Part shown: positions 1 through 64,000 of the stretch, in pieces | How the letters are laid out: every line of letters begins with the position of its first letter | Position numbering within the stretch: the stretch's first letter is position 1 | NCBI RefSeq assembly: GCF_000956475.1 | Contig: NZ_JYJB01000010.1 | Location: 558,001 to 622,000, forward strand | DNA length: 64,000 nucleotides | DNA from: Microbacterium hydrocarbonoxydans | Lineage (GTDB): Bacteria > Actinomycetota > Actinomycetes > Actinomycetales > Microbacteriaceae | Direction of reading: 5' to 3' | Notes under the pieces: model-generated | What the model was told of the DNA's origin: nothing | Databases searched by the model: none | The model's input: the letters and a program-made list of their open reading frames with translations, nothing else | Program-made: the position numbers and the translations under genes

Positions 1-320
1 CGGGGCGGGGCGATTCCTGCCCACGCGGGCGACAGGCCGGATTCGGGGAGCTGCAGCATCCGCTCATCGGCGGCGGGGCTCAGCTCTGCGACGACCACGT
101 CGCACTCGAGTTCTGGATCGGCGTGCACGACACGCATGGCGAGGATCGTCGGCGTCTGATCGAAGATCCCGTGCGGGGCGAGCGCGGCCGCAGTGAGCGC
201 GAGCACGCCGTTCGCGCCCTGCAGCCGCACGCCCTCGTCGGAGATGCGGCGGGCCCTTCCGACGAAGGTCAGGACGTCCTTGGACGTTTCGGCATCGGAG
301 AGGACGAGAGCGTGGGGCAC
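1..320 (-). CDS. Hypothetical protein, C-terminus outside window
   Basis: An open frame runs from a GTG at 320 down to the window edge, giving about 106 residues with no stop. I do not recognise a family. The visible part is soluble, with no signal peptide or membrane segment, alternating hydrophobic stretches and acidic turns (MPHALVLSDAETSKDV at the start). A TAGTTT hexamer lies 7 nt before the GTG, the leaderless pattern common in this window, which supports the start. It is divergent from the thioesterase gene at 404. Confidence 0.55.
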   Translation of the reverse strand, partial: MPHALVLSDAETSKDVLTFVGRARRISDEGVRLQGANGVLALTAAALAPHGIFDQTPTILAMRVVHADPELECDVVVAELSPAADERMLQLPESGLSPAWAGIAPP

Positions 321-327
321 GCCCTCT

Positions 328-333
328 AAACTA
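328..333 (-). promoter_or_regulatory. -10 hexamer TAGTTT for the gene at 320
   Basis: TAGTTT on the minus strand ends 7 nt before the GTG, so the transcript would begin at or next to the start codon. Confidence 0.4.
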
Positions 334-403
334 GCAACGCCAGCGGGCGCCGCAGACGCGAGAAGGCGGGCCTGCGGTGCCACGACCGACCGGAAGGGCA
401 GGC

Positions 404-1285
404 ATGACCGCCGATCAGCACGCGATCCGCACCGTTGAGCAGCTGCTGGCAGTGCTCGATCTCGACTCGACGCAGGCACGCACCACCGAGGACATCTTCA
501 CCGGTTCTTCGCACCCGATGCCGAGCGGCCGGATCTACGGCGGGCAGGTGCTCGCACAGAGCCTGCTGGCGGCGGAGCGCACGCTCCCCGAGGACCGCGC
601 CGTGCACTCGATGCACGGGTACTTCCTGCGTCCCGGCGACGCCGCTCAGGGGATCACGATCGCCGTCGACCGCATCCATGACGGGCGCTCCTTCTCAACC
701 CGGCGTTCGCAGGCGTATCAGAATGGCGTCCCGATCTTCTCGATGATCGCCTCGTTCCAGGACCAGGATCCGGGGCTCGAGCACGCGGTGCCGATCCCCG
801 AGGGCATCCCCGATCCGGATTCCCTGCTTCCGGATGAGGAGCGGGTCGAGGGCCTTCCGGCGGGCACGGCGCGGATGCTGAGCGATCGCGCCGCCGATGT
901 GCGCCACGTGGAGTCTCCGCTGTTCCTGCCGAGCGACGATGCCCAGGTGCCTCAGCAGGCCGTGTGGATGCGGATGCGCGCGCCCCTGCCGGATGATCCG
1001 CGCCTGCACCGGGCGGCGCTCGCATACCTGAGCGACATGACGATCCAGGAGTCCATCCTTCGCGCGCACGGCGTGTACTGGGCGCTTCCCGGGCTGAAGG
1101 TCGCGAGCCTCGACCATGCGATGTGGTGGCACCGCGCGGCGCGCGTCGACGAGTGGCTGCTGTACGTGCAGGAGTCGCCGAACGCGCGCGGAGGTCGGGG
1201 GCTCGCACAGGGGCGCATCTATACGCGCGCTGGCGAGCTCGTGGCGACCGTTGCGCAGGAGATCATGGTCCGCGTACCGTCCTGA
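404..1285 (+). CDS. tesB: Acyl-CoA thioesterase II
   Basis: Hydrolyses fatty acyl-CoA to free acid and CoA in the cytoplasm. The 293-residue protein has the TesB double-hotdog layout: an N-terminal hotdog containing SGRIYGGQVLAQSLLAA and HSMHGYFLRPGD (about residues 40-80), and a C-terminal hotdog with an Asp near residue 210 in AYLSDMTIQES, the position of the catalytic Asp in E. coli TesB, followed by the typical end GRGLAQGRIYTRAGELVAT. Length fits the family. I chose the ATG at 404 because GGAAGGGC lies just upstream; an in-frame GTG at 377 would add nine residues without a ribosome binding site. It converges on a second, unrelated thioesterase. Confidence 0.9.
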   Translation: MTADQHAIRTVEQLLAVLDLDSTQARTTEDIFTGSSHPMPSGRIYGGQVLAQSLLAAERTLPEDRAVHSMHGYFLRPGDAAQGITIAVDRIHDGRSFSTRRSQAYQNGVPIFSMIASFQDQDPGLEHAVPIPEGIPDPDSLLPDEERVEGLPAGTARMLSDRAADVRHVESPLFLPSDDAQVPQQAVWMRMRAPLPDDPRLHRAALAYLSDMTIQESILRAHGVYWALPGLKVASLDHAMWWHRAARVDEWLLYVQESPNARGGRGLAQGRIYTRAGELVATVAQEIMVRVPS

Positions 1286-1315
1286 CGGTGAGCGGCTGCG
1301 GGCGGATCGCTTCGC

Positions 1316-1826
1316 TCAGCGGTGCGCGTACTCGATCGACGGGCCGGTGAACGGCTCCCACGCGTCGCGCATCTCCTGCGTGAGCCGAGTCGGTCGCCCT
1401 GTCCCGGCATCGACGAGGACGATGATGGCGGTGGAGCGCGCATACAGCTGCCGGGTCTCGGATGCCGGATCGTTGTGCACCTCGTAGCAGACCTCGACAC
1501 TGGAGCCACCCAGCTTTCCGAACCACATCTGCACCTCGAGCGGGCGCCGCTGGTACGGGACCGGCGCGAGGTATTCGATCTCCTGGCGTGCGATCAGCGT
1601 CAGGATGCCCTCTTCGATACCGGAGTCGAGCACCGCGGTGGACGGCGCCTCCTCCCCCGGGCCGGCTCGCCAGAACGCGCGAACGCGGGCTTCTTCGAGG
1701 AGCTTGAGCATCGACGTGTTGTTGACGTGGTTGAACGCGTCGAGATCGCCCCAGCGCAGATGGATCGGGATGTGCAGCCGAGACGCTCCGTGGGAGGTCT
1801 CGGCTGCCTCATCCGTCGCCCGTACG

Positions 1827-1834
<8 letters not shown>
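1316..1834 (-). CDS. 4HBT-type acyl-CoA thioesterase
   Basis: Single-hotdog thioesterase of 172 residues, probably acting on short or medium acyl-CoA. The family signature is clear at about residues 27-43 (RWGDLDAFNHVNNTSML), matching the R-x-x-D-x-D-xx-x-HVNN motif of FadM/YbgC-like enzymes. It begins with GTG inside the last codons of ettA (8-bp overlap GTGACTGA), so it is very likely translated by reinitiation after ettA. The substrate cannot be told from sequence. Confidence 0.85.
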
Positions 1835-3506
<1,672 letters not shown>

Positions 3507-3546
3507 CGAAAATGCTCCTTCTGTCGGCGTCGAAGATCGACACTCC

Positions 3547-3552
3547 AGCCTA
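3547..3552 (-). promoter_or_regulatory. Probable -10 hexamer (TAGGCT) for ettA
   Basis: TAGGCT on the minus strand would give a leader of about 35 nt carrying the AAGGAG ribosome binding site of ettA. Confidence 0.4.
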
Positions 3553-3590
3553 CCGGCCTCGTGCTGTGCCGTTGTCGTGAGCCCGAGCGG

Positions 3591-4103
3591 TCACCAGTCG
3601 ATCGCGCGAGTGCTCCCCACGAGGCAGCGGCCTTCGGCGAGCTGCGGCAGCACGGCTGTGACGGGTTCGCCGGTCGACGGGCCGACCTGCCCGACGAGGC
3701 ACTCGGTCTCGCCCCAGCGGACCGAGAACTGCAGGCTCTCTGCGGCGTTGCCGACCGTGGTCTGATCCTGCGTGACCTGCATCGCCGCGCGGTCGAAGCC
3801 TGCGGCGGTCAGAGCGTCGATGTACGCACGCCCCGAACCGCGCTGATCCGTCGCCCAGACCTGTGCGGTGACGGCAGCGAAGAGCGGAAGATTGTCCGCA
3901 GCCGTGCCGTCTGCCACGAGCACCGGACCGTCCGGAGTCGGCGTGGCGGTCGGCGCCGTCGTGGGCGCTCCGGACTCGCTGGTCGAGTCGGAGGGCGACG
4001 GCTGCTCGGGCGACGGCCCGCACGCAGCCAGCACGAGGATCAGCACTGCGCCGGCACTCGTCAGAAGGATGCGCGATACGGAGGAGGCCGGACGTCGAAG
4101 CAC
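3591..4103 (-). CDS. Small lipoprotein of unknown function
   Basis: 170 residues starting with a type II signal peptide: basic N-terminus, hydrophobic core and lipobox LAAC with the lipid-bearing Cys near residue 28. A Ser/Thr/Pro-rich spacer of about 30 residues follows, then a globular domain of about 100 residues with two Cys (ETECLVGQ and EGRCLVG) that could form a disulfide outside the cell. It resembles a lipoprotein family of Microbacteriaceae that I recall as DUF6993; that name is from memory. TAGACT lies exactly 6 nt before the GTG, implying a leaderless mRNA separate from ettA. Function unknown. Confidence 0.75.
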   Translation of the reverse strand: MLRRPASSVSRILLTSAGAVLILVLAACGPSPEQPSPSDSTSESGAPTTAPTATPTPDGPVLVADGTAADNLPLFAAVTAQVWATDQRGSGRAYIDALTAAGFDRAAMQVTQDQTTVGNAAESLQFSVRWGETECLVGQVGPSTGEPVTAVLPQLAEGRCLVGSTRAIDW

Positions 4104-4109
4104 GAACCG

Positions 4110-4115
4110 AGTCTA
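4110..4115 (-). promoter_or_regulatory. -10 hexamer TAGACT, leaderless start of lipoprotein gene
   Basis: TAGACT ends 6 nt before the GTG at 4103, putting transcription start on the start codon. Confidence 0.5.
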
Positions 4116-4164
4116 CGTGCCGTCCTCCCCCGGACCTGCGCATGCGCCGCATCCGCTCGGGGGC

Positions 4165-4731
4165 TCAGCTGGGCACCGGCGCTTCGTCCTTCGCTTCTCC
4201 GCCCTGGGTCGCCCACGACACGTCGAGGTCCTCCAGCGGGTCGCCGTTCTCGTCCACCACGTCCGGGGGAAGCTGTTCGGGGAACAGCCGCCCGGCAGGG
4301 GCCGGAGTCGATTCGATCTCCCCGCGGGTGGGCGCCCCCTCGGTGTTCGCGAACTCGCGGCTGGCGGTCAGGACGCGGGACCGCGGCAGATAGCTGCTGG
4401 TCCCCCACCGCAGGTCGTGACCGATGGCCTCGGCGTCGATGTCGACGCTGGTCCCGTGCTTGCCGTTCGCCTCCCAATTCCGGATCTTCAAGCGCCCGGT
4501 GACGATCACGCTGTCTCCCGTGTGCAGCGACGCGCGCACGTGCTCCGCGAGCTGACGGAAGGCGGCGACACTGAACCAGTTGGTCTCGGCGTCGACCCAG
4601 GTGTTCGTCGCCTGGTCGAAGCGGCGGTGCGTGCTTGCCAGCCGGAAGTTTGTGACCGCGACGCCTCCGGCGGTGCGCCCGGTCGTCGGATCCGTCGCCA
4701 CCTTGCCGACGATGGTCAGAATCTCCGTCAT
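4165..4731 (-). CDS. ssb: Single-stranded DNA-binding protein, SsbB-like paralog
   Basis: Binds single-stranded DNA through an N-terminal OB fold (MTEILTIVGKVATDPTTGR to about residue 105, with WFSVAAFRQLAEHV). The 188-residue protein ends in KDEAPVPS and lacks the acidic DDxPF-type tip by which the main SSB recruits replication proteins. It is also not beside rpsF and rpsR, where the main ssb usually lies in actinobacteria. Both points suggest the accessory paralog (SsbB in Streptomyces, SSBb in mycobacteria). The ATG at 4731 was chosen because AGGAG precedes it; the longer open frame upstream has no such support. Confidence 0.88.
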   Translation of the reverse strand: MTEILTIVGKVATDPTTGRTAGGVAVTNFRLASTHRRFDQATNTWVDAETNWFSVAAFRQLAEHVRASLHTGDSVIVTGRLKIRNWEANGKHGTSVDIDAEAIGHDLRWGTSSYLPRSRVLTASREFANTEGAPTRGEIESTPAPAGRLFPEQLPPDVVDENGDPLEDLDVSWATQGGEAKDEAPVPS

Positions 4732-4901
4732 GTTCTTCTCCTCTGCATGCCGGGACGTGCGCCCGGATCGCTCAAGGATGCGCCGTCGGTGAGACACGGA
4801 GGCGGCCCGAACACGCCATCGGTGGAGAAGATCAGACAGTGCAGCGATTGTGCAGGAAGAGTCCCGATGGGAGGCCATATCCCGATGTCGGAGGCCCCTC
4901 G

Positions 4902-4907
4902 TAGCTT
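4902..4907 (+). promoter_or_regulatory. Probable -10 hexamer TAGCTT
   Basis: TAGCTT lies about 22 nt before the ATG at 4930 and leaves room for the AAAGGAG ribosome binding site. The rest of 4732-4901 shows nothing I can interpret; no clear promoter for ssb is visible. Confidence 0.35.
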
Positions 4908-4929
4908 GGAGTTCGAAAGGAGTCCACCG

Positions 4930-5199
4930 ATGTCCGACAAGCTGATCCAGTCCGTGCCCGAAGTTCCCTACGCCGCCCCGCGATTGCGATCCGCGCGCGA
5001 GCATCTCGTGCGAGCATCCGCCCACCTGTGGCGCGTGCGGGATCCCTCCGGCCGCGTCCTCGGCCACCTTCGGCTCATCGCCGATCCCCTCGGCATGCGC
5101 TATCGCGCAGAGCGGCTGCACCTCGCTACAGGGCAGTTCCGCCTCGTCGGCGACTTCTGGCGGGCCGATGACGCCGTCGCGGCTCTGCGCTACGGCTGA
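4930..5199 (+). CDS. Small hypothetical protein (89 aa)
   Basis: Supported by a strong ribosome binding site (AAAGGAG, 7 nt before the ATG) and a -10-like TAGCTT. The product is soluble and Arg-rich (RSAREHLVRASAHLWRVRD near residues 20-38), with a predicted short beta-rich core (VLGHLRLIADPLGMRYRAERL). I do not recognise a family. It is followed after 17 bp, same strand, by the HNH-like gene, so the two may be co-transcribed. Confidence 0.65.
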   Translation: MSDKLIQSVPEVPYAAPRLRSAREHLVRASAHLWRVRDPSGRVLGHLRLIADPLGMRYRAERLHLATGQFRLVGDFWRADDAVAALRYG

Positions 5200-5216
5200 A
5201 CGCCGCGGAATCCGTC

Positions 5217-5729
5217 ATGCCCAGCACAGGTCAGCATCTCAAAGAGATGCAGGCGCTGCATCGTCATCGCAACTTCGTCCAGATGCTCGCGTATCTCCGT
5301 GACCATCCCTGCGCCGACTGTGGCGAACCCGATCCCGTGGTGCTCGACTTCGATCACCGGCCAGGGGTGCGCAAGCGATTCGAGATCGCGCGCGCCGTGA
5401 ATGCTTCGACGCGCGCGTGGTCGACGATCCTGCGGGAGATCGCGAAGTGCGATGTCGTCTGCGCCAACTGCCATCGGCGCCGTACGGCGAGACGCGCGGG
5501 ACATCGAAAGCACCTGGTCAACCTCGGCATGGCCCTGGAAGAGCCGGCCGTCGCACGGCGCGGGCGGCGTACGGTGCCGCACGGCGGCGGTGCGAAAGGG
5601 AAGCACGGCTGCCCGTGCGAACCCTGTCGCCTGCGCCGGTCATCGTATGCGCGGGACTACCGCCTCGCGCGCAAGTTGCGCGAGCGGGCCGCGGATGACG
5701 CAACAGGGGCCGAAGAGTCGATAGTCTGA
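5217..5729 (+). CDS. HNH-like zinc-binding protein
   Basis: 170 residues with a degenerate HNH-nuclease layout: CADC (about residue 32), LDFDHRPG (about 42-49) in the position of the first HNH histidine, and CDVVCANCHRRRT (about 80-92) as the second Cys pair with a histidine. A second small cluster, HGCPCEPCRLRR (about 130-141), may bind another zinc. The C-terminus is very basic. Known relatives cut or bind DNA, but I cannot say whether this one is active. The ribosome binding site is weak, suggesting coupling to the upstream small gene. tRNA-Arg begins 7 nt after the stop. Confidence 0.7.
   Translation: MPSTGQHLKEMQALHRHRNFVQMLAYLRDHPCADCGEPDPVVLDFDHRPGVRKRFEIARAVNASTRAWSTILREIAKCDVVCANCHRRRTARRAGHRKHLVNLGMALEEPAVARRGRRTVPHGGGAKGKHGCPCEPCRLRRSSYARDYRLARKLRERAADDATGAEESIV
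5722..5727 (+). promoter_or_regulatory. Possible -10 hexamer TAGTCT for tRNA-Arg
   Basis: TAGTCT lies 9 nt before the mature tRNA end and overlaps the last codons of the HNH-like gene. No good -35 is visible. Confidence 0.35.
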
Positions 5730-5736
5730 TGGTCTA

Positions 5737-5809
5737 CCCCCAGTAGCTCAGTGGATAGAGCATCGATCTTCTAAGTCGCCGGTCGCACGTTCGAATCGTG
5801 CCTGGGGGG
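5737..5809 (+). tRNA. tRNA-Arg (anticodon TCT)
   Basis: Full cloverleaf: acceptor CCCCCAG/CTGGGGG, D arm GCTC/GAGC, anticodon loop CTTCTAA reading TCT, T arm GCACG-TTCGAAT-CGTGC and discriminator G. The 3' CCA is not encoded. One mismatch (T-C) sits at the base of the anticodon stem. It decodes AGA, a rare codon in this GC-rich genome. Confidence 0.93.
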
Positions 5810-5835
5810 CAAGAAGCGGATGTCGGACCCGTCGA

Positions 5836-5841
5836 TAGGAT
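5836..5841 (+). promoter_or_regulatory. -10 hexamer TAGGAT, leaderless start of orn
   Basis: TAGGAT ends 6 nt before the ATG at 5848. Confidence 0.5.
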
Positions 5842-5847
5842 GATCGA

Positions 5848-6474
5848 ATGGTATCTGCGTCCGAGAACGACCGACTGGTCTGGATCGACTGTGAGATGAC
5901 CGGCCTCGACCTCGCGGTCGACGAGCTCGTCGAGATCGCGGTCGTCATCACCGATTTCGAACTCCGTCCGGTCGATCCCGGCTTCCAGGTCGTGATCCGG
6001 CCGAGCGAGGCCGCTCTCGCGAACATGAACGACTTCGTGACGAACATGCACACGTCGTCCGGTCTCATCGAGGAGATTCCGCTCGGCGTATCGCTTGAAG
6101 ATGCGCAGGATCAGACGCTGGCCTACATCAAGCGCTTCGTGCCGCTGGAGCGCAAGGCTCCACTCGCCGGCAACACGATCGGAACCGACCGCATGTTCCT
6201 CGCCAAGTACATGCCGCAGGTCGACGGCTGGCTGCACTACCGGAACGTCGATGTGTCGAGCATCAAGGAGCTGTCGCGCCGCTGGTATCCGCGCGCGTTC
6301 TTCCACGCCCCAGCGAAAGACGGCGGACACCGCGCGCTTGCCGACATCCTCGAGTCGATCCGGGAACTCCAGTACTACCGTGAAGCCGTCTTCGTGGCTG
6401 AGCCCGGTCCGACAAGCGATGAGGTTCGCGAGATCGCCACCTCCGTTGTGTCAAAGTTCACTCCCAACGTGTAA
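5848..6474 (+). CDS. orn: Oligoribonuclease
   Basis: 3'-5' exonuclease of the DEDD family that degrades two- to five-nucleotide RNAs, including pGpG, to mononucleotides in the cytoplasm. The 208-residue protein shows the DEDDh residues: WIDCEMTGLD (Exo I, about residues 12-21), GNTIGTDRMFLAKYMP (Exo II) and HRALADILESI (Exo III with His and Asp). Length is typical. The gene lies between two tRNA genes; the tRNA-His -10 element begins right at its stop. Confidence 0.95.
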   Translation: MVSASENDRLVWIDCEMTGLDLAVDELVEIAVVITDFELRPVDPGFQVVIRPSEAALANMNDFVTNMHTSSGLIEEIPLGVSLEDAQDQTLAYIKRFVPLERKAPLAGNTIGTDRMFLAKYMPQVDGWLHYRNVDVSSIKELSRRWYPRAFFHAPAKDGGHRALADILESIRELQYYREAVFVAEPGPTSDEVREIATSVVSKFTPNV

Positions 6475-6480
6475 TAGAAT
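6475..6480 (+). promoter_or_regulatory. -10 hexamer TAGAAT for tRNA-His
   Basis: TAGAAT follows the orn TAA immediately and lies 30 nt before tRNA-His. It is the only good -10 in this gap. Confidence 0.45.
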
Positions 6481-6510
6481 CGTGGAGTTGCCTGTTTCGG
6501 CGGGCGCATG

Positions 6511-6586
6511 GTGGGTATAGCTCAGTTGGTAGAGCGCCTGGTTGTGGTCCAGGAGGTCGCGGGTTCAAGCCCCGTTACTCACCCCA
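6511..6586 (+). tRNA. tRNA-His (anticodon GTG)
   Basis: Cloverleaf with acceptor GTGGGTA/TACTCAC, anticodon stem CCTGG/CCAGG with loop TTGTGGT reading GTG, T arm GCGGG-TTCAAGC-CCCGT and encoded CCA at 6584-6586. A G at 6510 could provide the G-1 needed by histidyl-tRNA synthetase, opposite C73. Confidence 0.95.
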
Positions 6587-6590
6587 GAGA

Positions 6591-6628
6591 GAAGCCCCGA
6601 CTCATCGAGTCGGGGCTTCTTGCATTTC
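6591..6628 (+). terminator. Rho-independent terminator after tRNA-His
   Basis: Perfect 13-bp stem GAAGCCCCGACTC / GAGTCGGGGCTTC (6591-6603 with 6607-6619) and a three-base loop, followed by TTGCATTTC. It separates the tRNA from the copper operator. Confidence 0.85.
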
Positions 6629-6639
6629 ATCCGTTCGGA

Positions 6640-6656
6640 ATACCCCACCGGGGTAT
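6640..6656. promoter_or_regulatory. CsoR-like copper operator
   Basis: ATACCCC-ACC-GGGGTAT is a perfect 7-bp inverted repeat with a 3-bp centre, very close to known CsoR sites of the form TACCC-N-GGGTA. It ends 15 bp before the ATPase ATG and overlaps a possible -10 (TATATG, 6654-6659), so repressor binding would block transcription until Cu(I) is bound. No csoR gene lies in the window. Confidence 0.75.
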
Positions 6657-6671
6657 ATGGTTGGCTTCACC

Positions 6672-8849
6672 ATGGACAGTCACCAGCATCATGACGGCGC
6701 TCAGGCTCGCGACATCGGCCCCGGATCTGCAACCGATGCGAGCAGGGTCACGGCCACCGGGCATCACGGCCACATGTCGCACGACCACGGCGCGGGTATC
6801 GCACCGGGCGCGCACACGCACCATTCCGGGCACAGCGGTCATTCCGACCACCCCGACCACAGCGGCCACAACGGCCATTCCGACCACAACGGCCATTCCG
6901 GTCACGCAGGCCACACCGAGCGCTTCCGTCGGCTGTTCTGGATCATGCTGGCGGTCGCGATCCCCGTCGTCGCAGCCTCTCCGATGTTCGCGATGATCCT
7001 CGGCTACGAGGTGCCCGGCTGGGCACGGTGGATCGCACCCGTGCTCGGCACCCTGATGTACGTGTGGGGCGGCTCCCCGTTCCTCACCGGCGCCGTCGAC
7101 GAGATCCGAGCGCGTCGGCCCGGCATGATGCTGCTGATCGGCCTCGCAATCACTGTGGCGTTCCTCGCTTCCTGGGGCGCGAGCCTGGGCGTCCTGCACC
7201 ACGAACTCGAGTTCTGGTGGGAGCTCGCCCTGTTGATCGTGATCATGCTGCTCGGACACTGGATCGAGATGCGCTCCCTCGCACAGACCGCATCGGCGCT
7301 CGATTCCCTCGCCGCGCTGCTCCCCGACGAGGCGGAGCGGGTCGAGGGAGACGACATCGTCACCGTCGCCGCGACGGATCTGCGCATCGACGATGTCGTC
7401 GTCGTACGCCCCGGCGGACGCATTCCGGCCGACGGCGTCGTCATCCAGGGCGCGGCCCACGTCGACGAATCCATGATCACCGGGGAATCCCGCGCGGTCC
7501 GCAGGGGCGTAGGCGATCGCGTGGTAGCCGGCACCGTGGCGACGGACTCAGGGGTGCGCGTGCAGGTCGCGGCCATCGGTGAGGACACGGCGCTGGCCGG
7601 CATCCAGAAGCTGGTGGCGGATGCGCAGGCGTCATCCTCACGGGCGCAGCGCATCGCCGACCGCGCGGCCGCCTGGTTGTTCTGGTTCGCCCTTGCCGCA
7701 GCGATCGTGACGGCTCTCGTGTGGACGGCGCTGGGGAAGCCGGACGATGCGGTGATCCGCACCATCACCGTCCTCGTGATCGCGTGCCCCCATGCTTTGG
7801 GACTCGCCATCCCGCTCGTCGTCTCGATCGCGACGGAACGCGCCGCGAAGGCCGGGATCCTCGTCAAGGACCGTCTGGCTCTCGAGACGATGCGCAGCGT
7901 GGACACGGTGCTGTTCGACAAGACCGGCACGCTCACCAAGGGTGCTCCCGCCGTGACCGCCGTCGTCCCGACCGAGCAGTTCAGCGTCGACGATCTGCTG
8001 GCCCTCGCCGCATCGGCCGAACGCGACTCCGAGCATCCGCTCGCCGCGGCGATCGTCGCCGCCGCTGCCGCGCGCGGCCTCGACGTCCCGGCATCCGCCG
8101 ACTTCTCCTCCTCCCCCGCCGTCGGCGTGAGCGCTCGCGTGGGCGAGCACATCGTCGAGGTCGGCGGGCCGAATCTCCTCGAGGCGAACGTTGCGCAGGA
8201 GCTCGGCGTGGCCGATGAGTGGCGATCCGAGGGCGCGATCATCCTGCACGTCCTCGTCGATCACGCCGTCGCAGGTGCGCTGAGGCTGGCCGACGAGGTG
8301 CGCCCCGAGTCGCTGCGGGCGGTCGACGCCCTCCACGCCCGCGGCATCCACGTGGTCATGATCACAGGTGATGCGGCGGCCGTCGCGGAACACGTCGGCG
8401 CTGAACTCGGCATCGACCGGATCTACGCGGGCGTCCGCCCCGAGGACAAGGCGTCGAAGGTCCGCGAGCTGCAGGACGAAGGCCGCACGGTCGCGATGAT
8501 CGGCGACGGCGTCAACGACGCCCCGGCTCTCACCCAGGCGGACGTGGGCCTCGCGATCGGCGCCGGAACGGACGTGGCGATCGCCTCCGCAGGCGTCATC
8601 CTGGCGGGAAGCGACCCGCGAAGCGTCGTCTCGGTGATCGACCTGTCGACGGCGAGCTACCGGAAGATGTCGCAGAACCTCTGGTGGGCGGCCGGCTACA
8701 ACCTGCTGTCCGTGCCCCTCGCCGCCGGCGTCCTGGCTCCGTTCGGGTTCGTGCTGCCGATGTCCGTCGGGGCGGTGCTGATGTCGCTCTCCACGATCAT
8801 CGTCGCGCTCAACGCGCAGCTGCTGCGACACCTCGATCTGCGGCCGTAG
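6672..8849 (+). CDS. copB: Copper-translocating P-type ATPase, CopB type
   Basis: P1B-type ATPase exporting copper across the cytoplasmic membrane. The 725-residue protein begins with a very His-rich region (6814-6916, repeated HSGH/HNGH/HSDH units), then two helix pairs, the actuator with TGES, the transmembrane metal motif CPH (about residue 372), the phosphorylated Asp in DKTGTLTKG (about residue 416), the nucleotide-domain HP pair (EHPL) and the GDGVNDAP hinge. CPH rather than CPC is typical of the P1B-3/CopB group. I preferred ATG 6672 to ATG 6657 because the latter abuts the operator. No CopZ chaperone or CXXC metal-binding domain is present. Confidence 0.92.
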   Translation: MDSHQHHDGAQARDIGPGSATDASRVTATGHHGHMSHDHGAGIAPGAHTHHSGHSGHSDHPDHSGHNGHSDHNGHSGHAGHTERFRRLFWIMLAVAIPVVAASPMFAMILGYEVPGWARWIAPVLGTLMYVWGGSPFLTGAVDEIRARRPGMMLLIGLAITVAFLASWGASLGVLHHELEFWWELALLIVIMLLGHWIEMRSLAQTASALDSLAALLPDEAERVEGDDIVTVAATDLRIDDVVVVRPGGRIPADGVVIQGAAHVDESMITGESRAVRRGVGDRVVAGTVATDSGVRVQVAAIGEDTALAGIQKLVADAQASSSRAQRIADRAAAWLFWFALAAAIVTALVWTALGKPDDAVIRTITVLVIACPHALGLAIPLVVSIATERAAKAGILVKDRLALETMRSVDTVLFDKTGTLTKGAPAVTAVVPTEQFSVDDLLALAASAERDSEHPLAAAIVAAAAARGLDVPASADFSSSPAVGVSARVGEHIVEVGGPNLLEANVAQELGVADEWRSEGAIILHVLVDHAVAGALRLADEVRPESLRAVDALHARGIHVVMITGDAAAVAEHVGAELGIDRIYAGVRPEDKASKVRELQDEGRTVAMIGDGVNDAPALTQADVGLAIGAGTDVAIASAGVILAGSDPRSVVSVIDLSTASYRKMSQNLWWAAGYNLLSVPLAAGVLAPFGFVLPMSVGAVLMSLSTIIVALNAQLLRHLDLRP

Positions 8850-8874
8850 CGCATCGCCCGCGAGCAGCGCGCCC

Positions 8875-8880
8875 TAGAAT
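8875..8880 (+). promoter_or_regulatory. -10 hexamer TAGAAT, leaderless start of lysE-type gene
   Basis: TAGAAT ends 6 nt before the ATG at 8887. Confidence 0.55.
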
Positions 8881-8886
8881 CGACGG

Positions 8887-9519
8887 ATGTCCTCTGCGCT
8901 TTGGAGCGCGCTGCTTGCGGCGTGCATCGTCATCAGCTTCACCCCCGGCGCCGGAGCGATCAACACGATGTCGAACGCCCTGAGCCAGGGCTGGCGTCGC
9001 TCGATCTGGGGCATCATCGGCCAGCAGATCGCCCTGATCATCCACGTGATCATCGTGGCGGCGGGCGTCGGACTCCTGGTCTCCCGATCCGAGCTGCTCT
9101 TCAACATCATCCGGTACGCGGGAGCCGCATACCTCGTCTATCTCGGCATCCGCCTGATCCTCACCACGCCCACTTTCACCCCGGGCGATGACGATCCGAG
9201 CACTGCTGCGCCCCGCGAAGGCCGATGGTCCATGGTCCGCCGTGGCCTGTGGGTGAACCTCCTCAATCCCAAGGCGATCGTCTTCTTCCTCGCCTTCATC
9301 CCTCAATTCGTTCGTCTCGATGAGCCGCAACTGCCGCAGTACCTGACGATCATCGCCACCACGATCGTGGTGGACATCGTGGTGATGTGGGGGTTCTTCG
9401 CGACGGCTGCCCGGCCCTTCCGCCGCCTCACCCGCTCAGCGCGAGGACAGCGGGTGCTCAACACGGTGTTCGGATGCCTGTTCATCCTCGTCGCCGCGCT
9501 CCTGGCGCTTGTGCACTGA
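8887..9519 (+). CDS. LysE/RhtB family amino-acid exporter
   Basis: Membrane exporter of 210 residues with about six hydrophobic segments. The family hallmarks are the N-terminal TPGAGAINTMSNALSQGWR (about residues 19-37; P and G in the first loop) and NLLNPKAIVFFLAFIPQF (about residues 124-141). Relatives export lysine, homoserine, threonine or related compounds by proton antiport; the substrate cannot be told here. It has its own promoter and is not in an operon with the ATPase. Confidence 0.88.
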   Translation: MSSALWSALLAACIVISFTPGAGAINTMSNALSQGWRRSIWGIIGQQIALIIHVIIVAAGVGLLVSRSELLFNIIRYAGAAYLVYLGIRLILTTPTFTPGDDDPSTAAPREGRWSMVRRGLWVNLLNPKAIVFFLAFIPQFVRLDEPQLPQYLTIIATTIVVDIVVMWGFFATAARPFRRLTRSARGQRVLNTVFGCLFILVAALLALVH

Positions 9520-9529
9520 TTCACGGGCT

Positions 9530-9535
9530 TAGACT
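9530..9535 (+). promoter_or_regulatory. -10 hexamer TAGACT, leaderless start of response regulator
   Basis: TAGACT ends 6 nt before the GTG at 9542. Confidence 0.55.
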
Positions 9536-9541
9536 CACGCT

Positions 9542-10225
9542 GTGCCGATCCGGATCCTCGTCGTCGACGATGAGCCTCAGCTCGCCGGCCTCGTGGCCAC
9601 GCACCTCGAGCGAGAGGGCTACCGCGCGGAGACCGCGGAAGACGGCGTCGCGGCACTCACGCTCGCGTCGAGCGGGGCGTTCGATCTGGCGGTCGTCGAT
9701 GTGAACATGCCCGGGATGACCGGGTTCGAAGTGTGCCGCCGGCTGAAGCAGATCGACGGATCGATCAAGGTGCTGATGCTCTCCGCGCGCGATGCCGTCG
9801 ACGATCGCGTGCACGGGCTCGACTCCGGCGCCGACGACTATCTGATCAAGCCGTTCGACTTCGCCGAGCTCTTCGCGCGCCTTCGGGCTCTCACTCGGCG
9901 AGCCCCCGCCGCTCAGCTGCACTGGCGCGTCGGCGATCTCGCACTCGCCGTCGAACGCGGCGCAGTCGCAGTGAACGGTGCGAGCCTGCAGCTGAGCAGA
10001 CGCGAGTTCGATCTGCTCAGAGCCCTCGTGCAGCGGGCAGGAGAAACCGTCTCGCGGACAGCGCTGCTCACGGAGGTGTGGGGTTCTGAGCATTTCGAGT
10101 CCAACGTCGTCGATCAGTACGTCGGATACCTTCGCCGCAAGCTCGACGCAGCAGGCTCCGAGACCAGCATCGCGACCGTGCGAGGTGTCGGGTTCCGGCT
10201 CATCCCGGGTGGAGACGAGCGATGA
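9542..10225 (+). CDS. Two-component response regulator, OmpR/PhoB family
   Basis: DNA-binding regulator of 227 residues. The receiver domain has the acidic pair DD at 9-10, phospho-acceptor Asp53 (VVDVNMPG), Ser in MLSARD and Lys in YLIKPFDF. The C-terminal winged helix has LSRREFDLLRALVQRAGETVSR, then VDQYVGYLRRKLD and the wing TVRGVGFRL. It overlaps the kinase gene by 4 bp (ATGA), so the two are translated together. The signal and targets are unknown; the exporter upstream has its own promoter and is only a possible target. Confidence 0.93.
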   Translation: MPIRILVVDDEPQLAGLVATHLEREGYRAETAEDGVAALTLASSGAFDLAVVDVNMPGMTGFEVCRRLKQIDGSIKVLMLSARDAVDDRVHGLDSGADDYLIKPFDFAELFARLRALTRRAPAAQLHWRVGDLALAVERGAVAVNGASLQLSRREFDLLRALVQRAGETVSRTALLTEVWGSEHFESNVVDQYVGYLRRKLDAAGSETSIATVRGVGFRLIPGGDER

Positions 10226-11583
10226 GAAGACGGATCTCACTGCGCGCCCGCATCACGATCGGCTCCACGATCGTGGCGGTGCTTCTGCTCGCCGGCGCGT
10301 CGGCGGTCGTATACATGCACCTCACCGGCATCGTCGCCGACAAGGAGCGCGCGATCCTGCACGGGATCACAGAGGTGTACCGAGGGGCGATCGAGGAAGA
10401 CCCTGGTGAGCGTTTCCCGCCTCCCGGCGTGAAGCAGCACGTGGCCATCGTGGCACCGGATGGCACGGAGCGCATGAACACCTTCCCCGCGGGTCTGGTC
10501 GATCGCGTGTCTGACGTGATCGAGGAGGGCCCTCGTCTGCATCACGTCCGCTCGGGCGATACGACCTTCTTCGTCTACGTGGATCCGGTTGAGACAGCCG
10601 GCGGCACCTGGTACGTGCTCGCCACTCGTGACACGGACATCGCCGAAGACGTGCTCTCCGATGTGGTGCGCCTGATGGTGCTCGTGCTGACGGTTGGTGC
10701 GCTCGTGTTCGCCGTAGGCTCGTGGTTCGTCGCCGGTGCGGCGCTGCGCCCTGTCGAGCAGATGCGCCGCAGCGCGGAGACCCTCGTCGTCGCGCGACGT
10801 GGAGAGCTTCTCCCTGTGGGTGACGCCCACGACGACCTCGCCGACCTCGCACGCACGCTCAACGACCTGCTCGAGCGCATGCGCGCGGCGAACGAGCGCG
10901 AACGCCAGATGGTGTCCGACGCGAGCCATGAGCTGCGCAATCCGCTGGCGGTTCTGCATGCGCAGCTCGGGCTGATCGATGGAGCGGATGCCACGGCCGA
11001 TGCCGCCGCGGTGCACGATGCCCGCACGACGCTCGCCCGTCTCACGCGCATCGCCGACTCGCTGCTGCGGTTGTCCCGCATCGACGCAGTCGACGATGTC
11101 GGGTCGGCTGCAGTCCGGGAACTCGTCGGCGCCCTCACGGATAGCGTGGACGCGCTGCGCCTGCGCAGCGCGGAGCGGATGCCGGGGCGGGCCGTCGACC
11201 TCGATTTCACGATCGACATCCGTGATGAGGAGATGAGGCTGCGCATCCGCGCCGACGACTTCACCCGGGTCGTGGACAACCTCGTGGACAACGCGCTCTC
11301 CGCTTCAGGACGACGCGACGTCCGCATCGCCGTCGCGTTCGAAGCCGACTGTGAAGGCGCGCGTCTCTCGGTCACCGATGATGCCGGCGGCTTCGATCCC
11401 GAGGTGGCGGCCCATGCATTCGAGCGCTTCGTCCGCGGTCGTGCTCCGGCGTACGCAGGCAGCGGCCTCGGACTCGCGATCGTCGCGGCTCTCGCGTCAA
11501 AGGCCGGCGGACGCGCGGTCATCGAGAATCGTCAGGGAGTCGGCGCCACAGTGGTGGTCACCTTCGCGGTCGTCGCCGACTGA
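10222..11583 (+). CDS. Sensor histidine kinase
   Basis: 453-residue membrane kinase partnered with the upstream regulator. One helix near residues 13-33, an extracellular sensor of about 120 residues, a second helix near 153-173, HAMP (AALRPVEQMRRSAETL), dimerisation domain with phospho-His about 236 in SDASHELRNPL, then the ATPase domain with N box (RVVDNLVDNALSAS), G1 box as DDAGGFD and G2 box GSGLGLAIV. The first Gly of the usual DxGxG is Ala. The last 52 bp are antisense to the 3' end of gtrA on the opposite strand. Confidence 0.92.
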   Translation: MRRRISLRARITIGSTIVAVLLLAGASAVVYMHLTGIVADKERAILHGITEVYRGAIEEDPGERFPPPGVKQHVAIVAPDGTERMNTFPAGLVDRVSDVIEEGPRLHHVRSGDTTFFVYVDPVETAGGTWYVLATRDTDIAEDVLSDVVRLMVLVLTVGALVFAVGSWFVAGAALRPVEQMRRSAETLVVARRGELLPVGDAHDDLADLARTLNDLLERMRAANERERQMVSDASHELRNPLAVLHAQLGLIDGADATADAAAVHDARTTLARLTRIADSLLRLSRIDAVDDVGSAAVRELVGALTDSVDALRLRSAERMPGRAVDLDFTIDIRDEEMRLRIRADDFTRVVDNLVDNALSASGRRDVRIAVAFEADCEGARLSVTDDAGGFDPEVAAHAFERFVRGRAPAYAGSGLGLAIVAALASKAGGRAVIENRQGVGATVVVTFAVVAD

Positions 11584-12035
11584 GCCGGGGCGCGCTGCGG
11601 ACGCTCCGCGAAGACCCACCAGCGATACGCCGCGAACCGGAGGGCCGAGCCCGCGAACAGTCCCACGACGTTGGCCGAGACATTGTCTGCGAGCGGTGAG
11701 GTCAGGCCGAGCATGTAGTGCGACACGGCGAGGCAGGCGAGGGCCACCGCACTGCCGAGAAGGCTGGCGACCAGGAACTCGAGCGCTTCGCGCGCGGCGT
11801 CTGCTCTCCGGCGCTCGCGGAACGTCCACCATCTGCTGCCGATCCAGTTCGCGGCGATCGCACACAGGGTCGACGCGGTCTTGGCGATCATCGGCCATTC
11901 CGAAGACCGCGAGTGGTGCATCAGCATGAGGTTGAACACGCCGACGTCGACGATCAGGCCGATCCCGCCGACGGCAGCGAACTTCACGAGCTGCGCGAGA
12001 ACACCCCCGCCCCGGGAGCGGCCGCCCTCAGACAC
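11532..12035 (-). CDS. GtrA-family membrane protein
   Basis: 167-residue protein with four hydrophobic segments, matching the GtrA fold (VKFAAVGGIGLIVDVGVFNLM at the first helix, NWIGSRWWTF after the second, RFAAYRWWVF after the fourth). GtrA proteins are thought to flip polyprenyl-phosphate sugars across the cytoplasmic membrane. It starts with a GTG inside the stop region of the GT2 gene (8-bp overlap GTGTCTGA), last of a three-gene glycosylation unit. Its 3' end overlaps the kinase gene on the other strand. Confidence 0.88.
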   Translation of the reverse strand: MSEGGRSRGGGVLAQLVKFAAVGGIGLIVDVGVFNLMLMHHSRSSEWPMIAKTASTLCAIAANWIGSRWWTFRERRRADAAREALEFLVASLLGSAVALACLAVSHYMLGLTSPLADNVSANVVGLFAGSALRFAAYRWWVFAERPQRAPAQSATTAKVTTTVAPTP

Positions 12036-12786
12036 GCGCGGCCTCGATCTGCAGGGGCTGCTCCTCGCGACTGGACGCGATCCGTCGACGGATACCCCAC
12101 CGCGTAACCTGCCGAAGCGCCTCCAGGACGATCCGAACGGACATCTTCGACTCCCCGTGCAGTCGGTCGTCGAATTCGATCGGCACCTCCGCGACCCGGC
12201 ATCCGCTGCGCACCGCGCGATCGAGCATCTCGATCTGGAAGCAATACCCCCGACTCAGCACCTGGGCTGGGTCGATCCGCTCCAGCGCCTCCACGCGGAA
12301 GGCCCGGTACCCGCCGGTGATGTCCTTCTGCGGCAGTCTCAGCATCGCTCTCGCGTAAACGCTGCCCGCTCGCGAGAGGAGATAGCGCTGAGGCGACCAT
12401 CTCGCCACTGCCCCGCCGCGCACCCAACGGGAGCCGATCACGACGTCGGCGTCGGCGAGGGCGGCGAGCATGCGAGGGAGGTCCTCCGGTCGATGCGAGC
12501 CATCGGCATCCGATTGCACGATCACCCCGTACCCGTGCGCGACAGCCTCCTCGAAGCCGGCGATGTACGCCGGGCCGAGCCCCTGTTTCGCCGTGCGGTG
12601 CAAGACGTGCACCTGCGAGATTCGGGAGCTGAGCAGATCGGCCAGTTCACCGGTGCCGTCGGGCGACGCATCGTCGACCACGAGGATGTCGACCTCGGGG
12701 GCGCTGCTACGCAGCCTCCCGACCACTTCGGACAGCGACTCGATCTCGTTGTAGGTGGGCAGAATCACGACCGTGCGCGCGTTCAT
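12028..12786 (-). CDS. Polyprenol-phosphate mannosyltransferase (GT2, DPM1-like)
   Basis: Transfers a hexose, most likely mannose from GDP-mannose, to polyprenyl phosphate on the inner face of the membrane. The 252-residue protein has the GT2 start VILPTYNEIESL, metal-binding QSDADGSH (about residues 93-100), the acceptor-loop features ITGGYRAFR and the DPM1-type GESKMS near residue 210. There are no C-terminal membrane helices, as in bacterial Ppm1 catalytic domains. It overlaps the GT-C gene by 4 bp and gtrA by 8 bp. A glucose-specific GtrB role is the alternative. Confidence 0.88.
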   Translation of the reverse strand: MNARTVVILPTYNEIESLSEVVGRLRSSAPEVDILVVDDASPDGTGELADLLSSRISQVHVLHRTAKQGLGPAYIAGFEEAVAHGYGVIVQSDADGSHRPEDLPRMLAALADADVVIGSRWVRGGAVARWSPQRYLLSRAGSVYARAMLRLPQKDITGGYRAFRVEALERIDPAQVLSRGYCFQIEMLDRAVRSGCRVAEVPIEFDDRLHGESKMSVRIVLEALRQVTRWGIRRRIASSREEQPLQIEAARV

Positions 12787-14300
12787 GATGACCCCTTCCG
12801 GAACTCGTAGACGATGGTGCGGTGGACGTCCGTCCGGGACACCTGTGTGAACCCCGCGCGCTGCAGCGCCGCGACGTCATCCTGAGCCGAGCCGGTCGAA
12901 CCGGTCTCGAGCAGCCAGACTGTGCCGTCGCCCAGTCCGGGCGCGAGGTCGGCGACGACGCCCATGCGATCCCACAGGCCGCTCGTCTCGTCGGCCGGCG
13001 TGATGAGCTGCGGGTCCTCGAGACCTTCGAAGGCCTCCGGATACAGCCGGTAGATCAGCCTCGGTGCGCGGGACGGCCGAGTGCCGGTCCCGAACAGGAT
13101 CGTGTCTCCGGGCTCGCTCCGCGACGCGACCACCATGGCTGCAGCGCGGCCGTCGGCTCCCCCGTCCTTCGCGAACGATGTGCGCTGGTGCACGAACTCG
13201 GGCACGAGAACGACGGCTGCGATCGCGATCAGAGCGACGGAAGTGAGGACGCCGCCTCTGGCGGTCAGCCGACGACCGAGGTCGATGACGGCCCAGACCC
13301 CGGAAGAGACGAGCAGCGCGACAGCGCCCAGGCTGATCGAGAGGTATCGCGGGTTGTATGTGGGCGACACGAAGATGTCGAGCACGACGAGAACCGCGGC
13401 GGGCGTGAGCAGCCACACCGCACTCGGCAGAGCACCTGGCGCAGCACCACGTCTGCGAAGAACGGTCACGAGTCCGATCAGAAGGATCGCGAGAAGCAGC
13501 ACGGCCGGCCCGAGGTGGACGAACCACGGGGTCACGAACCATCCGCGCGGCGACATGTATCCACGATGCGCGAGAAACGCGACCTGCCCCCGTTGCAGGG
13601 CCGCACTGATCACGATCGGAGCAGCCAGTACGGCGGCGACTGCCAGGGAACCCACCCAGCGTCGGACCGCCTCACGAGGCAGCGCGCGCTGCGCGAGCAG
13701 CCACGACGCGTGGACCAGAGGCATGAGCAGCAGATAGAGGAACAGGGTGCCGCTCACTGCGACCGCCGCACCGTACAGCAGCCAGGCCGCACGCCCGGAA
13801 CGCCGATCCACGATGCGGACAAGCAGGATCGTCACCCAGACCGCCGCTGCAGCAGCGAGCGCATAGCCTCGTGCTTCCACGGCGAGCACACCGGCGCGCG
13901 GAATCAACGGGACGAGCAGGCCCGCCAGGACGGCCGTCCTGTTATCGAACCAGCGGCGTCCGAGCACGACGACTCCGCCAGCGAGGAATCCGATCCCGAT
14001 CGAGCTGAGCGCGCGCGTCGACCACTCGCTGGTGCCGAACAGATCGATCCAGACGTGCAGAAGCGCGTAGTACAGACCATGCACGGCGTCGACCGTGGTC
14101 AGCTCGGCCGCGAGACTCTGCCAGGAGCGCTGGGCCGACAGCACGCTGGCCGCCTCGTCACCCCAGTACGAGGGGATTCCCGCACCCGCATATGAGACGA
14201 GCGCGACGGCCAGGCCTATCCATAGGCCCGCCCGCATCACCGGCCGAGGCGCCGGAGCGGTGCCAGGGCCGACGATGACAGGACGATCCAGAGTGACCAT
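12783..14300 (-). CDS. GT39/PMT-like membrane glycosyltransferase
   Basis: 505-residue GT-C protein with about eleven hydrophobic segments followed by an extracellular C-terminal domain of about 120 residues. The first extracytoplasmic loop has PSYWGDEAASVLSAQRSW (about residues 44-61), the place of the catalytic acidic motif of protein mannosyltransferases. Such enzymes move a sugar from a polyprenyl-phosphate carrier to a protein or lipid outside the cell. The next genes make and probably flip that donor, so the three look like one pathway. The acceptor is unknown. Confidence 0.82.
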   Translation of the reverse strand: MVTLDRPVIVGPGTAPAPRPVMRAGLWIGLAVALVSYAGAGIPSYWGDEAASVLSAQRSWQSLAAELTTVDAVHGLYYALLHVWIDLFGTSEWSTRALSSIGIGFLAGGVVVLGRRWFDNRTAVLAGLLVPLIPRAGVLAVEARGYALAAAAAVWVTILLVRIVDRRSGRAAWLLYGAAVAVSGTLFLYLLLMPLVHASWLLAQRALPREAVRRWVGSLAVAAVLAAPIVISAALQRGQVAFLAHRGYMSPRGWFVTPWFVHLGPAVLLLAILLIGLVTVLRRRGAAPGALPSAVWLLTPAAVLVVLDIFVSPTYNPRYLSISLGAVALLVSSGVWAVIDLGRRLTARGGVLTSVALIAIAAVVLVPEFVHQRTSFAKDGGADGRAAAMVVASRSEPGDTILFGTGTRPSRAPRLIYRLYPEAFEGLEDPQLITPADETSGLWDRMGVVADLAPGLGDGTVWLLETGSTGSAQDDVAALQRAGFTQVSRTDVHRTIVYEFRKGSS

Positions 14301-14386
14301 GCAGACAGCTTCGTCCGGCTACTTCGCCATCAGCCCGGAGAACGCGCATCGAATCATGAGAGAACTCACATGATCTCGGACGGCAA

Positions 14387-14392
14387 TAGGCT
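14387..14392 (+). promoter_or_regulatory. -10 hexamer TAGGCT before metallopeptidase gene
   Basis: TAGGCT ends 5 nt before ATG 14398 and 8 nt before ATG 14401; a leaderless or near-leaderless start. Confidence 0.45.
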
Positions 14393-14397
14393 GGACG

Positions 14398-14748
14398 ATG
14401 ATGGAGATGGATGCTGACGCCTTCGAGAAGCTCGTGGTCGACGAACTCGACCGGCTGCCGGATGACATGGTCGACGGCCTGGACAACGTCGTGTTCGTCG
14501 TCGAAGATCGCCCGGAGGACGGAAGCCTGGATCTTCTCGGTCTCTACGACGGTCTCGCGCTCACTGAGCGGGGCGGATACGGCATGGGTGAGCTCCCGGA
14601 CCGGATCGTGATCTACCGGGAGCCGCATCTGACGGAGTGCGAGTCCGATGAGGAGCTCCGGGACGAGGTGCACACCACGCTGGTGCACGAGATCGCACAC
14701 TTCTACGGCATCGACGACGACCAGCTGCACGAGTTGGGCTGGGCATGA
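14398..14748 (+). CDS. Small zinc metallopeptidase-like protein
   Basis: 116-residue protein of the minimal zincin family found next to clpS in actinobacteria. The zinc motif HEIAHFYG (HExxH, about residues 98-105) sits near the C-terminus after an acidic alpha/beta region. No signal peptide, so cytoplasmic. The first of three nearby ATGs was kept; starting at 14401 or 14407 would shorten it by one to three residues. It overlaps clpS by 4 bp. The physiological substrate is not known. Confidence 0.87.
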   Translation: MMEMDADAFEKLVVDELDRLPDDMVDGLDNVVFVVEDRPEDGSLDLLGLYDGLALTERGGYGMGELPDRIVIYREPHLTECESDEELRDEVHTTLVHEIAHFYGIDDDQLHELGWA

Positions 14749-15041
14749 GCACGCCTGTAAGCACCCCCGACCTCGACGAGCAGCTCGACCTGGGCGCCGC
14801 GCCCATCGAACCCTGGCAGACGGTCGTGTGGAACGATCCGGTCAACCTGATGAGCTACGTCGTCCGCGTGTTCCGCACCTACTTCGGGTATTCGCACGAG
14901 AAGGCCACGCAGCTGATGCTCGCTGTGCACCACGACGGGCACGCGATCGTTGCGACAGGACCCCGCGAGGTCATGGAGGTTCACGCCCAGGCCATGCACG
15001 ACTTCGGCCTGTGGGCGACCGTGCGGAGGGCTTCGCAGTGA
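14745..15041 (+). CDS. clpS: ClpS, Clp protease adaptor
   Basis: Delivers N-degron proteins to the ClpAP/ClpCP protease. The 98-residue protein has the ClpS core after a short flexible tail: WNDPVNLMSYVVRVFRTYFG (about residues 29-48), with the N-end-rule pocket residues N and D, and LMLAVHHDGHAIVATGPRE downstream. Translation is coupled to both neighbours: ATG overlaps the upstream stop, and the downstream GTG overlaps its TGA. Confidence 0.95.
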   Translation: MSTPVSTPDLDEQLDLGAAPIEPWQTVVWNDPVNLMSYVVRVFRTYFGYSHEKATQLMLAVHHDGHAIVATGPREVMEVHAQAMHDFGLWATVRRASQ

Positions 15042-15532
15042 GCGCAGGGATCGTGCAGGTGCGCCTGGCGCCCGCCGAAGAGCTGCAGCTGCGCCACCTG
15101 ATCGAGGACTTCCGCGAGCTGATCGGCGCAGAGCGCGATTCTGCAGACCCGGCAGTCGCGCGACTGACGCCGAGTCCGTATCCGGGTGACTCCGACGCCG
15201 CGCACGAGTTCCGGGCAGCGACGGAGGACGACCTGCTGGGCCGGCGGGATGCGGACGCCGCGACCGTGGTGGCCGCGCTCGCGTCGACCGAGCAGGAGCT
15301 CGTCACCATGGCCGAGGAGAAGCTGTTCGCAGAGCGTGAGCGAGGCATCCCCGTGGAAGATCTCGACGCGTGGCTGCGGACGCTCACGGCCCTCAGGCTC
15401 GTGATCGCGACGCGCCTCGGGATCGACAGTGAAGAGCATCACGACCCGGACGACGCCCGGTTCGGAGTGTACGACTGGCTCGGCTATCGCCTGGAACTGC
15501 TCATCGAGGCCGCCGAAGAACAGGGCTTCTGA
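15038..15532 (+). CDS. DUF2017 family protein
   Basis: 164-residue helical cytoplasmic protein that almost always follows clpS in actinobacteria. It starts at the GTG overlapping the clpS stop. Recognisable parts are RLAPAEELQLRHLIEDFRELI near the N-terminus and DWLGYRLELLIEAA near the C-terminus. The function is unknown; the constant neighbourhood suggests a link to Clp-dependent proteolysis or its regulation. Confidence 0.85.
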   Translation: MSAGIVQVRLAPAEELQLRHLIEDFRELIGAERDSADPAVARLTPSPYPGDSDAAHEFRAATEDDLLGRRDADAATVVAALASTEQELVTMAEEKLFAERERGIPVEDLDAWLRTLTALRLVIATRLGIDSEEHHDPDDARFGVYDWLGYRLELLIEAAEEQGF

Positions 15533-15552
15533 GGCGCGGGATCCCTGACCCC

Positions 15553-16134
15553 TCAGGGCACGGCCACGACACGGGTGGCAAGGGAGCGCGGGTCGTCGCG
15601 CTGGATGTGTCGGAGCTCCTGCTCGGCCCAGCGATCCCAGTGCGGCCGGTAGGTCTCCCCGTCGCGGGCGAGAGCCCGGGCCTTGCGCCCTGCGTCGCCC
15701 GAATCGACCCAGACGGCGACGTCCGCGATCCCCGCGGTCGCGGGCGTCAGGAGGCCGCTGCCCTCGACGATCAGGCCGAGAGCCGGGTTGACGGCGTAAC
15801 TCTCCGCCTGCGCGTCGCGCTCCCAATCCCAGCGGTGCCAGGTGCTGTGGTAGCCGCGCCCATGCGGCTTGAGAATGCGCTCCAGAGCGTGCTCGACTCC
15901 GGCATCCAGTCCGTCCCAGCCGGGATAGATCGAGTCGAGGGCGATGAGCTGCACGGGACCTGCGACCGGCCACCTGTCGGCGAGACGCCGCGCGAGAGAG
16001 GTCTTCCCCGCCCCGCTGCGCCCGTCGATCAGGACCACGGGGTTCGCGGCTGCCAGCGCTCGCACGTCGGATTCGATGACCGCCGCCGCGCGCTCCAAGG
16101 CGACGGCGACGGGATCGTCACTTCTTGAGGGCAC
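15553..16134 (-). CDS. P-loop kinase-like ATP-binding protein
   Basis: 193-residue nucleotide-binding protein resembling uridine or pantothenate kinases. Walker A is VLIDGRSGAGKTSLARRLA (about residues 25-43), followed by IALDSIYPGWDGLD, where Asp would be the catalytic base, and GLIVEGSGLLTP as a Walker B-like strand. Several Trp/His/Arg-rich motifs (HSTWHRWDWERD) may form a lid. The only sensible start is GTG 16134, which overlaps the upstream gene by 17 bp. Substrate unknown. Confidence 0.75.
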   Translation of the reverse strand: MPSRSDDPVAVALERAAAVIESDVRALAAANPVVLIDGRSGAGKTSLARRLADRWPVAGPVQLIALDSIYPGWDGLDAGVEHALERILKPHGRGYHSTWHRWDWERDAQAESYAVNPALGLIVEGSGLLTPATAGIADVAVWVDSGDAGRKARALARDGETYRPHWDRWAEQELRHIQRDDPRSLATRVVAVP

Positions 16135-16447
16135 GGATGATGCGGCTGAGCGCGCGACCTGCGATCCAGACGAAGGGAATCGCGACCGCGAGCAGAGACA
16201 CGAGGTTGGGCTCGAAGCGCAGGCCCTCCTCCCGACGGATGTAGACGCCGAGCGGGATCGCGACGCCACCGCCGCCACCGCCCTCGCCCTCGGCTCCTTC
16301 CGCTCCCCCGGATCCGCCCCCGAAGCCCGTCCAGGTCAGGGCGACGGGAGTGAACTCCGCGCCGTCGACCGTCTGCGTCGCGCCGTAGGCGCTGTTGACG
16401 CCGAGCGAGCCGGCGTTCTTTCCCAGTTCCACTGCAATGTTCGGCAT
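16118..16447 (-). CDS. GerW/YtfJ-like protein
   Basis: 109-residue protein with the layout of the GerW (YtfJ) family: a short N-terminal helix (MPNIAVELGKNAGSLGVNSAYG), a beta segment ending in a very Gly-rich run (about residues 41-62), a strand pair (VAIPLGVYIRREEGLRFEPN) and here a C-terminal membrane helix (VSLLAVAIPFVWIAGRAL). In Firmicutes GerW is a spore germination protein, but related proteins occur in non-sporulating actinobacteria with unknown role. The ATG 16447 start leaves 38 bp to dinB upstream. The family assignment is by pattern only. Confidence 0.6.
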   Translation of the reverse strand: MPNIAVELGKNAGSLGVNSAYGATQTVDGAEFTPVALTWTGFGGGSGGAEGAEGEGGGGGGVAIPLGVYIRREEGLRFEPNLVSLLAVAIPFVWIAGRALSRIIRALKK

Positions 16448-16485
16448 GCCACCCACGCTAGCCCAGGTGCCGCCCGGATGACCCG

Positions 16486-17742
16486 TCAATCCAGCCCGCG
16501 GGCCTTCGGATGTCGGGCCGTGCCTCGTCCCTCGTCACGGCCGAGGTGCCGGGCTCTCGTGATCGTGGAGGTGCCGAAACGCGCGACCGCTGAGTCGACG
16601 GCCCCTTCGACCCGGCGCCAGTCCTCATCGTCGTCCCAGAGACCGATGCCACCGCCCCCGGCCGGTCGCAGCTTCTCGGCCCGCACGCCGACCAGACGCA
16701 CCGGATCCCTGCTCGCGATCTGCTCGAAGAGCGTCTGAGCAGCCTCGCCGAGGCGCTGCCCCACCGCCGTCGGCTCCGCAAGCGTCTGCGACCGGTTCAC
16801 CGTGCGGAAGTCGTCGAAACGCACCTTGATCGCCACGGTCCCGGCTTCCCAATCCGCTCGCCGAAGTCGTGCGGCCACCCGATCGGCGAGCCGGAGCAGC
16901 TCGGAGCGCAGGAACACCCGGTCTGTGATGTCGACGTCGAACGTCTCCTCGTGGCCGACGCTCTTCTCGACGCGTTCGGTGTCGACGGCCCTCGCGTCAT
17001 GACCGCGGGCGAGCTGGGCGATACGGGCGCCGAGGGCGGGACCCACCGCGCGATCGAGCATGTCCTGAGACGACTCGCGGATGTCGCGGATCGTGCGGAT
17101 GCCGCGCGCCTCCAGAGACTCTGCGGCCTTGGGACCGACGCCCCACATGGCTCTGACGGGCCGCGGGGCGAGGAATTCGAGAGTCGCTGACGCCGGGACG
17201 ACGAGCATCCCGTCCGGCTTCGCGATCGTCGACGCCATCTTCGCGACGTGCTTCGTCGCGGCCACGCCCACGCTGCAGGTGATGCCCACCTCGTCCCGCA
17301 CCCGCTCCCGGATGACCCGGGCGATCTGCGCCGGGCTGCCCCAGAGCCTGCGCACGCCCTGCACGTCGAGGAACGCCTCGTCGACGGACAGCGGCTCGAC
17401 GAGCGGAGTGATCGACTCGAAGATCGCCATCACCTGGCGCGAGACCTCCTGATAGCGATGGAAATGCGGCATCACGATGCGCGCCGAGGGGCACAGCCGG
17501 ATCGCCTGCGCCACCGGCATCGCGGCGTGGACGCCGTAACGCCGTGCCTCGTAGGACGCGCTGGAGACGACCGAGCGGCCGTCGGGCGCGCCGATGATCA
17601 GCGGAAGACCCCGCAGAGTCGGATCGTCGAGTATCTCGACGGCGGCGTAGAAGGCGTCCATGTCGACGTGCAGGATCCGGGTGCCGGAGTCGTCGGCGCC
17701 GACGGGAGACACGAGCCGCCCGCTCCCGTCGCCATGTCCCAT
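16486..17742 (-). CDS. dinB: DNA polymerase IV
   Basis: Y-family translesion polymerase of 418 residues. Catalytic motifs are HVDMDAFYAAVE (about residues 25-36), YEARRYGVHAAMP (about 64-76) and SVDEAFLDV (about 119-127); the thumb has helix-hairpin-helix VRAMWGVGPKAAESLEARG, and the little-finger domain follows. GIGLWDDDEDW near residue 375 is a plausible beta-clamp contact. A GAGAAT hexamer lies exactly 6 nt before the ATG. There is no obvious LexA box in the 128 bp upstream. Confidence 0.94.
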   Translation of the reverse strand: MGHGDGSGRLVSPVGADDSGTRILHVDMDAFYAAVEILDDPTLRGLPLIIGAPDGRSVVSSASYEARRYGVHAAMPVAQAIRLCPSARIVMPHFHRYQEVSRQVMAIFESITPLVEPLSVDEAFLDVQGVRRLWGSPAQIARVIRERVRDEVGITCSVGVAATKHVAKMASTIAKPDGMLVVPASATLEFLAPRPVRAMWGVGPKAAESLEARGIRTIRDIRESSQDMLDRAVGPALGARIAQLARGHDARAVDTERVEKSVGHEETFDVDITDRVFLRSELLRLADRVAARLRRADWEAGTVAIKVRFDDFRTVNRSQTLAEPTAVGQRLGEAAQTLFEQIASRDPVRLVGVRAEKLRPAGGGGIGLWDDDEDWRRVEGAVDSAVARFGTSTITRARHLGRDEGRGTARHPKARGLD

Positions 17743-17748
17743 GCGTCT

Positions 17749-17754
17749 ATTCTC
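17749..17754 (-). promoter_or_regulatory. -10 hexamer GAGAAT, leaderless start of dinB
   Basis: GAGAAT (one change from TAGAAT) ends 6 nt before the ATG at 17742. Confidence 0.4.
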
Positions 17755-17773
17755 CCCCGTGCCACCGACACCG

Positions 17774-17864
17774 TTCGACAGGGTCAGGGCTTCGGCGCGG
17801 TCGACACCCTCAGGGACCAGGGAGGGCCGACAGGCTCAGCGATTCTCGGGTCGCTGAACCTGTC
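17774..17864. repeat. Three copies of a GACAGG-N-TCAG repeat forming a stem-loop
   Basis: TTCGACAGGGTCAGGG (17774-17789), GACAGGCTCAGCGA (17829-17842) and its inverted copy TCGCTGAACCTGTC (17851-17864). The last two form a 14-bp stem with one mismatch and an 8-base loop between gatB and dinB. The motif resembles the dispersed TTCGACAGGCTCAG repeats I recall from Microbacterium intergenic regions. It may also act as a terminator for gatB on the minus strand, although no T-run follows. Confidence 0.65.
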
Positions 17865-17870
17865 GAAACG

Positions 17871-19384
<1,514 letters not shown>

Positions 19385-19385
<1 letters not shown>

Positions 19386-20902
19386 CAGCGGTTCCCTCCG
19401 TTCAGCTGGGGTGCTCGGCTGAGAAGCGGCGCTCCCCACGAATCGAGCAGCAGGGCTTCGAGAGCCGCGCCGACTCGGTAGAGGCGTGCGTCCTCACGAG
19501 CAGGAGCGAGGAACTGGATGCCGACGGGCAGCCCGTCGTCGTCGGAGAGCCCGCTCGGGATCGAGATGCCGGGAACGCCCGCGAGGTTCGCCGGAATCGT
19601 GGTGAAGTCGTTCAGGTACATCTGCAGAGGGTCGTCCAGCTGCTCCCCCAGCTTGAAAGCCGTGGTCGGGGCCGTCGGAGTCGCGATCACGTCGACGTCG
19701 GCGAACGCCGTGGCGAAGTCCTGCTGGATCAGCGTGCGGACCTTCTGCGCGCTGCCGTAGTACGCGTCGTAGTAGCCGGCCGACAGCGCGTAGGTGCCGA
19801 GGATGATGCGGCGCTTGACCTCGTCACCGAAGCCCGCGTCGCGCGTCGCCGACATGACGTCCTCGACGGTCGGGGTGCCGTCAGGAGTGATGCGCAGTCC
19901 GAAGCGCACCGAGTCGAACTTCGCCAGGTTGCTGGACGCCTCCGCCGGGAGGACCAGGTAGTAGGCCGCGACGCCGTACTCGAAGTGCGGGGCGCCGATC
20001 TCGACGAGCTCGGCTCCGTGCGCCTCGAGCAGTGCCAGCGAGGCTCGGAAGGATGCCGCCACGCCTGGGTCGAACCCGCTGTCGGGCAGCTCGCGGATGA
20101 CGCCGACCTTGAGGCCCTTCAGCACATCGCCGCGCGCACCCTCGCGGGCGGCATCCGCGAACGACGGCCAGGCATCAGTCAGCGAGGTCGAGTCCTGCGG
20201 ATCGTGCCCGCCGATCACGTCGTGCAGCAGCCCGGCGTCGAGCACCGTGCGGGTGACGGGACCGACCTGGTCGAGGCTGGAGGCCAGAGCGATCGCACCA
20301 TAGCGGCTCACGCCGCCGTAGGTCGGCTTCACGCCGACGGTGCCGGTCACATGAGCAGGCTGACGGATCGATCCGCCCGTGTCGGAGCCGAGTGCGAGAG
20401 GAGCTTCGAAGGCTGCCACTGCCGCGGCCGAACCGCCACCGGAGCCACCGGGGATGCGGTCGAGATCCCACGGGTTGCGGGTCGGACCGTAGGCGGAGTG
20501 CTCGGTGGACGATCCCATGGCGAATTCGTCCATGTTGGTCTTGCCGAGCGGGACAAGACCCGCCGCGCGCGAGCGGGCGACGACCGTCGCGTCGTACGGC
20601 GACCGGTATCCTTCGAGGATGCGGGAGCCGCTGGTGGTCGGCTGGTCCGTCGTGACCAGGACGTCCTTGATGGCCAGAGGAACACCGGCGATCGGCCCGA
20701 GCTGCTCGCCCGCCGCGCGTCGCGCGTCGATGTCTGCGGCCGCGGCGAGGGCGCCCTCATTCACGTGAAGGAAGGCGTGCACGTCGCCGTCCACGGCGGC
20801 GATGCGATCGAGGTGAGCCCGAGTGGCCTCGACGCTGGAGACCTCGCGGGAGGCCAGCTTGTCCGCGAGCTCGGCCGCGGTCAGACGGATGATGTCGCTC
20901 AC
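19385..20902 (-). CDS. gatA: Glutamyl/aspartyl-tRNA amidotransferase subunit A
   Basis: Glutaminase subunit of GatCAB, releasing ammonia that passes to GatB. The 505-residue protein has the amidase signature with the Ser-Ser-Lys triad: Lys in [19 protein letters not shown] (about residues 75-93), Ser in [20 protein letters not shown] and nucleophile Ser in [12 protein letters not shown] (about residue 177). It overlaps gatC by 4 bp and gatB by 1 bp, so all three are translationally coupled. Confidence 0.97.
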
Positions 20903-21198
20903 TGCTCTTCTCCCAGGATCGCGGTCACGCGGAAGCGGCCGTCGGCCTGGTCGGGTGCGTTCTGGAGCACCTGCTCGTGGGTGAGGGTGTGCCCCACCTC
21001 GTCGGGACGGAACACGTTGCTCAGCGGAATCGGGTGGCTCGTCGCGACGATGTCGGCCGTGGCGACCTCGGACACCTTGGCGATGTTGTCGACGATGGCA
21101 TCGAGCTCGCTCGTGAGCCGCGTCACCTCGTCGTCGTTCAGCTGGATGCGCGCGAGCACGCCGAGATGGCGCACAAGATCAGGGGTGATTTCAGACAC
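20899..21198 (-). CDS. gatC: Glutamyl/aspartyl-tRNA amidotransferase subunit C
   Basis: 99-residue helical belt subunit that wraps GatA and GatB together. Typical start [29 protein letters not shown] and end with the DEV...[12 protein letters not shown] pattern that lies near the GatA active site. First gene of the operon; TAGACT lies 6 nt before its GTG, so the operon mRNA is probably leaderless. Confidence 0.95.
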
Positions 21199-21204
21199 CC
21201 GGCC

Positions 21205-21210
21205 AGTCTA
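21205..21210 (-). promoter_or_regulatory. -10 hexamer TAGACT, leaderless start of gatCAB operon
   Basis: TAGACT ends 6 nt before the GTG at 21198. Confidence 0.55.
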
Positions 21211-21251
21211 CTTGGAGGCCGTCCTTCACCGATCCATGGCACGAGTCGCCA

Positions 21252-21257
21252 TAGGGT
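21252..21257 (+). promoter_or_regulatory. -10 hexamer TAGGGT before acyl-CoA ligase
   Basis: TAGGGT ends 7 nt before the GTG at 21265. Confidence 0.45.
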
Positions 21258-21264
21258 GTACCTC

Positions 21265-22965
21265 GTGAGCACGTTCCAGCCTCCTCGCCCTTGGGTCGCC
21301 AGCTACGCCGCCGGAGTCCCCGAAGATCTCGCCCCCGTCGACGGCTCGCTGATCGACATCGTCGCGGCATCCGCCAGGGACTATCCGGATGCTCCTGCGC
21401 TGCAGTTCTTCGGCCGTGAGACCAGTTACGCGGACCTTCAGGATGCGATCGACCGGGCCGCAGCAGGCCTTCGCGATCTGGGCGTCAAGGCAGGCGATCC
21501 CGTCGCGATCGTCCTGCCGAACTGTCCGCAGCACATCGTCGCCTTCTACGCCGTGCTTCGCCTCGGCGCCGTCGTGGTCGAGCACAACCCGCTCTACACG
21601 CCGAGAGAGCTCCGCAAGCAGTTCGAGGATCACGGTGCCAAGCACGCCATCGTGTGGAACAAGGTCGTCGCCACCGTCCAGGAGTTCCCTGCAGACCTTG
21701 CGGTGTCCAGCCTGATCTCTGTCGACGTCACCCGCGCCATGCCCTTTCTCACGCGCGTCGCGCTGCGGCTCCCCGTCGCGAAGGCGCGAGAGTCCCGAGC
21801 CGCTCTCACCGCAGGCGTGCGCGACACCGTCGTGTGGGAGGCCCTGATCCGCAGCGCGCCGCTCGCGGCATCCCACCCCCGCCCGCGCACAGACGACCTC
21901 GCGATCATCCAGTACACCTCGGGCACCACGGGCACGCCGAAGGGCGCCGCTCTCACCCACCGCAACCTGCTCGCGAACGCCGCACAGGCACAGGCGTGGG
22001 TGCCGTCGATCCAGCGCGGCAAGGGCTGCGTCGTCTACGCGGTGCTGCCGATGTTCCACGCCTACGGGCTCACGCTGTGCCTCACCTTCGCGATGTCGAT
22101 GGGCGCGCGCCTCGTCCTCTTCCCGAAGTTCGAGCCCGATCTGGTACTCGACGTCATGAAGAAGCATCCGGCGACCTTCCTCCCCCTGGTGCCGCCGATC
22201 GCCGACCGCCTGCTGTCGGCGGCGAACGCCAAGGGCATCTCGCTCGAGGGTGTCGAGGTGGCGATCTCCGGGGCGATGGCACTGCCGCACGAGCTCGTGG
22301 TCCCCTTCGAGAAAGCCACGCACGGGTATCTCGTCGAGGGCTACGGGCTCAGCGAGTGCTCTCCCGTGCTGATGGCCAACCCGGTCGCCGACAACCGGGT
22401 GCCGGGCACCGTGGGACTGCCGCTTCCCGGCACCGAGTGCCGCGTCGTCGACCCGGAGAATCCGACCGTCGACGTGTCCGCAGGCTCCGCGGGCGAACTC
22501 GTCGTGCGGGGACCGCAGGTGTTCGGCGGCTACTACGGCAAGCCCGAGGAGACCGAGGCCGTGTTCGTGGACGGCTGGTTCCGCACCGGCGACATCGTCA
22601 CGATCGACGAGAGCGGCTTCGTGCGCATTGTCGACCGCATCAAGGAGCTCATCATCACGGGCGGCTTCAACGTGGCACCGACCGAGGTCGAGAACGCCCT
22701 GCGCCAGCATCCACAGGTGTCGGATGCCGCCGTGATCGGCCTTCCGAGCGATCACTCCGGCGAGGAGGTTGTGGCGGCGGTCGTCGTGGACGGCGCAGAA
22801 GACGTTGACGTCGAGGCGATCCGGGAGTTCGCGCGCAGCATCCTGACCCCCTACAAGGTGCCGCGCCGCATCTTCGTCGTGGACGAGCTGCCGAAGTCGC
22901 TGATCGGCAAGGTGCTCCGCCGCCAGGTGAAGGAGAAGCTCGTCGCCCTGACGACGGGTTCCTGA
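21265..22965 (+). CDS. Long-chain fatty acid--CoA ligase
   Basis: Activates a carboxylic acid with ATP and CoA; sequence fits long-chain fatty acyl-CoA synthetases (FadD-like). The 566-residue protein shows YTSGTTGTPKGAALTH (P-loop, about residues 217-232), GYGLSECSP, the hinge FRTGDIV with IKELIITGGFNVAP, and the catalytic Lys in KSLIGKVLRR near the C-terminus. The GTG at 21265 is chosen from the TAGGGT hexamer and because a longer reading frame upstream would run into gatC on the opposite strand. It probably feeds beta-oxidation or lipid synthesis. Confidence 0.9.
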   Translation: MSTFQPPRPWVASYAAGVPEDLAPVDGSLIDIVAASARDYPDAPALQFFGRETSYADLQDAIDRAAAGLRDLGVKAGDPVAIVLPNCPQHIVAFYAVLRLGAVVVEHNPLYTPRELRKQFEDHGAKHAIVWNKVVATVQEFPADLAVSSLISVDVTRAMPFLTRVALRLPVAKARESRAALTAGVRDTVVWEALIRSAPLAASHPRPRTDDLAIIQYTSGTTGTPKGAALTHRNLLANAAQAQAWVPSIQRGKGCVVYAVLPMFHAYGLTLCLTFAMSMGARLVLFPKFEPDLVLDVMKKHPATFLPLVPPIADRLLSAANAKGISLEGVEVAISGAMALPHELVVPFEKATHGYLVEGYGLSECSPVLMANPVADNRVPGTVGLPLPGTECRVVDPENPTVDVSAGSAGELVVRGPQVFGGYYGKPEETEAVFVDGWFRTGDIVTIDESGFVRIVDRIKELIITGGFNVAPTEVENALRQHPQVSDAAVIGLPSDHSGEEVVAAVVVDGAEDVDVEAIREFARSILTPYKVPRRIFVVDELPKSLIGKVLRRQVKEKLVALTTGS

Positions 22966-22998
22966 CCGCGCGCCCAGGCGCGGCGCAGTCGATCACGC

Positions 22999-23004
22999 TA
23001 CCCT
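22999..23004 (+). promoter_or_regulatory. -10 hexamer TACCCT, leaderless start of DEAD-box gene
   Basis: TACCCT ends 6 nt before the GTG at 23011. Confidence 0.5.
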
Positions 23005-23010
23005 TGGTCA

Positions 23011-24831
23011 GTGACTGAAGAAGACGCTGTGCCCACCGACGCCCCCGAGACCCCTGGATTCGAGGAGCTCGGCATCACCGGGCCCGTCCTCAAGGCCATC
23101 AAGGACCTCGGCTACGAGACGCCCTCCCCCATCCAGGCCGCCACGATCCCGACGCTGCTGTCCGGCCGCGACGTCGTCGGCATGGCGCAGACCGGAACCG
23201 GCAAGACCGCGGCCTTCGCGCTGCCCGTGCTTGAGCGTCTGGACATCTCGCAGAAGACCCCGCAGGCCCTTGTGCTCGCTCCCACGCGCGAGCTCGCACT
23301 TCAGGTCTGCGAGGCCTTCGAGTCGTACGCCTCGAAGATGAAGGGCGTGCACGTGCTGCCCGTCTACGGCGGACAGGGCTACGGCGTGCAGCTGTCGGCC
23401 CTTCGCCGCGGCGTGCATGTGGTCGTCGGCACCCCCGGTCGCATCATGGACCACCTCGCCAAGGGCACGCTCGACCTCTCCGAACTGCAGTACCTCGTGC
23501 TCGACGAAGCCGACGAGATGCTGAAGATGGGCTTCGCCGAGGATGTCGAGCAGATCCTCGCGCAGACGCCCGCCGAGAAGCAGGTCGCTCTGTTCTCCGC
23601 GACCATGCCCCCGCAGATCCGCCGTCTCGCGCAGAAGTACCTGCGCGAGCCGGAGGAGATCAGCATCAAGTCGAAGACCGCGACCGGCACGAACATCACT
23701 CAGCGCTACCTCGTGGTGTCGTACCAGCAGAAGGTCGACGCGCTCACCCGCATCCTCGAGGTCGAGAACTTCGACGGCATGATCGTGTTCGTCCGCACCA
23801 AGAACGAGACCGAGACGCTCGCCGAGAAGCTGCGCGCCCGAGGCTACTCCGCGGCGGCCATCAACGGCGACGTCCCTCAGGTGCAGCGCGAGCGGAGCGT
23901 CAATCAGCTCAAGGACGGCAAGCTCGACATCCTCGTCGCCACCGACGTCGCCGCACGCGGCCTCGACGTCGAGCGCATCAGCCACGTCATCAACTTCGAC
24001 ATCCCCACCGACACCGAGTCGTACGTGCACCGCATCGGCCGCACCGGCCGCGCCGGTCGCAAGGGCGACGCGATCAGCTTCATCACCCCGCGCGAGCGCT
24101 ACCTGCTCAAGTCGATCGAGCGCGCGACGCGCCAGGAGCCGACGCAGATGCAGCTGCCGAGCACCGATGACGTGAACACCACGCGTCTCGCCAGGTTCGA
24201 CGACGCGATCACGACGGCTCTGGCCGAGACCGATCGCATCGAGAAGTTCCGCGACATCATCGCGCACTATGTGCGCAACAACGACGTGCCGGAGTCCGAT
24301 GTGGCCGCCGCTCTCGCGGTCGTCGCGCAGGGCGACACCCCGCTGCTCCTCGACCCGACGAACGACCCGCTCTCGCGCGCAGTGGAGTCCGATAACCGGC
24401 CGCAGCGCGAACGTGCTCCGCGTTCCGACCGCGAGCCCCGCGGCGAGCGGCGCGGGCGCGGCGACTACACCGCCTACCGCATCGAGGTCGGTCGCCGCCA
24501 CCGCGTCGAGCCGCGTCAGATCGTGGGCGCTCTCGCTAACGAGGGCGGGCTGGGCCGCGACGACTTCGGAGTGATCAACATCCGCCCCGACTTCTCGACC
24601 GTCGAGCTGCCGGCTAACATGGACCCCTCTGTTCTCGAGAAGCTACGCGACACCCGCATCTCGGGTCGGCTGATCGAGATCAAGCCCGACCGCGGACCTC
24701 GCGGCGGCGCCCGTCGCGACGGCGACCGCTTCGAGCGTCGCGACCGTCCCTCGTACGGTGATCGCGACGATCGCCCGGCCCGCGGGGACCGCGACGACAG
24801 GACCTTCCGCAAGCCCCGCCACAAGGACTGA
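23011..24831 (+). CDS. DEAD-box RNA helicase, DeaD/CsdA-like
   Basis: ATP-dependent RNA helicase probably used in ribosome assembly and RNA decay. The 606-residue protein has the Q motif (about residues 17-43), motif I AQTGTGKT, motif II DEAD, motif III SAT, and the second RecA domain ending HRIGRTGRAGR. A DbpA-like RNA-binding domain follows (YTAYRIEVGRRHRVEPRQIV, about residues 488-507), and the protein ends in an Arg/Asp/Gly-rich tail that should bind RNA non-specifically. The long reverse-strand open frame across it is a shadow. Confidence 0.94.
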   Translation: MTEEDAVPTDAPETPGFEELGITGPVLKAIKDLGYETPSPIQAATIPTLLSGRDVVGMAQTGTGKTAAFALPVLERLDISQKTPQALVLAPTRELALQVCEAFESYASKMKGVHVLPVYGGQGYGVQLSALRRGVHVVVGTPGRIMDHLAKGTLDLSELQYLVLDEADEMLKMGFAEDVEQILAQTPAEKQVALFSATMPPQIRRLAQKYLREPEEISIKSKTATGTNITQRYLVVSYQQKVDALTRILEVENFDGMIVFVRTKNETETLAEKLRARGYSAAAINGDVPQVQRERSVNQLKDGKLDILVATDVAARGLDVERISHVINFDIPTDTESYVHRIGRTGRAGRKGDAISFITPRERYLLKSIERATRQEPTQMQLPSTDDVNTTRLARFDDAITTALAETDRIEKFRDIIAHYVRNNDVPESDVAAALAVVAQGDTPLLLDPTNDPLSRAVESDNRPQRERAPRSDREPRGERRGRGDYTAYRIEVGRRHRVEPRQIVGALANEGGLGRDDFGVINIRPDFSTVELPANMDPSVLEKLRDTRISGRLIEIKPDRGPRGGARRDGDRFERRDRPSYGDRDDRPARGDRDDRTFRKPRHKD

Positions 24832-24854
24832 GTACGGTGTCGATCACGGCGCGC

Positions 24855-24860
24855 TAGCGT
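24855..24860 (+). promoter_or_regulatory. -10 hexamer TAGCGT, leaderless start of GNAT gene
   Basis: TAGCGT ends 6 nt before the ATG at 24867. Confidence 0.5.
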
Positions 24861-24866
24861 GGATCG

Positions 24867-25421
24867 ATGATCATCAGAGCAGCGCGGGTCGACGACGCTC
24901 GCGGCATCGCCGAAGTGCACGTGGACTCGTGGCGAGCAGCCTACGTCGGGCTGATCGACCAGCGCGTCCTCGATGCGCAGAGCGTCGATGCGCGCGAATC
25001 CATGTGGGCGAGCTGGATATCACGCTCCGACGCAGGCCTGCCTCCGATCGGATACAACGAGCCAGCACATCGGATGCTGGTGGCGATCGAAGACGGACGC
25101 ATCGTGGGATGGGCGACATATGGTCCAGGGCGCGATGATGGCACCGCTCATCTCGGGGAACTCGCCGGCCTGTACGCGCATCCCAGCGCCTGGTCGACCG
25201 GCGTCGGTCACGCGCTGATCACCGGGGTCGCGGAAGGGCTCCGCGAGGCGGGGTTCGATGCCGCCTACCTGTGGGTGCTGCACGGCAACGACCGTGCCTC
25301 GCGCTTCTACGAGCGACACGGCTGGCTCGCCGACGGCACGGAGAAGACCGCGGATGCCGGAGGCGCCACCGCGCTGCGCGAACTCCGGCACACGAAACGG
25401 CTCTCGGAAGGATCCGCATGA
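24867..25421 (+). CDS. GNAT family N-acetyltransferase
   Basis: 184-residue acetyltransferase using acetyl-CoA. N-terminal IIRAARVDDARGIAEVHVDSWRAAY is typical of GNAT beta1-alpha1; the CoA-binding loop is AHPSAWSTGVGHALITGV (about residues 105-122; a variant of Q/RxxGxG/A), and the final part WVLHGNDRASRFYERHGW is the classical beta5-alpha4 motif. The substrate is unknown. It overlaps the acylphosphatase gene by 4 bp (ATGA), so both are on one transcript. Confidence 0.9.
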   Translation: MIIRAARVDDARGIAEVHVDSWRAAYVGLIDQRVLDAQSVDARESMWASWISRSDAGLPPIGYNEPAHRMLVAIEDGRIVGWATYGPGRDDGTAHLGELAGLYAHPSAWSTGVGHALITGVAEGLREAGFDAAYLWVLHGNDRASRFYERHGWLADGTEKTADAGGATALRELRHTKRLSEGSA

Positions 25422-25693
25422 CGTCCAGACGCGTTCGCGTGCACGGCCGCGTGCAGGCGGTCGGCTACCGCTGGTTCACGCGGAACGTCGCTGAGGCGCA
25501 CCACGTGACCGGGTGGGTCCGCAACCGCCGTGACGGCACGGTGGAGGCCGAGCTCCACGGCGCGGCCGAGGACGTCGACGCGGTCCTCGCGGAACTGCGT
25601 CGCGGCCCCGAGCACGCCCGGGTCGACAGCATCGACGTCGCCGCCATCGACGAGGCGACCGCCGTCGACTTCGAATTCCGCCCGACGATCTGA
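25418..25693 (+). CDS. acyP: Acylphosphatase
   Basis: Hydrolyses carboxyl-phosphate bonds such as in acetyl phosphate. The 91-residue protein has the diagnostic GRVQAVGYRWFTRN (phosphate-binding loop and Arg, about residues 10-23) and GWVRNRRDGTVEAEL with the catalytic Asn (about residue 37). Coupled to the GNAT gene; its stop lies 3 bp from the ligA stop on the other strand. Confidence 0.94.
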   Translation: MTSRRVRVHGRVQAVGYRWFTRNVAEAHHVTGWVRNRRDGTVEAELHGAAEDVDAVLAELRRGPEHARVDSIDVAAIDEATAVDFEFRPTI

Positions 25694-25696
25694 GAC

Positions 25697-28030
<2,334 letters not shown>

Positions 28031-28077
28031 CGAGCGGGCGCCGACATGCCACGGCGTTCCCGCCGTCGGGCAGAGAC

Positions 28078-29175
28078 TCAGGCGTCGACCGGAACAGCGG
28101 AGACCGTGCGATCGATCGTGAACTGCCCCAGCACGCGGGTGCCGACATAGAGCACGGCCGTCTGGCCGGTGGCGACGCCGTCGAGCGAGACTTCGGGCAC
28201 GACCACCACTCCGTCGGCGGTCACGGTTGCGGATGCCGGAACCGGCTCCGCATGCGCCCGGATCTGCACCTCGCAGGCGAACTCGTCCGCGGTCGGCGCC
28301 GCGCCCGCCCAGCTGAACCGGGTCCCGGAGATCTCCCGGACCGCAAGGGCCTCTTTCGGACCCACCACGACGGTGTTCGAGACGGGGCGCACCTCGAGCA
28401 CGAACCGCGGCTTGCCGTCGGATGCCGGCACGCCCAGCTTCAGGCCTCGGCGCTGTCCGACCGTGAACGAGTGGGCGCCCTCATGCGTGCCGACGACCGC
28501 CCCCGAGCGGTCGACGATGTCGCCCGTCTCCGAGCCGACCTTCTCGGCCAGCCAGCCTCGCGTGTCGCCATCGGGGATGAAGCAGATGTCATGGCTGTCG
28601 GGCTTCTGCGCGACGCTCAGTCCGCGCTCGGCTGCCTCCGCGCGGACAAGCGCCTTCGAGGGTGTCGAGCCCAGCGGGAAGTAGGTGTGTGCGAGCTGCT
28701 CGGCCGTGAGAACGCCCAGCACGTACGACTGGTCCTTGGCGTCGTCCGCGGCCCGGTGCAGCTCGAGACCGGTCTCTGTCGAGACAAGGTTGGCGTAGTG
28801 TCCTGTGCAGACCGCGTCGAAGCCGAGCTCGAGCGCCCTCTCGAGGAGTGCGGCGAACTTGATCTTCTCGTTGCAGCGCATGCACGGATTCGGCGTGCGC
28901 CCCGCCTGGTACTCGGAGACGAAGTCGGCGATCACATCGTCGCGGAAGCGCTCCGAGAAGTCCCACACGTAGAAGGGGATCCCGAGAAGGTCGGCAGCGC
29001 GGCGGGCGTCGAGAGCGTCCTCGATCGTGCAGCAGCCGCGACTGCCGGTGCGCAGAGTTCCCCCTGCACGAGAGAGGGCGAGATGCACCCCGACCACGTC
29101 GTGCCCCGCATCGACCGCGCGCGCCGCAGCGACGGCGGAGTCGACTCCCCCGCTCATGGCCGCCAGAATACGCAT
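28078..29175 (-). CDS. mnmA: tRNA 2-thiouridylase MnmA
   Basis: Makes the 2-thio group of U34 in tRNA for Lys, Glu and Gln, using sulfur from a cysteine desulfurase. The 365-residue protein has the PP-loop [10 protein letters not shown] (about residues 8-17), catalytic Cys in [12 protein letters not shown] and persulfide Cys in [11 protein letters not shown]. The longer open frame begins at GTG 29178, but TAGACT lies exactly 6 nt before ATG 29175, so I prefer the ATG. The cysteine desulfurase gene directly upstream is a likely sulfur donor. Confidence 0.95.
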
Positions 29176-29181
29176 CACCCC

Positions 29182-29187
29182 AGTCTA
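29182..29187 (-). promoter_or_regulatory. -10 hexamer TAGACT, leaderless start of mnmA
   Basis: TAGACT ends 6 nt before ATG 29175 and only 3 nt before the GTG at 29178, which decides the start. Confidence 0.55.
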
Positions 29188-29264
29188 CGAGGGGTCAGCT
29201 GAGTGGGGCCCCTTCGTCTCGCTCGCCTCCGGCGTGCTCGCTCAAGAACCGGGCCGAGGGGTGG

Positions 29265-30422
29265 TCAGGAACCCGATGCGCGGCGATACGCGTCCTCGAT
29301 GACCGCGAGCACCGCGTCCACATCGGCATCCGTCGTCGTGCGACCGAGTGAGAAGCGCAGCACGCTGCGGGCATCCTGCTCGCTGCGTCCCATCGCCATC
29401 ACGACGTGCGAGGGCTCGGCGACGCCCGCCTGGCATGCCGACCCCGTGGACGCGGCGATCCCCGCCATGTCGAGAAGGAAGAGCAGGCTCTCGCCCACGG
29501 CGCCGGGGAACAGGACCTGCGCGTTCCCGGGCAGCCGGTGCACCGGGTCGCCGAGCAGCTCCGCGGCAGGGATGCGCGCGCGGATGCCCTGGATGAGCCG
29601 ATCGCGAAGAGCGCGCAGGCGATCCCCCTCCGACGCGCGCTCGCGTTCTGCGAGCTCGAGCGCCACCGCGAACGCGGCCGCGCCGGCGACATCCTGCGTG
29701 CCTGCGCGCAGACTCCGCTGCTGGGCCCCGCCGTGCAGGAGCGGGGCGATCCGCGCACTGCGGGCGATGACGGCTGCGCCGACACCGACGGGGGCGCCGA
29801 TCTTGTGGCCGGCGACGCTGAGAGCGACGAGTCCCGCCCCCGCCGGAGCGTCGCCGCGCAACGCGGAGAACGACACGGGAAGGTGTCCGAGCGCAGCGAC
29901 CGCGTCGAGGTGCAGCGGTACCTGCGCCTCGGCAGATGCCTGCGACAGTGCGGCCGCGTCGTTCACCGTGCCTGATTCGTTGTTGGCGATGAGCGCCGTC
30001 GCGAGAGCCGCGCCCGGCAGTGCGGCTGCGAAGTCGGCGACGGGTATCCGGCCTTCGAGAGACACCGCGACGGGATGCAGGACAGCGCCCTCCGCGACGA
30101 GGGCGGCGACCGTGTCCATGGTGGCGTGGTGCTCGGCATCCGGCATCACGATGTCTTCCGCACCCGAGCGGCGCGCGGCCCAGAGCCCGCGGATCGCGAA
30201 GTTGATCGCCTCGGTTCCTCCAGAGGTCAGCACAACCTCGATCGGCTCGCAGCCGAGCATCGCGGCGATGCGCTCGCGCGACTCCTCGAGAACCCTCCGC
30301 GCATCCTGACCGGCTCCGTGCGTCGAGGAGGCGTTGCCGACCACGTCCGCGGCCTGCAGCCATGCCGCACGCGCCTCCGGGCGGAGCGGAGACGTGGCGG
30401 CGTGGTCGAGGTAATGGCGCAT
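29265..30422 (-). CDS. Cysteine desulfurase (NifS/IscS-like)
   Basis: PLP enzyme of 385 residues that takes sulfur from cysteine for tRNA thiolation or Fe-S clusters. Features are LDHAATSPLRPEARAAW at the N-terminus, ASSTHGAGQDARRVLEESR, the PLP-binding Lys in SVAGHKIGAPVG (about residue 194) and the persulfide Cys in STGSACQAG (about residue 321) on a short loop, as in group I enzymes. GGGGAGAG lies upstream of the ATG. No iscU/iscA lie near; mnmA downstream suggests a role in tRNA 2-thiouridine. Confidence 0.93.
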   Translation of the reverse strand: MRHYLDHAATSPLRPEARAAWLQAADVVGNASSTHGAGQDARRVLEESRERIAAMLGCEPIEVVLTSGGTEAINFAIRGLWAARRSGAEDIVMPDAEHHATMDTVAALVAEGAVLHPVAVSLEGRIPVADFAAALPGAALATALIANNESGTVNDAAALSQASAEAQVPLHLDAVAALGHLPVSFSALRGDAPAGAGLVALSVAGHKIGAPVGVGAAVIARSARIAPLLHGGAQQRSLRAGTQDVAGAAAFAVALELAERERASEGDRLRALRDRLIQGIRARIPAAELLGDPVHRLPGNAQVLFPGAVGESLLFLLDMAGIAASTGSACQAGVAEPSHVVMAMGRSEQDARSVLRFSLGRTTTDADVDAVLAVIEDAYRRASGS

Positions 30423-30502
30423 CCCTACAACTCTCCCCTATTTTCACGCCCTTGGCTCGAGGAACCGAGTGCACCGAGTCGTGACACCCGGGCGCAGCAC
30501 CC

Positions 30503-30508
30503 TAATGT
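30503..30508 (+). promoter_or_regulatory. -10 hexamer TAATGT, leaderless start of glgX
   Basis: TAATGT ends 6 nt before the ATG at 30515. Confidence 0.5.
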
Positions 30509-30514
30509 GTACTC

Positions 30515-32587
30515 ATGCCCGCGAACCGAGACGTCACCGTGCCCGGCGGTACTGCACTCGACAACCTCGGCGTCCGTCTGCACGACGGCGTCGGAACCCT
30601 GCGCGTGTGGTCGCAGAACGCCTCCTCCGTAGAACTCGTCGTGTTCGATTCCACCGACCTCGATTGGGTGACCGATCAGGTCGACCTCGAACGCCTCCCA
30701 GGCGGTGTCTGGGAGGTCACGACCCCGCTGCTCCAGCCCGGCGTGAGATACGCCCTCCGAGTGGGCGGTCCGCATGGACCCGGGAACACCTTCAACCCCG
30801 AGACCCTCCTCCTCGACCCGTATGCGCGTGGTCTCGCGCAGGGCGACGGCTACGAGGAGTGGCGCTCGGTCGTCATCGTCGACGGCTTCGACTGGGGCGA
30901 CTCCCGCAAGCCGCAGATACCGCTGGACAGGACCGTCATCTACGAGGGCCATCTGAAGGGCCTCACGAAGCGGCAGCCGGATGTGCCGCCGGCGCTTCAC
31001 GGCACCTACGCGGGCCTCGCGCACCCCGCCATGATCGAGTACTTCCACGCGCTGGGGATCACTTCGATCGAGCTGCTCCCGGTGCAGGCGTTCGTCTCCG
31101 AGCCGCGCCTGCTCGAACGCGGTCTGACGAACTACTGGGGCTACAACACCCTGAACTTCTTCACCCCGCACAACGCCTACGCCACGGAGGAATCACGCAA
31201 GGGCGGTCCGGAGGCCGTGCTGGCGGAGTTCAAGGGCATGGTCCGTCTGCTGCACGAGGCCGGGCTCGAGGTCATCCTCGACGTCGTCTACAACCACACC
31301 GCCGAAGAGGGTCTGGGCGGTCCCCGGTGGAGCATGCGCGGAATCGACAACGCGAGCTACTACCGGCAGGACTCGAACGGTGCCTATATCGACACGACGG
31401 GATGCGGCAACACTCTGAACACGTCGACGGATGCCGGCGCGCGGCTCGTCCTCGATTCGCTCCGCTACTGGGCGCAGGAGATGCAGATCGACGGCTTCCG
31501 CTTCGACCTCGCCACGTCGATCGCCAGGGATGCGGCGCACACGTACACGCCGGAGCATCCGCTGCTCACTGCGATCTCGAACGATCCCATCCTGAAGGAC
31601 GCCAAGCTCATCGCCGAGCCGTGGGACGTCGGACTCGGCGGATGGCAGACCGGCAACTTCCCGGCCGGCTGGCACGAGTGGAACGATCGCTACCGCGACC
31701 GCGTCCGCAACTTCTGGCTCAGTGACATCGACTATGCGCGCCGCGCATCGGCTCCCGTCGGCATCGGCGGATTCGCGACGCGTCTCGCAGGCTCCTCGAA
31801 CACGTTCTCCGACCAGCGAGGCCCGCTCGCCAGCGTCAACTTCGTGACCGCTCACGACGGCTTCACGATGCACGACCTCGTGTCGTACGACGTCAAGCAC
31901 AACGAGGCCAACGGCGAGCACAACCGCGACGGCGCCGACATGAACCGGTCGTTCAACCACGGCATCGAGGGTCCGACCGACGACCCTGCGATCCTCGCGG
32001 CACGGCGCAAGGCGATGCGCAACCTCCTCGGGACCCTGCTGCTCTCCGCCGGCATCCCCATGCTCACCGCCGGCGACGAGGTCGGCCGCTCGCAGCGCGG
32101 CAACAACAACGCCTATGCGCAGGACACCGCGATGACCTGGCTGAGCTGGGACGACGAGCCCTGGCAGGAGGACCTGCGAGCGCATGTCGCAAAGCTCATC
32201 CGCCTGCGCGCGGAGAACCCCGCCCTCCGACCGAGCAAGTACGCGCGCCTCGGCGAGCACATCCCCAACGCCTCCGTCATGGACTGGTTCGACCAGAACG
32301 GCGAGACGATGGAGAGCGAGCAGTGGACCGATCCCGGCAATCGCACGATCCAGTACGTCGCAGCCTCCACGCCCGACACGGAGGCGGCCAACCGCATCCT
32401 GCTGATCGTGCACGGAACCGAGGCGCCGATCGATGTGCGCCTCCCAGACGAGATCGAGGGCGCCACGCGGTTCGTGAGTCTCTGGTCCAGCGCGGACGAG
32501 AGCCCTTCGGATGCCGGCGAGGTGTTCGCTCCCGGCGACGTGCTGCCGATTCCGGGCACGTCGATGCGCCTGTTCCGCGTGGAGTGA
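30515..32587 (+). CDS. glgX: Glycogen debranching enzyme GlgX
   Basis: Isoamylase-type GH13 enzyme that cuts alpha-1,6 branches of glycogen or limit dextrin. The 690-residue protein has an N-terminal CBM48 (about residues 10-100), then the barrel with EVILDVVYNHTAEE, nucleophile Asp in GFRFDLATSIARD (about residue 331), acid Glu in LIAEPWDVG (about residue 368) and FVTAHDGFTMHDLVSY. Length fits TreX/GlgX. It faces glgE and glgB on the same strand, consistent with glycogen or alpha-glucan turnover. Confidence 0.94.
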   Translation: MPANRDVTVPGGTALDNLGVRLHDGVGTLRVWSQNASSVELVVFDSTDLDWVTDQVDLERLPGGVWEVTTPLLQPGVRYALRVGGPHGPGNTFNPETLLLDPYARGLAQGDGYEEWRSVVIVDGFDWGDSRKPQIPLDRTVIYEGHLKGLTKRQPDVPPALHGTYAGLAHPAMIEYFHALGITSIELLPVQAFVSEPRLLERGLTNYWGYNTLNFFTPHNAYATEESRKGGPEAVLAEFKGMVRLLHEAGLEVILDVVYNHTAEEGLGGPRWSMRGIDNASYYRQDSNGAYIDTTGCGNTLNTSTDAGARLVLDSLRYWAQEMQIDGFRFDLATSIARDAAHTYTPEHPLLTAISNDPILKDAKLIAEPWDVGLGGWQTGNFPAGWHEWNDRYRDRVRNFWLSDIDYARRASAPVGIGGFATRLAGSSNTFSDQRGPLASVNFVTAHDGFTMHDLVSYDVKHNEANGEHNRDGADMNRSFNHGIEGPTDDPAILAARRKAMRNLLGTLLLSAGIPMLTAGDEVGRSQRGNNNAYAQDTAMTWLSWDDEPWQEDLRAHVAKLIRLRAENPALRPSKYARLGEHIPNASVMDWFDQNGETMESEQWTDPGNRTIQYVAASTPDTEAANRILLIVHGTEAPIDVRLPDEIEGATRFVSLWSSADESPSDAGEVFAPGDVLPIPGTSMRLFRVE

Positions 32588-32640
32588 CGGGGCACGCGAC
32601 GCGCCCGGTCACGCGGCTACCGCGGCCGGTCGGGTAACGG

Positions 32641-32646
32641 TACATT
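32641..32646 (+). promoter_or_regulatory. -10 hexamer TACATT, leaderless start of glgE
   Basis: TACATT ends 6 nt before the GTG at 32653, so glgE has its own promoter in the 65 bp after glgX. Confidence 0.5.
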
Positions 32647-32652
32647 CGCAGT

Positions 32653-34725
32653 GTGGCAGCACGTGCGAACACCCGGACCCCGGTTCTTCGGAGCCCCGCC
32701 CAGATCCCCCTGCGCCCGCTCGGCGCCCTATCGGAGAGCGAGGATCTCCGGACCACGCGCATCCCCTTGGTGAACGGCTCTCCGCGCGTCCCAGGGGGCT
32801 TCGCGCCGAAGGCGTTCGTCGGCGAGGTGGTGCCGTTCAGCGTCGTCTCGTTCCGCGAAGGCCACGACATCATCGGCGTCCAGCTGCGCCTGACGGCCCC
32901 GAACGGCGAGGAATCGCTGCATCGGATGCAGGCCCTTGCAGATGGCACCGACCGGTGGGCGGTCGAGCTCGCCGTCGACCTTCAGGGGACGTGGACGTTC
33001 GCCTTCGAAGCCTTCTCCGACGACTTCGCAACCTGGGCGCACGCAGCAGCGCTGAAGGTCGCTGCGGGGGTCGATCTGCCGGTCATGGCCGCACTCGGCG
33101 CCGAGCTGCTGCTGCGGGCCGCAGCCGAGAAAGACCGTCCGGCAGCACAGCGCCGGCTGCTCAAGGCGACGGCCGAGTCGCTCGCGGACGGAGACGGCGA
33201 CGTGACGCTGGCGGTGTCGACGGATGCCTCGCTGGCGCAGATCTTCCACGATCGTCCGCTGACGACCCTCCGCTCGGCTGGAAAGGCTCAGCCGCTCCTG
33301 GTCGAGCGCGTCGCTGCGGGCGTCGGCGCCTGGTACGAGTTCTTTCCTCGTTCGGAAGGGGCCAAGCGGCTCAAGGACGGCTCGATCAAGTCGGGGACGT
33401 TCCGCACGGCTGCCAAGCGGCTCCCCGGCGTCGCGGCCATGGGCTTCGACGTCATCTATCTCGTTCCGATCCATCCGATCGGGACGACGAACCGCAAGGG
33501 CCGCAACAACACGCTCACGGCAGGCCCCGAGGACCCCGGCTCGCCGTACGCGATCGGCGCCGCCGCCGGCGGGCACGACGCCATCCACCCGGATCTCGGC
33601 ACCCCCGCGGACTTCCGCGCCTTCGTCCGTGCTGCGCGGGCCGAAGGGCTCGAGATCGCGCTCGACCTCGCGCTGCAGGCATCCCCTGACCACCCCTGGG
33701 TCGCCGAGCACCCTGAGTGGTTCACGACGCTCCCCGATGGAACGATCGCGTACGCCGAGAACCCGCCGAAGAAGTATCAGGACATCTATCCCCTGAACTT
33801 CGACAACGACCCGGAGGGCATCTACCAGGAGATGCTGCGGATCGTGATGCACTGGGTGGGTCAGGGCGTGAAGATCTTCCGCGTCGACAATCCGCACACC
33901 AAGCCGCTGCAGTTCTGGGAGTGGCTCATCGCCACGGTGAACGCGACCGACCCCGACGTGATCTTCCTCGCCGAGGCGTTCACGCGTCCTGCGGTCATGC
34001 AGGCTCTCGCCGCTGTCGGATTCCAGCAGAGCTACAGCTACTTCACCTGGCGCAACACGAAGAGCGAACTGGAGGAGTTCCTCAGCGCGGTCGCGCACGA
34101 CACGAGCGACTTCATGCGACCGAACCTGTTCGTGAACACGCACGACATCCTGACCGAGTACCTGCAGTACGGCGGTCGGGCCGCGTACAAGATCCGCGCC
34201 TGCATCGCGGCGACGGCGGCCCCCGTCTACGGCGTGTACGCGGGCTACGAGCTCTTCGAGAACGTGGCGCGCCCCGGGTCGGAGGAGAACATCGACAACG
34301 AGAAGTACGAGTACAAGCTCAGGGACTGGGAGGGCGCCGAGGCCGCGGGAGACTCCCTCGCTCCGCTACTGCGCCGCCTGAACGGCATTCGTCGCGAACA
34401 CCCGGCCCTCCGCCAGCTGCGCAATCTCTCGACGCACTGGAGCGATGACGACGCGGTGCTCGTGTACAGCAAGCACCTCGACGCCGCGTTCACCGGCACG
34501 GGCCGCCCCGACACCATCATCGTCGTCGCGAACGTCGATCCGCATTCGGTGCGCGAGACGACCGTGCATCTCGACACCACGGTGTGGGGTGTGCCACTGG
34601 GTGAGAGCTTCGAGGTCGAAGACCTCGTGACCGGTGCTGTCTGGACTTGGGCAGACCACAACTACGTGCGGCTGGACTCGTTCTCCGAGCCCGTGCACAT
34701 CTTGAAGGTGAGGGACCGAGCATGA
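32653..34725 (+). CDS. glgE: Alpha-1,4-glucan:maltose-1-phosphate maltosyltransferase
   Basis: GH13 enzyme that adds maltosyl units from maltose 1-phosphate to alpha-1,4-glucans in the cytoplasm. The 690-residue protein has the GlgE N-terminal beta domain (FAPKAFVGEVVPFSVVSFR), the helical insert domain S (about residues 135-210), nucleophile Asp in KIFRVDNPHTKPLQFWEW (about residue 414), Glu in FLAEAFTRP and THDILTEYL. It overlaps glgB by 4 bp, so chain extension and branching are made together. The treS and maltokinase genes that supply maltose 1-phosphate are not in the window. Confidence 0.95.
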   Translation: MAARANTRTPVLRSPAQIPLRPLGALSESEDLRTTRIPLVNGSPRVPGGFAPKAFVGEVVPFSVVSFREGHDIIGVQLRLTAPNGEESLHRMQALADGTDRWAVELAVDLQGTWTFAFEAFSDDFATWAHAAALKVAAGVDLPVMAALGAELLLRAAAEKDRPAAQRRLLKATAESLADGDGDVTLAVSTDASLAQIFHDRPLTTLRSAGKAQPLLVERVAAGVGAWYEFFPRSEGAKRLKDGSIKSGTFRTAAKRLPGVAAMGFDVIYLVPIHPIGTTNRKGRNNTLTAGPEDPGSPYAIGAAAGGHDAIHPDLGTPADFRAFVRAARAEGLEIALDLALQASPDHPWVAEHPEWFTTLPDGTIAYAENPPKKYQDIYPLNFDNDPEGIYQEMLRIVMHWVGQGVKIFRVDNPHTKPLQFWEWLIATVNATDPDVIFLAEAFTRPAVMQALAAVGFQQSYSYFTWRNTKSELEEFLSAVAHDTSDFMRPNLFVNTHDILTEYLQYGGRAAYKIRACIAATAAPVYGVYAGYELFENVARPGSEENIDNEKYEYKLRDWEGAEAAGDSLAPLLRRLNGIRREHPALRQLRNLSTHWSDDDAVLVYSKHLDAAFTGTGRPDTIIVVANVDPHSVRETTVHLDTTVWGVPLGESFEVEDLVTGAVWTWADHNYVRLDSFSEPVHILKVRDRA

Positions 34726-36926
34726 GCTACGTCGAAGATGTCACGGCATCCGCGGACTGGGCAGCCGTCGCGGGAGCGTCGCACCATGATCCTCACTCCG
34801 TCCTGGGCTCGCACCCCTTCGTCGATGCGACCGACCGCACGGTCACGCTGATCCGCGTCCGCCGGCCCCTTGCGTCGTCGGTTGCGGCCGTCTTCGCTGA
34901 CGGGACGCGGCTCGAGCTCGCGCACGTCGCTCACGGCATCTGGGAGGGACAGCACGACGGCTCTCCCGTGGCCTACCGGGTCGCGACGGTCTATGGCGAC
35001 GATCCTGAGATCGTCGTCGGCGACCCCTATCGTCATCTTCCTACGCTCGGAGACCTCGATCTCCACCTCATCGCCGAGGGGCGGCATGAGCGGCTGTGGG
35101 AGGTCATGGGAGCGCACCTGCGCACGATCGACGGCGATGCCGGCGTCGCGTTCTCCGTCTGGGCTCCCAATGCAACGGCCGTCCGCGTCGTCGGCGAGTT
35201 CAACGGCTGGAACGGCGAATCCCACGCGATGCGCTCCATGGGCGTGAGCGGGATCTGGGAGCTCTTCGTGCCTGGTGTCGAGGCCGGCGCGCTCTACAAG
35301 TACGAGATCCGCACGAGGGCCGGCGACTGGATCTTCAAGGCCGACCCGATGGCGCAGGAGGCGCAGGTGCCGCCTGCGACCGCGTCTGTGGTCGCCGAGT
35401 CCCACTACCGCTGGGCGGACGGCGCCTGGATGACCCGCCGCGCCGCCACACATGCCGTGGCGCAGCCGCTGTCGGTCTATGAGGTCCACCTCGGGTCGTG
35501 GCGCGGCGGTCTGGGATACCGCGACGCGGCAGACCCGCTCATCGAGCACGTCACCGATGCCGGCTTCACGCACGTCGAGTTCATGCCGCTGGCCGAGCAC
35601 CCGTTCGGCGGGTCGTGGGGCTACCAGGTGTCCGGCTACTACGCCGCCACCAGCCGCTTCGGCTCCCCCGACGACCTGCGTTACCTGATCGATCGCCTGC
35701 ATCAGGCCGGCATCGGGGTCATCATGGACTGGGTTCCAGGCCACTTCCCCAAGGACGCGTTCGCGCTCGCCCGTTTCGACGGTCAGGCGCTGTACGAGCA
35801 TCCGGACCCCCGTCGGGGAGAGCATCAGGACTGGGGCACACTCATCTTCGACTACGGCCGCAACGAGGTGCGCGGCTTTCTCGTCGCGAATGCCCTGTTC
35901 TGGCTGCACGAGTTCCACGTCGACGGTCTGCGCGTGGACGCCGTCGCCTCGATGCTCTATCTCGACTACTCCCGCAAGGAGGGCGAGTGGGCTCCGAACG
36001 TGCACGGCGGCCGCGAGAACCTCGAGGCGATCCGCTTCCTGCAGGAGGTCAACGCCACGGCGTACCGTCTTCATCCGGGCGTCCTCATGATCGCCGAGGA
36101 GTCCACCGCCTTCCCGGGTGTCACAGCTCCCACCGACCACGCCGGTCTGGGCTTCGGCTTCAAGTGGAACATGGGCTGGATGAACGACTCGCTCCAGTAC
36201 ATCGAGCGCGATCCGATGTACCGGGCCCATCACGAGGGCGAGATGACGTTCTCGTTCGTATACGCCTTCGGCGAGAACTACATGCTGCCGATCAGCCACG
36301 ACGAGGTCGTGCACGGCAAGGGCAGCCTGCTCGCGAAGATGCCGGGCGACCACTGGCACAAGCTCGCGAACATGCGCGCGTACCTGGGGTACATGTGGGG
36401 CCACCCCGGCAAGAAGCTGCTGTTCATGGGCCAGGAGTTCGGTCAGCTCGCAGAGTGGTCCGAGTCCCGCGAGCTCGACTGGTGGCTGCTCGACCAGCCC
36501 TCACACGTGCAGTTGCAGAACTTCGTGGGATCCCTCAACCGCACCTACCGCTCGCAATCGCCACTCTGGGAGCGCGACAACGACGGCTCGTCCTTCTCAC
36601 GTCTCGGCGCTCCCACCTGGGATCCCACCGTGGTGGCGTTCGAGCGACGCGACGGCCACGGCGGGCGCCTGGTCGTCGTGAGCAACTTCGCCGGAGTGGA
36701 GCGCGGCGGTTACCGTCTCGAGCTGCCTCGCGAAGGCGTGTGGAACGAGATCCTCAACACGGATGCCGCGGACTTCGGCGGCCGGGGCTCAGGCAACCTC
36801 GGCATGGTCGTCGCGACGAGCGACGGCGAAGGGGCACCCACCGCCACCATCACCCTTCCCGCGCTGTCGACCATCTGGCTGCGCTACCAGGGCGAGCCGC
36901 ACGTCCCGACGATCAACCACGGTTGA
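34722..36926 (+). CDS. glgB: 1,4-alpha-glucan branching enzyme
   Basis: Makes alpha-1,6 branches in the glucan extended by GlgE. The 734-residue protein carries two N-terminal beta-sandwich domains (typical of long GlgB, second one with SVWAPNATAVRVVGEFNGW near residue 147) and the GH13 barrel: nucleophile Asp in GLRVDAVASMLYLDY (about residue 406), Glu in IAEESTAFPG, and PISHDEVVHGKGS. The start is the ATG overlapping the glgE stop; the upstream in-frame residues belong to the glgE region. Confidence 0.95.
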   Translation: MSYVEDVTASADWAAVAGASHHDPHSVLGSHPFVDATDRTVTLIRVRRPLASSVAAVFADGTRLELAHVAHGIWEGQHDGSPVAYRVATVYGDDPEIVVGDPYRHLPTLGDLDLHLIAEGRHERLWEVMGAHLRTIDGDAGVAFSVWAPNATAVRVVGEFNGWNGESHAMRSMGVSGIWELFVPGVEAGALYKYEIRTRAGDWIFKADPMAQEAQVPPATASVVAESHYRWADGAWMTRRAATHAVAQPLSVYEVHLGSWRGGLGYRDAADPLIEHVTDAGFTHVEFMPLAEHPFGGSWGYQVSGYYAATSRFGSPDDLRYLIDRLHQAGIGVIMDWVPGHFPKDAFALARFDGQALYEHPDPRRGEHQDWGTLIFDYGRNEVRGFLVANALFWLHEFHVDGLRVDAVASMLYLDYSRKEGEWAPNVHGGRENLEAIRFLQEVNATAYRLHPGVLMIAEESTAFPGVTAPTDHAGLGFGFKWNMGWMNDSLQYIERDPMYRAHHEGEMTFSFVYAFGENYMLPISHDEVVHGKGSLLAKMPGDHWHKLANMRAYLGYMWGHPGKKLLFMGQEFGQLAEWSESRELDWWLLDQPSHVQLQNFVGSLNRTYRSQSPLWERDNDGSSFSRLGAPTWDPTVVAFERRDGHGGRLVVVSNFAGVERGGYRLELPREGVWNEILNTDAADFGGRGSGNLGMVVATSDGEGAPTATITLPALSTIWLRYQGEPHVPTINHG

Positions 36927-36930
36927 TTCC

Positions 36931-36982
36931 GCGCGCTGGTTCGGCGTCCCGGCCATGGGGCGGGGCTCCGAACCAGCTGCGC
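36931..36982. terminator. Possible bidirectional terminator between glgB and the thioredoxin gene
   Basis: TGGTTCGG (36937-36944) pairs with CCGAACCA (36968-36975), extended imperfectly by GC-rich flanks, with a large GC-rich loop. It lies between two convergent genes. No T-run follows on either strand, so this is tentative. Confidence 0.4.
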
Positions 36983-37019
36983 GAGGGGTCAGACGTCAGA
37001 CCCTGACGCCCGCCGCGCT

Positions 37020-37949
37020 TCAGAACAGCAGTGAGGTGAGCCGGGTGCGGGCGGCGGCGACACGTGAGTCCCCGGGGCCGACCAGTCCGAACAGCTCGAC
37101 GAGGCGCTCGCGCACGGGCGCTCGCTCGGCGGCGGGAAGCTGCGCGAACAGGTCGAGCAGACGTTCGAAGGCGTCGTCGACGTGTCCACCGGCGAGATCC
37201 AGATCGGCCACGTCGAACTGGGCCTGCACGTCGAGGGGGGACGCAGCGGCGGCCGCACGCGCGGTCTGGAGGTCGAGCGACTGCACACGGGCCAGCAGCC
37301 GGACCTGCCCGAGACCCGCGGCGGCCTCCTCATCACGCGGATTCTCGGCGAGTGCCTTCTCGTACGCGGCGATCGCCGCCGGATAGTCGCCGGCTTCGAT
37401 CGCGGCGTATGCCTCCGCGTGCAGAGGCGGAAGCTCGGGTTCTGCGGGTGTCTGCGAGGGCCCCTCATCGCCGTCGACGGCGAGAGTGCCCGTCACTCCG
37501 TTCTGCGCGGCGAGCTGCAGCAGCTTGTCGAACACCTCGCGCACCTGCGCCTCTGGCACGGCGCCGGTGAACATCGGGACCGGCTGCCCGGCGATCAGCG
37601 CCACGACCATCGGGATCGACTGCGCGCGGAAGCCCTGCGCGAGCTGCGGGTTCGCGTCGACGTCGACCTTGGCGAGCAGGACCCGCCCTCCGAGTTCGCG
37701 CGTGACCTTCTCGATGATCGGACTGAGCTGCTTGCACGGACCGCACCATTCTGCCCACAGGTCGACGACCACAGGCACGGTGCGAGAGACCTCGAGGATC
37801 TGGCCGAACGACTCGTCGGTCGCGTCGACCACGACATCGACCACACCGGGAGCAGGAGCGGCTGCTCCTTCGGCCGGCGCTGCCGGACGGTTGCGGAGCG
37901 TCGACAGGTCGACGGCTCCACGGAGGGCTGCGGGCGAGATCTGGCTCAT
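37020..37949 (-). CDS. Thioredoxin-domain protein with TPR region (YbbN/CnoX-like)
   Basis: 309-residue soluble protein. A thioredoxin fold (about residues 36-145) holds the active site WAEWCGPCKQL (CGPC, both Cys kept), followed by a helical tetratricopeptide-like C-terminal half (LHAEAYAAIEAGDYPAAIAAY and two more pairs). This matches the YbbN/CnoX chaperone-redoxin layout that protects proteins in oxidative stress. The first 35 residues are an Ala/Pro-rich leader without signal peptide features. It overlaps the upstream membrane-protein gene by 4 bp. Confidence 0.9.
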   Translation of the reverse strand: MSQISPAALRGAVDLSTLRNRPAAPAEGAAAPAPGVVDVVVDATDESFGQILEVSRTVPVVVDLWAEWCGPCKQLSPIIEKVTRELGGRVLLAKVDVDANPQLAQGFRAQSIPMVVALIAGQPVPMFTGAVPEAQVREVFDKLLQLAAQNGVTGTLAVDGDEGPSQTPAEPELPPLHAEAYAAIEAGDYPAAIAAYEKALAENPRDEEAAAGLGQVRLLARVQSLDLQTARAAAAASPLDVQAQFDVADLDLAGGHVDDAFERLLDLFAQLPAAERAPVRERLVELFGLVGPGDSRVAAARTRLTSLLF

Positions 37950-39877
37950 TTGATCACCTCGACGGAGAGAAGGTTCTGGCGGGCGGCGAGCAGATGGATC
38001 TGCTCGGTGGACCCCTGCGCCGGCACAGCGAAGAACAGCTGGAACTCGTACTTCGTGGTCACGCCCTTGGCGGACTCTGTGACGCCTGTGAGCGCCTTGG
38101 CCTCGGGGTTGTCGTTGAAACGGATCACGGCTTCGGCTGACGTCGGCGTCACGCTTTCTGCCTCGACGAGGGAGACGGCGACGATCGCGCCGCTGTCCAA
38201 CGTCGTCATCGAGACGGGAGCCGAGTCGGACGCCACGATGTCGAACGCCGTCTGCGAAGTCGAGGCCGCATTGTTGGCGGCCAGGTTGTCGATGATCGCC
38301 TGACGGCTGTCGCGGATCGACTTCGCATAGGCGAGCGCGACATCGTCGAAGGAGCCGTAGGAGGGACTCTGCTCGTTCGCATCGACGACGTCGGCGAACG
38401 CCTCGGCCAGCTTGCCAGGGGCGATGCTGAGGAACGCCGAATCAGCCGGGACGAGCGAAGTGCCGAGCCACGGAGCCACGACCTCGGGGACCTTCGTGTC
38501 CGCGAGCATCTCGGCGATGTCCGTGATCTTGTAGTTCGACCACGGGTCCTGCTGGGTCATGGTGAGGATGACCGGCGGCACGGTTTCGTCGCCGGTGCTC
38601 TTGGTCAGCAGCAGCACCGTCCGCGGCCATCGGTCGGTGGCCTCGGGAAGGACCACCTCGACGTCATCCGTGGGGATCGCCGCGGGGAGCGGAGACTCCG
38701 GAATCGCGGTTCGCAGAGCGTAGTCGGTCGTGCGTGCAGCAAGCGCGGCACCGTCGAGGCGCGTCTTCGCGAGCTCGATGTCCATCGCGGCGTCGGCCTT
38801 CTCGAGCGTGGCGGAGATCTGCTCGATGATGCGCTTGGCCTGAGCCTCGGTCACCGCCGGCGGCTTCTGATTCTCCGGAGCGATCACCGTGGGCGACGGA
38901 GTCGGCGTCGGTGATGACGAGCCCAGCTGCGGCCACGAATCGGCCGTGCATCCGGTCGCGAGCACCGCGGTCACCGCCAACGCGGGAAGCGCCACGACCC
39001 AGCGCCGGCGCGACGAGCGAGCCGCACGGCTCTCGCTCTTTCGCACCGGCGCGCTCTCCTCGCCATCGGAATCCGGTGCCGGAGACTCCTCGGGGGCCGT
39101 CTCTGCGCCCTGTTCGATCGCGGCGCGATCCGCTGCGGGCAGCTCCGCGAGGTCGATCGGCTCGGTGATGGGAAGAGGGCCGGGGCCCTTGCGGCGAGGA
39201 CCGCGTCCGCGCCGCTGGTGCCGGATGCCCAGGACATAGAGGATCAGGCCGACCAGGAGGACGATCACACCGCTCGTGACCAGCGGGCCCGTCCACGGCG
39301 TCGAGTTGTCGAGCGGCCAGGACACTCTGATGTCGGTCGGCGCATCCTTGGTGCCGTCGTAGGCGATCAGCATGCTCACGCCGTCGGGCAGCTGCATGTT
39401 GTCGGCGATGAGAGCATCCTTCTCCGAGAACGAGTCGAGCCACAGATCGGATCCGGCGGGATTGTGGCCGCTCGCCTGCTCGGCGTCGTCGGCGCCCGGG
39501 GTCTCCGTCGGTGCAGGGGTGGCCTCGCCACCACCGTCATCCGAGCCCTCATCCGAGGCCGACACGAGTTCGACGTCGAGCTTGCCGTTCTTCCCGAGGC
39601 TCACGTGGTTGTACTCGGAGTCGGCCAGCCACGCCTTCATATCGGCGGTGCGTCCGTAGGCGGCGAAGATCTCGCCGTCGCCGTTCACGAGCAGCTTCTG
39701 GGCCCCCGGGTGCTCACGCAGCACATCGCCGTCCAGAAGCACGAACGGGGCGGGCTCATCGACCTTTACAGACACCTGATCCGACGACGGCCCCAGGAAG
39801 ACGGTCCGCTGAGCGATGCCCGCACCGATCAGCACCGTGGCCAGCACGAAGGCCGCGACGGCCCAAACGAAACGCAC
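37946..39877 (-). CDS. Large membrane protein with internal lipobox, unknown function
   Basis: 643-residue protein of a type I recall in Microbacteriaceae but cannot name with confidence. First helix at about residues 4-26, an extracellular acidic Ser/Pro-rich region, second helix near 204-224, a basic then acidic cytoplasmic linker, third helix near 293-309 ending in a perfect lipobox LATGC (Cys about 310), then a Pro/Ser/Thr spacer and a 300-residue extracellular domain. I moved the start from ATG 39931 to GTG 39877 because GAGGAG lies 7 nt upstream of it. An internal GTG at 39046 also follows a GAGGAG. Overlaps the thioredoxin gene by 4 bp. Confidence 0.75.
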   Translation of the reverse strand: MRFVWAVAAFVLATVLIGAGIAQRTVFLGPSSDQVSVKVDEPAPFVLLDGDVLREHPGAQKLLVNGDGEIFAAYGRTADMKAWLADSEYNHVSLGKNGKLDVELVSASDEGSDDGGGEATPAPTETPGADDAEQASGHNPAGSDLWLDSFSEKDALIADNMQLPDGVSMLIAYDGTKDAPTDIRVSWPLDNSTPWTGPLVTSGVIVLLVGLILYVLGIRHQRRGRGPRRKGPGPLPITEPIDLAELPAADRAAIEQGAETAPEESPAPDSDGEESAPVRKSESRAARSSRRRWVVALPALAVTAVLATGCTADSWPQLGSSSPTPTPSPTVIAPENQKPPAVTEAQAKRIIEQISATLEKADAAMDIELAKTRLDGAALAARTTDYALRTAIPESPLPAAIPTDDVEVVLPEATDRWPRTVLLLTKSTGDETVPPVILTMTQQDPWSNYKITDIAEMLADTKVPEVVAPWLGTSLVPADSAFLSIAPGKLAEAFADVVDANEQSPSYGSFDDVALAYAKSIRDSRQAIIDNLAANNAASTSQTAFDIVASDSAPVSMTTLDSGAIVAVSLVEAESVTPTSAEAVIRFNDNPEAKALTGVTESAKGVTTKYEFQLFFAVPAQGSTEQIHLLAARQNLLSVEVIK

Positions 39878-39934
39878 GAAAAGTCTCCTCACGCACCCCG
39901 ACTCTGTGCCCGGGGCGCAAATACTCGACATTTC

Positions 39935-39940
39935 AGACTA
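39935..39940 (-). promoter_or_regulatory. Probable -10 hexamer TAGTCT for the membrane-protein gene
   Basis: TAGTCT lies 3 nt before ATG 39931 (too close for a leaderless start) and gives a leader of about 50 nt ahead of GTG 39877. Confidence 0.4.
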
Positions 39941-40024
39941 GCGAAACCTCCTGTGTGTTGCCCACGAGATGCTCGGGGCGCCGCGCTCGCGGCACGTCGA
40001 GCTCTCGCGCACCGCGACGGTCGA

Positions 40025-40030
40025 TAACCT
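40025..40030 (+). promoter_or_regulatory. Probable -10 hexamer TAACCT for AI-2E permease gene
   Basis: TAACCT would give a leader of about 22 nt containing GAGGAG ahead of ATG 40059. The remainder of 39941-40058 shows nothing else clear. Confidence 0.4.
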
Positions 40031-40058
40031 GACAGCATCCGTCATCCGAGGAGTCCCG

Positions 40059-41120
40059 ATGAAGATCCACAATCCGTTCCGCACCGCCCTGGTGGCGACG
40101 CTCGGCGTGGGTCTGGGCATCCTTCTCATCGGAAGCCTGCAGAGCGTCTCCACAATCCTGCTCTACGTCGGCACAGCACTGTTCCTGAGCCTCGGACTCG
40201 ACCCGCTCGTGTCATTCCTGGAACGCCGGAGACTGCCGCGCTGGGCGGCAGTGCTCGCCACGATCCTCGCGGTGCTCGGCGCCTTCGCCGGCATCGTGCT
40301 GATCATCCTGCCTGTGCTGATCGACCAGATCTCGCAGCTCGTGGCGCAGATCACCGCGATCGTCGAGCGGGGTTCGGCGATCCCCGATCTCAAAGCCTGG
40401 ATTCAGGACCGGTTCCCGACGCTGCTCGTGGACGATGTCTTCAAGTACATCGAAGACTGGCTCGAGAAGAACCTGAACGAGATCGGCAGCTACGTCGGCC
40501 AGGGCGTGATCACCGCGAGCGGTGCCGTGCTGGGCGGCCTGTTCGGCACCTTCATCGTGCTGATCCTGACGATCTACCTGACGGCATCGACACCGTCGCT
40601 CAAGCGCGCCGTCTACCAGCTCGCCCCCGCGTCCAAGCGCGAGCGCTTCATCGACCTCGCGGAGCAGATCACCGACTCCGTCGGCTACTACGTGATGGGC
40701 CAGGTCACCCAGGGCGTGATCAACGGCGTGCTCAGCATGATCTTCCTCTCGATCATCCGCGCCCCCTTCCCCGCTGTGCTCGCAGTCGTCGCCTTCTTCT
40801 TCTCGCTGATCCCGCTCGTCGGCACTCTCACGGGATCGACGATCATCGTGCTCGCCTGTCTGATCCCTGGCCTCGGCTCCCCCGGGGCCGCGATCGCGGC
40901 GGGTATCTACTATCTCATCTACATGCAGATCGAGGCGTACGTCATCTCACCGCGCATCATGAGCAGAGCAGTCGCCGTGCCGGGTGCGGTGGTGGTCGTG
41001 GCGGCCCTCGCGGGCGGCAGCCTGCTGGGACTGCTCGGCGCGCTGATCGCGATCCCGGTCGCCGCCAGCATCCTGATCATCTATCGCCAGGTGCTGATCC
41101 CCCGCATGAACGAACGGTGA
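40059..41120 (+). CDS. AI-2E family transporter
   Basis: 353-residue integral membrane protein of the AI-2 exporter/UPF0118 superfamily, with about eight hydrophobic segments and a large extracytoplasmic or peripheral loop (about residues 95-150). Typical late motifs are NGVLSMIFLSIIRAPFPAVLAVVAFFFSLIPLVGT and a final YVISPRIMSRAVAVPGAVVVVA. Members include TqsA and sodium/proton antiporters; the substrate is not predictable. ATG 40059 is chosen because GAGGAG lies 6-11 nt upstream; the earlier ATG 39969 has no support. Confidence 0.9.
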   Translation: MKIHNPFRTALVATLGVGLGILLIGSLQSVSTILLYVGTALFLSLGLDPLVSFLERRRLPRWAAVLATILAVLGAFAGIVLIILPVLIDQISQLVAQITAIVERGSAIPDLKAWIQDRFPTLLVDDVFKYIEDWLEKNLNEIGSYVGQGVITASGAVLGGLFGTFIVLILTIYLTASTPSLKRAVYQLAPASKRERFIDLAEQITDSVGYYVMGQVTQGVINGVLSMIFLSIIRAPFPAVLAVVAFFFSLIPLVGTLTGSTIIVLACLIPGLGSPGAAIAAGIYYLIYMQIEAYVISPRIMSRAVAVPGAVVVVAALAGGSLLGLLGALIAIPVAASILIIYRQVLIPRMNER

Positions 41121-41122
41121 GC

Positions 41123-41845
41123 TCAGTCCGCTGGCCACTGGGTGGGCAGCGGAAGCGCCGAGGGGTTGACCGCCGCGACGACCTCCGTGAGCACGCGTCT
41201 GGTCTGGCTCTCCCCCACCCACAGATGCTTGCCGCCCTCGACGGCAATGAGCGTCGCATGCGGGATCATGGCGAATCTCGCCTCGGCTTCGGGAGGTCGC
41301 AGATAGTCGTCCAGCTCCGGAACCAGGACGATGACCTGCAGATCCGTCCGCTCAGCCCAGGCGGCCACCTCGGCCTCGGTGGCGCGATGCAGCGGAGGCG
41401 ACAGCAGGATGATGCCCTCGATGTCGTGCTCACGGCCGTACTTCAGTGCCAACTCGGTGCCGAAGGACCAGCCGAGCAGCCAGGGGCGCGGGAGCGCCCT
41501 GGCACGTACGAAATCCATCGCGGCTGCCACGTCGAAACGCTCGGCGCCGCCTCCGTCGAACGATCCGTCGCTCGTGCCGCGCGGCGACGTGGTGCCGCGC
41601 GTGTTGAAGCGCAGGACAGCGAGGTCGGCCAGCGCCGGAAGACGCGCCGCGGCCTTGCGGAGGATATGCGAGTCCATGAATCCGCCGGCGGTGGGCAGCG
41701 GATGCAGCGTCACGAGTGTCGCGGCGGGTGCTGCATGCTCCGGAAGCGCCAGCTCGCCCACGAGGGTCAGCCCGTCGGAGGTCGCGAGCTCGATGTCCTC
41801 ACGACGTGCGGGCAGCTCGAGCGGGCCACGGATCTCGATGCTCAT
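41123..41845 (-). CDS. Alpha/beta hydrolase
   Basis: 240-residue alpha/beta hydrolase. The nucleophile Ser is in GWSFGTELALKYG (GxSxG, about residue 120), the oxyanion-loop equivalent is TLHPLPTAGGFMDSH (about residues 47-61), and a late His in EGGKHLWVGE could complete the triad. It resembles small dienelactone-hydrolase-like or esterase proteins of actinobacteria; no substrate can be given. GGAGG precedes ATG 41845. It overlaps the zinc-ribbon gene by 4 bp and converges on the AI-2E gene. Confidence 0.88.
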   Translation of the reverse strand: MSIEIRGPLELPARREDIELATSDGLTLVGELALPEHAAPAATLVTLHPLPTAGGFMDSHILRKAAARLPALADLAVLRFNTRGTTSPRGTSDGSFDGGGAERFDVAAAMDFVRARALPRPWLLGWSFGTELALKYGREHDIEGIILLSPPLHRATEAEVAAWAERTDLQVIVLVPELDDYLRPPEAEARFAMIPHATLIAVEGGKHLWVGESQTRRVLTEVVAAVNPSALPLPTQWPAD

Positions 41846-42129
41846 GCAATCCTCCAGCAATGGGTGTGCCAATGGCGGCGTGCGGCCAGGTCTGCGGCGT
41901 CACCCAGCACGCCGTCGGCTCGCCACACGACGAGGTGCGCGGTCCCCGACTCCACTGTGCGACCGCATCCGGGGCAGATGTAGTCCTTCTGCGCCTGAGC
42001 AGCCGAGATCGGCTGCACCGTCCACTCGGCACCGCGGCGCACCTCGCTGCGCTTCCACGATGAGAGCAGGCGATCGAGAGAGTCGTCGACGTCAGGGCGC
42101 GCCGGACGGCGCCTGCGCGAGCGGGCCAC
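41842..42129 (-). CDS. Small zinc-ribbon protein
   Basis: 95-residue protein with a basic N-terminus ([11 protein letters not shown]) and a single zinc site: CPGCGR (about residues 52-57) and HWHTHCW (about residues 86-92), so probably two Cys from the first motif and His/Cys from the second. This family is common in actinobacteria and sometimes mislabelled ATP/GTP-binding; no P-loop is present. Starts with GTG and lies 9 bp after the transglycosylase gene. Confidence 0.75.
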   Translation of the reverse strand: MARSRRRRPARPDVDDSLDRLLSSWKRSEVRRGAEWTVQPISAAQAQKDYICPGCGRTVESGTAHLVVWRADGVLGDAADLAARRHWHTHCWRIA

Positions 42130-42138
42130 GACCCGCGA

Positions 42139-42807
42139 TCACCACCAGTGGTTCTTGGACCAGAACGCGTAGGCCCCAGCCCAGCCACCGTAGCGGCTGC
42201 TGGCGTATCCCGTACCCCAGCGGAGGTTGTCGACCGGGTCGTAGCCGTTCCCTGGAACCTTGCTGCACGGCAGGGCCTGGACGAGGCCGCACGCGCCCGA
42301 CGACTTGTTCGTCGCGTTCGGGTTCCAGCCGCTCTCGTGCGACACGATGTAGTCGACGTAGCCCCAGTCGGACTCGGCGATGCCCGCCGCAGCCATCCAC
42401 TCCGCCGGCGCGCCGCCGCCGGTGTAGAAGAGCGGTCCGCCTCCTCCTCCGCCGCCCGTGGATGCGGGCTTGGCCGTGGGAGTCGGTGTGGGCTTGGGAG
42501 TCACATACACCGAGAAGGCTCCGCGATCAGAGGGCGCGATGGCCGCGCCGCCGACCGTGACGGTCAGATCCTGCGTGTCGACGAGAGCGACCGAGTACAT
42601 GGACTCGGCGACGGCCTCTTCCGGCGGGTCTGCGAGCGCGATACCGGTCGGAGCGACGATCGCGGCGGCGAATCCGACCACTGCGACGCCGGCCACGACA
42701 CCCGCGATGCGGCGTCGGACCGTGCTCGCGCGCGGCGAGAGCGCACGCGAAGCGGGCAGGGCGGGCACGCCTTTTCTTTCGGAGATCATGTCGTTTCGGG
42801 AGTTCAC
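42139..42807 (-). CDS. Secreted transglycosylase-like protein
   Basis: 222-residue exported protein likely to cut peptidoglycan. A membrane or signal segment lies near residues 33-58 (RRRIAGVVAGVAVVGFAAAIVAPTGIALA, ALA cleavage site), then a variable region, a Thr/Pro/Lys and Gly-rich linker, and a C-terminal lysozyme-like domain with catalytic Glu in VDYIVSHESGWNPNA and the fold signature GACGLVQALPCSK. The domain is short, about 85 residues, and ends at the stop. GTG start; a TAGACT hexamer lies 10 nt upstream. Confidence 0.85.
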   Translation of the reverse strand: MNSRNDMISERKGVPALPASRALSPRASTVRRRIAGVVAGVAVVGFAAAIVAPTGIALADPPEEAVAESMYSVALVDTQDLTVTVGGAAIAPSDRGAFSVYVTPKPTPTPTAKPASTGGGGGGGPLFYTGGGAPAEWMAAAGIAESDWGYVDYIVSHESGWNPNATNKSSGACGLVQALPCSKVPGNGYDPVDNLRWGTGYASSRYGGWAGAYAFWSKNHWW

Positions 42808-42817
42808 GATGGGTGGC

Positions 42818-42823
42818 AGTCTA
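42818..42823 (-). promoter_or_regulatory. -10 hexamer TAGACT before transglycosylase gene
   Basis: TAGACT ends 10 nt before the GTG at 42807; a 5' UTR of only a few bases. Confidence 0.4.
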
Positions 42824-42854
42824 CCGGTCGAGCCTGAGATCAGCGTGCGAACTC

Positions 42855-43436
42855 TCAGCGAACGGCCAGGATGACGTCGATCGTCGCGTCGAGAAGGGCG
42901 TCGACCTGCTCCTCCCGATACCCACCGCGCTGCATGCGGAATGCGGCAGATCGCAGCTGCTCCGCGGTCAGGGGCTCGCCGTCGCGCAGGTAGCGCACGA
43001 CGCGGGTTGCTACATGGTCCACCTCGTCGACGCGGTAGCCGAACGTCAGCATCCCCGTGCGGGCGAACCGATGCTTCCGGGGCCGGGCCAGATGGTCGAG
43101 GATGACCTGAGCCTCTTCCCTGGCCTGCTCCACCCAGGCGCCGGCTCCCTGGCTGCGCACGACGCGCTCACGCTCGCGTGTCGCGAGTGCATCTTCCACG
43201 CGGCTCAGGGCGGCATCGACCTCGGCGACCACGTATCCGTTCTTCACGAGCGGGAAAGACGCCACCCGCACGTCGGCCGCGGTGATGTCTCCACCGCCTT
43301 CGAAGGCCTGGCGCGCCGCGGCGAGGAACGTGTCGACCGCGGCGCGGTGGTAGCCGCGCGTGCGGCCGTGCGTCAGGGAGAACGCCGGCGGCGTCTCCTC
43401 GGTCTCATCGAGATCGAGAACGTCGTCAGAGGACAT
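42855..43436 (-). CDS. DivIVA-like domain protein
   Basis: 193-residue cytoplasmic protein with two copies of a DivIVA-like short motif: TRGYHRAAVDTFLAAARQAF (about residues 25-44) and LVKNGYVVAEVDAALSRVEDAL (about 63-84), and a related GYRVDEVDHVATRVVRYL and GGYREEQVDALLDATIDVI in the second half. Such proteins are thought to be peripheral membrane or scaffold factors for growth or division. Its ATG overlaps the cdsA stop (TGATG), so it is made together with the phospholipid enzyme. Confidence 0.78.
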   Translation of the reverse strand: MSSDDVLDLDETEETPPAFSLTHGRTRGYHRAAVDTFLAAARQAFEGGGDITAADVRVASFPLVKNGYVVAEVDAALSRVEDALATRERERVVRSQGAGAWVEQAREEAQVILDHLARPRKHRFARTGMLTFGYRVDEVDHVATRVVRYLRDGEPLTAEQLRSAAFRMQRGGYREEQVDALLDATIDVILAVR

Positions 43437-44587
43437 CACAGCACCACCCAAGGTGAGAGGAGGAAGTAGAGGCACAGCGCCGGAATCGTCGACGGCAGGA
43501 TGCTATCGAGCCGATCGAGCAGACCGCCGTGACCGGGCAGCCAGGAGCTCATGTCCTTGATCCCGATATCGCGCTTGAGCATGGACTCGGCGAGATCGCC
43601 GAGCGTCGCGGTCAGCAGAACCGTCACGCCGAAGATCGCTCCCGCCCACCAGGGCAGCTCGAGCAGGAACAGCGCGAGCAGGACCCCGGCGGTGATCGAG
43701 GCGACCACAGCGCCGGCGAAGCCCTCCCAGGTCTTCTTGGGACTGATCCGCGGAGCCATCGGATGCTTGCCGAAGGCCAGCCCGCTGGCATACGCGCCGG
43801 TGTCCGCGGCGACCGCGATCGCGATGAACCCGAGGACCCACCATTGTCCGCCCTCCTGCCTCAGCAGGATCAGGGCGATGGCGGCGAGGAACGGCACGTA
43901 GATCTGCACGAAGCCGCCGACGACGGCATCCGCCAGCACATCGCCGTACGTGCGGCCGTCCTGCGCGACCATCTGGCCCACGAGCCGCCACACGATCACG
44001 AAGGCGACGCCGAGGAACAGAAGAGCCCAGACCAGCCAGATCTGCACGAAGTACGCCGGAATGACGACCAGCGCCGCGGCGATGAGCTGCGGGACGAGGT
44101 CGATGCGGCGCCCCGACCCTCGCAGGGCCAGAGCCAGTTCGTAGACCCCCAGAAGGGCCGCTGCGAGAGCGAGCGGAACGAAGAAGACCTTGTCGAACAG
44201 CAGTGAGGCCAGCAGGGCTGCACCGAAGGCCAGCCCGATCACGATCGCGAGGATCAGATCGCGGCCGGTGCGCTGCTTGATCCGCTCATTGCGCTGCTTG
44301 ATGCGCTCGTTCGCGTGATCCAACTGGTCGCGGGCGTGCGAGACGTGACTCTCGAACTCGCCGCGCGCCGCGCGCCACTGCTCGCGGATCGCATTGTGCT
44401 CCCCTGTGTCCAGAGGTCCTGGCAGCTCAGTCGGCAACGGCGGGCGCGGCGGAATGCTCTCGGCGCTGAACGCCGGGAAGGCGTCATCGGCCAAGGGCAT
44501 GCCGCCGTCAGGAGTCGCCGACTCACGCGCCTCGCGGCGCGTCTGCGGAGTGCCGTCATCGGCTCCGCGCGAATCGTCGTCGGACAT
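43436..44587 (-). CDS. cdsA: Phosphatidate cytidylyltransferase
   Basis: Makes CDP-diacylglycerol from phosphatidate and CTP in the membrane, the first committed step to all phospholipids. The 383-residue protein has an acidic, disordered N-terminus of about 100 residues, a basic coiled region (ANERIKQRNERIKQR), eight hydrophobic segments and the C-terminal signature ESMLKRDIGIKDMSSWLPGH with GGLLDRLDS, which binds CTP-Mg. The order rpsB-tsf-pyrH-frr-cdsA is widely conserved; only 6 bp separate it from frr. Confidence 0.95.
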   Translation of the reverse strand: MSDDDSRGADDGTPQTRREARESATPDGGMPLADDAFPAFSAESIPPRPPLPTELPGPLDTGEHNAIREQWRAARGEFESHVSHARDQLDHANERIKQRNERIKQRTGRDLILAIVIGLAFGAALLASLLFDKVFFVPLALAAALLGVYELALALRGSGRRIDLVPQLIAAALVVIPAYFVQIWLVWALLFLGVAFVIVWRLVGQMVAQDGRTYGDVLADAVVGGFVQIYVPFLAAIALILLRQEGGQWWVLGFIAIAVAADTGAYASGLAFGKHPMAPRISPKKTWEGFAGAVVASITAGVLLALFLLELPWWAGAIFGVTVLLTATLGDLAESMLKRDIGIKDMSSWLPGHGGLLDRLDSILPSTIPALCLYFLLSPWVVL

Positions 44588-44593
44588 GCCCGA

Positions 44594-45148
44594 TCAGACC
44601 TCGAGGAGCTCTGCTTCTTTGCGCTTGAGAGCGTCGTCGATCAGGTCGACGTGCTGCCGGGTGAGCGCGTCGAGCTCCTTCTCACCACGGGCGATCTCGT
44701 CTTCGCCGAGCTCGCTCTTCAGCGCATCGAGCTCGTCCTTCGCCTTACGGCGGATGCCGCGGACGTGGACCTTCGCGTCCTCGCCCTTCGCCTTGACCAG
44801 CTTGACGTACTCCTTGCGACGATCGGCCGTGAGCTCGGGCATCGTGACGCGCACGATGTTGCCGTCGTTCGACGGGTTCGCGCCGAGGTTGGGCATGTCG
44901 CGGATCGCCTGCTCGATGGCCTTCAGCGCCGACTTGTCGTAGGGCGTGATGATGAGCGAGCGCGCCTCGGGGTTTGCGAGCGACGCGAGCTGCGCCAGCG
45001 GGGTCGGCGTGCCGTAGTAGTCCACCAGCACCTTCTGGAACATCTGAGGGTTCGCGCGGCCGGTGCGGACCGTTGCGAAGTCCTCCTTGGCGGCGTCGAC
45101 GGCGCGCGCCATGCGAGAGGTGGTTTCTGCGAGGACATCCGCGATCAC
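44594..45148 (-). CDS. frr: Ribosome recycling factor
   Basis: Splits post-termination ribosomes with EF-G. The 184-residue protein has the tRNA-shaped fold, with [24 protein letters not shown] at helix 1, the domain II motif [29 protein letters not shown] and [20 protein letters not shown] in the third helix. It starts with GTG preceded by AGGAG. A TAGAAT at 45178 suggests its own promoter in the 63 bp after pyrH. Confidence 0.97.
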
Positions 45149-45177
45149 GGTGACTCCTATCGTCGGGGTGTTCTGAA

Positions 45178-45183
45178 ATTCTA
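45178..45183 (-). promoter_or_regulatory. Probable -10 hexamer TAGAAT for frr
   Basis: TAGAAT would start a leader of about 22 nt with the AGGAG ribosome binding site of frr. Confidence 0.45.
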
Positions 45184-45211
45184 TCGGGCGAAGGCTCTGC
45201 GACCGGTGAGG

Positions 45212-45928
45212 TCAGGCCGTGACGAGCGTGCCGATGGGCTCGCCCAGAAGAGCACGGGTCACGTTGCCGGCCGGCTCCATGCCGAACACGCGCATGTCCA
45301 TGTTGTTGTCCATGCAGAGGCTGAACGCCGTGGAGTCGACGACCTTGAGGCCACGCTGCAGAGCGTCGCGGTAGGTGACCCGCTCGATGCGCTCGGCATC
45401 CGCGTGCTTGTTGGGGTCGGCCGTGTAGATGGCGTCGACGCCGTTCTTGGCGACGAGCACCTCCTGTGCGCCGATCTCGAGCGCACGCTGCGCGGCGACC
45501 GTGTCGGTGGAGAAGTACGGCAGTCCCGCGCCGGCGCCGAAGATCACGACGCGGCCCTTCTCCATGTGGCGCTCGGCACGCCTCGGAATGTACGGCTCGG
45601 CGACCTGGGTCATCGAGATGGCGGACTGCACGCGGGTCGGCGCACCGGCCTGCTCGAGGAAGTCCTGCAGAGCGAGCGCGTTCATCACGGTGCCCAGCAT
45701 GCCCATGTAGTCGGCTCGACCGCGGTCCATGCCGCGCTGGCTGAGCTCGGCGCCGCGGAAGAAGTTGCCTCCACCGACGACGATGGCGATCTCGACTCGG
45801 TCGACGGCTGCGGCGATGTCGCGCGCGATCTGGCTCACGACGTCCGGGTTGACGCCGAGCTGGCCGGCACCGAATGCCTCGCCGGAGAGCTTGAGCAGGA
45901 CGCGGCGGCGTCCGGTGCGTTCGGTCAT
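45212..45928 (-). CDS. pyrH: UMP kinase
   Basis: Phosphorylates UMP to UDP in the pyrimidine pathway. The 238-residue protein has [11 protein letters not shown] at the N-terminal phosphate site, [20 protein letters not shown], and [20 protein letters not shown] typical of bacterial hexameric UMP kinases, and [15 protein letters not shown]-type UMP contact ([15 protein letters not shown]). ATG 45928 is chosen, nine codons inside the longest frame, because GAGAGGA lies at proper distance. It lies between tsf and frr and has TATCTT as a possible -10 at 45954. Confidence 0.96.
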
Positions 45929-45953
45929 GGGTGGTGTCCTCTCATCCCGATTC

Positions 45954-45959
45954 AAGATA
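45954..45959 (-). promoter_or_regulatory. Possible -10 hexamer TATCTT for pyrH
   Basis: TATCTT lies just after the tsf terminator and about 26 nt before the pyrH ATG. Confidence 0.35.
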
Positions 45960-45977
45960 GTGCCTCTTGGGCATGAA

Positions 45978-46012
45978 GAAGGGGTTCGGATCGAGATGAT
46001 CCGAACCCCTTC
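45978..46012 (-). terminator. Rho-independent terminator after tsf
   Basis: Perfect 15-bp stem GAAGGGGTTCGGATC / GATCCGAACCCCTTC with a 5-base loop, starting 8 bp after the tsf stop and followed on the minus strand by TTCATG. It closes the rpsB-tsf unit. Confidence 0.85.
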
Positions 46013-46019
46013 GACAGTG

Positions 46020-46847
46020 TTACGCGCCGACCTTGAAGCGAGCGAAGTCAGTCACGGTGATACCGGCATCCTTCGCCACCTGTGCGACCGACAGCTTGTT
46101 GTCCTTCGCGTAGTCCTGCTCGAGCAGGGCGACCTGCTTGATGAACGCGGACACGCGACCCTCGACGATCTTCGGCAGGGCTGCCTCGGGCTTGCCCTCG
46201 TTGCGGGAGATCTCGGTGACGATCTCGCGCTCCTTCTCGACGGCGTCTGCCGGCACGTCCTCGCGCGAGAGGTACGACGGGTTGGCGAACGAGATGTGCT
46301 GAGCGATGCTGCGAGCGGTCTCGGCGTCGTCACCCGAGTAGGCGACGACGACGCCGATCTGCGGCGGCAGATCCTTGCTCGTGCGGTGGAGGTAGACCTC
46401 GACCTTGTCGCCGGTGACGGTGCGCACCTGGCGCAGCTCGACCTTCTCGCCGATGATCGCGGCCTCTTCGGAGATGACCGTCTCGACGTTCTTGTCTCCG
46501 GCCTGAGCTGCCAGAGCAGCCTCGACCGAGTCCGCCTTGACGGCGGCGACAGCGTCGGCGACCTTGTCGGCGAGCGCGATGAAGCGCTCGTTCTTCGCGA
46601 CGAAGTCGGTCTCGCAGGCGAGCTCGATGAGGGTCACGGCGCCGTCCTGTTCGCGAGCGACGATGAGGCCCTCGCTGGTCGAACGGTCAGCGCGCTTGGC
46701 GTTGCCCTTCGCACCCTTCAGGCGCAGGATCTCGGTGGCCTTCTCGACGTCGCCGTCAGCCTCCTCGAGCGCCTTCTTGGTGTCGACCATTCCCGTTCCG
46801 AGCTGCTCACGCAGCGCCTTGAGGTCGGCGATGGTGAAGTTGGCCAT
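46020..46847 (-). CDS. tsf: Elongation factor Ts
   Basis: Nucleotide exchange factor for EF-Tu. The 275-residue protein begins with the UBA-like domain ([25 protein letters not shown]), followed by the core with the EF-Tu contact NETDFVAKN-like [12 protein letters not shown] (about residues 78-89) and the coiled region near 190-215. ATG start with GGAG upstream. Second gene of rpsB-tsf, 41 bp after rpsB, followed by a strong terminator. Confidence 0.97.
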
Positions 46848-46888
46848 GTGTGGTGGCTCCTTGCTTCGTAGGTGTGTGTACGCGGGGA

Positions 46889-47776
46889 TTACTTGGACTC
46901 TGCGGCCTCGGCTGCGGCGACCTCGACGGTCTCCTCAGCAGGCGCGGCTGCGGGAGCCTCGTCAGCAGCCTCGGGGGCAGCGGCGGGAGCCTCGTCAGCA
47001 GCCTCAGGGGCAGCAGTCTCGGCCGGAGCCTCGAGCAGCTCGCGCTCCCAGTCGGCGAGCGGCTCGGCGTCGCCCGTCTCGGGGTTGTGCTTCTGCTGCA
47101 GGCCCTCGGCGGCGGCGTCCGCGATGATGCGGGTGAGCAGCGAGACGGAGCGGATCGCGTCGTCGTTGCCGGGGATCGGGTACTGGAAGTCGTCGGGGTC
47201 GGCGTTGGTGTCGAGGATGCCGATCACCGGGATGCCGAGCTTCTTGGCCTCGTCGATCGCGAGGTGCTCGCGCTTGGCGTCGACGACCCAGAGAGCCGAC
47301 GGCGTCTTGGTGAGGTTGCGGATGCCGCCGAGCGACTTGTGCAGCTTGTCGAGCTCGCGCTTCTTGAGCAGCAGCTCCTTCTTCGTGAAGCCGGAAGCGG
47401 CCGGGTTCTCGTAGTCGAGCTCCTCAAGCTCCTTCATGCGGGCGAGACGCTTCGCAATGGTGGAGAAGTTGGTGAGGAGGCCGCCGAGCCAGCGCTGGTT
47501 GACGAACGGCTGGCCGACGCGGGTGGCCTGCTCGGCGAGGATCTCCTGCGCCTGCTTCTTCGTGCCGACGAAGAGGATCGTGCCGCCGTGGGCGACGGTC
47601 TCCTTGACGAAGTCGTAGGCCTTGTCGATGTAGCCGAGCGACTGCTGAAGGTCGATGATGTGGATGCCGCTGCGCTCGGTGAGGATGAAGCGCTTCACCT
47701 TCGGGTTCCACCGGCGGGTCTGGTGTCCGAAGTGCACGCCGCTGTCGAGCAGCTGGCGGATGGTGACCACAGCCAT
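46889..47776 (-). CDS. rpsB: 30S ribosomal protein S2
   Basis: Structural protein of the small subunit, needed for S1 or mRNA path contacts. The 295-residue protein has the S2 start [20 protein letters not shown] and WNPKVKRFI, coiled-coil insert ([19 protein letters not shown]) and the conserved [16 protein letters not shown]. Residues after about 250 form an acidic Ala/Glu/Pro tail containing a 33-bp tandem repeat. The ATG at 47776 follows AAGGAG; the long upstream frame is not coding. It heads the rpsB-tsf operon with a leader of about 170 nt. Confidence 0.97.
46947..47012. repeat. Two 33-bp tandem repeats in the 3' end of rpsB
   Basis: Copies at 46947-46979 and 46980-47012 differ at two bases and encode an 11-residue acidic Ala/Glu/Pro unit twice. 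Confidence 0.8.
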
Positions 47777-47957
47777 GGTCGTCTCCTTGTTCTGGCGCGA
47801 ACGCCGTTGAGGTTGTCGCCGATCGGTCGATCGGACTGCCTGGTGCCCGGCGCACTCCCGCCACCTCGGAGAGTTGGACCTGTGGGAGTGGATGCCGCGA
47901 CCGGAGTCGCTCTGGGCACGCGTAGTCACCCCGATTTCGAGGTGCCCCTCCAGCATA
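47777..47957 (-). promoter_or_regulatory. rpsB promoter and long 5' leader
   Basis: A TATGCT hexamer at 47952-47957 (minus strand) is the best -10 before rpsB, giving a leader of about 170 nt. Within it CCGATC-GGTC-GATCGG (47819-47834) can form a small hairpin. No open frame or known riboswitch is evident; S2 autoregulation through this leader is possible but unproven. The rest of the gap up to 48072 holds no gene I can support. Confidence 0.35.
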
Positions 47958-48072
47958 CAGGATGACGCCGCGTGCGATCTGCGCTGCACAGGGTGCGGGC
48001 TGTTGCGGATTCTCCCCCGTCTCCGTGGTTCACGGGGCCGGCCACGCACGAGCCCGCGCCTGCGGGAGCAGG

Positions 48073-48624
48073 ATGGCGAGCATGCGCGCGCTTTCTCGTA
48101 TCGGTGCACTCGTCGCCCTGGCTCTGCTGCTCCCTCTCGGCGGGCTGTCCTCTGCGGCGACCGCGGCGCCGCAGGCTGCACACGAGGCGATCGACGACGG
48201 TGAGACTCCCGCCTGGCTGTGGCCCGTCGACGGGCCGCACACCGTCGTCGCCGCTTTTCGCGCACCCGCCCATGAGTACGGAGCCGGTCACCGAGGCATC
48301 GACATCGCGGCTCCCCTCGGAGCCGCAGTGCGGGCTCCCGCCGATGGCGTGGTCGCCTTCCGGGGCACCGTCGTTGACCGTCCGCTGATCACGATCGAGC
48401 GTGAAGGCGGCTTCGTCACCACATTCGAGCCCCTGCTCTCCGAACTCTCCCCAGGTGACGCGGTGTCAGCCGGCGACGTGATCGGCGCGGTCGACGTCGG
48501 CGGTCACGCGGCCGCCGGAACGCTGCACATCGGCGTGCGCCTGCATGGCGTCTACGTCAATCCGCTCCTGCTGTTCGGAGAGGTTCCGAGGGCCGTGCTG
48601 CTGCCCTGCTGCGAACCGCTCTGA
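48073..48624 (+). CDS. M23-family (LytM-like) exported protein, catalytically degenerate
   Basis: 183-residue secreted protein. Signal peptide of about 30 residues ([21 protein letters not shown]), then an M23 beta fold: [23 protein letters not shown] keeps the zinc ligands H and D, and [10 protein letters not shown] keeps the last zinc His. But the catalytic His of the usual HxH is Thr, and the usual tyr-x-His-Leu is FEPLL, so both LytM-type catalytic histidines are missing. It probably binds peptidoglycan or activates another enzyme rather than cutting. ATG 48073 was chosen; 48082 is an alternative. Divergent from rpsB, as in other actinobacteria I recall. Confidence 0.85.
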
Positions 48625-48654
48625 GCAGCGGATCGCACATGAACCGGCAGGGGC

Positions 48655-49557
48655 TCAGGCGCGCGGGTGGGCGAGGCGGTAGGTCGCGGTGAGCCGCTCG
48701 GCCGAGACGTGCGTATAGATCTGCGTGGTGCCGAGGCTCGCGTGGCCGAGGATCTCCTGCACCGCGCGCAGATCGGCTCCTCCGTCGAGCAGGTGCGTGG
48801 CAGCCGAGTGGCGGAGCGCGTGCGGACCGACGGTGTCGGCCCCGACCAGTGGCCCCAGAGCTTCGGCGACCACGGCGTACACGGTCCGCGGACCGATGCG
48901 TCCCCCGCGCGCCCCGAGGAACACCGCAGGCGACGAGGCTTCCCCCCTTGTTGCCAGAGCCGGGCGTCCGCGGGTCAGGTATGCGCCGATCGCCTTTCGC
49001 GCGGGTGCGCCGAAGGGAACGACGCGCTCCTTCGACCCCTTGCCGAGCACCCGTGCTGTGCCGCGGTCGAGGTCGAGATCGTCGAGGTCGAGCCCGCAGA
49101 GCTCCGAGACGCGAATCCCCGCGCCGTACAGGAGCTCGAGGATGGCGTGGTCGCGCAGCGCGATCGGATCGCCGCCGGCAGCCGCGGCGCGCCGCGCGTC
49201 GAGCAGCGCGGTCAGGGATTCCCTCGAGGCGATCGTGGGGAGCGTCCGTCCGCGCTTGGGAGCGACCAGCCTGAGACTCGGGTCGTGCTCGATCAGCCCC
49301 TCGTCCTGCGCCCAGCTGAAGAACGAACGAGCGGCGGCCGCCCGCCGAGCCAGCGTCGACCGTGCGTCGCCTCGTTGCGTCGCCCGCCACAGCCAGTCGC
49401 GCAGCGCCTCGAGGTCGATGTCGGCCAGATCCCGGCCGCCGATGCTGTCGCCGAGGTCGCGCAGATCGGAGCGGTATGCCCGTACCGTCGCCGGTGACAG
49501 CCGCCGCACCTGCTGCAGATGCTCGGCGAATGCCCCGGCCGCGACCATGAACTCCAT
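48655..49557 (-). CDS. xerC: Tyrosine recombinase XerC
   Basis: Resolves chromosome dimers at dif with XerD. The 300-residue protein has the N-terminal SAM-like domain ([23 protein letters not shown]) and catalytic residues Arg in [14 protein letters not shown], His and Arg in [15 protein letters not shown], His in [15 protein letters not shown] and Tyr in the same segment. A CATGCT hexamer lies 6 nt before ATG 49557, so I prefer it to the GTG at 49563. Located after dprA as in many actinobacteria; no integrase-type neighbours suggest mobility. Confidence 0.92.
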
Positions 49558-49563
49558 CCACAC

Positions 49564-49569
49564 AGCATG
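49564..49569 (-). promoter_or_regulatory. -10 hexamer CATGCT, leaderless start of xerC
   Basis: CATGCT ends 6 nt before ATG 49557. Confidence 0.4.
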
Positions 49570-49606
49570 CCTCGGGGCCCTCCAGCGGGGCGAGAGCCTC
49601 GCCGCG

Positions 49607-50785
49607 CTAGCCGACCACCGCCGCTGTCCGGCGCCAGCCGGAACCTGAGCGCGCGACGGCGCCTTCGAGATCGAGGAGTCCGAGCAGCGCCTCGACTCTG
49701 TGCACCGACAGGCCGCTGCGGCGAGCCAGCTCCGATGCCGGCAGCGCGGTCCTCGTGCTCAAGGCGTCGCGCAGTCGCACCTGATCGGGATCGTCGACGA
49801 CGGCAGCCCTCGACGGCGTGATCGCGCTCTCCCACAGCTCTCGAATCTCAGTCGTCGTGGTCACGCACCGCGCGTCATACTCGCGCAGCAGGCGGTGGCA
49901 CCCCGCTGAGGTGGCCGAGGTCACCGGCCCCGGCACGGCCCCGAGCGGCCGACCGAGCGCCGCAGCGTGTCCCGCCGTGTTGATCGATCCACTGCGCCAC
50001 CCCGCTTCGATGACGACTGTGGCATGGCCGAGAGCCGCGATGAGGCGGTTCCGGCTCAGGAACCGCCATTTCGTGGGAGCCGTGCCGCACGGGACCTCGC
50101 TCACCACGGCCCCGGTCCTCGCGATCTCGCGCAGCAGGCTCTGATGCCCCTGCGGATACGAACGGTCGACCCCTCCGGCGAGAAGCGCGACCGTCGCACC
50201 GCCTACGGCGAGAGCGGCCCTGTGCGCGGCCCCGTCGATCCCGTAGGCGCCTCCCGAGATCACGACGCAGCCGGTCGCCGCCAGATCACCGGCGAACTCG
50301 GCCGCCAGTAGATCGCCGTAACCGCTCGACGCCCGAGCGCCGACGATAGCGACCCTCGGCTCGGCGCCGAGCAGAGCAGGGTCTCCCCGCACCCACAGCA
50401 TTGTCGGCGCGTGCACACCGAGATCGTCGACCGCGTCGGGCCAGAGCGGGCCGCCGGGCAGCACGAGCCGCGCACCCCGTGCGGATGCGTCACTGAGAGC
50501 GTCGACCACGGCCTGTGGCGACGCCCGAGGCCGCCACCGCTCGCAGGCCTCCTGCAGAGCGCGAGGAGACGTTCCGGGCGGCACGAGAGCCGAACCGGCA
50601 TCCGTCGCCACACTCAGACTCTCGACCGGCCCCAGCTCCGCGATGAGGGTGCCTGCCACGCCATCACCCGGCTCGGCGATGACATTCCAGGCGACCCTGG
50701 CCAGCACCTCTTCCACGTCGTGCTCGACGCACGCCGCCCTGGCTGCCGCAACGGCTCGAGGATCCTGCAACAACTGCTCGATCAT
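49607..50785 (-). CDS. dprA: DNA processing protein DprA
   Basis: Binds incoming single-stranded DNA and loads RecA in transformation. The 392-residue protein has an N-terminal helical region, the Rossmann-type DprA core [20 protein letters not shown] (about residues 147-166), [15 protein letters not shown], and [18 protein letters not shown] with the classical R-N-R motif, then a C-terminal winged helix ([21 protein letters not shown]). Its ATG overlaps the comM stop (ATGA). The longer open frame that joins it to comM sequence is a frame artefact. Confidence 0.94.
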
Positions 50786-52311
50786 GCACTGCTTCCCTTC
50801 TTCAGATACAGGGCTCGTCCCACCTGGTCCCGACCCGGAGCGTCGACGCCCGCGAGATCGGCCAGGGTCCACGCCAGACGAAGCACGCGATCGTAGCCGC
50901 GCAGGGTCAGCGCGCCACGCTCCAGTGCCCGGTCGAGTGGTGCCCTGGACTCTGCGCTCAGCCGATGCGCACCCTGCCGGAGCCAGGTTCCCGGGACGTC
51001 TCCGTTCAGCCGCCACGGGGTGTCCCGAAGACGGAGAGCGGCCCTCCCCCTCGCCGCGGCCACCCGTTGCCGCGCCTGATCGGTGGTCGTCTCGGCGCGC
51101 TCGGCCGAGGTCGCGCGCGCGGCCGCGACACGTGCCACGTGCAGCTCGATGTCGATGCGATCGCGCAGAGGACCCGACAGTCTGTCCGAGTAGCGCCGGA
51201 TGGCCAGGGAAGGACACACGCACTCCGCGCCGCGCACTCCGTAGTTTCCGCACGGGCACGGGTTCATAGCCAGGATGAGCTGGAAGCGGGCCGGGAACCG
51301 AGCGATGAAGCCGGATCTGTGCACCTCGATCGCGCCGGATTCGAGCGGCTGCCTGAGCGCATCCAGCGCGATGCGGGAGAACTCTGCGGCTTCGTCGAGG
51401 AACAGCACGCCCCGGTGCGCGCGCACGATCGCACCCGGCCTGACGACGCGCGATCCGCCGCCGACCAGGGCGGCGACCGAGGCGCTGTGGTGCGGCGCCT
51501 CCAGCGGAGCGATGCGATCGAGGCTGTCGACCGCATCGCCGACCAGCGAGCGGATGGAGGCGACCTCGAGGGCCTCCTCCTCTGTGAGCGGGGGCAGTAT
51601 CCCCGGCAGCCGACGGGCGAGCATCGTCTTCCCCGCGCCAGGAGGGCCGCTGAGCAGCAGGTGATGGCCCCCGGCAGCCGCGATCACGAGCGCCTCGACG
51701 GCGTCTTCCTGACCCACGACGTCGGCGAGGTCGAGCATGGCAGCGGGCTCCGTCGCTGGGGCGGCGCCCGCTACCGGCTCCACGTCTGGTACGGGCACAT
51801 CCGCCCCGTGCCAGGCCGCCACCTCGGCGAGAGACGTGGCGGCGCGCACCTCGATGCCGGGGACGAGGCGGGCCTCGGCGGCATTCGCGTGTGGCACGAC
51901 CGCCCGCTCGAAGCCCGCGCGAACGGCTGCGAACACGGCGGGGAGCACACCCGCGACCGGACGGACGCGTCCATCGAGGCCGAGCTCGCCGATATGCACG
52001 GTCCGGGCGATCGAGTCGTGACTCAGCGAACCGCCCGCCGCAAGCGTCGACACGGCGATGCTCAGATCGAATCCGGAGCCCTGCTTCGGCAGGCTCGCCG
52101 GCGAGAGGTTCACCGTCAGGCGCCGCCGTGGCAGGTCGAGCCCTGCATTCTTGCACGCGTTGTGCACGCGCTGCACCGCTTCCCCGAGCGCCTTGTCGGG
52201 GAGACCGATGATCTTGAACTCGGGCGTCTGGTTGGAGAGATCGGCCTCGACCTCCACGAGATGCCCGTCGACTCCCGTGAGAGCGACGGCCCACGTCCGG
52301 GCCGTCGTCAC
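50782..52311 (-). CDS. comM: ComM/YifB family AAA+ ATPase
   Basis: Mg-chelatase-like ATPase; ComM drives branch migration of incoming DNA during transformation. The 509-residue protein has the YifB N-terminal domain (EADLSNQTPEFKIIGLPDKAL), Walker A SGPPGAGKTMLARRLPGILP (about residues 222-241), Walker B GVLFLDEAAEFSR, the Cys cluster NPCPCGNYG...CVCP and the C-terminal lid. GTG start overlaps the yraN stop, and dprA overlaps its end, so yraN-comM-dprA is one coupled unit. Confidence 0.94.
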   Translation of the reverse strand: MTTARTWAVALTGVDGHLVEVEADLSNQTPEFKIIGLPDKALGEAVQRVHNACKNAGLDLPRRRLTVNLSPASLPKQGSGFDLSIAVSTLAAGGSLSHDSIARTVHIGELGLDGRVRPVAGVLPAVFAAVRAGFERAVVPHANAAEARLVPGIEVRAATSLAEVAAWHGADVPVPDVEPVAGAAPATEPAAMLDLADVVGQEDAVEALVIAAAGGHHLLLSGPPGAGKTMLARRLPGILPPLTEEEALEVASIRSLVGDAVDSLDRIAPLEAPHHSASVAALVGGGSRVVRPGAIVRAHRGVLFLDEAAEFSRIALDALRQPLESGAIEVHRSGFIARFPARFQLILAMNPCPCGNYGVRGAECVCPSLAIRRYSDRLSGPLRDRIDIELHVARVAAARATSAERAETTTDQARQRVAAARGRAALRLRDTPWRLNGDVPGTWLRQGAHRLSAESRAPLDRALERGALTLRGYDRVLRLAWTLADLAGVDAPGRDQVGRALYLKKGSSA

Positions 52312-52670
52312 GAGAGATCCTGCAGATGCTCGAGCGAGCCGGCATCCGGGTCCGCCCCGATGATGCCTATGGCGTCAAGCTGGACCCGTCGTCCGCGGCT
52401 GCGCTCGGGGTGCGCCTCGATCCAGGCGTGCGCGAGCTGCCACAGGCGCTTCCGCTTCCGCGCGTCGACCGCCTCGAAGGGGTGCCCGAACGCGGCCGAT
52501 CGTCGAGTCTTGACCTCGATCACGCACAGCGCGCCTCCCACCGCGGCGACGATGTCGAGCTCGCCCTGGGGGCATCGCCAGTTGCGGTCGAGGATCTCGT
52601 ATCCGAGTCCGATCAGATATCGGACTGCGCGGTCTTCACCGGCTTTGCCGAGGACGTCTTTCGCTGCCAT
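52308..52670 (-). CDS. YraN/UPF0102 nuclease-fold protein
   Basis: 120-residue protein with a restriction-endonuclease-like fold: GKAGEDRAVRYLIGLGYEILDRNWRCPQGELDIVA gives the E and D, and VIEVKTRR the E-x-K of the active-site pattern D/E-x-K. The family is found next to comM and dprA or rnhB in many bacteria and is presumed to act on DNA, but the role is unclear. 363 bp, ATG start without a clear ribosome binding site. Confidence 0.9.
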   Translation of the reverse strand: MAAKDVLGKAGEDRAVRYLIGLGYEILDRNWRCPQGELDIVAAVGGALCVIEVKTRRSAAFGHPFEAVDARKRKRLWQLAHAWIEAHPERSRGRRVQLDAIGIIGADPDAGSLEHLQDLS

Positions 52671-52770
52671 GACGACATGGTTGCGAACACGCGGTCCCCG
52701 CCGCCGACACAGGATCGCGGAAAGACACGAGCCTGTGCACTACCGCCGCAGAGCGCGGAATTGTGCAGAT
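52671..52770. other. 100-bp gap between yraN and DUF2469 genes
   Basis: Contains the upstream region of yraN. I see no convincing promoter, terminator or reading frame in it. Confidence 0.4.
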
Positions 52771-53097
52771 TCACTCGCCGTCGAGCGACAGCTCCTGCGG
52801 GAGTTCGAACTCGCGGCGCTGCAGCTCCTCGACGTTCACGTCCTTGAACGTCAGCACACGAACGGCCTTCACGAAGCGGTCGGCGCGGTAGATGTCCCAG
52901 ACCCAGACGTCGGACATGGAGATCTCGAAGTAGAAGTCGTGCTCGGTGTCACGGCGCACGACGTTGACCTCGTTCGCGAGATAGAACCGACGCTCGGTCT
53001 CGACGACGTACGCGAACTGACCGACCACGTCCCGGTACTCCCGGAACAGCGCCAGCTCGAGTTCTCGGTCGTAGTCGTCGAATGCTTCCTCATCCAT
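52771..53097 (-). CDS. DUF2469 family protein
   Basis: 108-residue acidic soluble protein of the DUF2469 family, common in actinobacteria beside rnhB. Typical sequence is EEAFDDYDRELELALFREYRDVVGQF and ANEVNVVRRDTEHDFYFEI, ending in an acidic tail. No catalytic motif is visible and the function is unknown. TAGGAT lies 9 nt before the ATG, suggesting a very short leader and expression separate from rnhB. Confidence 0.88.
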   Translation of the reverse strand: MDEEAFDDYDRELELALFREYRDVVGQFAYVVETERRFYLANEVNVVRRDTEHDFYFEISMSDVWVWDIYRADRFVKAVRVLTFKDVNVEELQRREFELPQELSLDGE

Positions 53098-53106
53098 GAT
53101 GTGTCC

Positions 53107-53112
53107 ATCCTA
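53107..53112 (-). promoter_or_regulatory. -10 hexamer TAGGAT before DUF2469 gene
   Basis: TAGGAT ends 9 nt before the ATG at 53097. Confidence 0.4.
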
Positions 53113-53147
53113 GAGTCGCTCGTGACGACAGGCGGCACCGCACGCTG

Positions 53148-53807
53148 TCAGAACAGGGTCGGAGCGTCGGCGATCGCCCAGGAGGCGCGGTGATACGGCG
53201 AGAGGCCGAGCGTGCGGATCGCGTCGCGGTGCTCGACGCTCGCGTAGCCCTTGTTGCGGCTCCACTGGTAGTCGGGGTGCTCGTCGTGGAGCTCCGTCAT
53301 GTACGCGTCGCGCGCGACCTTTGCGATGACGGATGCCGCCGAGACCGACGCGCAGTCACGATCCGCCTTCACCTGTGAGCGCACGCGCAGGGGCACAGGA
53401 TGCACCCGCGAGACGTAGTCGTGGTTGCCGTCGAGCAGCACCAGCGCGTTCTCCACCTCGACACCCTGGTCCACCACGCTCTGCACCGCGCGCGAGGCGG
53501 CAAGACCCAGGGCACGCATGATCCCCACCTCGTCGATCTCCGCCGCACTCGCCCAGCCGACGCCGGATGCCGACACCCACGCCGCTGCGCGCATCGCGAC
53601 CTCGGGCCGGCGCTTCTCCGTGACGAGCTTCGAATCACGGAGTCCTTCGGGCACGCGACGACGCGATCCTGCAGCATCCATCACGGCCGCGCCGACCGCC
53701 ACCGGGCCCGCCAGGGCTCCCCGGCCCACCTCGTCGAGCGCGATGATGAGTTCGCACTCGGACAGCAGCCTGCGCTCGAGCGTGAGCTTGGGGGCGATCA
53801 CCGTCAT
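53148..53807 (-). CDS. rnhB: Ribonuclease HII
   Basis: Removes RNA from RNA-DNA hybrids and single ribonucleotides from DNA. The 219-residue protein has the acidic site: D-E in IIALDEVGRGALAGPVAVGA (about residues 23-42), D in LLDGNHDY (about residue 123) and D/E in KADRDCASVSAASVIAKVARD (about residue 146), plus SKLVTEKRR. Overlaps lepB by 4 bp. Confidence 0.95.
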   Translation of the reverse strand: MTVIAPKLTLERRLLSECELIIALDEVGRGALAGPVAVGAAVMDAAGSRRRVPEGLRDSKLVTEKRRPEVAMRAAAWVSASGVGWASAAEIDEVGIMRALGLAASRAVQSVVDQGVEVENALVLLDGNHDYVSRVHPVPLRVRSQVKADRDCASVSAASVIAKVARDAYMTELHDEHPDYQWSRNKGYASVEHRDAIRTLGLSPYHRASWAIADAPTLF

Positions 53808-54538
53808 TCGGAATCCGGAACGCCGTTGAACGTGCTGTGGTGGCCGTCGATCGAGCCGAATCGACTCAGAGGCCAGGTCGTGAGGAAGGCCTTGCCCACC
53901 ACATTGGCCATCGGGACGAAGCCTCCGCTCGGAAGCTCCTGGTGCTCTCGCGAGTCGCGTGAACGGTCGCGGTTGTCGCCGAGCAGCCAGAGCGAGCCCT
54001 CGGGCACCGTCACGTCGAACGGCTCGTTCGACGCCGCCGTATCCCCAGGGGGGAGATTCAGGTACGAGAGCTCATCGATCGGTGTGCCGTTGATCGTGAT
54101 CTGGCCCAGCGCGTTGCAGCAGACCACATGGTCGCCCGGGAGCCCGATGATCCTCTTGACGAGGTGATCCTGCGAATCCGTGGCAGAGATCCCGACGAGT
54201 GTGAGCACCCAGTCGATCGCCTGAACCAGTGGGGGCTGAGGCGGGGTGGCCGGCTGCGCGTCGAGCCAGCCGCCCGGGTCCTTGAAGACGACGACATCGC
54301 CGCGCTCGTAGCCAGTCCATCGCGGAGTGAGCTCGTCGACGAGTATCCGGTCGTTGACCATGAGCGTCTGCTCCATCGACGCCGAGGGGATGTAGAAGGA
54401 GCGGACGACGAAGGTCTTCACGACGAAGGACACGAGCGCCGCGATCACGACGATCACCAGGACGTCGCGCAGGAAGACGACGAGTCCGCGCCTCTTCTTC
54501 ACCGGTGGCGTGGGCGCGGACGCGGATTCAGTCGTCAT
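53804..54538 (-). CDS. lepB: Signal peptidase I
   Basis: Membrane peptidase that removes signal peptides outside the cytoplasmic membrane. The 244-residue protein has one N-terminal helix (about residues 23-44), catalytic Ser in SFYIPSASMEQTL (about residue 58), Lys in YERGDVVVFKDPGGW (about residue 88) and the box GDNRDRSRDSREHQ near residue 192. GAAGGA precedes the ATG. Downstream of rplS but separated from it by a strong terminator, so it probably has its own promoter. Confidence 0.95.
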   Translation of the reverse strand: MTTESASAPTPPVKKRRGLVVFLRDVLVIVVIAALVSFVVKTFVVRSFYIPSASMEQTLMVNDRILVDELTPRWTGYERGDVVVFKDPGGWLDAQPATPPQPPLVQAIDWVLTLVGISATDSQDHLVKRIIGLPGDHVVCCNALGQITINGTPIDELSYLNLPPGDTAASNEPFDVTVPEGSLWLLGDNRDRSRDSREHQELPSGGFVPMANVVGKAFLTTWPLSRFGSIDGHHSTFNGVPDSE

Positions 54539-54606
54539 CGGTTTCCTTCACAGACTCTCGCCGCTCGAACACGGCCCTACCAAGGTTCGCACAAGTGGGG
54601 GAAAAC

Positions 54607-54641
54607 ACAGCACCCCGGGACATCGTGTCCCGGGGTGCTGT
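54607..54641 (-). terminator. Rho-independent terminator after rplS
   Basis: 16-bp stem ACAGCACCCCGGGACA / TGTCCCGGGGTGCTGT with loop TCG, followed on the minus strand by GTTTTCCCC. It begins 14 bp after the rplS stop. Confidence 0.88.
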
Positions 54642-54655
54642 GGAGATGCTGCGAC

Positions 54656-55003
54656 TCAGCGGTCGCGCTTCTCCTTGATCTTCGCCTTCTTGCCGCGCAG
54701 GTTGCGGAGGTAGTACAGCTTCGCGCGACGCACGTCACCGCGGGTGACGACCTCGATGTGGTCGATCACCGGGGAGTGCACCGGGAAGGTGCGCTCGACG
54801 CCGACCTGGAAGCTGATCTTGCGAACCGTGAAGGTCTCGCGAACGCCATCGCCCTGACGGCCGATCACGACGCCCTTGAAGACCTGGATACGAGAGCGGG
54901 TGCCCTCGGTGATGTTCACGTGGACGTTGACGGTGTCGCCGGCATTGAAGTCGGGGATGTCCGAACGGAGGGAAGCCGCATCGACGGCGTCGAGGATCTG
55001 CAT
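54656..55003 (-). CDS. rplS: 50S ribosomal protein L19
   Basis: Large-subunit protein at the 30S-50S interface. The 115-residue protein has [46 protein letters not shown] and the end [13 protein letters not shown] 55003 is six codons inside the longest frame and follows GAGAGAG. It is a single-gene transcript with a leader of about 125 nt and a strong terminator. Confidence 0.97.
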
Positions 55004-55133
55004 GATCGTCTCTCTCTGCACTCGCCTCAGGTCGGTTGCATGTTTTCAAAGGAACAAGAACGGGTGTGCGTCGTACGGAGCAGATGCTTCCGCGGGTTCC
55101 CCTGAGGCAGAACCGGTCACGGCACAAACATCC

Positions 55134-55162
55134 ATTCTGCCATGGAAACCAGTGCCGACCAA
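55134..55162 (-). promoter_or_regulatory. Promoter of rplS
   Basis: On the minus strand TTGGTC (55157-55162) and CAGAAT (55134-55139) are separated by 17 bp, the best full promoter in the window. It yields a leader of about 125 nt before the rplS ATG. Confidence 0.55.
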
Positions 55163-55169
55163 AACGAGC

Positions 55170-55658
55170 TCAGTCGCGTGGATCGCTCTCGCGCACCACG
55201 ATCACCTCAGGCTCGCGAGTCGATGCGGTGGGCGAGGTCTGGCCGGGTGCCGCCGACCACGCGATGGTCTCGCGGATGCGGATGCCGCTGCCCTTCGCCT
55301 CGTTCCACAGCTGCCACAGCTGCAGCCAGACCAGGCCGATCCCGACCAGGATCGCGGCAGCGAGAAGCCATCCGAAAGCCCCGTCGATGAAGAATCCGAC
55401 GGCGATCGTCAGGCCATGCCACAGGGTGAAGCCCGCGACGTCCCACCACGAGACTGCCCGCTCGGCACGCACGGAGGCCCGTGAGCGCGTCAGGAGCGTG
55501 AGCAGCAGCTGGCCGAGGAACACGGATGGCACGGCGATGAACAGCACCCAGAGCATCCCCCACCCGGCGCCGAACACGATCCCGCCGAGCACGAGCCACA
55601 GCGGCAGCACGAACGCCGCTGGCAGCAGCCATCGGAAGAACGCCTCACGCAACCTCAT
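55170..55658 (-). CDS. Small integral membrane protein
   Basis: 162-residue protein with four hydrophobic segments (about residues 9-35, 38-62, 80-97 and 100-122) and a cytoplasmic tail ending RESDPRD. I do not recognise a specific family; some such proteins are labelled permease-like without evidence. A TACGAT hexamer ends 7 nt before ATG 55658, which picks this start over the longer frame beginning at 55754. Divergent from map. Confidence 0.7.
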   Translation of the reverse strand: MRLREAFFRWLLPAAFVLPLWLVLGGIVFGAGWGMLWVLFIAVPSVFLGQLLLTLLTRSRASVRAERAVSWWDVAGFTLWHGLTIAVGFFIDGAFGWLLAAAILVGIGLVWLQLWQLWNEAKGSGIRIRETIAWSAAPGQTSPTASTREPEVIVVRESDPRD

Positions 55659-55665
55659 GCGAAGA

Positions 55666-55671
55666 ATCGTA
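55666..55671 (-). promoter_or_regulatory. -10 hexamer TACGAT, near-leaderless start
   Basis: TACGAT ends 7 nt before ATG 55658. Confidence 0.4.
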
Positions 55672-55768
55672 CGTCGCACGGATCCCGCGAGTCGCCGTGT
55701 TCGCTGTGAGCGCGCGAACGCCCGAGGCCACCGCATCAGGGAGAATGGACGCAACGAGAGGACTGACG

Positions 55769-56551
55769 ATGATCGAACTGCGCACCCCTGCCGAGATCGA
55801 CGAGATGCGCGCCGCCGGACGCTTCGTCGCCGAGACCCTGGCGACGCTGCGAGACGAGACCAAGGTCGGCACGAACCTCCTCGCGATCGACCGCAGGGCG
55901 CATGACATGATCCGCAAGGCGGGTGCCGAGTCCTGCTATATCGACTACCACCCCTCGTTCGGCGCCAGCCCGTTCGGCAAGGTCATCTGCACCTCTGTGA
56001 ACGATGCGGTGCTGCACGGTCTCCCCCACGACTACACGCTGCGCGACGGTGATCTGGTCTCGCTCGACTTCGCGGTCTCCGTCGACGGCTGGGTCGCCGA
56101 CTCTGCCGTGTCCTTCGTCGTCGGGACCCCTCGCGACGAGGACCTTCGCCTGATCGAGACCACCGAGCGAGCGCTGGATGCCGCGATCGCCGCGGCCGTG
56201 GTCGGAAACCGCATCGGCGACATCTCGGCCGCGATCGCCGAGGTCTCCCTTGGCGAGGGCTACTCGATCAACACCGATTTCGGCGGACACGGCGTCGGTC
56301 GCATCATGCACGGCGACCCGCATGTCCCCAACGACGGACGCGCCGGCCGTGGTTTCCCGCTTCGTGCCGGTCTCGTGTTCGCGCTCGAGCCCTGGCTGCT
56401 CGCCACGACGGATGAACTGGTCACGGACCCGGACGGCTGGACGCTGCGCAGCGTCGACGGCTCTCGGGGCGCCCACTCCGAGCACACGGTCGCGGTGACG
56501 GAGGACGGCCCGATCATCCTGACCGACCGCTCGTTCCTCGGAGTCGATTGA
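55769..56551 (+). CDS. map: Methionine aminopeptidase, type I
   Basis: Removes the initiator Met from nascent proteins. The 260-residue protein starts with the short type Ia form (MIELRTPAEIDEMRAAGRFV). Metal ligands are in DLVSLDFAVSVDGWVADSA (D, D), GGHGVGRIMHGDPHVPN (His) and LEPWLL and the final SEHTVAVTEDGP (Glu, Glu). ATG 55769 follows GAGAGGA; GAGAAT at 55741 is a possible -10. No N-terminal SH3-binding zinc domain. Confidence 0.95.
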   Translation: MIELRTPAEIDEMRAAGRFVAETLATLRDETKVGTNLLAIDRRAHDMIRKAGAESCYIDYHPSFGASPFGKVICTSVNDAVLHGLPHDYTLRDGDLVSLDFAVSVDGWVADSAVSFVVGTPRDEDLRLIETTERALDAAIAAAVVGNRIGDISAAIAEVSLGEGYSINTDFGGHGVGRIMHGDPHVPNDGRAGRGFPLRAGLVFALEPWLLATTDELVTDPDGWTLRSVDGSRGAHSEHTVAVTEDGPIILTDRSFLGVD

Positions 56552-56557
56552 GGGCTC

Positions 56558-57295
56558 TCAGACGCGCCGATACAGGAAGACGGCGGTGATCATCGGCAGA
56601 TCGAACTCGGTGCGTCCGGCCGTATGGGGATTCTGATCCAGAACTCGCTCGATCGCCGCCATCTTCTCCTCACGGCCGGCTTCATCGGCGACGAGGAACG
56701 TGCTCACCGTCGACCATCGGCCGAGGTAGTCCGCACGTGTGATCCGCTCTCTCCAGCGCAGTTCCGCGTGCTGCACGAAAGTGAAGCCGGGAAGATCGTC
56801 GGCAGCACTGGCGGACGTGCTGTCGGCGTCTCCTACCGCCGGATGGGCGACCCTGTGCGCAGCGCGATCCCATGCGCAGTCGGGGTCGGAGTGGTTCCAC
56901 ACCAGGCCGAGCATCCCTCCCGGCAGCAGAACCCGCGAGATCTCGGCGCAGGCGCGCTCACGGTCGAACCAGTGGAATGCCTGCGCGACCGCCACCGCGT
57001 CGACCGATGCGTCCGGAAGCGGAATGCTCTCCGCGGTCCCGTCCACCGCCTCGACCTCGGGGAGCTTGGATCGCAGGACGTCGAGCATGGCCGCAGCAGG
57101 TTCGACCGCGATGACCCTGCCTGCGCGCCCGAGCAGCCGCTCGGTGAATTTCCCGGTCCCCGCGCCGAGATCGAGCACAGCCTCGACAGGCGCCGGCAGC
57201 AGCATCTCCGCCGCGGCCGAGGGGAATCCGGGTCGGAAGCGGTCGTAGTCCGCTCCCGACCGCTCGAACGACTTCGCCAGCATCTCGTCGACCAT
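56558..57295 (-). CDS. Class I SAM-dependent methyltransferase
   Basis: 245-residue methyltransferase. SAM-binding motif I is AVLDLGAGTGKFTERLLG (about residues 40-57), acidic loop VIAVEPAAAML and VDAVAVAQAFHWFDRERA near residue 105. It resembles small ubiE-like or trans-aconitate methyltransferases; substrate unknown. TAGCGT lies exactly 6 nt before the ATG. Divergent from the phosphatase gene, sharing a 43-bp gap. Confidence 0.85.
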   Translation of the reverse strand: MVDEMLAKSFERSGADYDRFRPGFPSAAAEMLLPAPVEAVLDLGAGTGKFTERLLGRAGRVIAVEPAAAMLDVLRSKLPEVEAVDGTAESIPLPDASVDAVAVAQAFHWFDRERACAEISRVLLPGGMLGLVWNHSDPDCAWDRAAHRVAHPAVGDADSTSASAADDLPGFTFVQHAELRWRERITRADYLGRWSTVSTFLVADEAGREEKMAAIERVLDQNPHTAGRTEFDLPMITAVFLYRRV

Positions 57296-57301
57296 GCCCC
57301 G

Positions 57302-57307
57302 ACGCTA
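57302..57307 (-). promoter_or_regulatory. -10 hexamer TAGCGT, leaderless start of methyltransferase
   Basis: TAGCGT ends 6 nt before ATG 57295. Confidence 0.5.
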
Positions 57308-57326
57308 CCAGCGCGCATCCCTGTGC

Positions 57327-57332
57327 CATATT
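57327..57332 (+). promoter_or_regulatory. -10 hexamer CATATT, leaderless start of phosphatase
   Basis: CATATT ends 6 nt before ATG 57339. Confidence 0.45.
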
Positions 57333-57338
57333 GAGTGC

Positions 57339-57932
57339 ATGATCCCCCAGGACCGTCATGTGCCCGAGCGCCTTCTCCTGGCGCGACACGGCCAGACGCG
57401 CTGGAATCTCGAGCATCGACTCCAGGGGCAGCTCGATTCCCCCCTCACGGATGAGGGCCTTCGGCAGGCGAAGGCGGTCGCCGAGCGTGTGGTCGGATCC
57501 GGTGTCGCGATGGTCTTCACGAGCCCGCTCGGGCGTGCGCTCCAGACGGCGGTCGTCATCGCCGAGCGTCTGGGCGTCGATGTCGTCGCAGTCGATGAGC
57601 TCGCCGACGTCCACCAAGGCGATATGGCCGGTCTCACCTGGGACGAGATCGACATCGAGCACCCCGGAGCGCGGGCGGACCGCGCCGCAAACCGCTACGG
57701 CTGGGCGTTCCCCGGCGGCGAGAGCTATGCTCAGGCCCGCGCACGCGCGCGCCGCGCCCTGTCCGCATGCGGCTGGGCGTCGAGCGGAGTCCCGCTCCTG
57801 GTCGGTCACGAGATGATCGGACGGATGCTGCGCGCCGAGCTGCGCGGTCTCGACGGCCCCAGTGCGCTAGCGCTCCGGCATCCCCACGACGTGGTCTTCG
57901 AGATCACGAACGGAGTCGAGCGGATCCTCTGA
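57339..57932 (+). CDS. Histidine phosphatase family protein
   Basis: 197-residue phosphatase of the phosphoglycerate-mutase-like branch. The phospho-His is in LLLARHGQTRWNLEHRLQG (about residue 16), with Arg in TSPLGRALQTA, Glu in DELADVHQGDMAGLTWDEI and the second His in LLVGHEMIGRML (about residue 152). Could act on small phosphorylated metabolites; substrate unknown. ATG 57339 is chosen from the CATATT hexamer. Confidence 0.88.
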   Translation: MIPQDRHVPERLLLARHGQTRWNLEHRLQGQLDSPLTDEGLRQAKAVAERVVGSGVAMVFTSPLGRALQTAVVIAERLGVDVVAVDELADVHQGDMAGLTWDEIDIEHPGARADRAANRYGWAFPGGESYAQARARARRALSACGWASSGVPLLVGHEMIGRMLRAELRGLDGPSALALRHPHDVVFEITNGVERIL

Positions 57933-57956
57933 CGCCCTGGACCGCCCAACCGGATC

Positions 57957-58652
57957 TCAGGCGCTGTCGTCCGCCAGAAGGTCCGGCCTCCGCACCCTGG
58001 TCCGCTCGATCTGCTGCTCTCGGCGCCAGGCCGCGATGGCCCCGTGGTTGCCACTGAGCAGGACGTCGGGCACAGCGCGCTCGCGCCATACCGAGGGCTT
58101 GGTGTACGAGGGGTACTCGAGAAGGCCGTCCTCGTGCGACTCCTCGACGAGGCTCTCGGGGTTGCCGACGACGCCCGGGATGAGCCGGCCGATCGCCTCG
58201 ATCATCGCCATCGTGGCGACCTCCCCGCCATTGAGCACGTAGTCGCCGAGGCTCATCAGGCGGACCTCGCCGATCGACGAGGCGTACTCGAACACGCGCT
58301 CATCGATGCCCTCGTACCGGCCGCATCCGAAGATGAGGTGCTCGCGGGTGGCGAGATCGCGGGCCTTCGCCTGCGTGAATACCTCACCTGCGGGCGAGGG
58401 GAAGATGATCGTGGGACGCTCGGATCCCGAGGCGAGCTCGTCCAGCGCGAGCCCCCACGGCTCGGACTTCATCACCATGCCGGCGCCTCCGCCGTACGGC
58501 GTGTCATCCACCGTGCGATGGCGGTCGTGCGTCCAATCCCGGAGGTCGCGCACGTTCAGGTTCAGAATCCCCGAATCGCGTGCCTTACCGAGAAGCGAGA
58601 GCGTCAGACCGTCGAAGTACGACGGGAAGATCGAGACGACGTCGATGCGCAC
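57957..58652 (-). CDS. trmD: tRNA (guanine-N1)-methyltransferase
   Basis: Methylates G37 of tRNAs reading CNN codons. The 231-residue SPOUT enzyme has [18 protein letters not shown] (about residues 51-68), [12 protein letters not shown], and the trefoil knot [20 protein letters not shown] (about residues 133-152). Last gene of rpsP-khpA-rimM-trmD, 9 bp after rimM. Confidence 0.97.
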
Positions 58653-58661
58653 GGCGCAGCC

Positions 58662-59258
58662 TCACTCGGCCGTTTCGGCGGCAGCATCCTCTTGCGCGGC
58701 ATCCGGAAGATCTTCGAATAGACCCGCCGGCGGAGTCACGACGACGCGACCACCGGCCACGTCCACCGTCGGCACGATCGCCTCGACGAACGGGACCATG
58801 ATCTCGCGGTCACCGGCCTTCACGATCAGGAGATCCTGCGCGGGGAAATGCTCGATGCGCGCGACGCGCCCCACGACGACGTCATCGCGCACGACATCGA
58901 GTCCGACCAGCTGCTGATCGAACCATGCGTTCTCTTCGACCTCGGACGTGTCCTGATCGATCCACAGGATCGCCCGCACGAGCCCCTCGGCCGCGGTGCG
59001 GTCATCCACGTCGTCGAAGAAGACGACCGGGTTTCCGTTCATCACGCGATACTCGCGAACAGTGACGGTCTTGCCGTGCCATGGAGATGCCTCCGGCACC
59101 TGCAACGTGAACTCGGCCCCCGGCGTGAAACGACGCTCAGGGTTGTCGGTGTACAGCTCGAGCTTGAGCGCACCCTTCAGGCCGTGGGCCTTGACGAGGC
59201 GCCCGACGCGCAGCTGGTTCTTGCCCTGGTTCCTGTCGTTCTGCACCACGTCAGTCAT
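58662..59258 (-). CDS. rimM: Ribosome maturation factor RimM
   Basis: Assists 30S head assembly near S19. The 198-residue protein has the barrel N-terminus (LRVGRLVKAHGLKGALKLELYTDNPERRF) and PRC-barrel C-terminal domain (VVRDDVVVGRVARIEHFPAQDLL). The ATG overlaps the khpA stop by 8 bp (ATGACTGA). The acidic C-terminal tail of about 25 residues is longer than usual. Confidence 0.95.
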   Translation of the reverse strand: MTDVVQNDRNQGKNQLRVGRLVKAHGLKGALKLELYTDNPERRFTPGAEFTLQVPEASPWHGKTVTVREYRVMNGNPVVFFDDVDDRTAAEGLVRAILWIDQDTSEVEENAWFDQQLVGLDVVRDDVVVGRVARIEHFPAQDLLIVKAGDREIMVPFVEAIVPTVDVAGGRVVVTPPAGLFEDLPDAAQEDAAAETAE

Positions 59259-59481
59259 CCGCGACGTCGACGCGCACGCGACGGCCGTCCGCCAGTGCGG
59301 TGATGAGCGTGCGAAGTGCTTTGGCGGTGCGGCCGCCGCGCCCGATCACGCGTCCACGGTCGTCGGGGTGCACGCGCACCTCGAGGAGATCGCCTCGCGG
59401 CGACGCGGATTCATTGATACGCACATCCTCCGGGTGATCGACGATCCCCTTGACGATGTGTTCGAGCGCGGCGGCGAGCAC
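59251..59481 (-). CDS. khpA: KH-domain RNA-binding protein KhpA
   Basis: 76-residue single KH domain that binds RNA with KhpB-like partners. The GxxG loop is RVIGRGGRTAKALRTL (about residues 42-57), preceded by the strand EVRVHPDDRG. It lies 6 bp downstream of rpsP and overlaps rimM, the standard place in Gram-positive bacteria. Confidence 0.93.
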   Translation of the reverse strand: MLAAALEHIVKGIVDHPEDVRINESASPRGDLLEVRVHPDDRGRVIGRGGRTAKALRTLITALADGRRVRVDVADD

Positions 59482-59487
59482 GACGGA

Positions 59488-59925
59488 TTACTCCGCGTCT
59501 GCGGCGGGAGCCTCAGCGGCCTCCGCGTCGGCCTCGACAGCGGCGGGAGCCTCCTCAGCGGGAGCCTCCTTCTTCTCCGCCTTCGGCTTCACGACGGACT
59601 TCTTGGAAGCGTCGATCTCGAAAGCGGCCTTGGGCTCTGCGACCTTGAGGGTGGACTTCGCGTCCTTGTCGCCCTTGAACTTGCCCCAGTCGCCCGTGAT
59701 CTTGAGCAGCGCGGTGACCTGCTCGGTCGGCTGAGCGCCGACGGACAGCCAGTACTGCGCACGCTCGGAGTCGACCTCGATGAACGAGGGCTCCTCGGTG
59801 GGGTGGTACTTGCCGATCTCCTCGATCACGCGACCATCGCGCTTGGTGCGCGAGTCTGCGACGACGATGCGGTAGTAGGGCGCACGGATCTTGCCCAGGC
59901 GCTTGAGACGAATCTTGACAGCCAC
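59488..59925 (-). CDS. rpsP: 30S ribosomal protein S16
   Basis: Small-subunit assembly protein. The 145-residue protein starts [21 protein letters not shown] from a GTG preceded by AGGAG (59925), and contains [18 protein letters not shown]. Residues after about 85 form a Lys- then Ala/Glu-rich tail of 60 residues that is longer than in E. coli S16 (82 residues). First gene of the operon with khpA, rimM and trmD. Confidence 0.97.
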
Positions 59926-60060
59926 GATTCTCCTGAATTGTGTGGAAGGAAACGAACCGATCGCCTGGAGAGTGGGGTGCACACCCGGCGGAAGCTCTGA
60001 AAGGGAGGATGAGTGCTGGATAGAGGGTCGAGCACGTCGTCCAAACCTCTATTCTGCCAG
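59926..60060 (-). promoter_or_regulatory. rpsP promoter and long leader
   Basis: CAGAAT (60051-60056, minus strand) is a probable -10 and yields a leader of about 118 nt. The sequence TGGCAGAAT is the same as at the rplS promoter. A short GTGCT/AGCAC pairing occurs early in the leader; no known riboswitch is evident. Confidence 0.4.
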
Positions 60061-60121
60061 ATGCGCGGCCTCGGCGCGAAACGTGGCGACACGGTGCGGT
60101 CGTGTCGCGCACCCCACATGT

Positions 60122-60127
60122 CAGACT
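60122..60127 (+). promoter_or_regulatory. -10 hexamer CAGACT, leaderless start of YbdK gene
   Basis: CAGACT ends 6 nt before GTG 60134, selecting this start within a longer frame. Confidence 0.45.
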
Positions 60128-60133
60128 GTGCAC

Positions 60134-61285
60134 GTGAAGCTCGAATTCGCTCCGTCCGCCCGCTCCACCGTCGGGCTGGAATGGGAGATCATGCTCGCCG
60201 ATCCTGCGAGCGGAGATCTGGTCGGGCGAGCACCCGAGCTGCTCAGCGCACTCGAGGCCGAGAGCGCCGACGAGCGCCACACCGTGACCGGCGAGCTCCT
60301 CACCAACACGATCGAGGTCACGAGCGGGGTCGGCTCCTCCGTCGCGCAGGCGATCGACGACATCGCCAAGGCCATCGCGGCTGTCCGGGCCGCCACCGAT
60401 CCGGCCGGCATCGAGCTGCTCTCCGCCGGAAGCCACCCGTTCGCGCAGTGGTATGAGCAGCAGGTCACCGACAAGACGCGGTACCACAAGCTGATCGAGC
60501 GAACCCAGTGGTGGGGACGCAACATGATGATCTGGGGCATCCACGTGCACGTCGGCGTGGAGGACCCCCGCAAGGTATTCCCCATCATCAACGCTCTCGC
60601 CGGCTTCCTGCCCCATCTGCAGTCACTCGCGGCATCGAGCCCGTTCTGGGCCGGCGAACGCACCGGCTACGCCTCGAACCGCGCCCTCGTCTTCCAGCAG
60701 CTGCCCACCGCGGGGCTCCCCTGGCCGCTTCACGACTGGCAGCAGTTCGAATCCTTCCTCGACGACATGGTCCGCACGGGAGTGATGGCCGATGCCTCGG
60801 AGGTGCGCTGGGACATCCGTCCTGCTCCACGGTGGGGCACCATCGAGGTGCGCGCCTGCGACGGCATGTCCACGCTCCCGGAGCTCGCCGCCGTGGCGTC
60901 GCTGATCCAGGTGCTCGTGGAGCATTTCTCCCGGCAGCTCGACGAGGGGCGCGAGCTTCCCATGCTCCAGAGCTGGTTCCACCGCGAGAACAAGTGGCGT
61001 GCGGCGCGCTACGGACTCGACGCCCGCGTGATCGTGGACTCGCATGGAGGGCAGCGCCATGTGCGCGATCACCTGTCCGACACCCTCGAAGAACTCGCAC
61101 CGATCGCGGTCGATCTGGGCTGCGAGAGGGAGTTCGCGAGCATCGGCAGGATCCTCCAGGACGGCGCGAGCTACGCTCGTCAGCTGACAGTGGCGGATGC
61201 CGCGGGCGGTGACCTCTCCGCGGTCGTGCACCACCTCATCAGGGAGTTCCGCTCGGGGCCTGAGGCCTCGACGCACGAAGAGTGA
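60134..61285 (+). CDS. YbdK-family carboxylate-amine ligase
   Basis: ATP-grasp-like GCS2 enzyme of 383 residues related to glutamate--cysteine ligase. N-terminal motif RSTVGLEWEIMLADPASGDLV, HPFAQWYEQQVT (about residues 103-114), MMIWGIHVHVGVEDPRK with metal ligands, and APRWGTIEVRACD (about residues 236-248). Whether it makes gamma-glutamylcysteine is doubtful, since actinobacteria normally use mycothiol; weak or different activity is likely. GTG start from the CAGACT hexamer. Confidence 0.88.
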   Translation: MKLEFAPSARSTVGLEWEIMLADPASGDLVGRAPELLSALEAESADERHTVTGELLTNTIEVTSGVGSSVAQAIDDIAKAIAAVRAATDPAGIELLSAGSHPFAQWYEQQVTDKTRYHKLIERTQWWGRNMMIWGIHVHVGVEDPRKVFPIINALAGFLPHLQSLAASSPFWAGERTGYASNRALVFQQLPTAGLPWPLHDWQQFESFLDDMVRTGVMADASEVRWDIRPAPRWGTIEVRACDGMSTLPELAAVASLIQVLVEHFSRQLDEGRELPMLQSWFHRENKWRAARYGLDARVIVDSHGGQRHVRDHLSDTLEELAPIAVDLGCEREFASIGRILQDGASYARQLTVADAAGGDLSAVVHHLIREFRSGPEASTHEE

Positions 61286-61291
61286 GACCCC

Positions 61292-62263
61292 TCAATCGTC
61301 TACGAGCCGCCGAGCGAGTCCCTCGTCGAGGACGACATCGGTGATCAGCTCGGCGGAGATGGCCGACCGCAGGCTGATGAGCTTCGGGATCCCCGACACC
61401 ACGCAAACGCGACGCGGAACACGCCGCAGCCGATCGAGGCCCGGCCCTGTGGCCCGGGCGTTCACGCGGATATCCTTCCACGATCCGTCTGCGCGGAAGA
61501 ACACGGTCGCCACATCGCCGATCGCGTTGTCCTCGCGGAGGCTGCGATAGTCGTCGCGGCTGAGGTAGCCGCCCACGTAGACCCGGCTGGGCACCTCGGC
61601 CGCGGGTGAGCCTAGGCTGAACACCGCGATGTCCATCTTCGCCTGAAGGTCGAGCACTCGTCGCGTGCTGCGTTCTCGCCACATCGCCTCACGGGTGTGT
61701 GGGTCATCGAAGAACGCCGGCACCGGGAACTGCTGCACCTGGGCGCCGAAGGCGCTGCCGAATCGCTGCAGGATGTCGCTCGAATATTCGACGCCGCTGG
61801 TCTGCGTGTTGCCGGCTCCGTTGAGCTGCACGAAGGTCGTGTTGTGCGTCTCCTTCTGCGTGAGCCCCCGGCTCACCGCGCTGATCGTCGATCCCCAGGC
61901 GACACCGACGATCATGTTCGAATCGACGAACTGCGACAGCAGACGCCCCGCCGTGAGCGCGACACGCTCGAGCCGCTCCACCTCGCTGACGATCTCGGGC
62001 ATCGGGACGACGTGCGCGGCGACGTGATGACGATCGCGAATGCGCTGCTCCAGCATCCCGAGCCGCTCCAGCGGAGAGTTGATCCTGATGTCGACCAGCC
62101 CGCTCTCGCGGGCGAAGCTGAGCAGGCGCGACACCGACGAGCGGGAGGTGCCGAGCTCTTGCGCGATCACCTCCATCGTCTTGTCCTGCATGTAGTACAG
62201 CTGCGCGGCGGTGAGCGCCGCGACCAGCTTGGAGTCGCGGGATTCCGCGTCGGTCTTCGCCAT
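61292..62263 (-). CDS. SorC/DeoR-like sugar-binding transcriptional regulator
   Basis: 323-residue repressor. The N-terminal helix-turn-helix (AAQLYYMQDKTMEVIAQELG, then TSRSSVSRLLSFARE, about residues 17-52) is followed by a sugar-phosphate-binding domain of the SorC type (VGVAWGSTISAVSRGL; FVQLNGAGNTQTSGVEYS). M41 of the long frame (ATG 62263) is preferred because AGGAGG then lies 5 nt upstream, against 2 nt for the ATG before it. Divergent from glpD with a perfect palindrome between, so it very likely controls glycerol 3-phosphate use. Confidence 0.88.
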   Translation of the reverse strand: MAKTDAESRDSKLVAALTAAQLYYMQDKTMEVIAQELGTSRSSVSRLLSFARESGLVDIRINSPLERLGMLEQRIRDRHHVAAHVVPMPEIVSEVERLERVALTAGRLLSQFVDSNMIVGVAWGSTISAVSRGLTQKETHNTTFVQLNGAGNTQTSGVEYSSDILQRFGSAFGAQVQQFPVPAFFDDPHTREAMWRERSTRRVLDLQAKMDIAVFSLGSPAAEVPSRVYVGGYLSRDDYRSLREDNAIGDVATVFFRADGSWKDIRVNARATGPGLDRLRRVPRRVCVVSGIPKLISLRSAISAELITDVVLDEGLARRLVDD

Positions 62264-62287
62264 CATGACCTCCTGGAGTTCGATCCT

Positions 62288-62301
62288 TGCACATATGTGC
62301 A
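62288..62301. promoter_or_regulatory. Palindromic operator between regulator and glpD
   Basis: TGCACATATGTGCA is a perfect 14-bp palindrome, 24 bp before the regulator start and 64 bp before the glpD start. On the minus strand its centre contains a -10-like TATGTG, suggesting autorepression. It is the likely site of the SorC-type regulator. Confidence 0.65.
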
Positions 62302-62307
62302 GTGGGC

Positions 62308-62335
62308 TTGCGCGCTGTACCGGCCTGGGTAAATG
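62308..62335 (+). promoter_or_regulatory. Probable glpD promoter
   Basis: TTGCGC (62308-62313) and TAAATG (62330-62335) with a 16-bp spacer, just downstream of the palindrome. The leader carries GAGAGAGGT-like purines before ATG 62366. Confidence 0.4.
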
Positions 62336-62365
62336 CTGGGGGCAAGCAGAGAAGAGAGGTCGAGG

Positions 62366-64000
62366 ATGATCGAGTCGACACACTCATCGGCGGAGCGCGA
62401 CGAGGTTCGCGCAGTCCGCGAGGCCGGACGCACGAGCGTCCTTGTCATCGGAGCCGGGATCAACGGCATCTCGACGTTCCGCGACCTGGCGCTCCAGGGC
62501 GTCGACGTCGTGCTCGTCGAACGAGGCGACTTCGCGTCCGGCGCATCGTCGGCGTCGAGCCACATGATCCACGGCGGCATCCGCTATCTCGAGAACGGCG
62601 AGTTCCGGCTCGTGCGCGAGTCCGTGGAGGAGCGCAACGGACTCCTCAAGATCGCTCCCCACTACGTCAAGCCCCTGCAGACCACGATCCCGATCTACTC
62701 GACGTTCTCGGGCATCCTCGCAGCCCCCCTGCGCTTCCTGACGCACAAGAGCGGCAAGCCCCAGGAGCGCGGCGCCTTCCTCATCAAGGTCGGCCTGACC
62801 ATCTACGACACGTTCTCGCGCGACGGCGGCATGGTTCCGCGTCACCGCTTCCTCGGCCGCAAGAAGTCCCTCGCCGAGCTTCCGGCGCTCGACCCGAACA
62901 TCAAGTACACGGCGACCTACTACGACGCGTCGATGCACGACCCCGAGCGTCTGGCGCTGGACGTGCTGCAGGACGGCCGAGCGGCCCACCCCGGCGCGAT
63001 CGCCCTCAACTACGTCGAGGCCATCGGCCGCGACGGCGACAAGGTGCTGCTGCGCGACCGCGAGAGCGGAACGGAGTTCGCGGTCGCGTCCGACGTGGTC
63101 GTGAACGCATCCGGACCGTGGACCGATCTCACGAATGACGCGCTTGGCGAGGTCACGCGGTTCATGGGAGGCACGAAGGGATCGCACATCGTGCTCGACC
63201 ACCCGGAGCTCCTCGAGGCGACCCGGGGCCGGGAGATCTTCTTCGAGCACTCCGACGGACGCATCGTGCTGATCTACCCGCTCAAGGGCCGCGTCCTGGT
63301 CGGCACCACCGACATCGACGCAGACCCGCGCGAGGTCCCGGTGTGCACGGACGAGGAGGTCGACTACTTCTTCGACCTGATCCACCACGTGTTCCCCCAG
63401 ATCACGGTGTCGCGCGAGCAGATCGTGTTCAACTTCTCCGGCATCCGTCCGCTGCCCCGCCACGAGGACACGGCCCCCGGCTTCGTCTCGCGTGACTACC
63501 GCATCGAGGTCGACGACAAGGGAGCCACTCCCCTGGTCAGCCTCGTCGGCGGCAAATGGACGACGTTCCGCGCCCTGGGCGAGTCTCTGTCCGATGTGGT
63601 TCTCGGCTTGATCACGCGCACTCGCACGGTCTCGACGGCCGGCCGCGCGATCGGAGGAGGCCGCGACTTCCCCCGCACGGAGAAGGCCCGCCGCATCTGG
63701 ATCCAGGAGAACCTGGGAGGCGCGGGAGACCGGGCAGACGGTCTGCTCTCCCGCTATGGCACGCGCGCCGCGCAGGTCTGGGAGTACATCGAACAGGGCG
63801 CCGACGCGCCGCTGGCCGGCGGCGACCTCTCGACGCGAGAGCTCGAGTGGATGGTGCAGAACGAGCTCGTCGCCCGACTGGAGGACGTGATCCTGCGTCG
63901 GACGAGCATCGCGTTCACCGGAAACGCGACCGCCGAGGTGCTCGACGAGATCGGCGATGCCCTCGCTCCCCTGCTCGGCTGGGATCGCGACCGTCACGAC
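62366..64000 (+). CDS. glpD: Glycerol-3-phosphate dehydrogenase, truncated by window end
   Basis: FAD enzyme at the membrane that oxidises glycerol 3-phosphate to dihydroxyacetone phosphate and passes electrons to the quinone pool. 545 residues are visible with no stop. FAD site VLVIGAGINGISTFRDLAL (about residues 25-43), SSHMIHGGIRYLENGEFRLV (about 66-85), GTKGSHIVLDHPELL, and VLVGTTDIDADP with FSGIRPLPR (about residues 311-360) are all typical. The last visible part belongs to the C-terminal helical domain; about 30 residues are probably missing. ATG 62366 follows AGAGAGG and GAGG. Long antisense and shifted frames across it are shadows. Confidence 0.94.
   Translation, partial: MIESTHSSAERDEVRAVREAGRTSVLVIGAGINGISTFRDLALQGVDVVLVERGDFASGASSASSHMIHGGIRYLENGEFRLVRESVEERNGLLKIAPHYVKPLQTTIPIYSTFSGILAAPLRFLTHKSGKPQERGAFLIKVGLTIYDTFSRDGGMVPRHRFLGRKKSLAELPALDPNIKYTATYYDASMHDPERLALDVLQDGRAAHPGAIALNYVEAIGRDGDKVLLRDRESGTEFAVASDVVVNASGPWTDLTNDALGEVTRFMGGTKGSHIVLDHPELLEATRGREIFFEHSDGRIVLIYPLKGRVLVGTTDIDADPREVPVCTDEEVDYFFDLIHHVFPQITVSREQIVFNFSGIRPLPRHEDTAPGFVSRDYRIEVDDKGATPLVSLVGGKWTTFRALGESLSDVVLGLITRTRTVSTAGRAIGGGRDFPRTEKARRIWIQENLGGAGDRADGLLSRYGTRAAQVWEYIEQGADAPLAGGDLSTRELEWMVQNELVARLEDVILRRTSIAFTGNATAEVLDEIGDALAPLLGWDRDRHD

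Follow-up and report, generated by a model that had tools for sequence, protein, structure and literature searches.

The window analyzed here is a stretch of 64,000 nucleotides from Microbacterium hydrocarbonoxydans (family Microbacteriaceae; RefSeq assembly GCF_000956475.1, contig NZ_JYJB01000010.1, positions 558,001 to 622,000), the minus strand of which carries a gene of 643 codons plus stop with two protein modules, named N and C, joined in one reading frame (Table 1). The gene starts with a GTG at 39877, preceded by a ribosome site of its own (5-base match, spacing 7 nt), and stops at 37946–37948. The in-frame ATG at 39931 is a less likely start, because several family members start, or have a preceding stop codon, at about the position of 39877. 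The gene for a protein with thioredoxin and TPR_20 domains lies next. Of 139 loci examined, 138 have a similar gene on the same strand that ends no more than 1.8 kb downstream.

Table 1. Features of the fused gene and its downstream neighbor, in window positions
Feature	Positions	Strand	Basis or remark
Fused gene, proposed polyprotein precursor	37946..39877	-	single unbroken frame; family homology over its length
N module: helix 1, extracytoplasmic beta domain, helix 2	39146..39877	-	AlphaFold2 model; encoded on its own in 13 further families of the order
Linker with basic stretches, helix 2 to helix 3	38996..39145	-	presumed cytoplasmic
Helix 3 and c-region (about residues 295–309), core of the putative internal signal peptide	38951..38995	-	sequence; weaker than helices 1 and 2
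Lipobox L-A-T-G-C; Cys310 codon 38948-38950	38948..38962	-	predicted signal peptidase II site just before Cys310
C module, predicted mature lipoprotein, 334 residues	37949..38950	-	two NTF2-like domains by weak fold matches; related to NF053531
GTG 39046-39044 with GAGGAG 39061-39056	39044..39061	-	judged a chance internal start
Thioredoxin and TPR_20 gene (YbbN-like)	37020..37949	-	start codon overlaps the stop codon of the fused gene

The N module (residues 1–244) was modeled with AlphaFold2 at a pLDDT of 91.4, with helix 1 at residues 2–26, the beta domain, and helix 2 at residues 196–224. A linker of about 70 residues leads to a third hydrophobic stretch, helix 3 (residues ~294–306). The lipobox that follows contains the only Cys among the 643 residues. 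The first-pass annotation, made from the DNA alone, had correctly described a 643-residue membrane protein whose third helix ends in a lipobox at Cys310; its term "perfect lipobox" for LATGC was loose. The lipobox consensus spans positions −3 to +1; by this numbering the box in the window gene reads A-T-G-C and has its Leu at −4, the usual −3 residue of the family being Leu. The lipoprotein signature is present, composed of a basic n-region, a short hydrophobic core, and the lipobox Cys, and this signal peptide sits about 300 residues into the frame, not at the N-terminus of the primary product.

The C module is homologous to the NCBIfam family NF053531 (lipo_SCO2278, "SCO2278 family lipoprotein"), with an E-value of 6.6e-13 and 48.2 bits for the mature part and 45.5 bits for the whole window protein; the same model was matched by 70 of 91 sequences in the same scan. 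Both scores lie far below the curated cut-off of 210 bits, and the module is a homolog, not an equivalog, of NF053531. No function of a SCO2278-family lipoprotein was found in print in the open PubMed Central library; in an extract of PMC5733086, SCO2278 is merely named as a hypothetical protein. Residues 310–643 were modeled as two alpha/beta domains (pLDDT 95.5), the first half giving a weak fold match to PARC6 (VIA Z 7.5, rmsd 2.7, 112 aligned) and the second half one to DotI (VIA Z 5.3, rmsd 3.4, 115 aligned). This weak resemblance is to the ARC6/PARC6 (NTF2-like) and VirB8/DotI-type domains, and a Foldseek search with the C module gave no match at E ≤ 0.001. For the N module, the fold search returned low-coverage matches to jelly-roll and two-helix structures. 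In sequence searches, the sole Pfam match of the whole protein was DUF3040 (E 0.04, below cut-off), and a search of the PDB gave nothing under E 0.4 for the C module; for the N module it gave 8qag (E 7.5e-05, profile positions 168–209 only) and 4a42 (E 0.006).

Including the genome from which the window comes, the protein was matched in 18 of 20 relatives, in 119 of 120 Microbacteriaceae genomes, and in 105 of 149 genomes of the order. The 88 Microbacteriaceae rows used below comprise 79 of 80 loci fetched from the 119 matching genomes and nine from the set of relatives. Outside this family, 60 loci from 95 matching genomes of the order were examined, and the rows examined from families f6 and f7, which may be the Micrococcaceae and Brevibacteriaceae, number 69 of 71 and 19 of 31, respectively. 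A set of named Microbacteriaceae loci holds the best 80 of 278, seven of the 80 sharing their C-terminal 300 residues with the first set. Seven loci were dropped as duplicates from genomes already represented, and L014–L018 and L023–L025 were replaced by the refetched L106–L110. Incomplete loci of four genomes of the window's genus, Microbacterium (L010–L013 and L019–L022), were left out of the 88; when refetched whole, all four genomes carried the fused gene with a lipobox, as read by eye. One Microbacteriaceae locus, L103, was dropped since its N and C modules lie in different frames and the start of the C module occurs twice (nt 3487 and 3884), which is likely an assembly fault or a duplication. 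The rows are related, so the counts are not independent tests.

In all 149 loci examined, all of them chosen as matches, the N and C modules are adjacent with N first. Both are in one frame in the Microbacteriaceae, f6, and f7, and are separate genes in 50 of 50 loci outside these three families, spread over 13 families of the order. Comparison of homologs for genomes with two separate genes, proposed in the first-pass annotation, thus had a positive outcome. The separate lipoprotein genes carry their own lipobox, with a Cys in 50/50. A further family of the order, f18 (G148), also has two separate genes, and the same separate pair was seen outside the order in four loci of three families. At the margins of the matched set, nine f37 loci score over the NF053531 cut-off and show no N module within a 1.5-kb flank; among the weak matches, three f35 loci have a partial C module with no N module found, and in G432 (f27) neither module was found by the profiles. 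Family f38, also outside the order, was matched by the fused query in 20 of 22 genomes, and both modules were found by profile in one frame in nine different genomes; the remaining f38 matches, with a C profile below threshold or at contig ends, were left uncounted. A sequencing error or chance read-through is rejected as the source of the fused frame, because the same frame recurs in loci of different genomes: 88 rows from the Microbacteriaceae, 69 from f6, 19 from f7, 80 named loci, and nine from f38.

On a tree of 148 C modules, the fused and split states are separated by a single change (support 93), so that one fusion of the two neighboring genes accounts for the fused state in the Microbacteriaceae, f6, and f7. 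From its spread we infer that the separate-gene state is the older one, the root of the tree not being inferred by the method used. In a tree of 93 C modules that includes f38, this family groups with separate-gene families of the class (13 rows, support 94) and the fused and split states need two changes, which makes a second, independent fusion in f38 likely. That every fusion, the one in f38 among them, goes back to one event was set aside for the same two changes, though forcing all fused rows into one clade was not rejected (p-AU 0.15).

Helix 3 ends in a Cys in 84 of 88 Microbacteriaceae proteins, 19 of 19 from f7, and nine of nine from f38, and in none of the 69 from f6. The commonest boxes of the fused family are L-S-G-C, L-A-G-C, and L-T-G-C. 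Elsewhere in the chain Cys is rare: a script found none outside the junction in 89 of 98 fused proteins, and in one of the nine exceptions, L074, the Cys reported is actually that of the lipobox. Such conservation of the lipobox is more than chance. Most proteins without a junction Cys have another motif in its place. Signal peptidase I follows an A-x-A rule, and A-x-A stands after the helix 3 core in 62 of the 69 f6 proteins (the seven without the canonical motif are L125, L143, L214, L215, L217, L230, and L239) and in all four Microbacteriaceae proteins that lack the Cys. A stricter motif, A-x-A with Gly or Pro at −4 to −6, which was defined after the first examples had been seen (eight f6 and four Microbacteriaceae loci), is found in 55/69 and 4/4, respectively. 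Of the 61 f6 rows added once the pattern was known, 56 have A-x-A and 49 the stricter motif.

The best control is helix 1 of these proteins, since it should span the membrane in the same direction as helix 3. Following helix 1, the stricter motif is seen in 2 of 63 f6 and 0 of 86 Microbacteriaceae proteins, the plain motif in 10 and 24 of them. Windows taken from f6 C modules give a background of 23.4% for plain A-x-A and 9.3% for the stricter motif. Cys-bearing proteins have these motifs as well, the plain one in 23 of 84 Microbacteriaceae proteins and 23 of 50 split lipoproteins and the stricter one in 16/84, 5/19 of f7, and 12/50 split; the stricter motif at Cys-less junctions is enriched, not unique. 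Rich in Ala as they are, these proteins often contain plain A-x-A.

The named Microbacteriaceae loci, the best 80 of 278, are all fused (80/80), and 72 have the Cys (71 by script and L311 by eye). The eight without it, from one Agreia, four Subtercola, two Leifsonia, and one Microbacteriaceae bacterium, all have A-x-A as read by eye. On a tree of 164 distinct rows, the presence or absence of the Cys needs four changes inside the Microbacteriaceae in addition to the f6 state, that is, about five independent switches of the site. The first-pass annotation had listed homologs lacking Cys at this position as evidence against its proposal. Taken literally, f6 provides them (Cys in 0/69), yet the Cys-less homologs support cleavage, because in most of them a signal peptidase I-type A-x-A site stands at the same junction.

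Helix 3 also differs from the other two helices in strength. Its median hydrophobic score in the Microbacteriaceae is 26.6, against 42.2 for helix 1 and 41.9 for helix 2, the Cys-bearing rows being cut at the Cys for this scoring, which gives lower and shorter values for helix 3. With a median of 21.3 for the signal peptides of separate lipoproteins, helix 3 resembles these more closely than it does helices 1 and 2. It is weaker than both in the Microbacteriaceae, f6, and f7 alike; in length the gap is small in f6, with a median of 19 residues for helix 3 and 21 for helix 2. The ~15 residues before the helix 3 core have a net positive charge in 88/88 Microbacteriaceae, 19/19 f7, and 59/69 f6 proteins. 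Genes for LspA and Lgt were present in all five genomes searched, the window's own included.

Two products could also arise by translation, with the long protein made from the GTG at 39877 and the lipoprotein from an internal GTG at 39046. The first-pass annotation had pointed to the latter codon, and it is indeed in frame, with GAGGAG ending 9 nt upstream (on the minus strand, the annotation having given no strand) and basic residues following it. In the window gene a second in-frame GTG, at residue 305 inside helix 3, has a ribosome-site match of the same length, and a further three start codons in the frame have matches of 4 bases. We scanned the 40 residues upstream of the helix 3 core for any ATG, GTG, or TTG that has a ribosome-site match, the chance level being the mean of 200 synonymous-codon shuffles. 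Sites of at least 5 bases were found in 5 of 88 Microbacteriaceae, 7 of 69 f6, and 4 of 19 f7 genes, against shuffle means of 3.8, 4.9, and 3.1, and 5-base sites in 2 of the 80 named Microbacteriaceae loci (the best 80 of 278). At other match lengths there is a mild excess: 4-base sites occur in 29/88 Microbacteriaceae genes against a shuffle mean of 23.4 (reached in 4% of shuffles), and 6-base sites in 3/88 against 1.4 (14%) and in 3/69 of f6 against 1.1 (8.5%). Some fused genes do carry a start codon and ribosome site near the junction, for instance that of the close relative L002 (ATG, 7-base match), and a few species might use both routes, internal start and cut. Against these stand the nine f38 genes, where no start codon in the 40 residues upstream is paired with a ribosome site of even 4 bases, and the many fused genes with no ATG, GTG, or TTG at all in that interval (16/88 Microbacteriaceae, 19/69 f6, 8/19 f7, and 6/9 f38). 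The separate lipoprotein genes do have such a site, of at least 5 bases in 39/50 and at least 4 bases in 49/50, whereas the fused homologs remain at the shuffle level. An internal start is thus discarded as a conserved feature, and with it the earlier suggestion of a separately translated lipoprotein as a general explanation; two products by translation are decidedly unlikely.

A chain that is made whole could also stay whole, with helix 3 as a permanent third span and Cys310 unmodified or lipidated in mid-chain. Such a span would be rightly oriented to carry the C module to the outside uncut, and in f6 helix 3 comes close to helix 2 in length. A plain span, on the other hand, needs neither a lipobox nor A-x-A, yet nearly all rows keep one of the two, with A-x-A present where the Cys has been lost, and the hydrophobicity of helix 3 falls below that of its neighbors, with the truncation of the Cys rows lowering the helix 3 values. 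We therefore regard an uncut protein as unlikely. A cut placed midway along a polytopic chain may proceed slowly, and full-length and cut forms could persist side by side under a regulated cut, a mixed fate that seems highly improbable. What the motifs at the junction favor is cleavage of the long form, as the first-pass annotation had offered in its second option, now with the A-x-A site as the probable counterpart where the Cys is absent. The fused gene is likely to encode a polyprotein that is split into two, with signal peptidase II as the enzyme in the window species and signal peptidase I in f6.

The proposed course is as follows. One precursor of two proteins would be made from the fused gene. 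Helix 1 would insert with its start inside, placing the beta domain outside, and helix 2 would return to the cytoplasm, where the linker with its basic stretches would stay. Helix 3 would then serve as a signal peptide within the chain and direct the export of the C module. Cys310 would be lipidated by Lgt, and LspA, the signal peptidase II, would cut before it, giving equal amounts of two products, a membrane protein from the N-terminal part and a lipoprotein with two putative NTF2-like domains. In f6 and about four Microbacteriaceae lineages, the junction has become a signal peptidase I-type site, from which the C module would be released without lipid; the freed C module of f6 might stay bound to its partner or to the wall. 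Of the marks of a signal peptidase-processed polyprotein, the fused gene shows two proteins in one frame that have separate genes in relatives, and a conserved internal site of predicted cleavage. In its full extent, we consider likely a polyprotein formed by fusion, probably twice, and present in at least four actinobacterial families, with an LspA site deep in a polytopic protein and about five changes of this site to the signal peptidase I type, the cut and not the lipid being what selection has kept. Co-targeting and a fixed ratio of the products are our guesses for why the modules stay fused.

LspA is usually seen as acting on short N-terminal signal peptides. Its action after two earlier spans, if true, would widen this substrate rule, and the fused proteins would be ready-made test substrates. 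The three states, separate genes, fusion with a lipobox, and fusion with a signal peptidase I site, would form a natural experiment on fusion versus protein separation and on the transfer of a site between peptidases. They also carry a warning for annotation, as a signal-peptide search restricted to protein starts could miss such a lipoprotein.

No paper on the fused gene was found in the open PubMed Central library. GlnX/GlnH, as given in an extract of PMC9769921, was considered as an analogue. The SCO2278-family lipoprotein (NF053531) shares a homologous C module and is a separate lipoprotein gene in the 50 loci; in the window, by contrast, the C module follows a two-helix membrane protein in one chain and lacks a signal peptide at an N-terminus. 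A precedent is FbcH, in which cytochrome b is fused to cytochrome c1 in a polyprotein cut by signal peptidase, and the cutting of a fused membrane precursor by a signal peptidase is thus already known. Our search of the open PubMed Central library returned no paper on FbcH. The two systems have in common one gene, a polytopic N part, an internal signal peptide, and two expected mature proteins; they differ in that the proteins are unrelated and that the likely ancestral site here is of the signal peptidase II type, with lineages switched to signal peptidase I. We know of no case of a lipoprotein-type site behind two membrane spans, nor of switching between the two peptidases, with the open PubMed Central library as the literature covered. 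Pheromone peptides are cut from lipoprotein signal peptides. With these pheromones our system shares the possibility that both halves of a signal-peptidase cut are useful, but the upstream part is here a complete membrane protein that includes a domain predicted to fold and that elsewhere has a gene of its own.

A gene similar to the thioredoxin + TPR (YbbN-like) gene of the window lies within 1.8 kb downstream of the locus encoding the N-terminal membrane module and the C-terminal predicted lipoprotein module in 138 of 139 loci examined; the junction of the window's gene with the fused gene is listed below.

Junction of the fused gene with its downstream neighbor
Feature	Window position
Stop of the fused gene overlapping the ATG of the thioredoxin + TPR (YbbN-like) gene	37946-37949

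A short way downstream of the fused gene, about 1.1 kb past it, several genomes of the fused family f7 (G018, G359, and G366) carry an additional, weaker match to the fused protein, which is perhaps a tandem paralog. In the f1 locus L103 (genome G051), the C module is in a different frame from the N module and the start of the C module occurs twice, at nucleotides 3487 and 3884, an arrangement that likely reflects an assembly fault or a duplication.

Genome G026, whose f1 fused protein (locus L043) has lost the junction Cys, gave four matches to signal peptidase II (LspA) and three to Lgt, most of them carried by its second contig. The window's own genome contains a second, distant Lgt-like match at G000:C10:741196-741897.

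The separate N proteins of seven split genomes (L115, L124, L126, L129, L131, L144, and L145) bear a W-R-x-x-W-G motif close to the C-terminal end of their long, predicted cytoplasmic tail, in place of which many fused f1 proteins have a basic, proline-rich linker (e.g., RRSRGPRRK...PKMPK).
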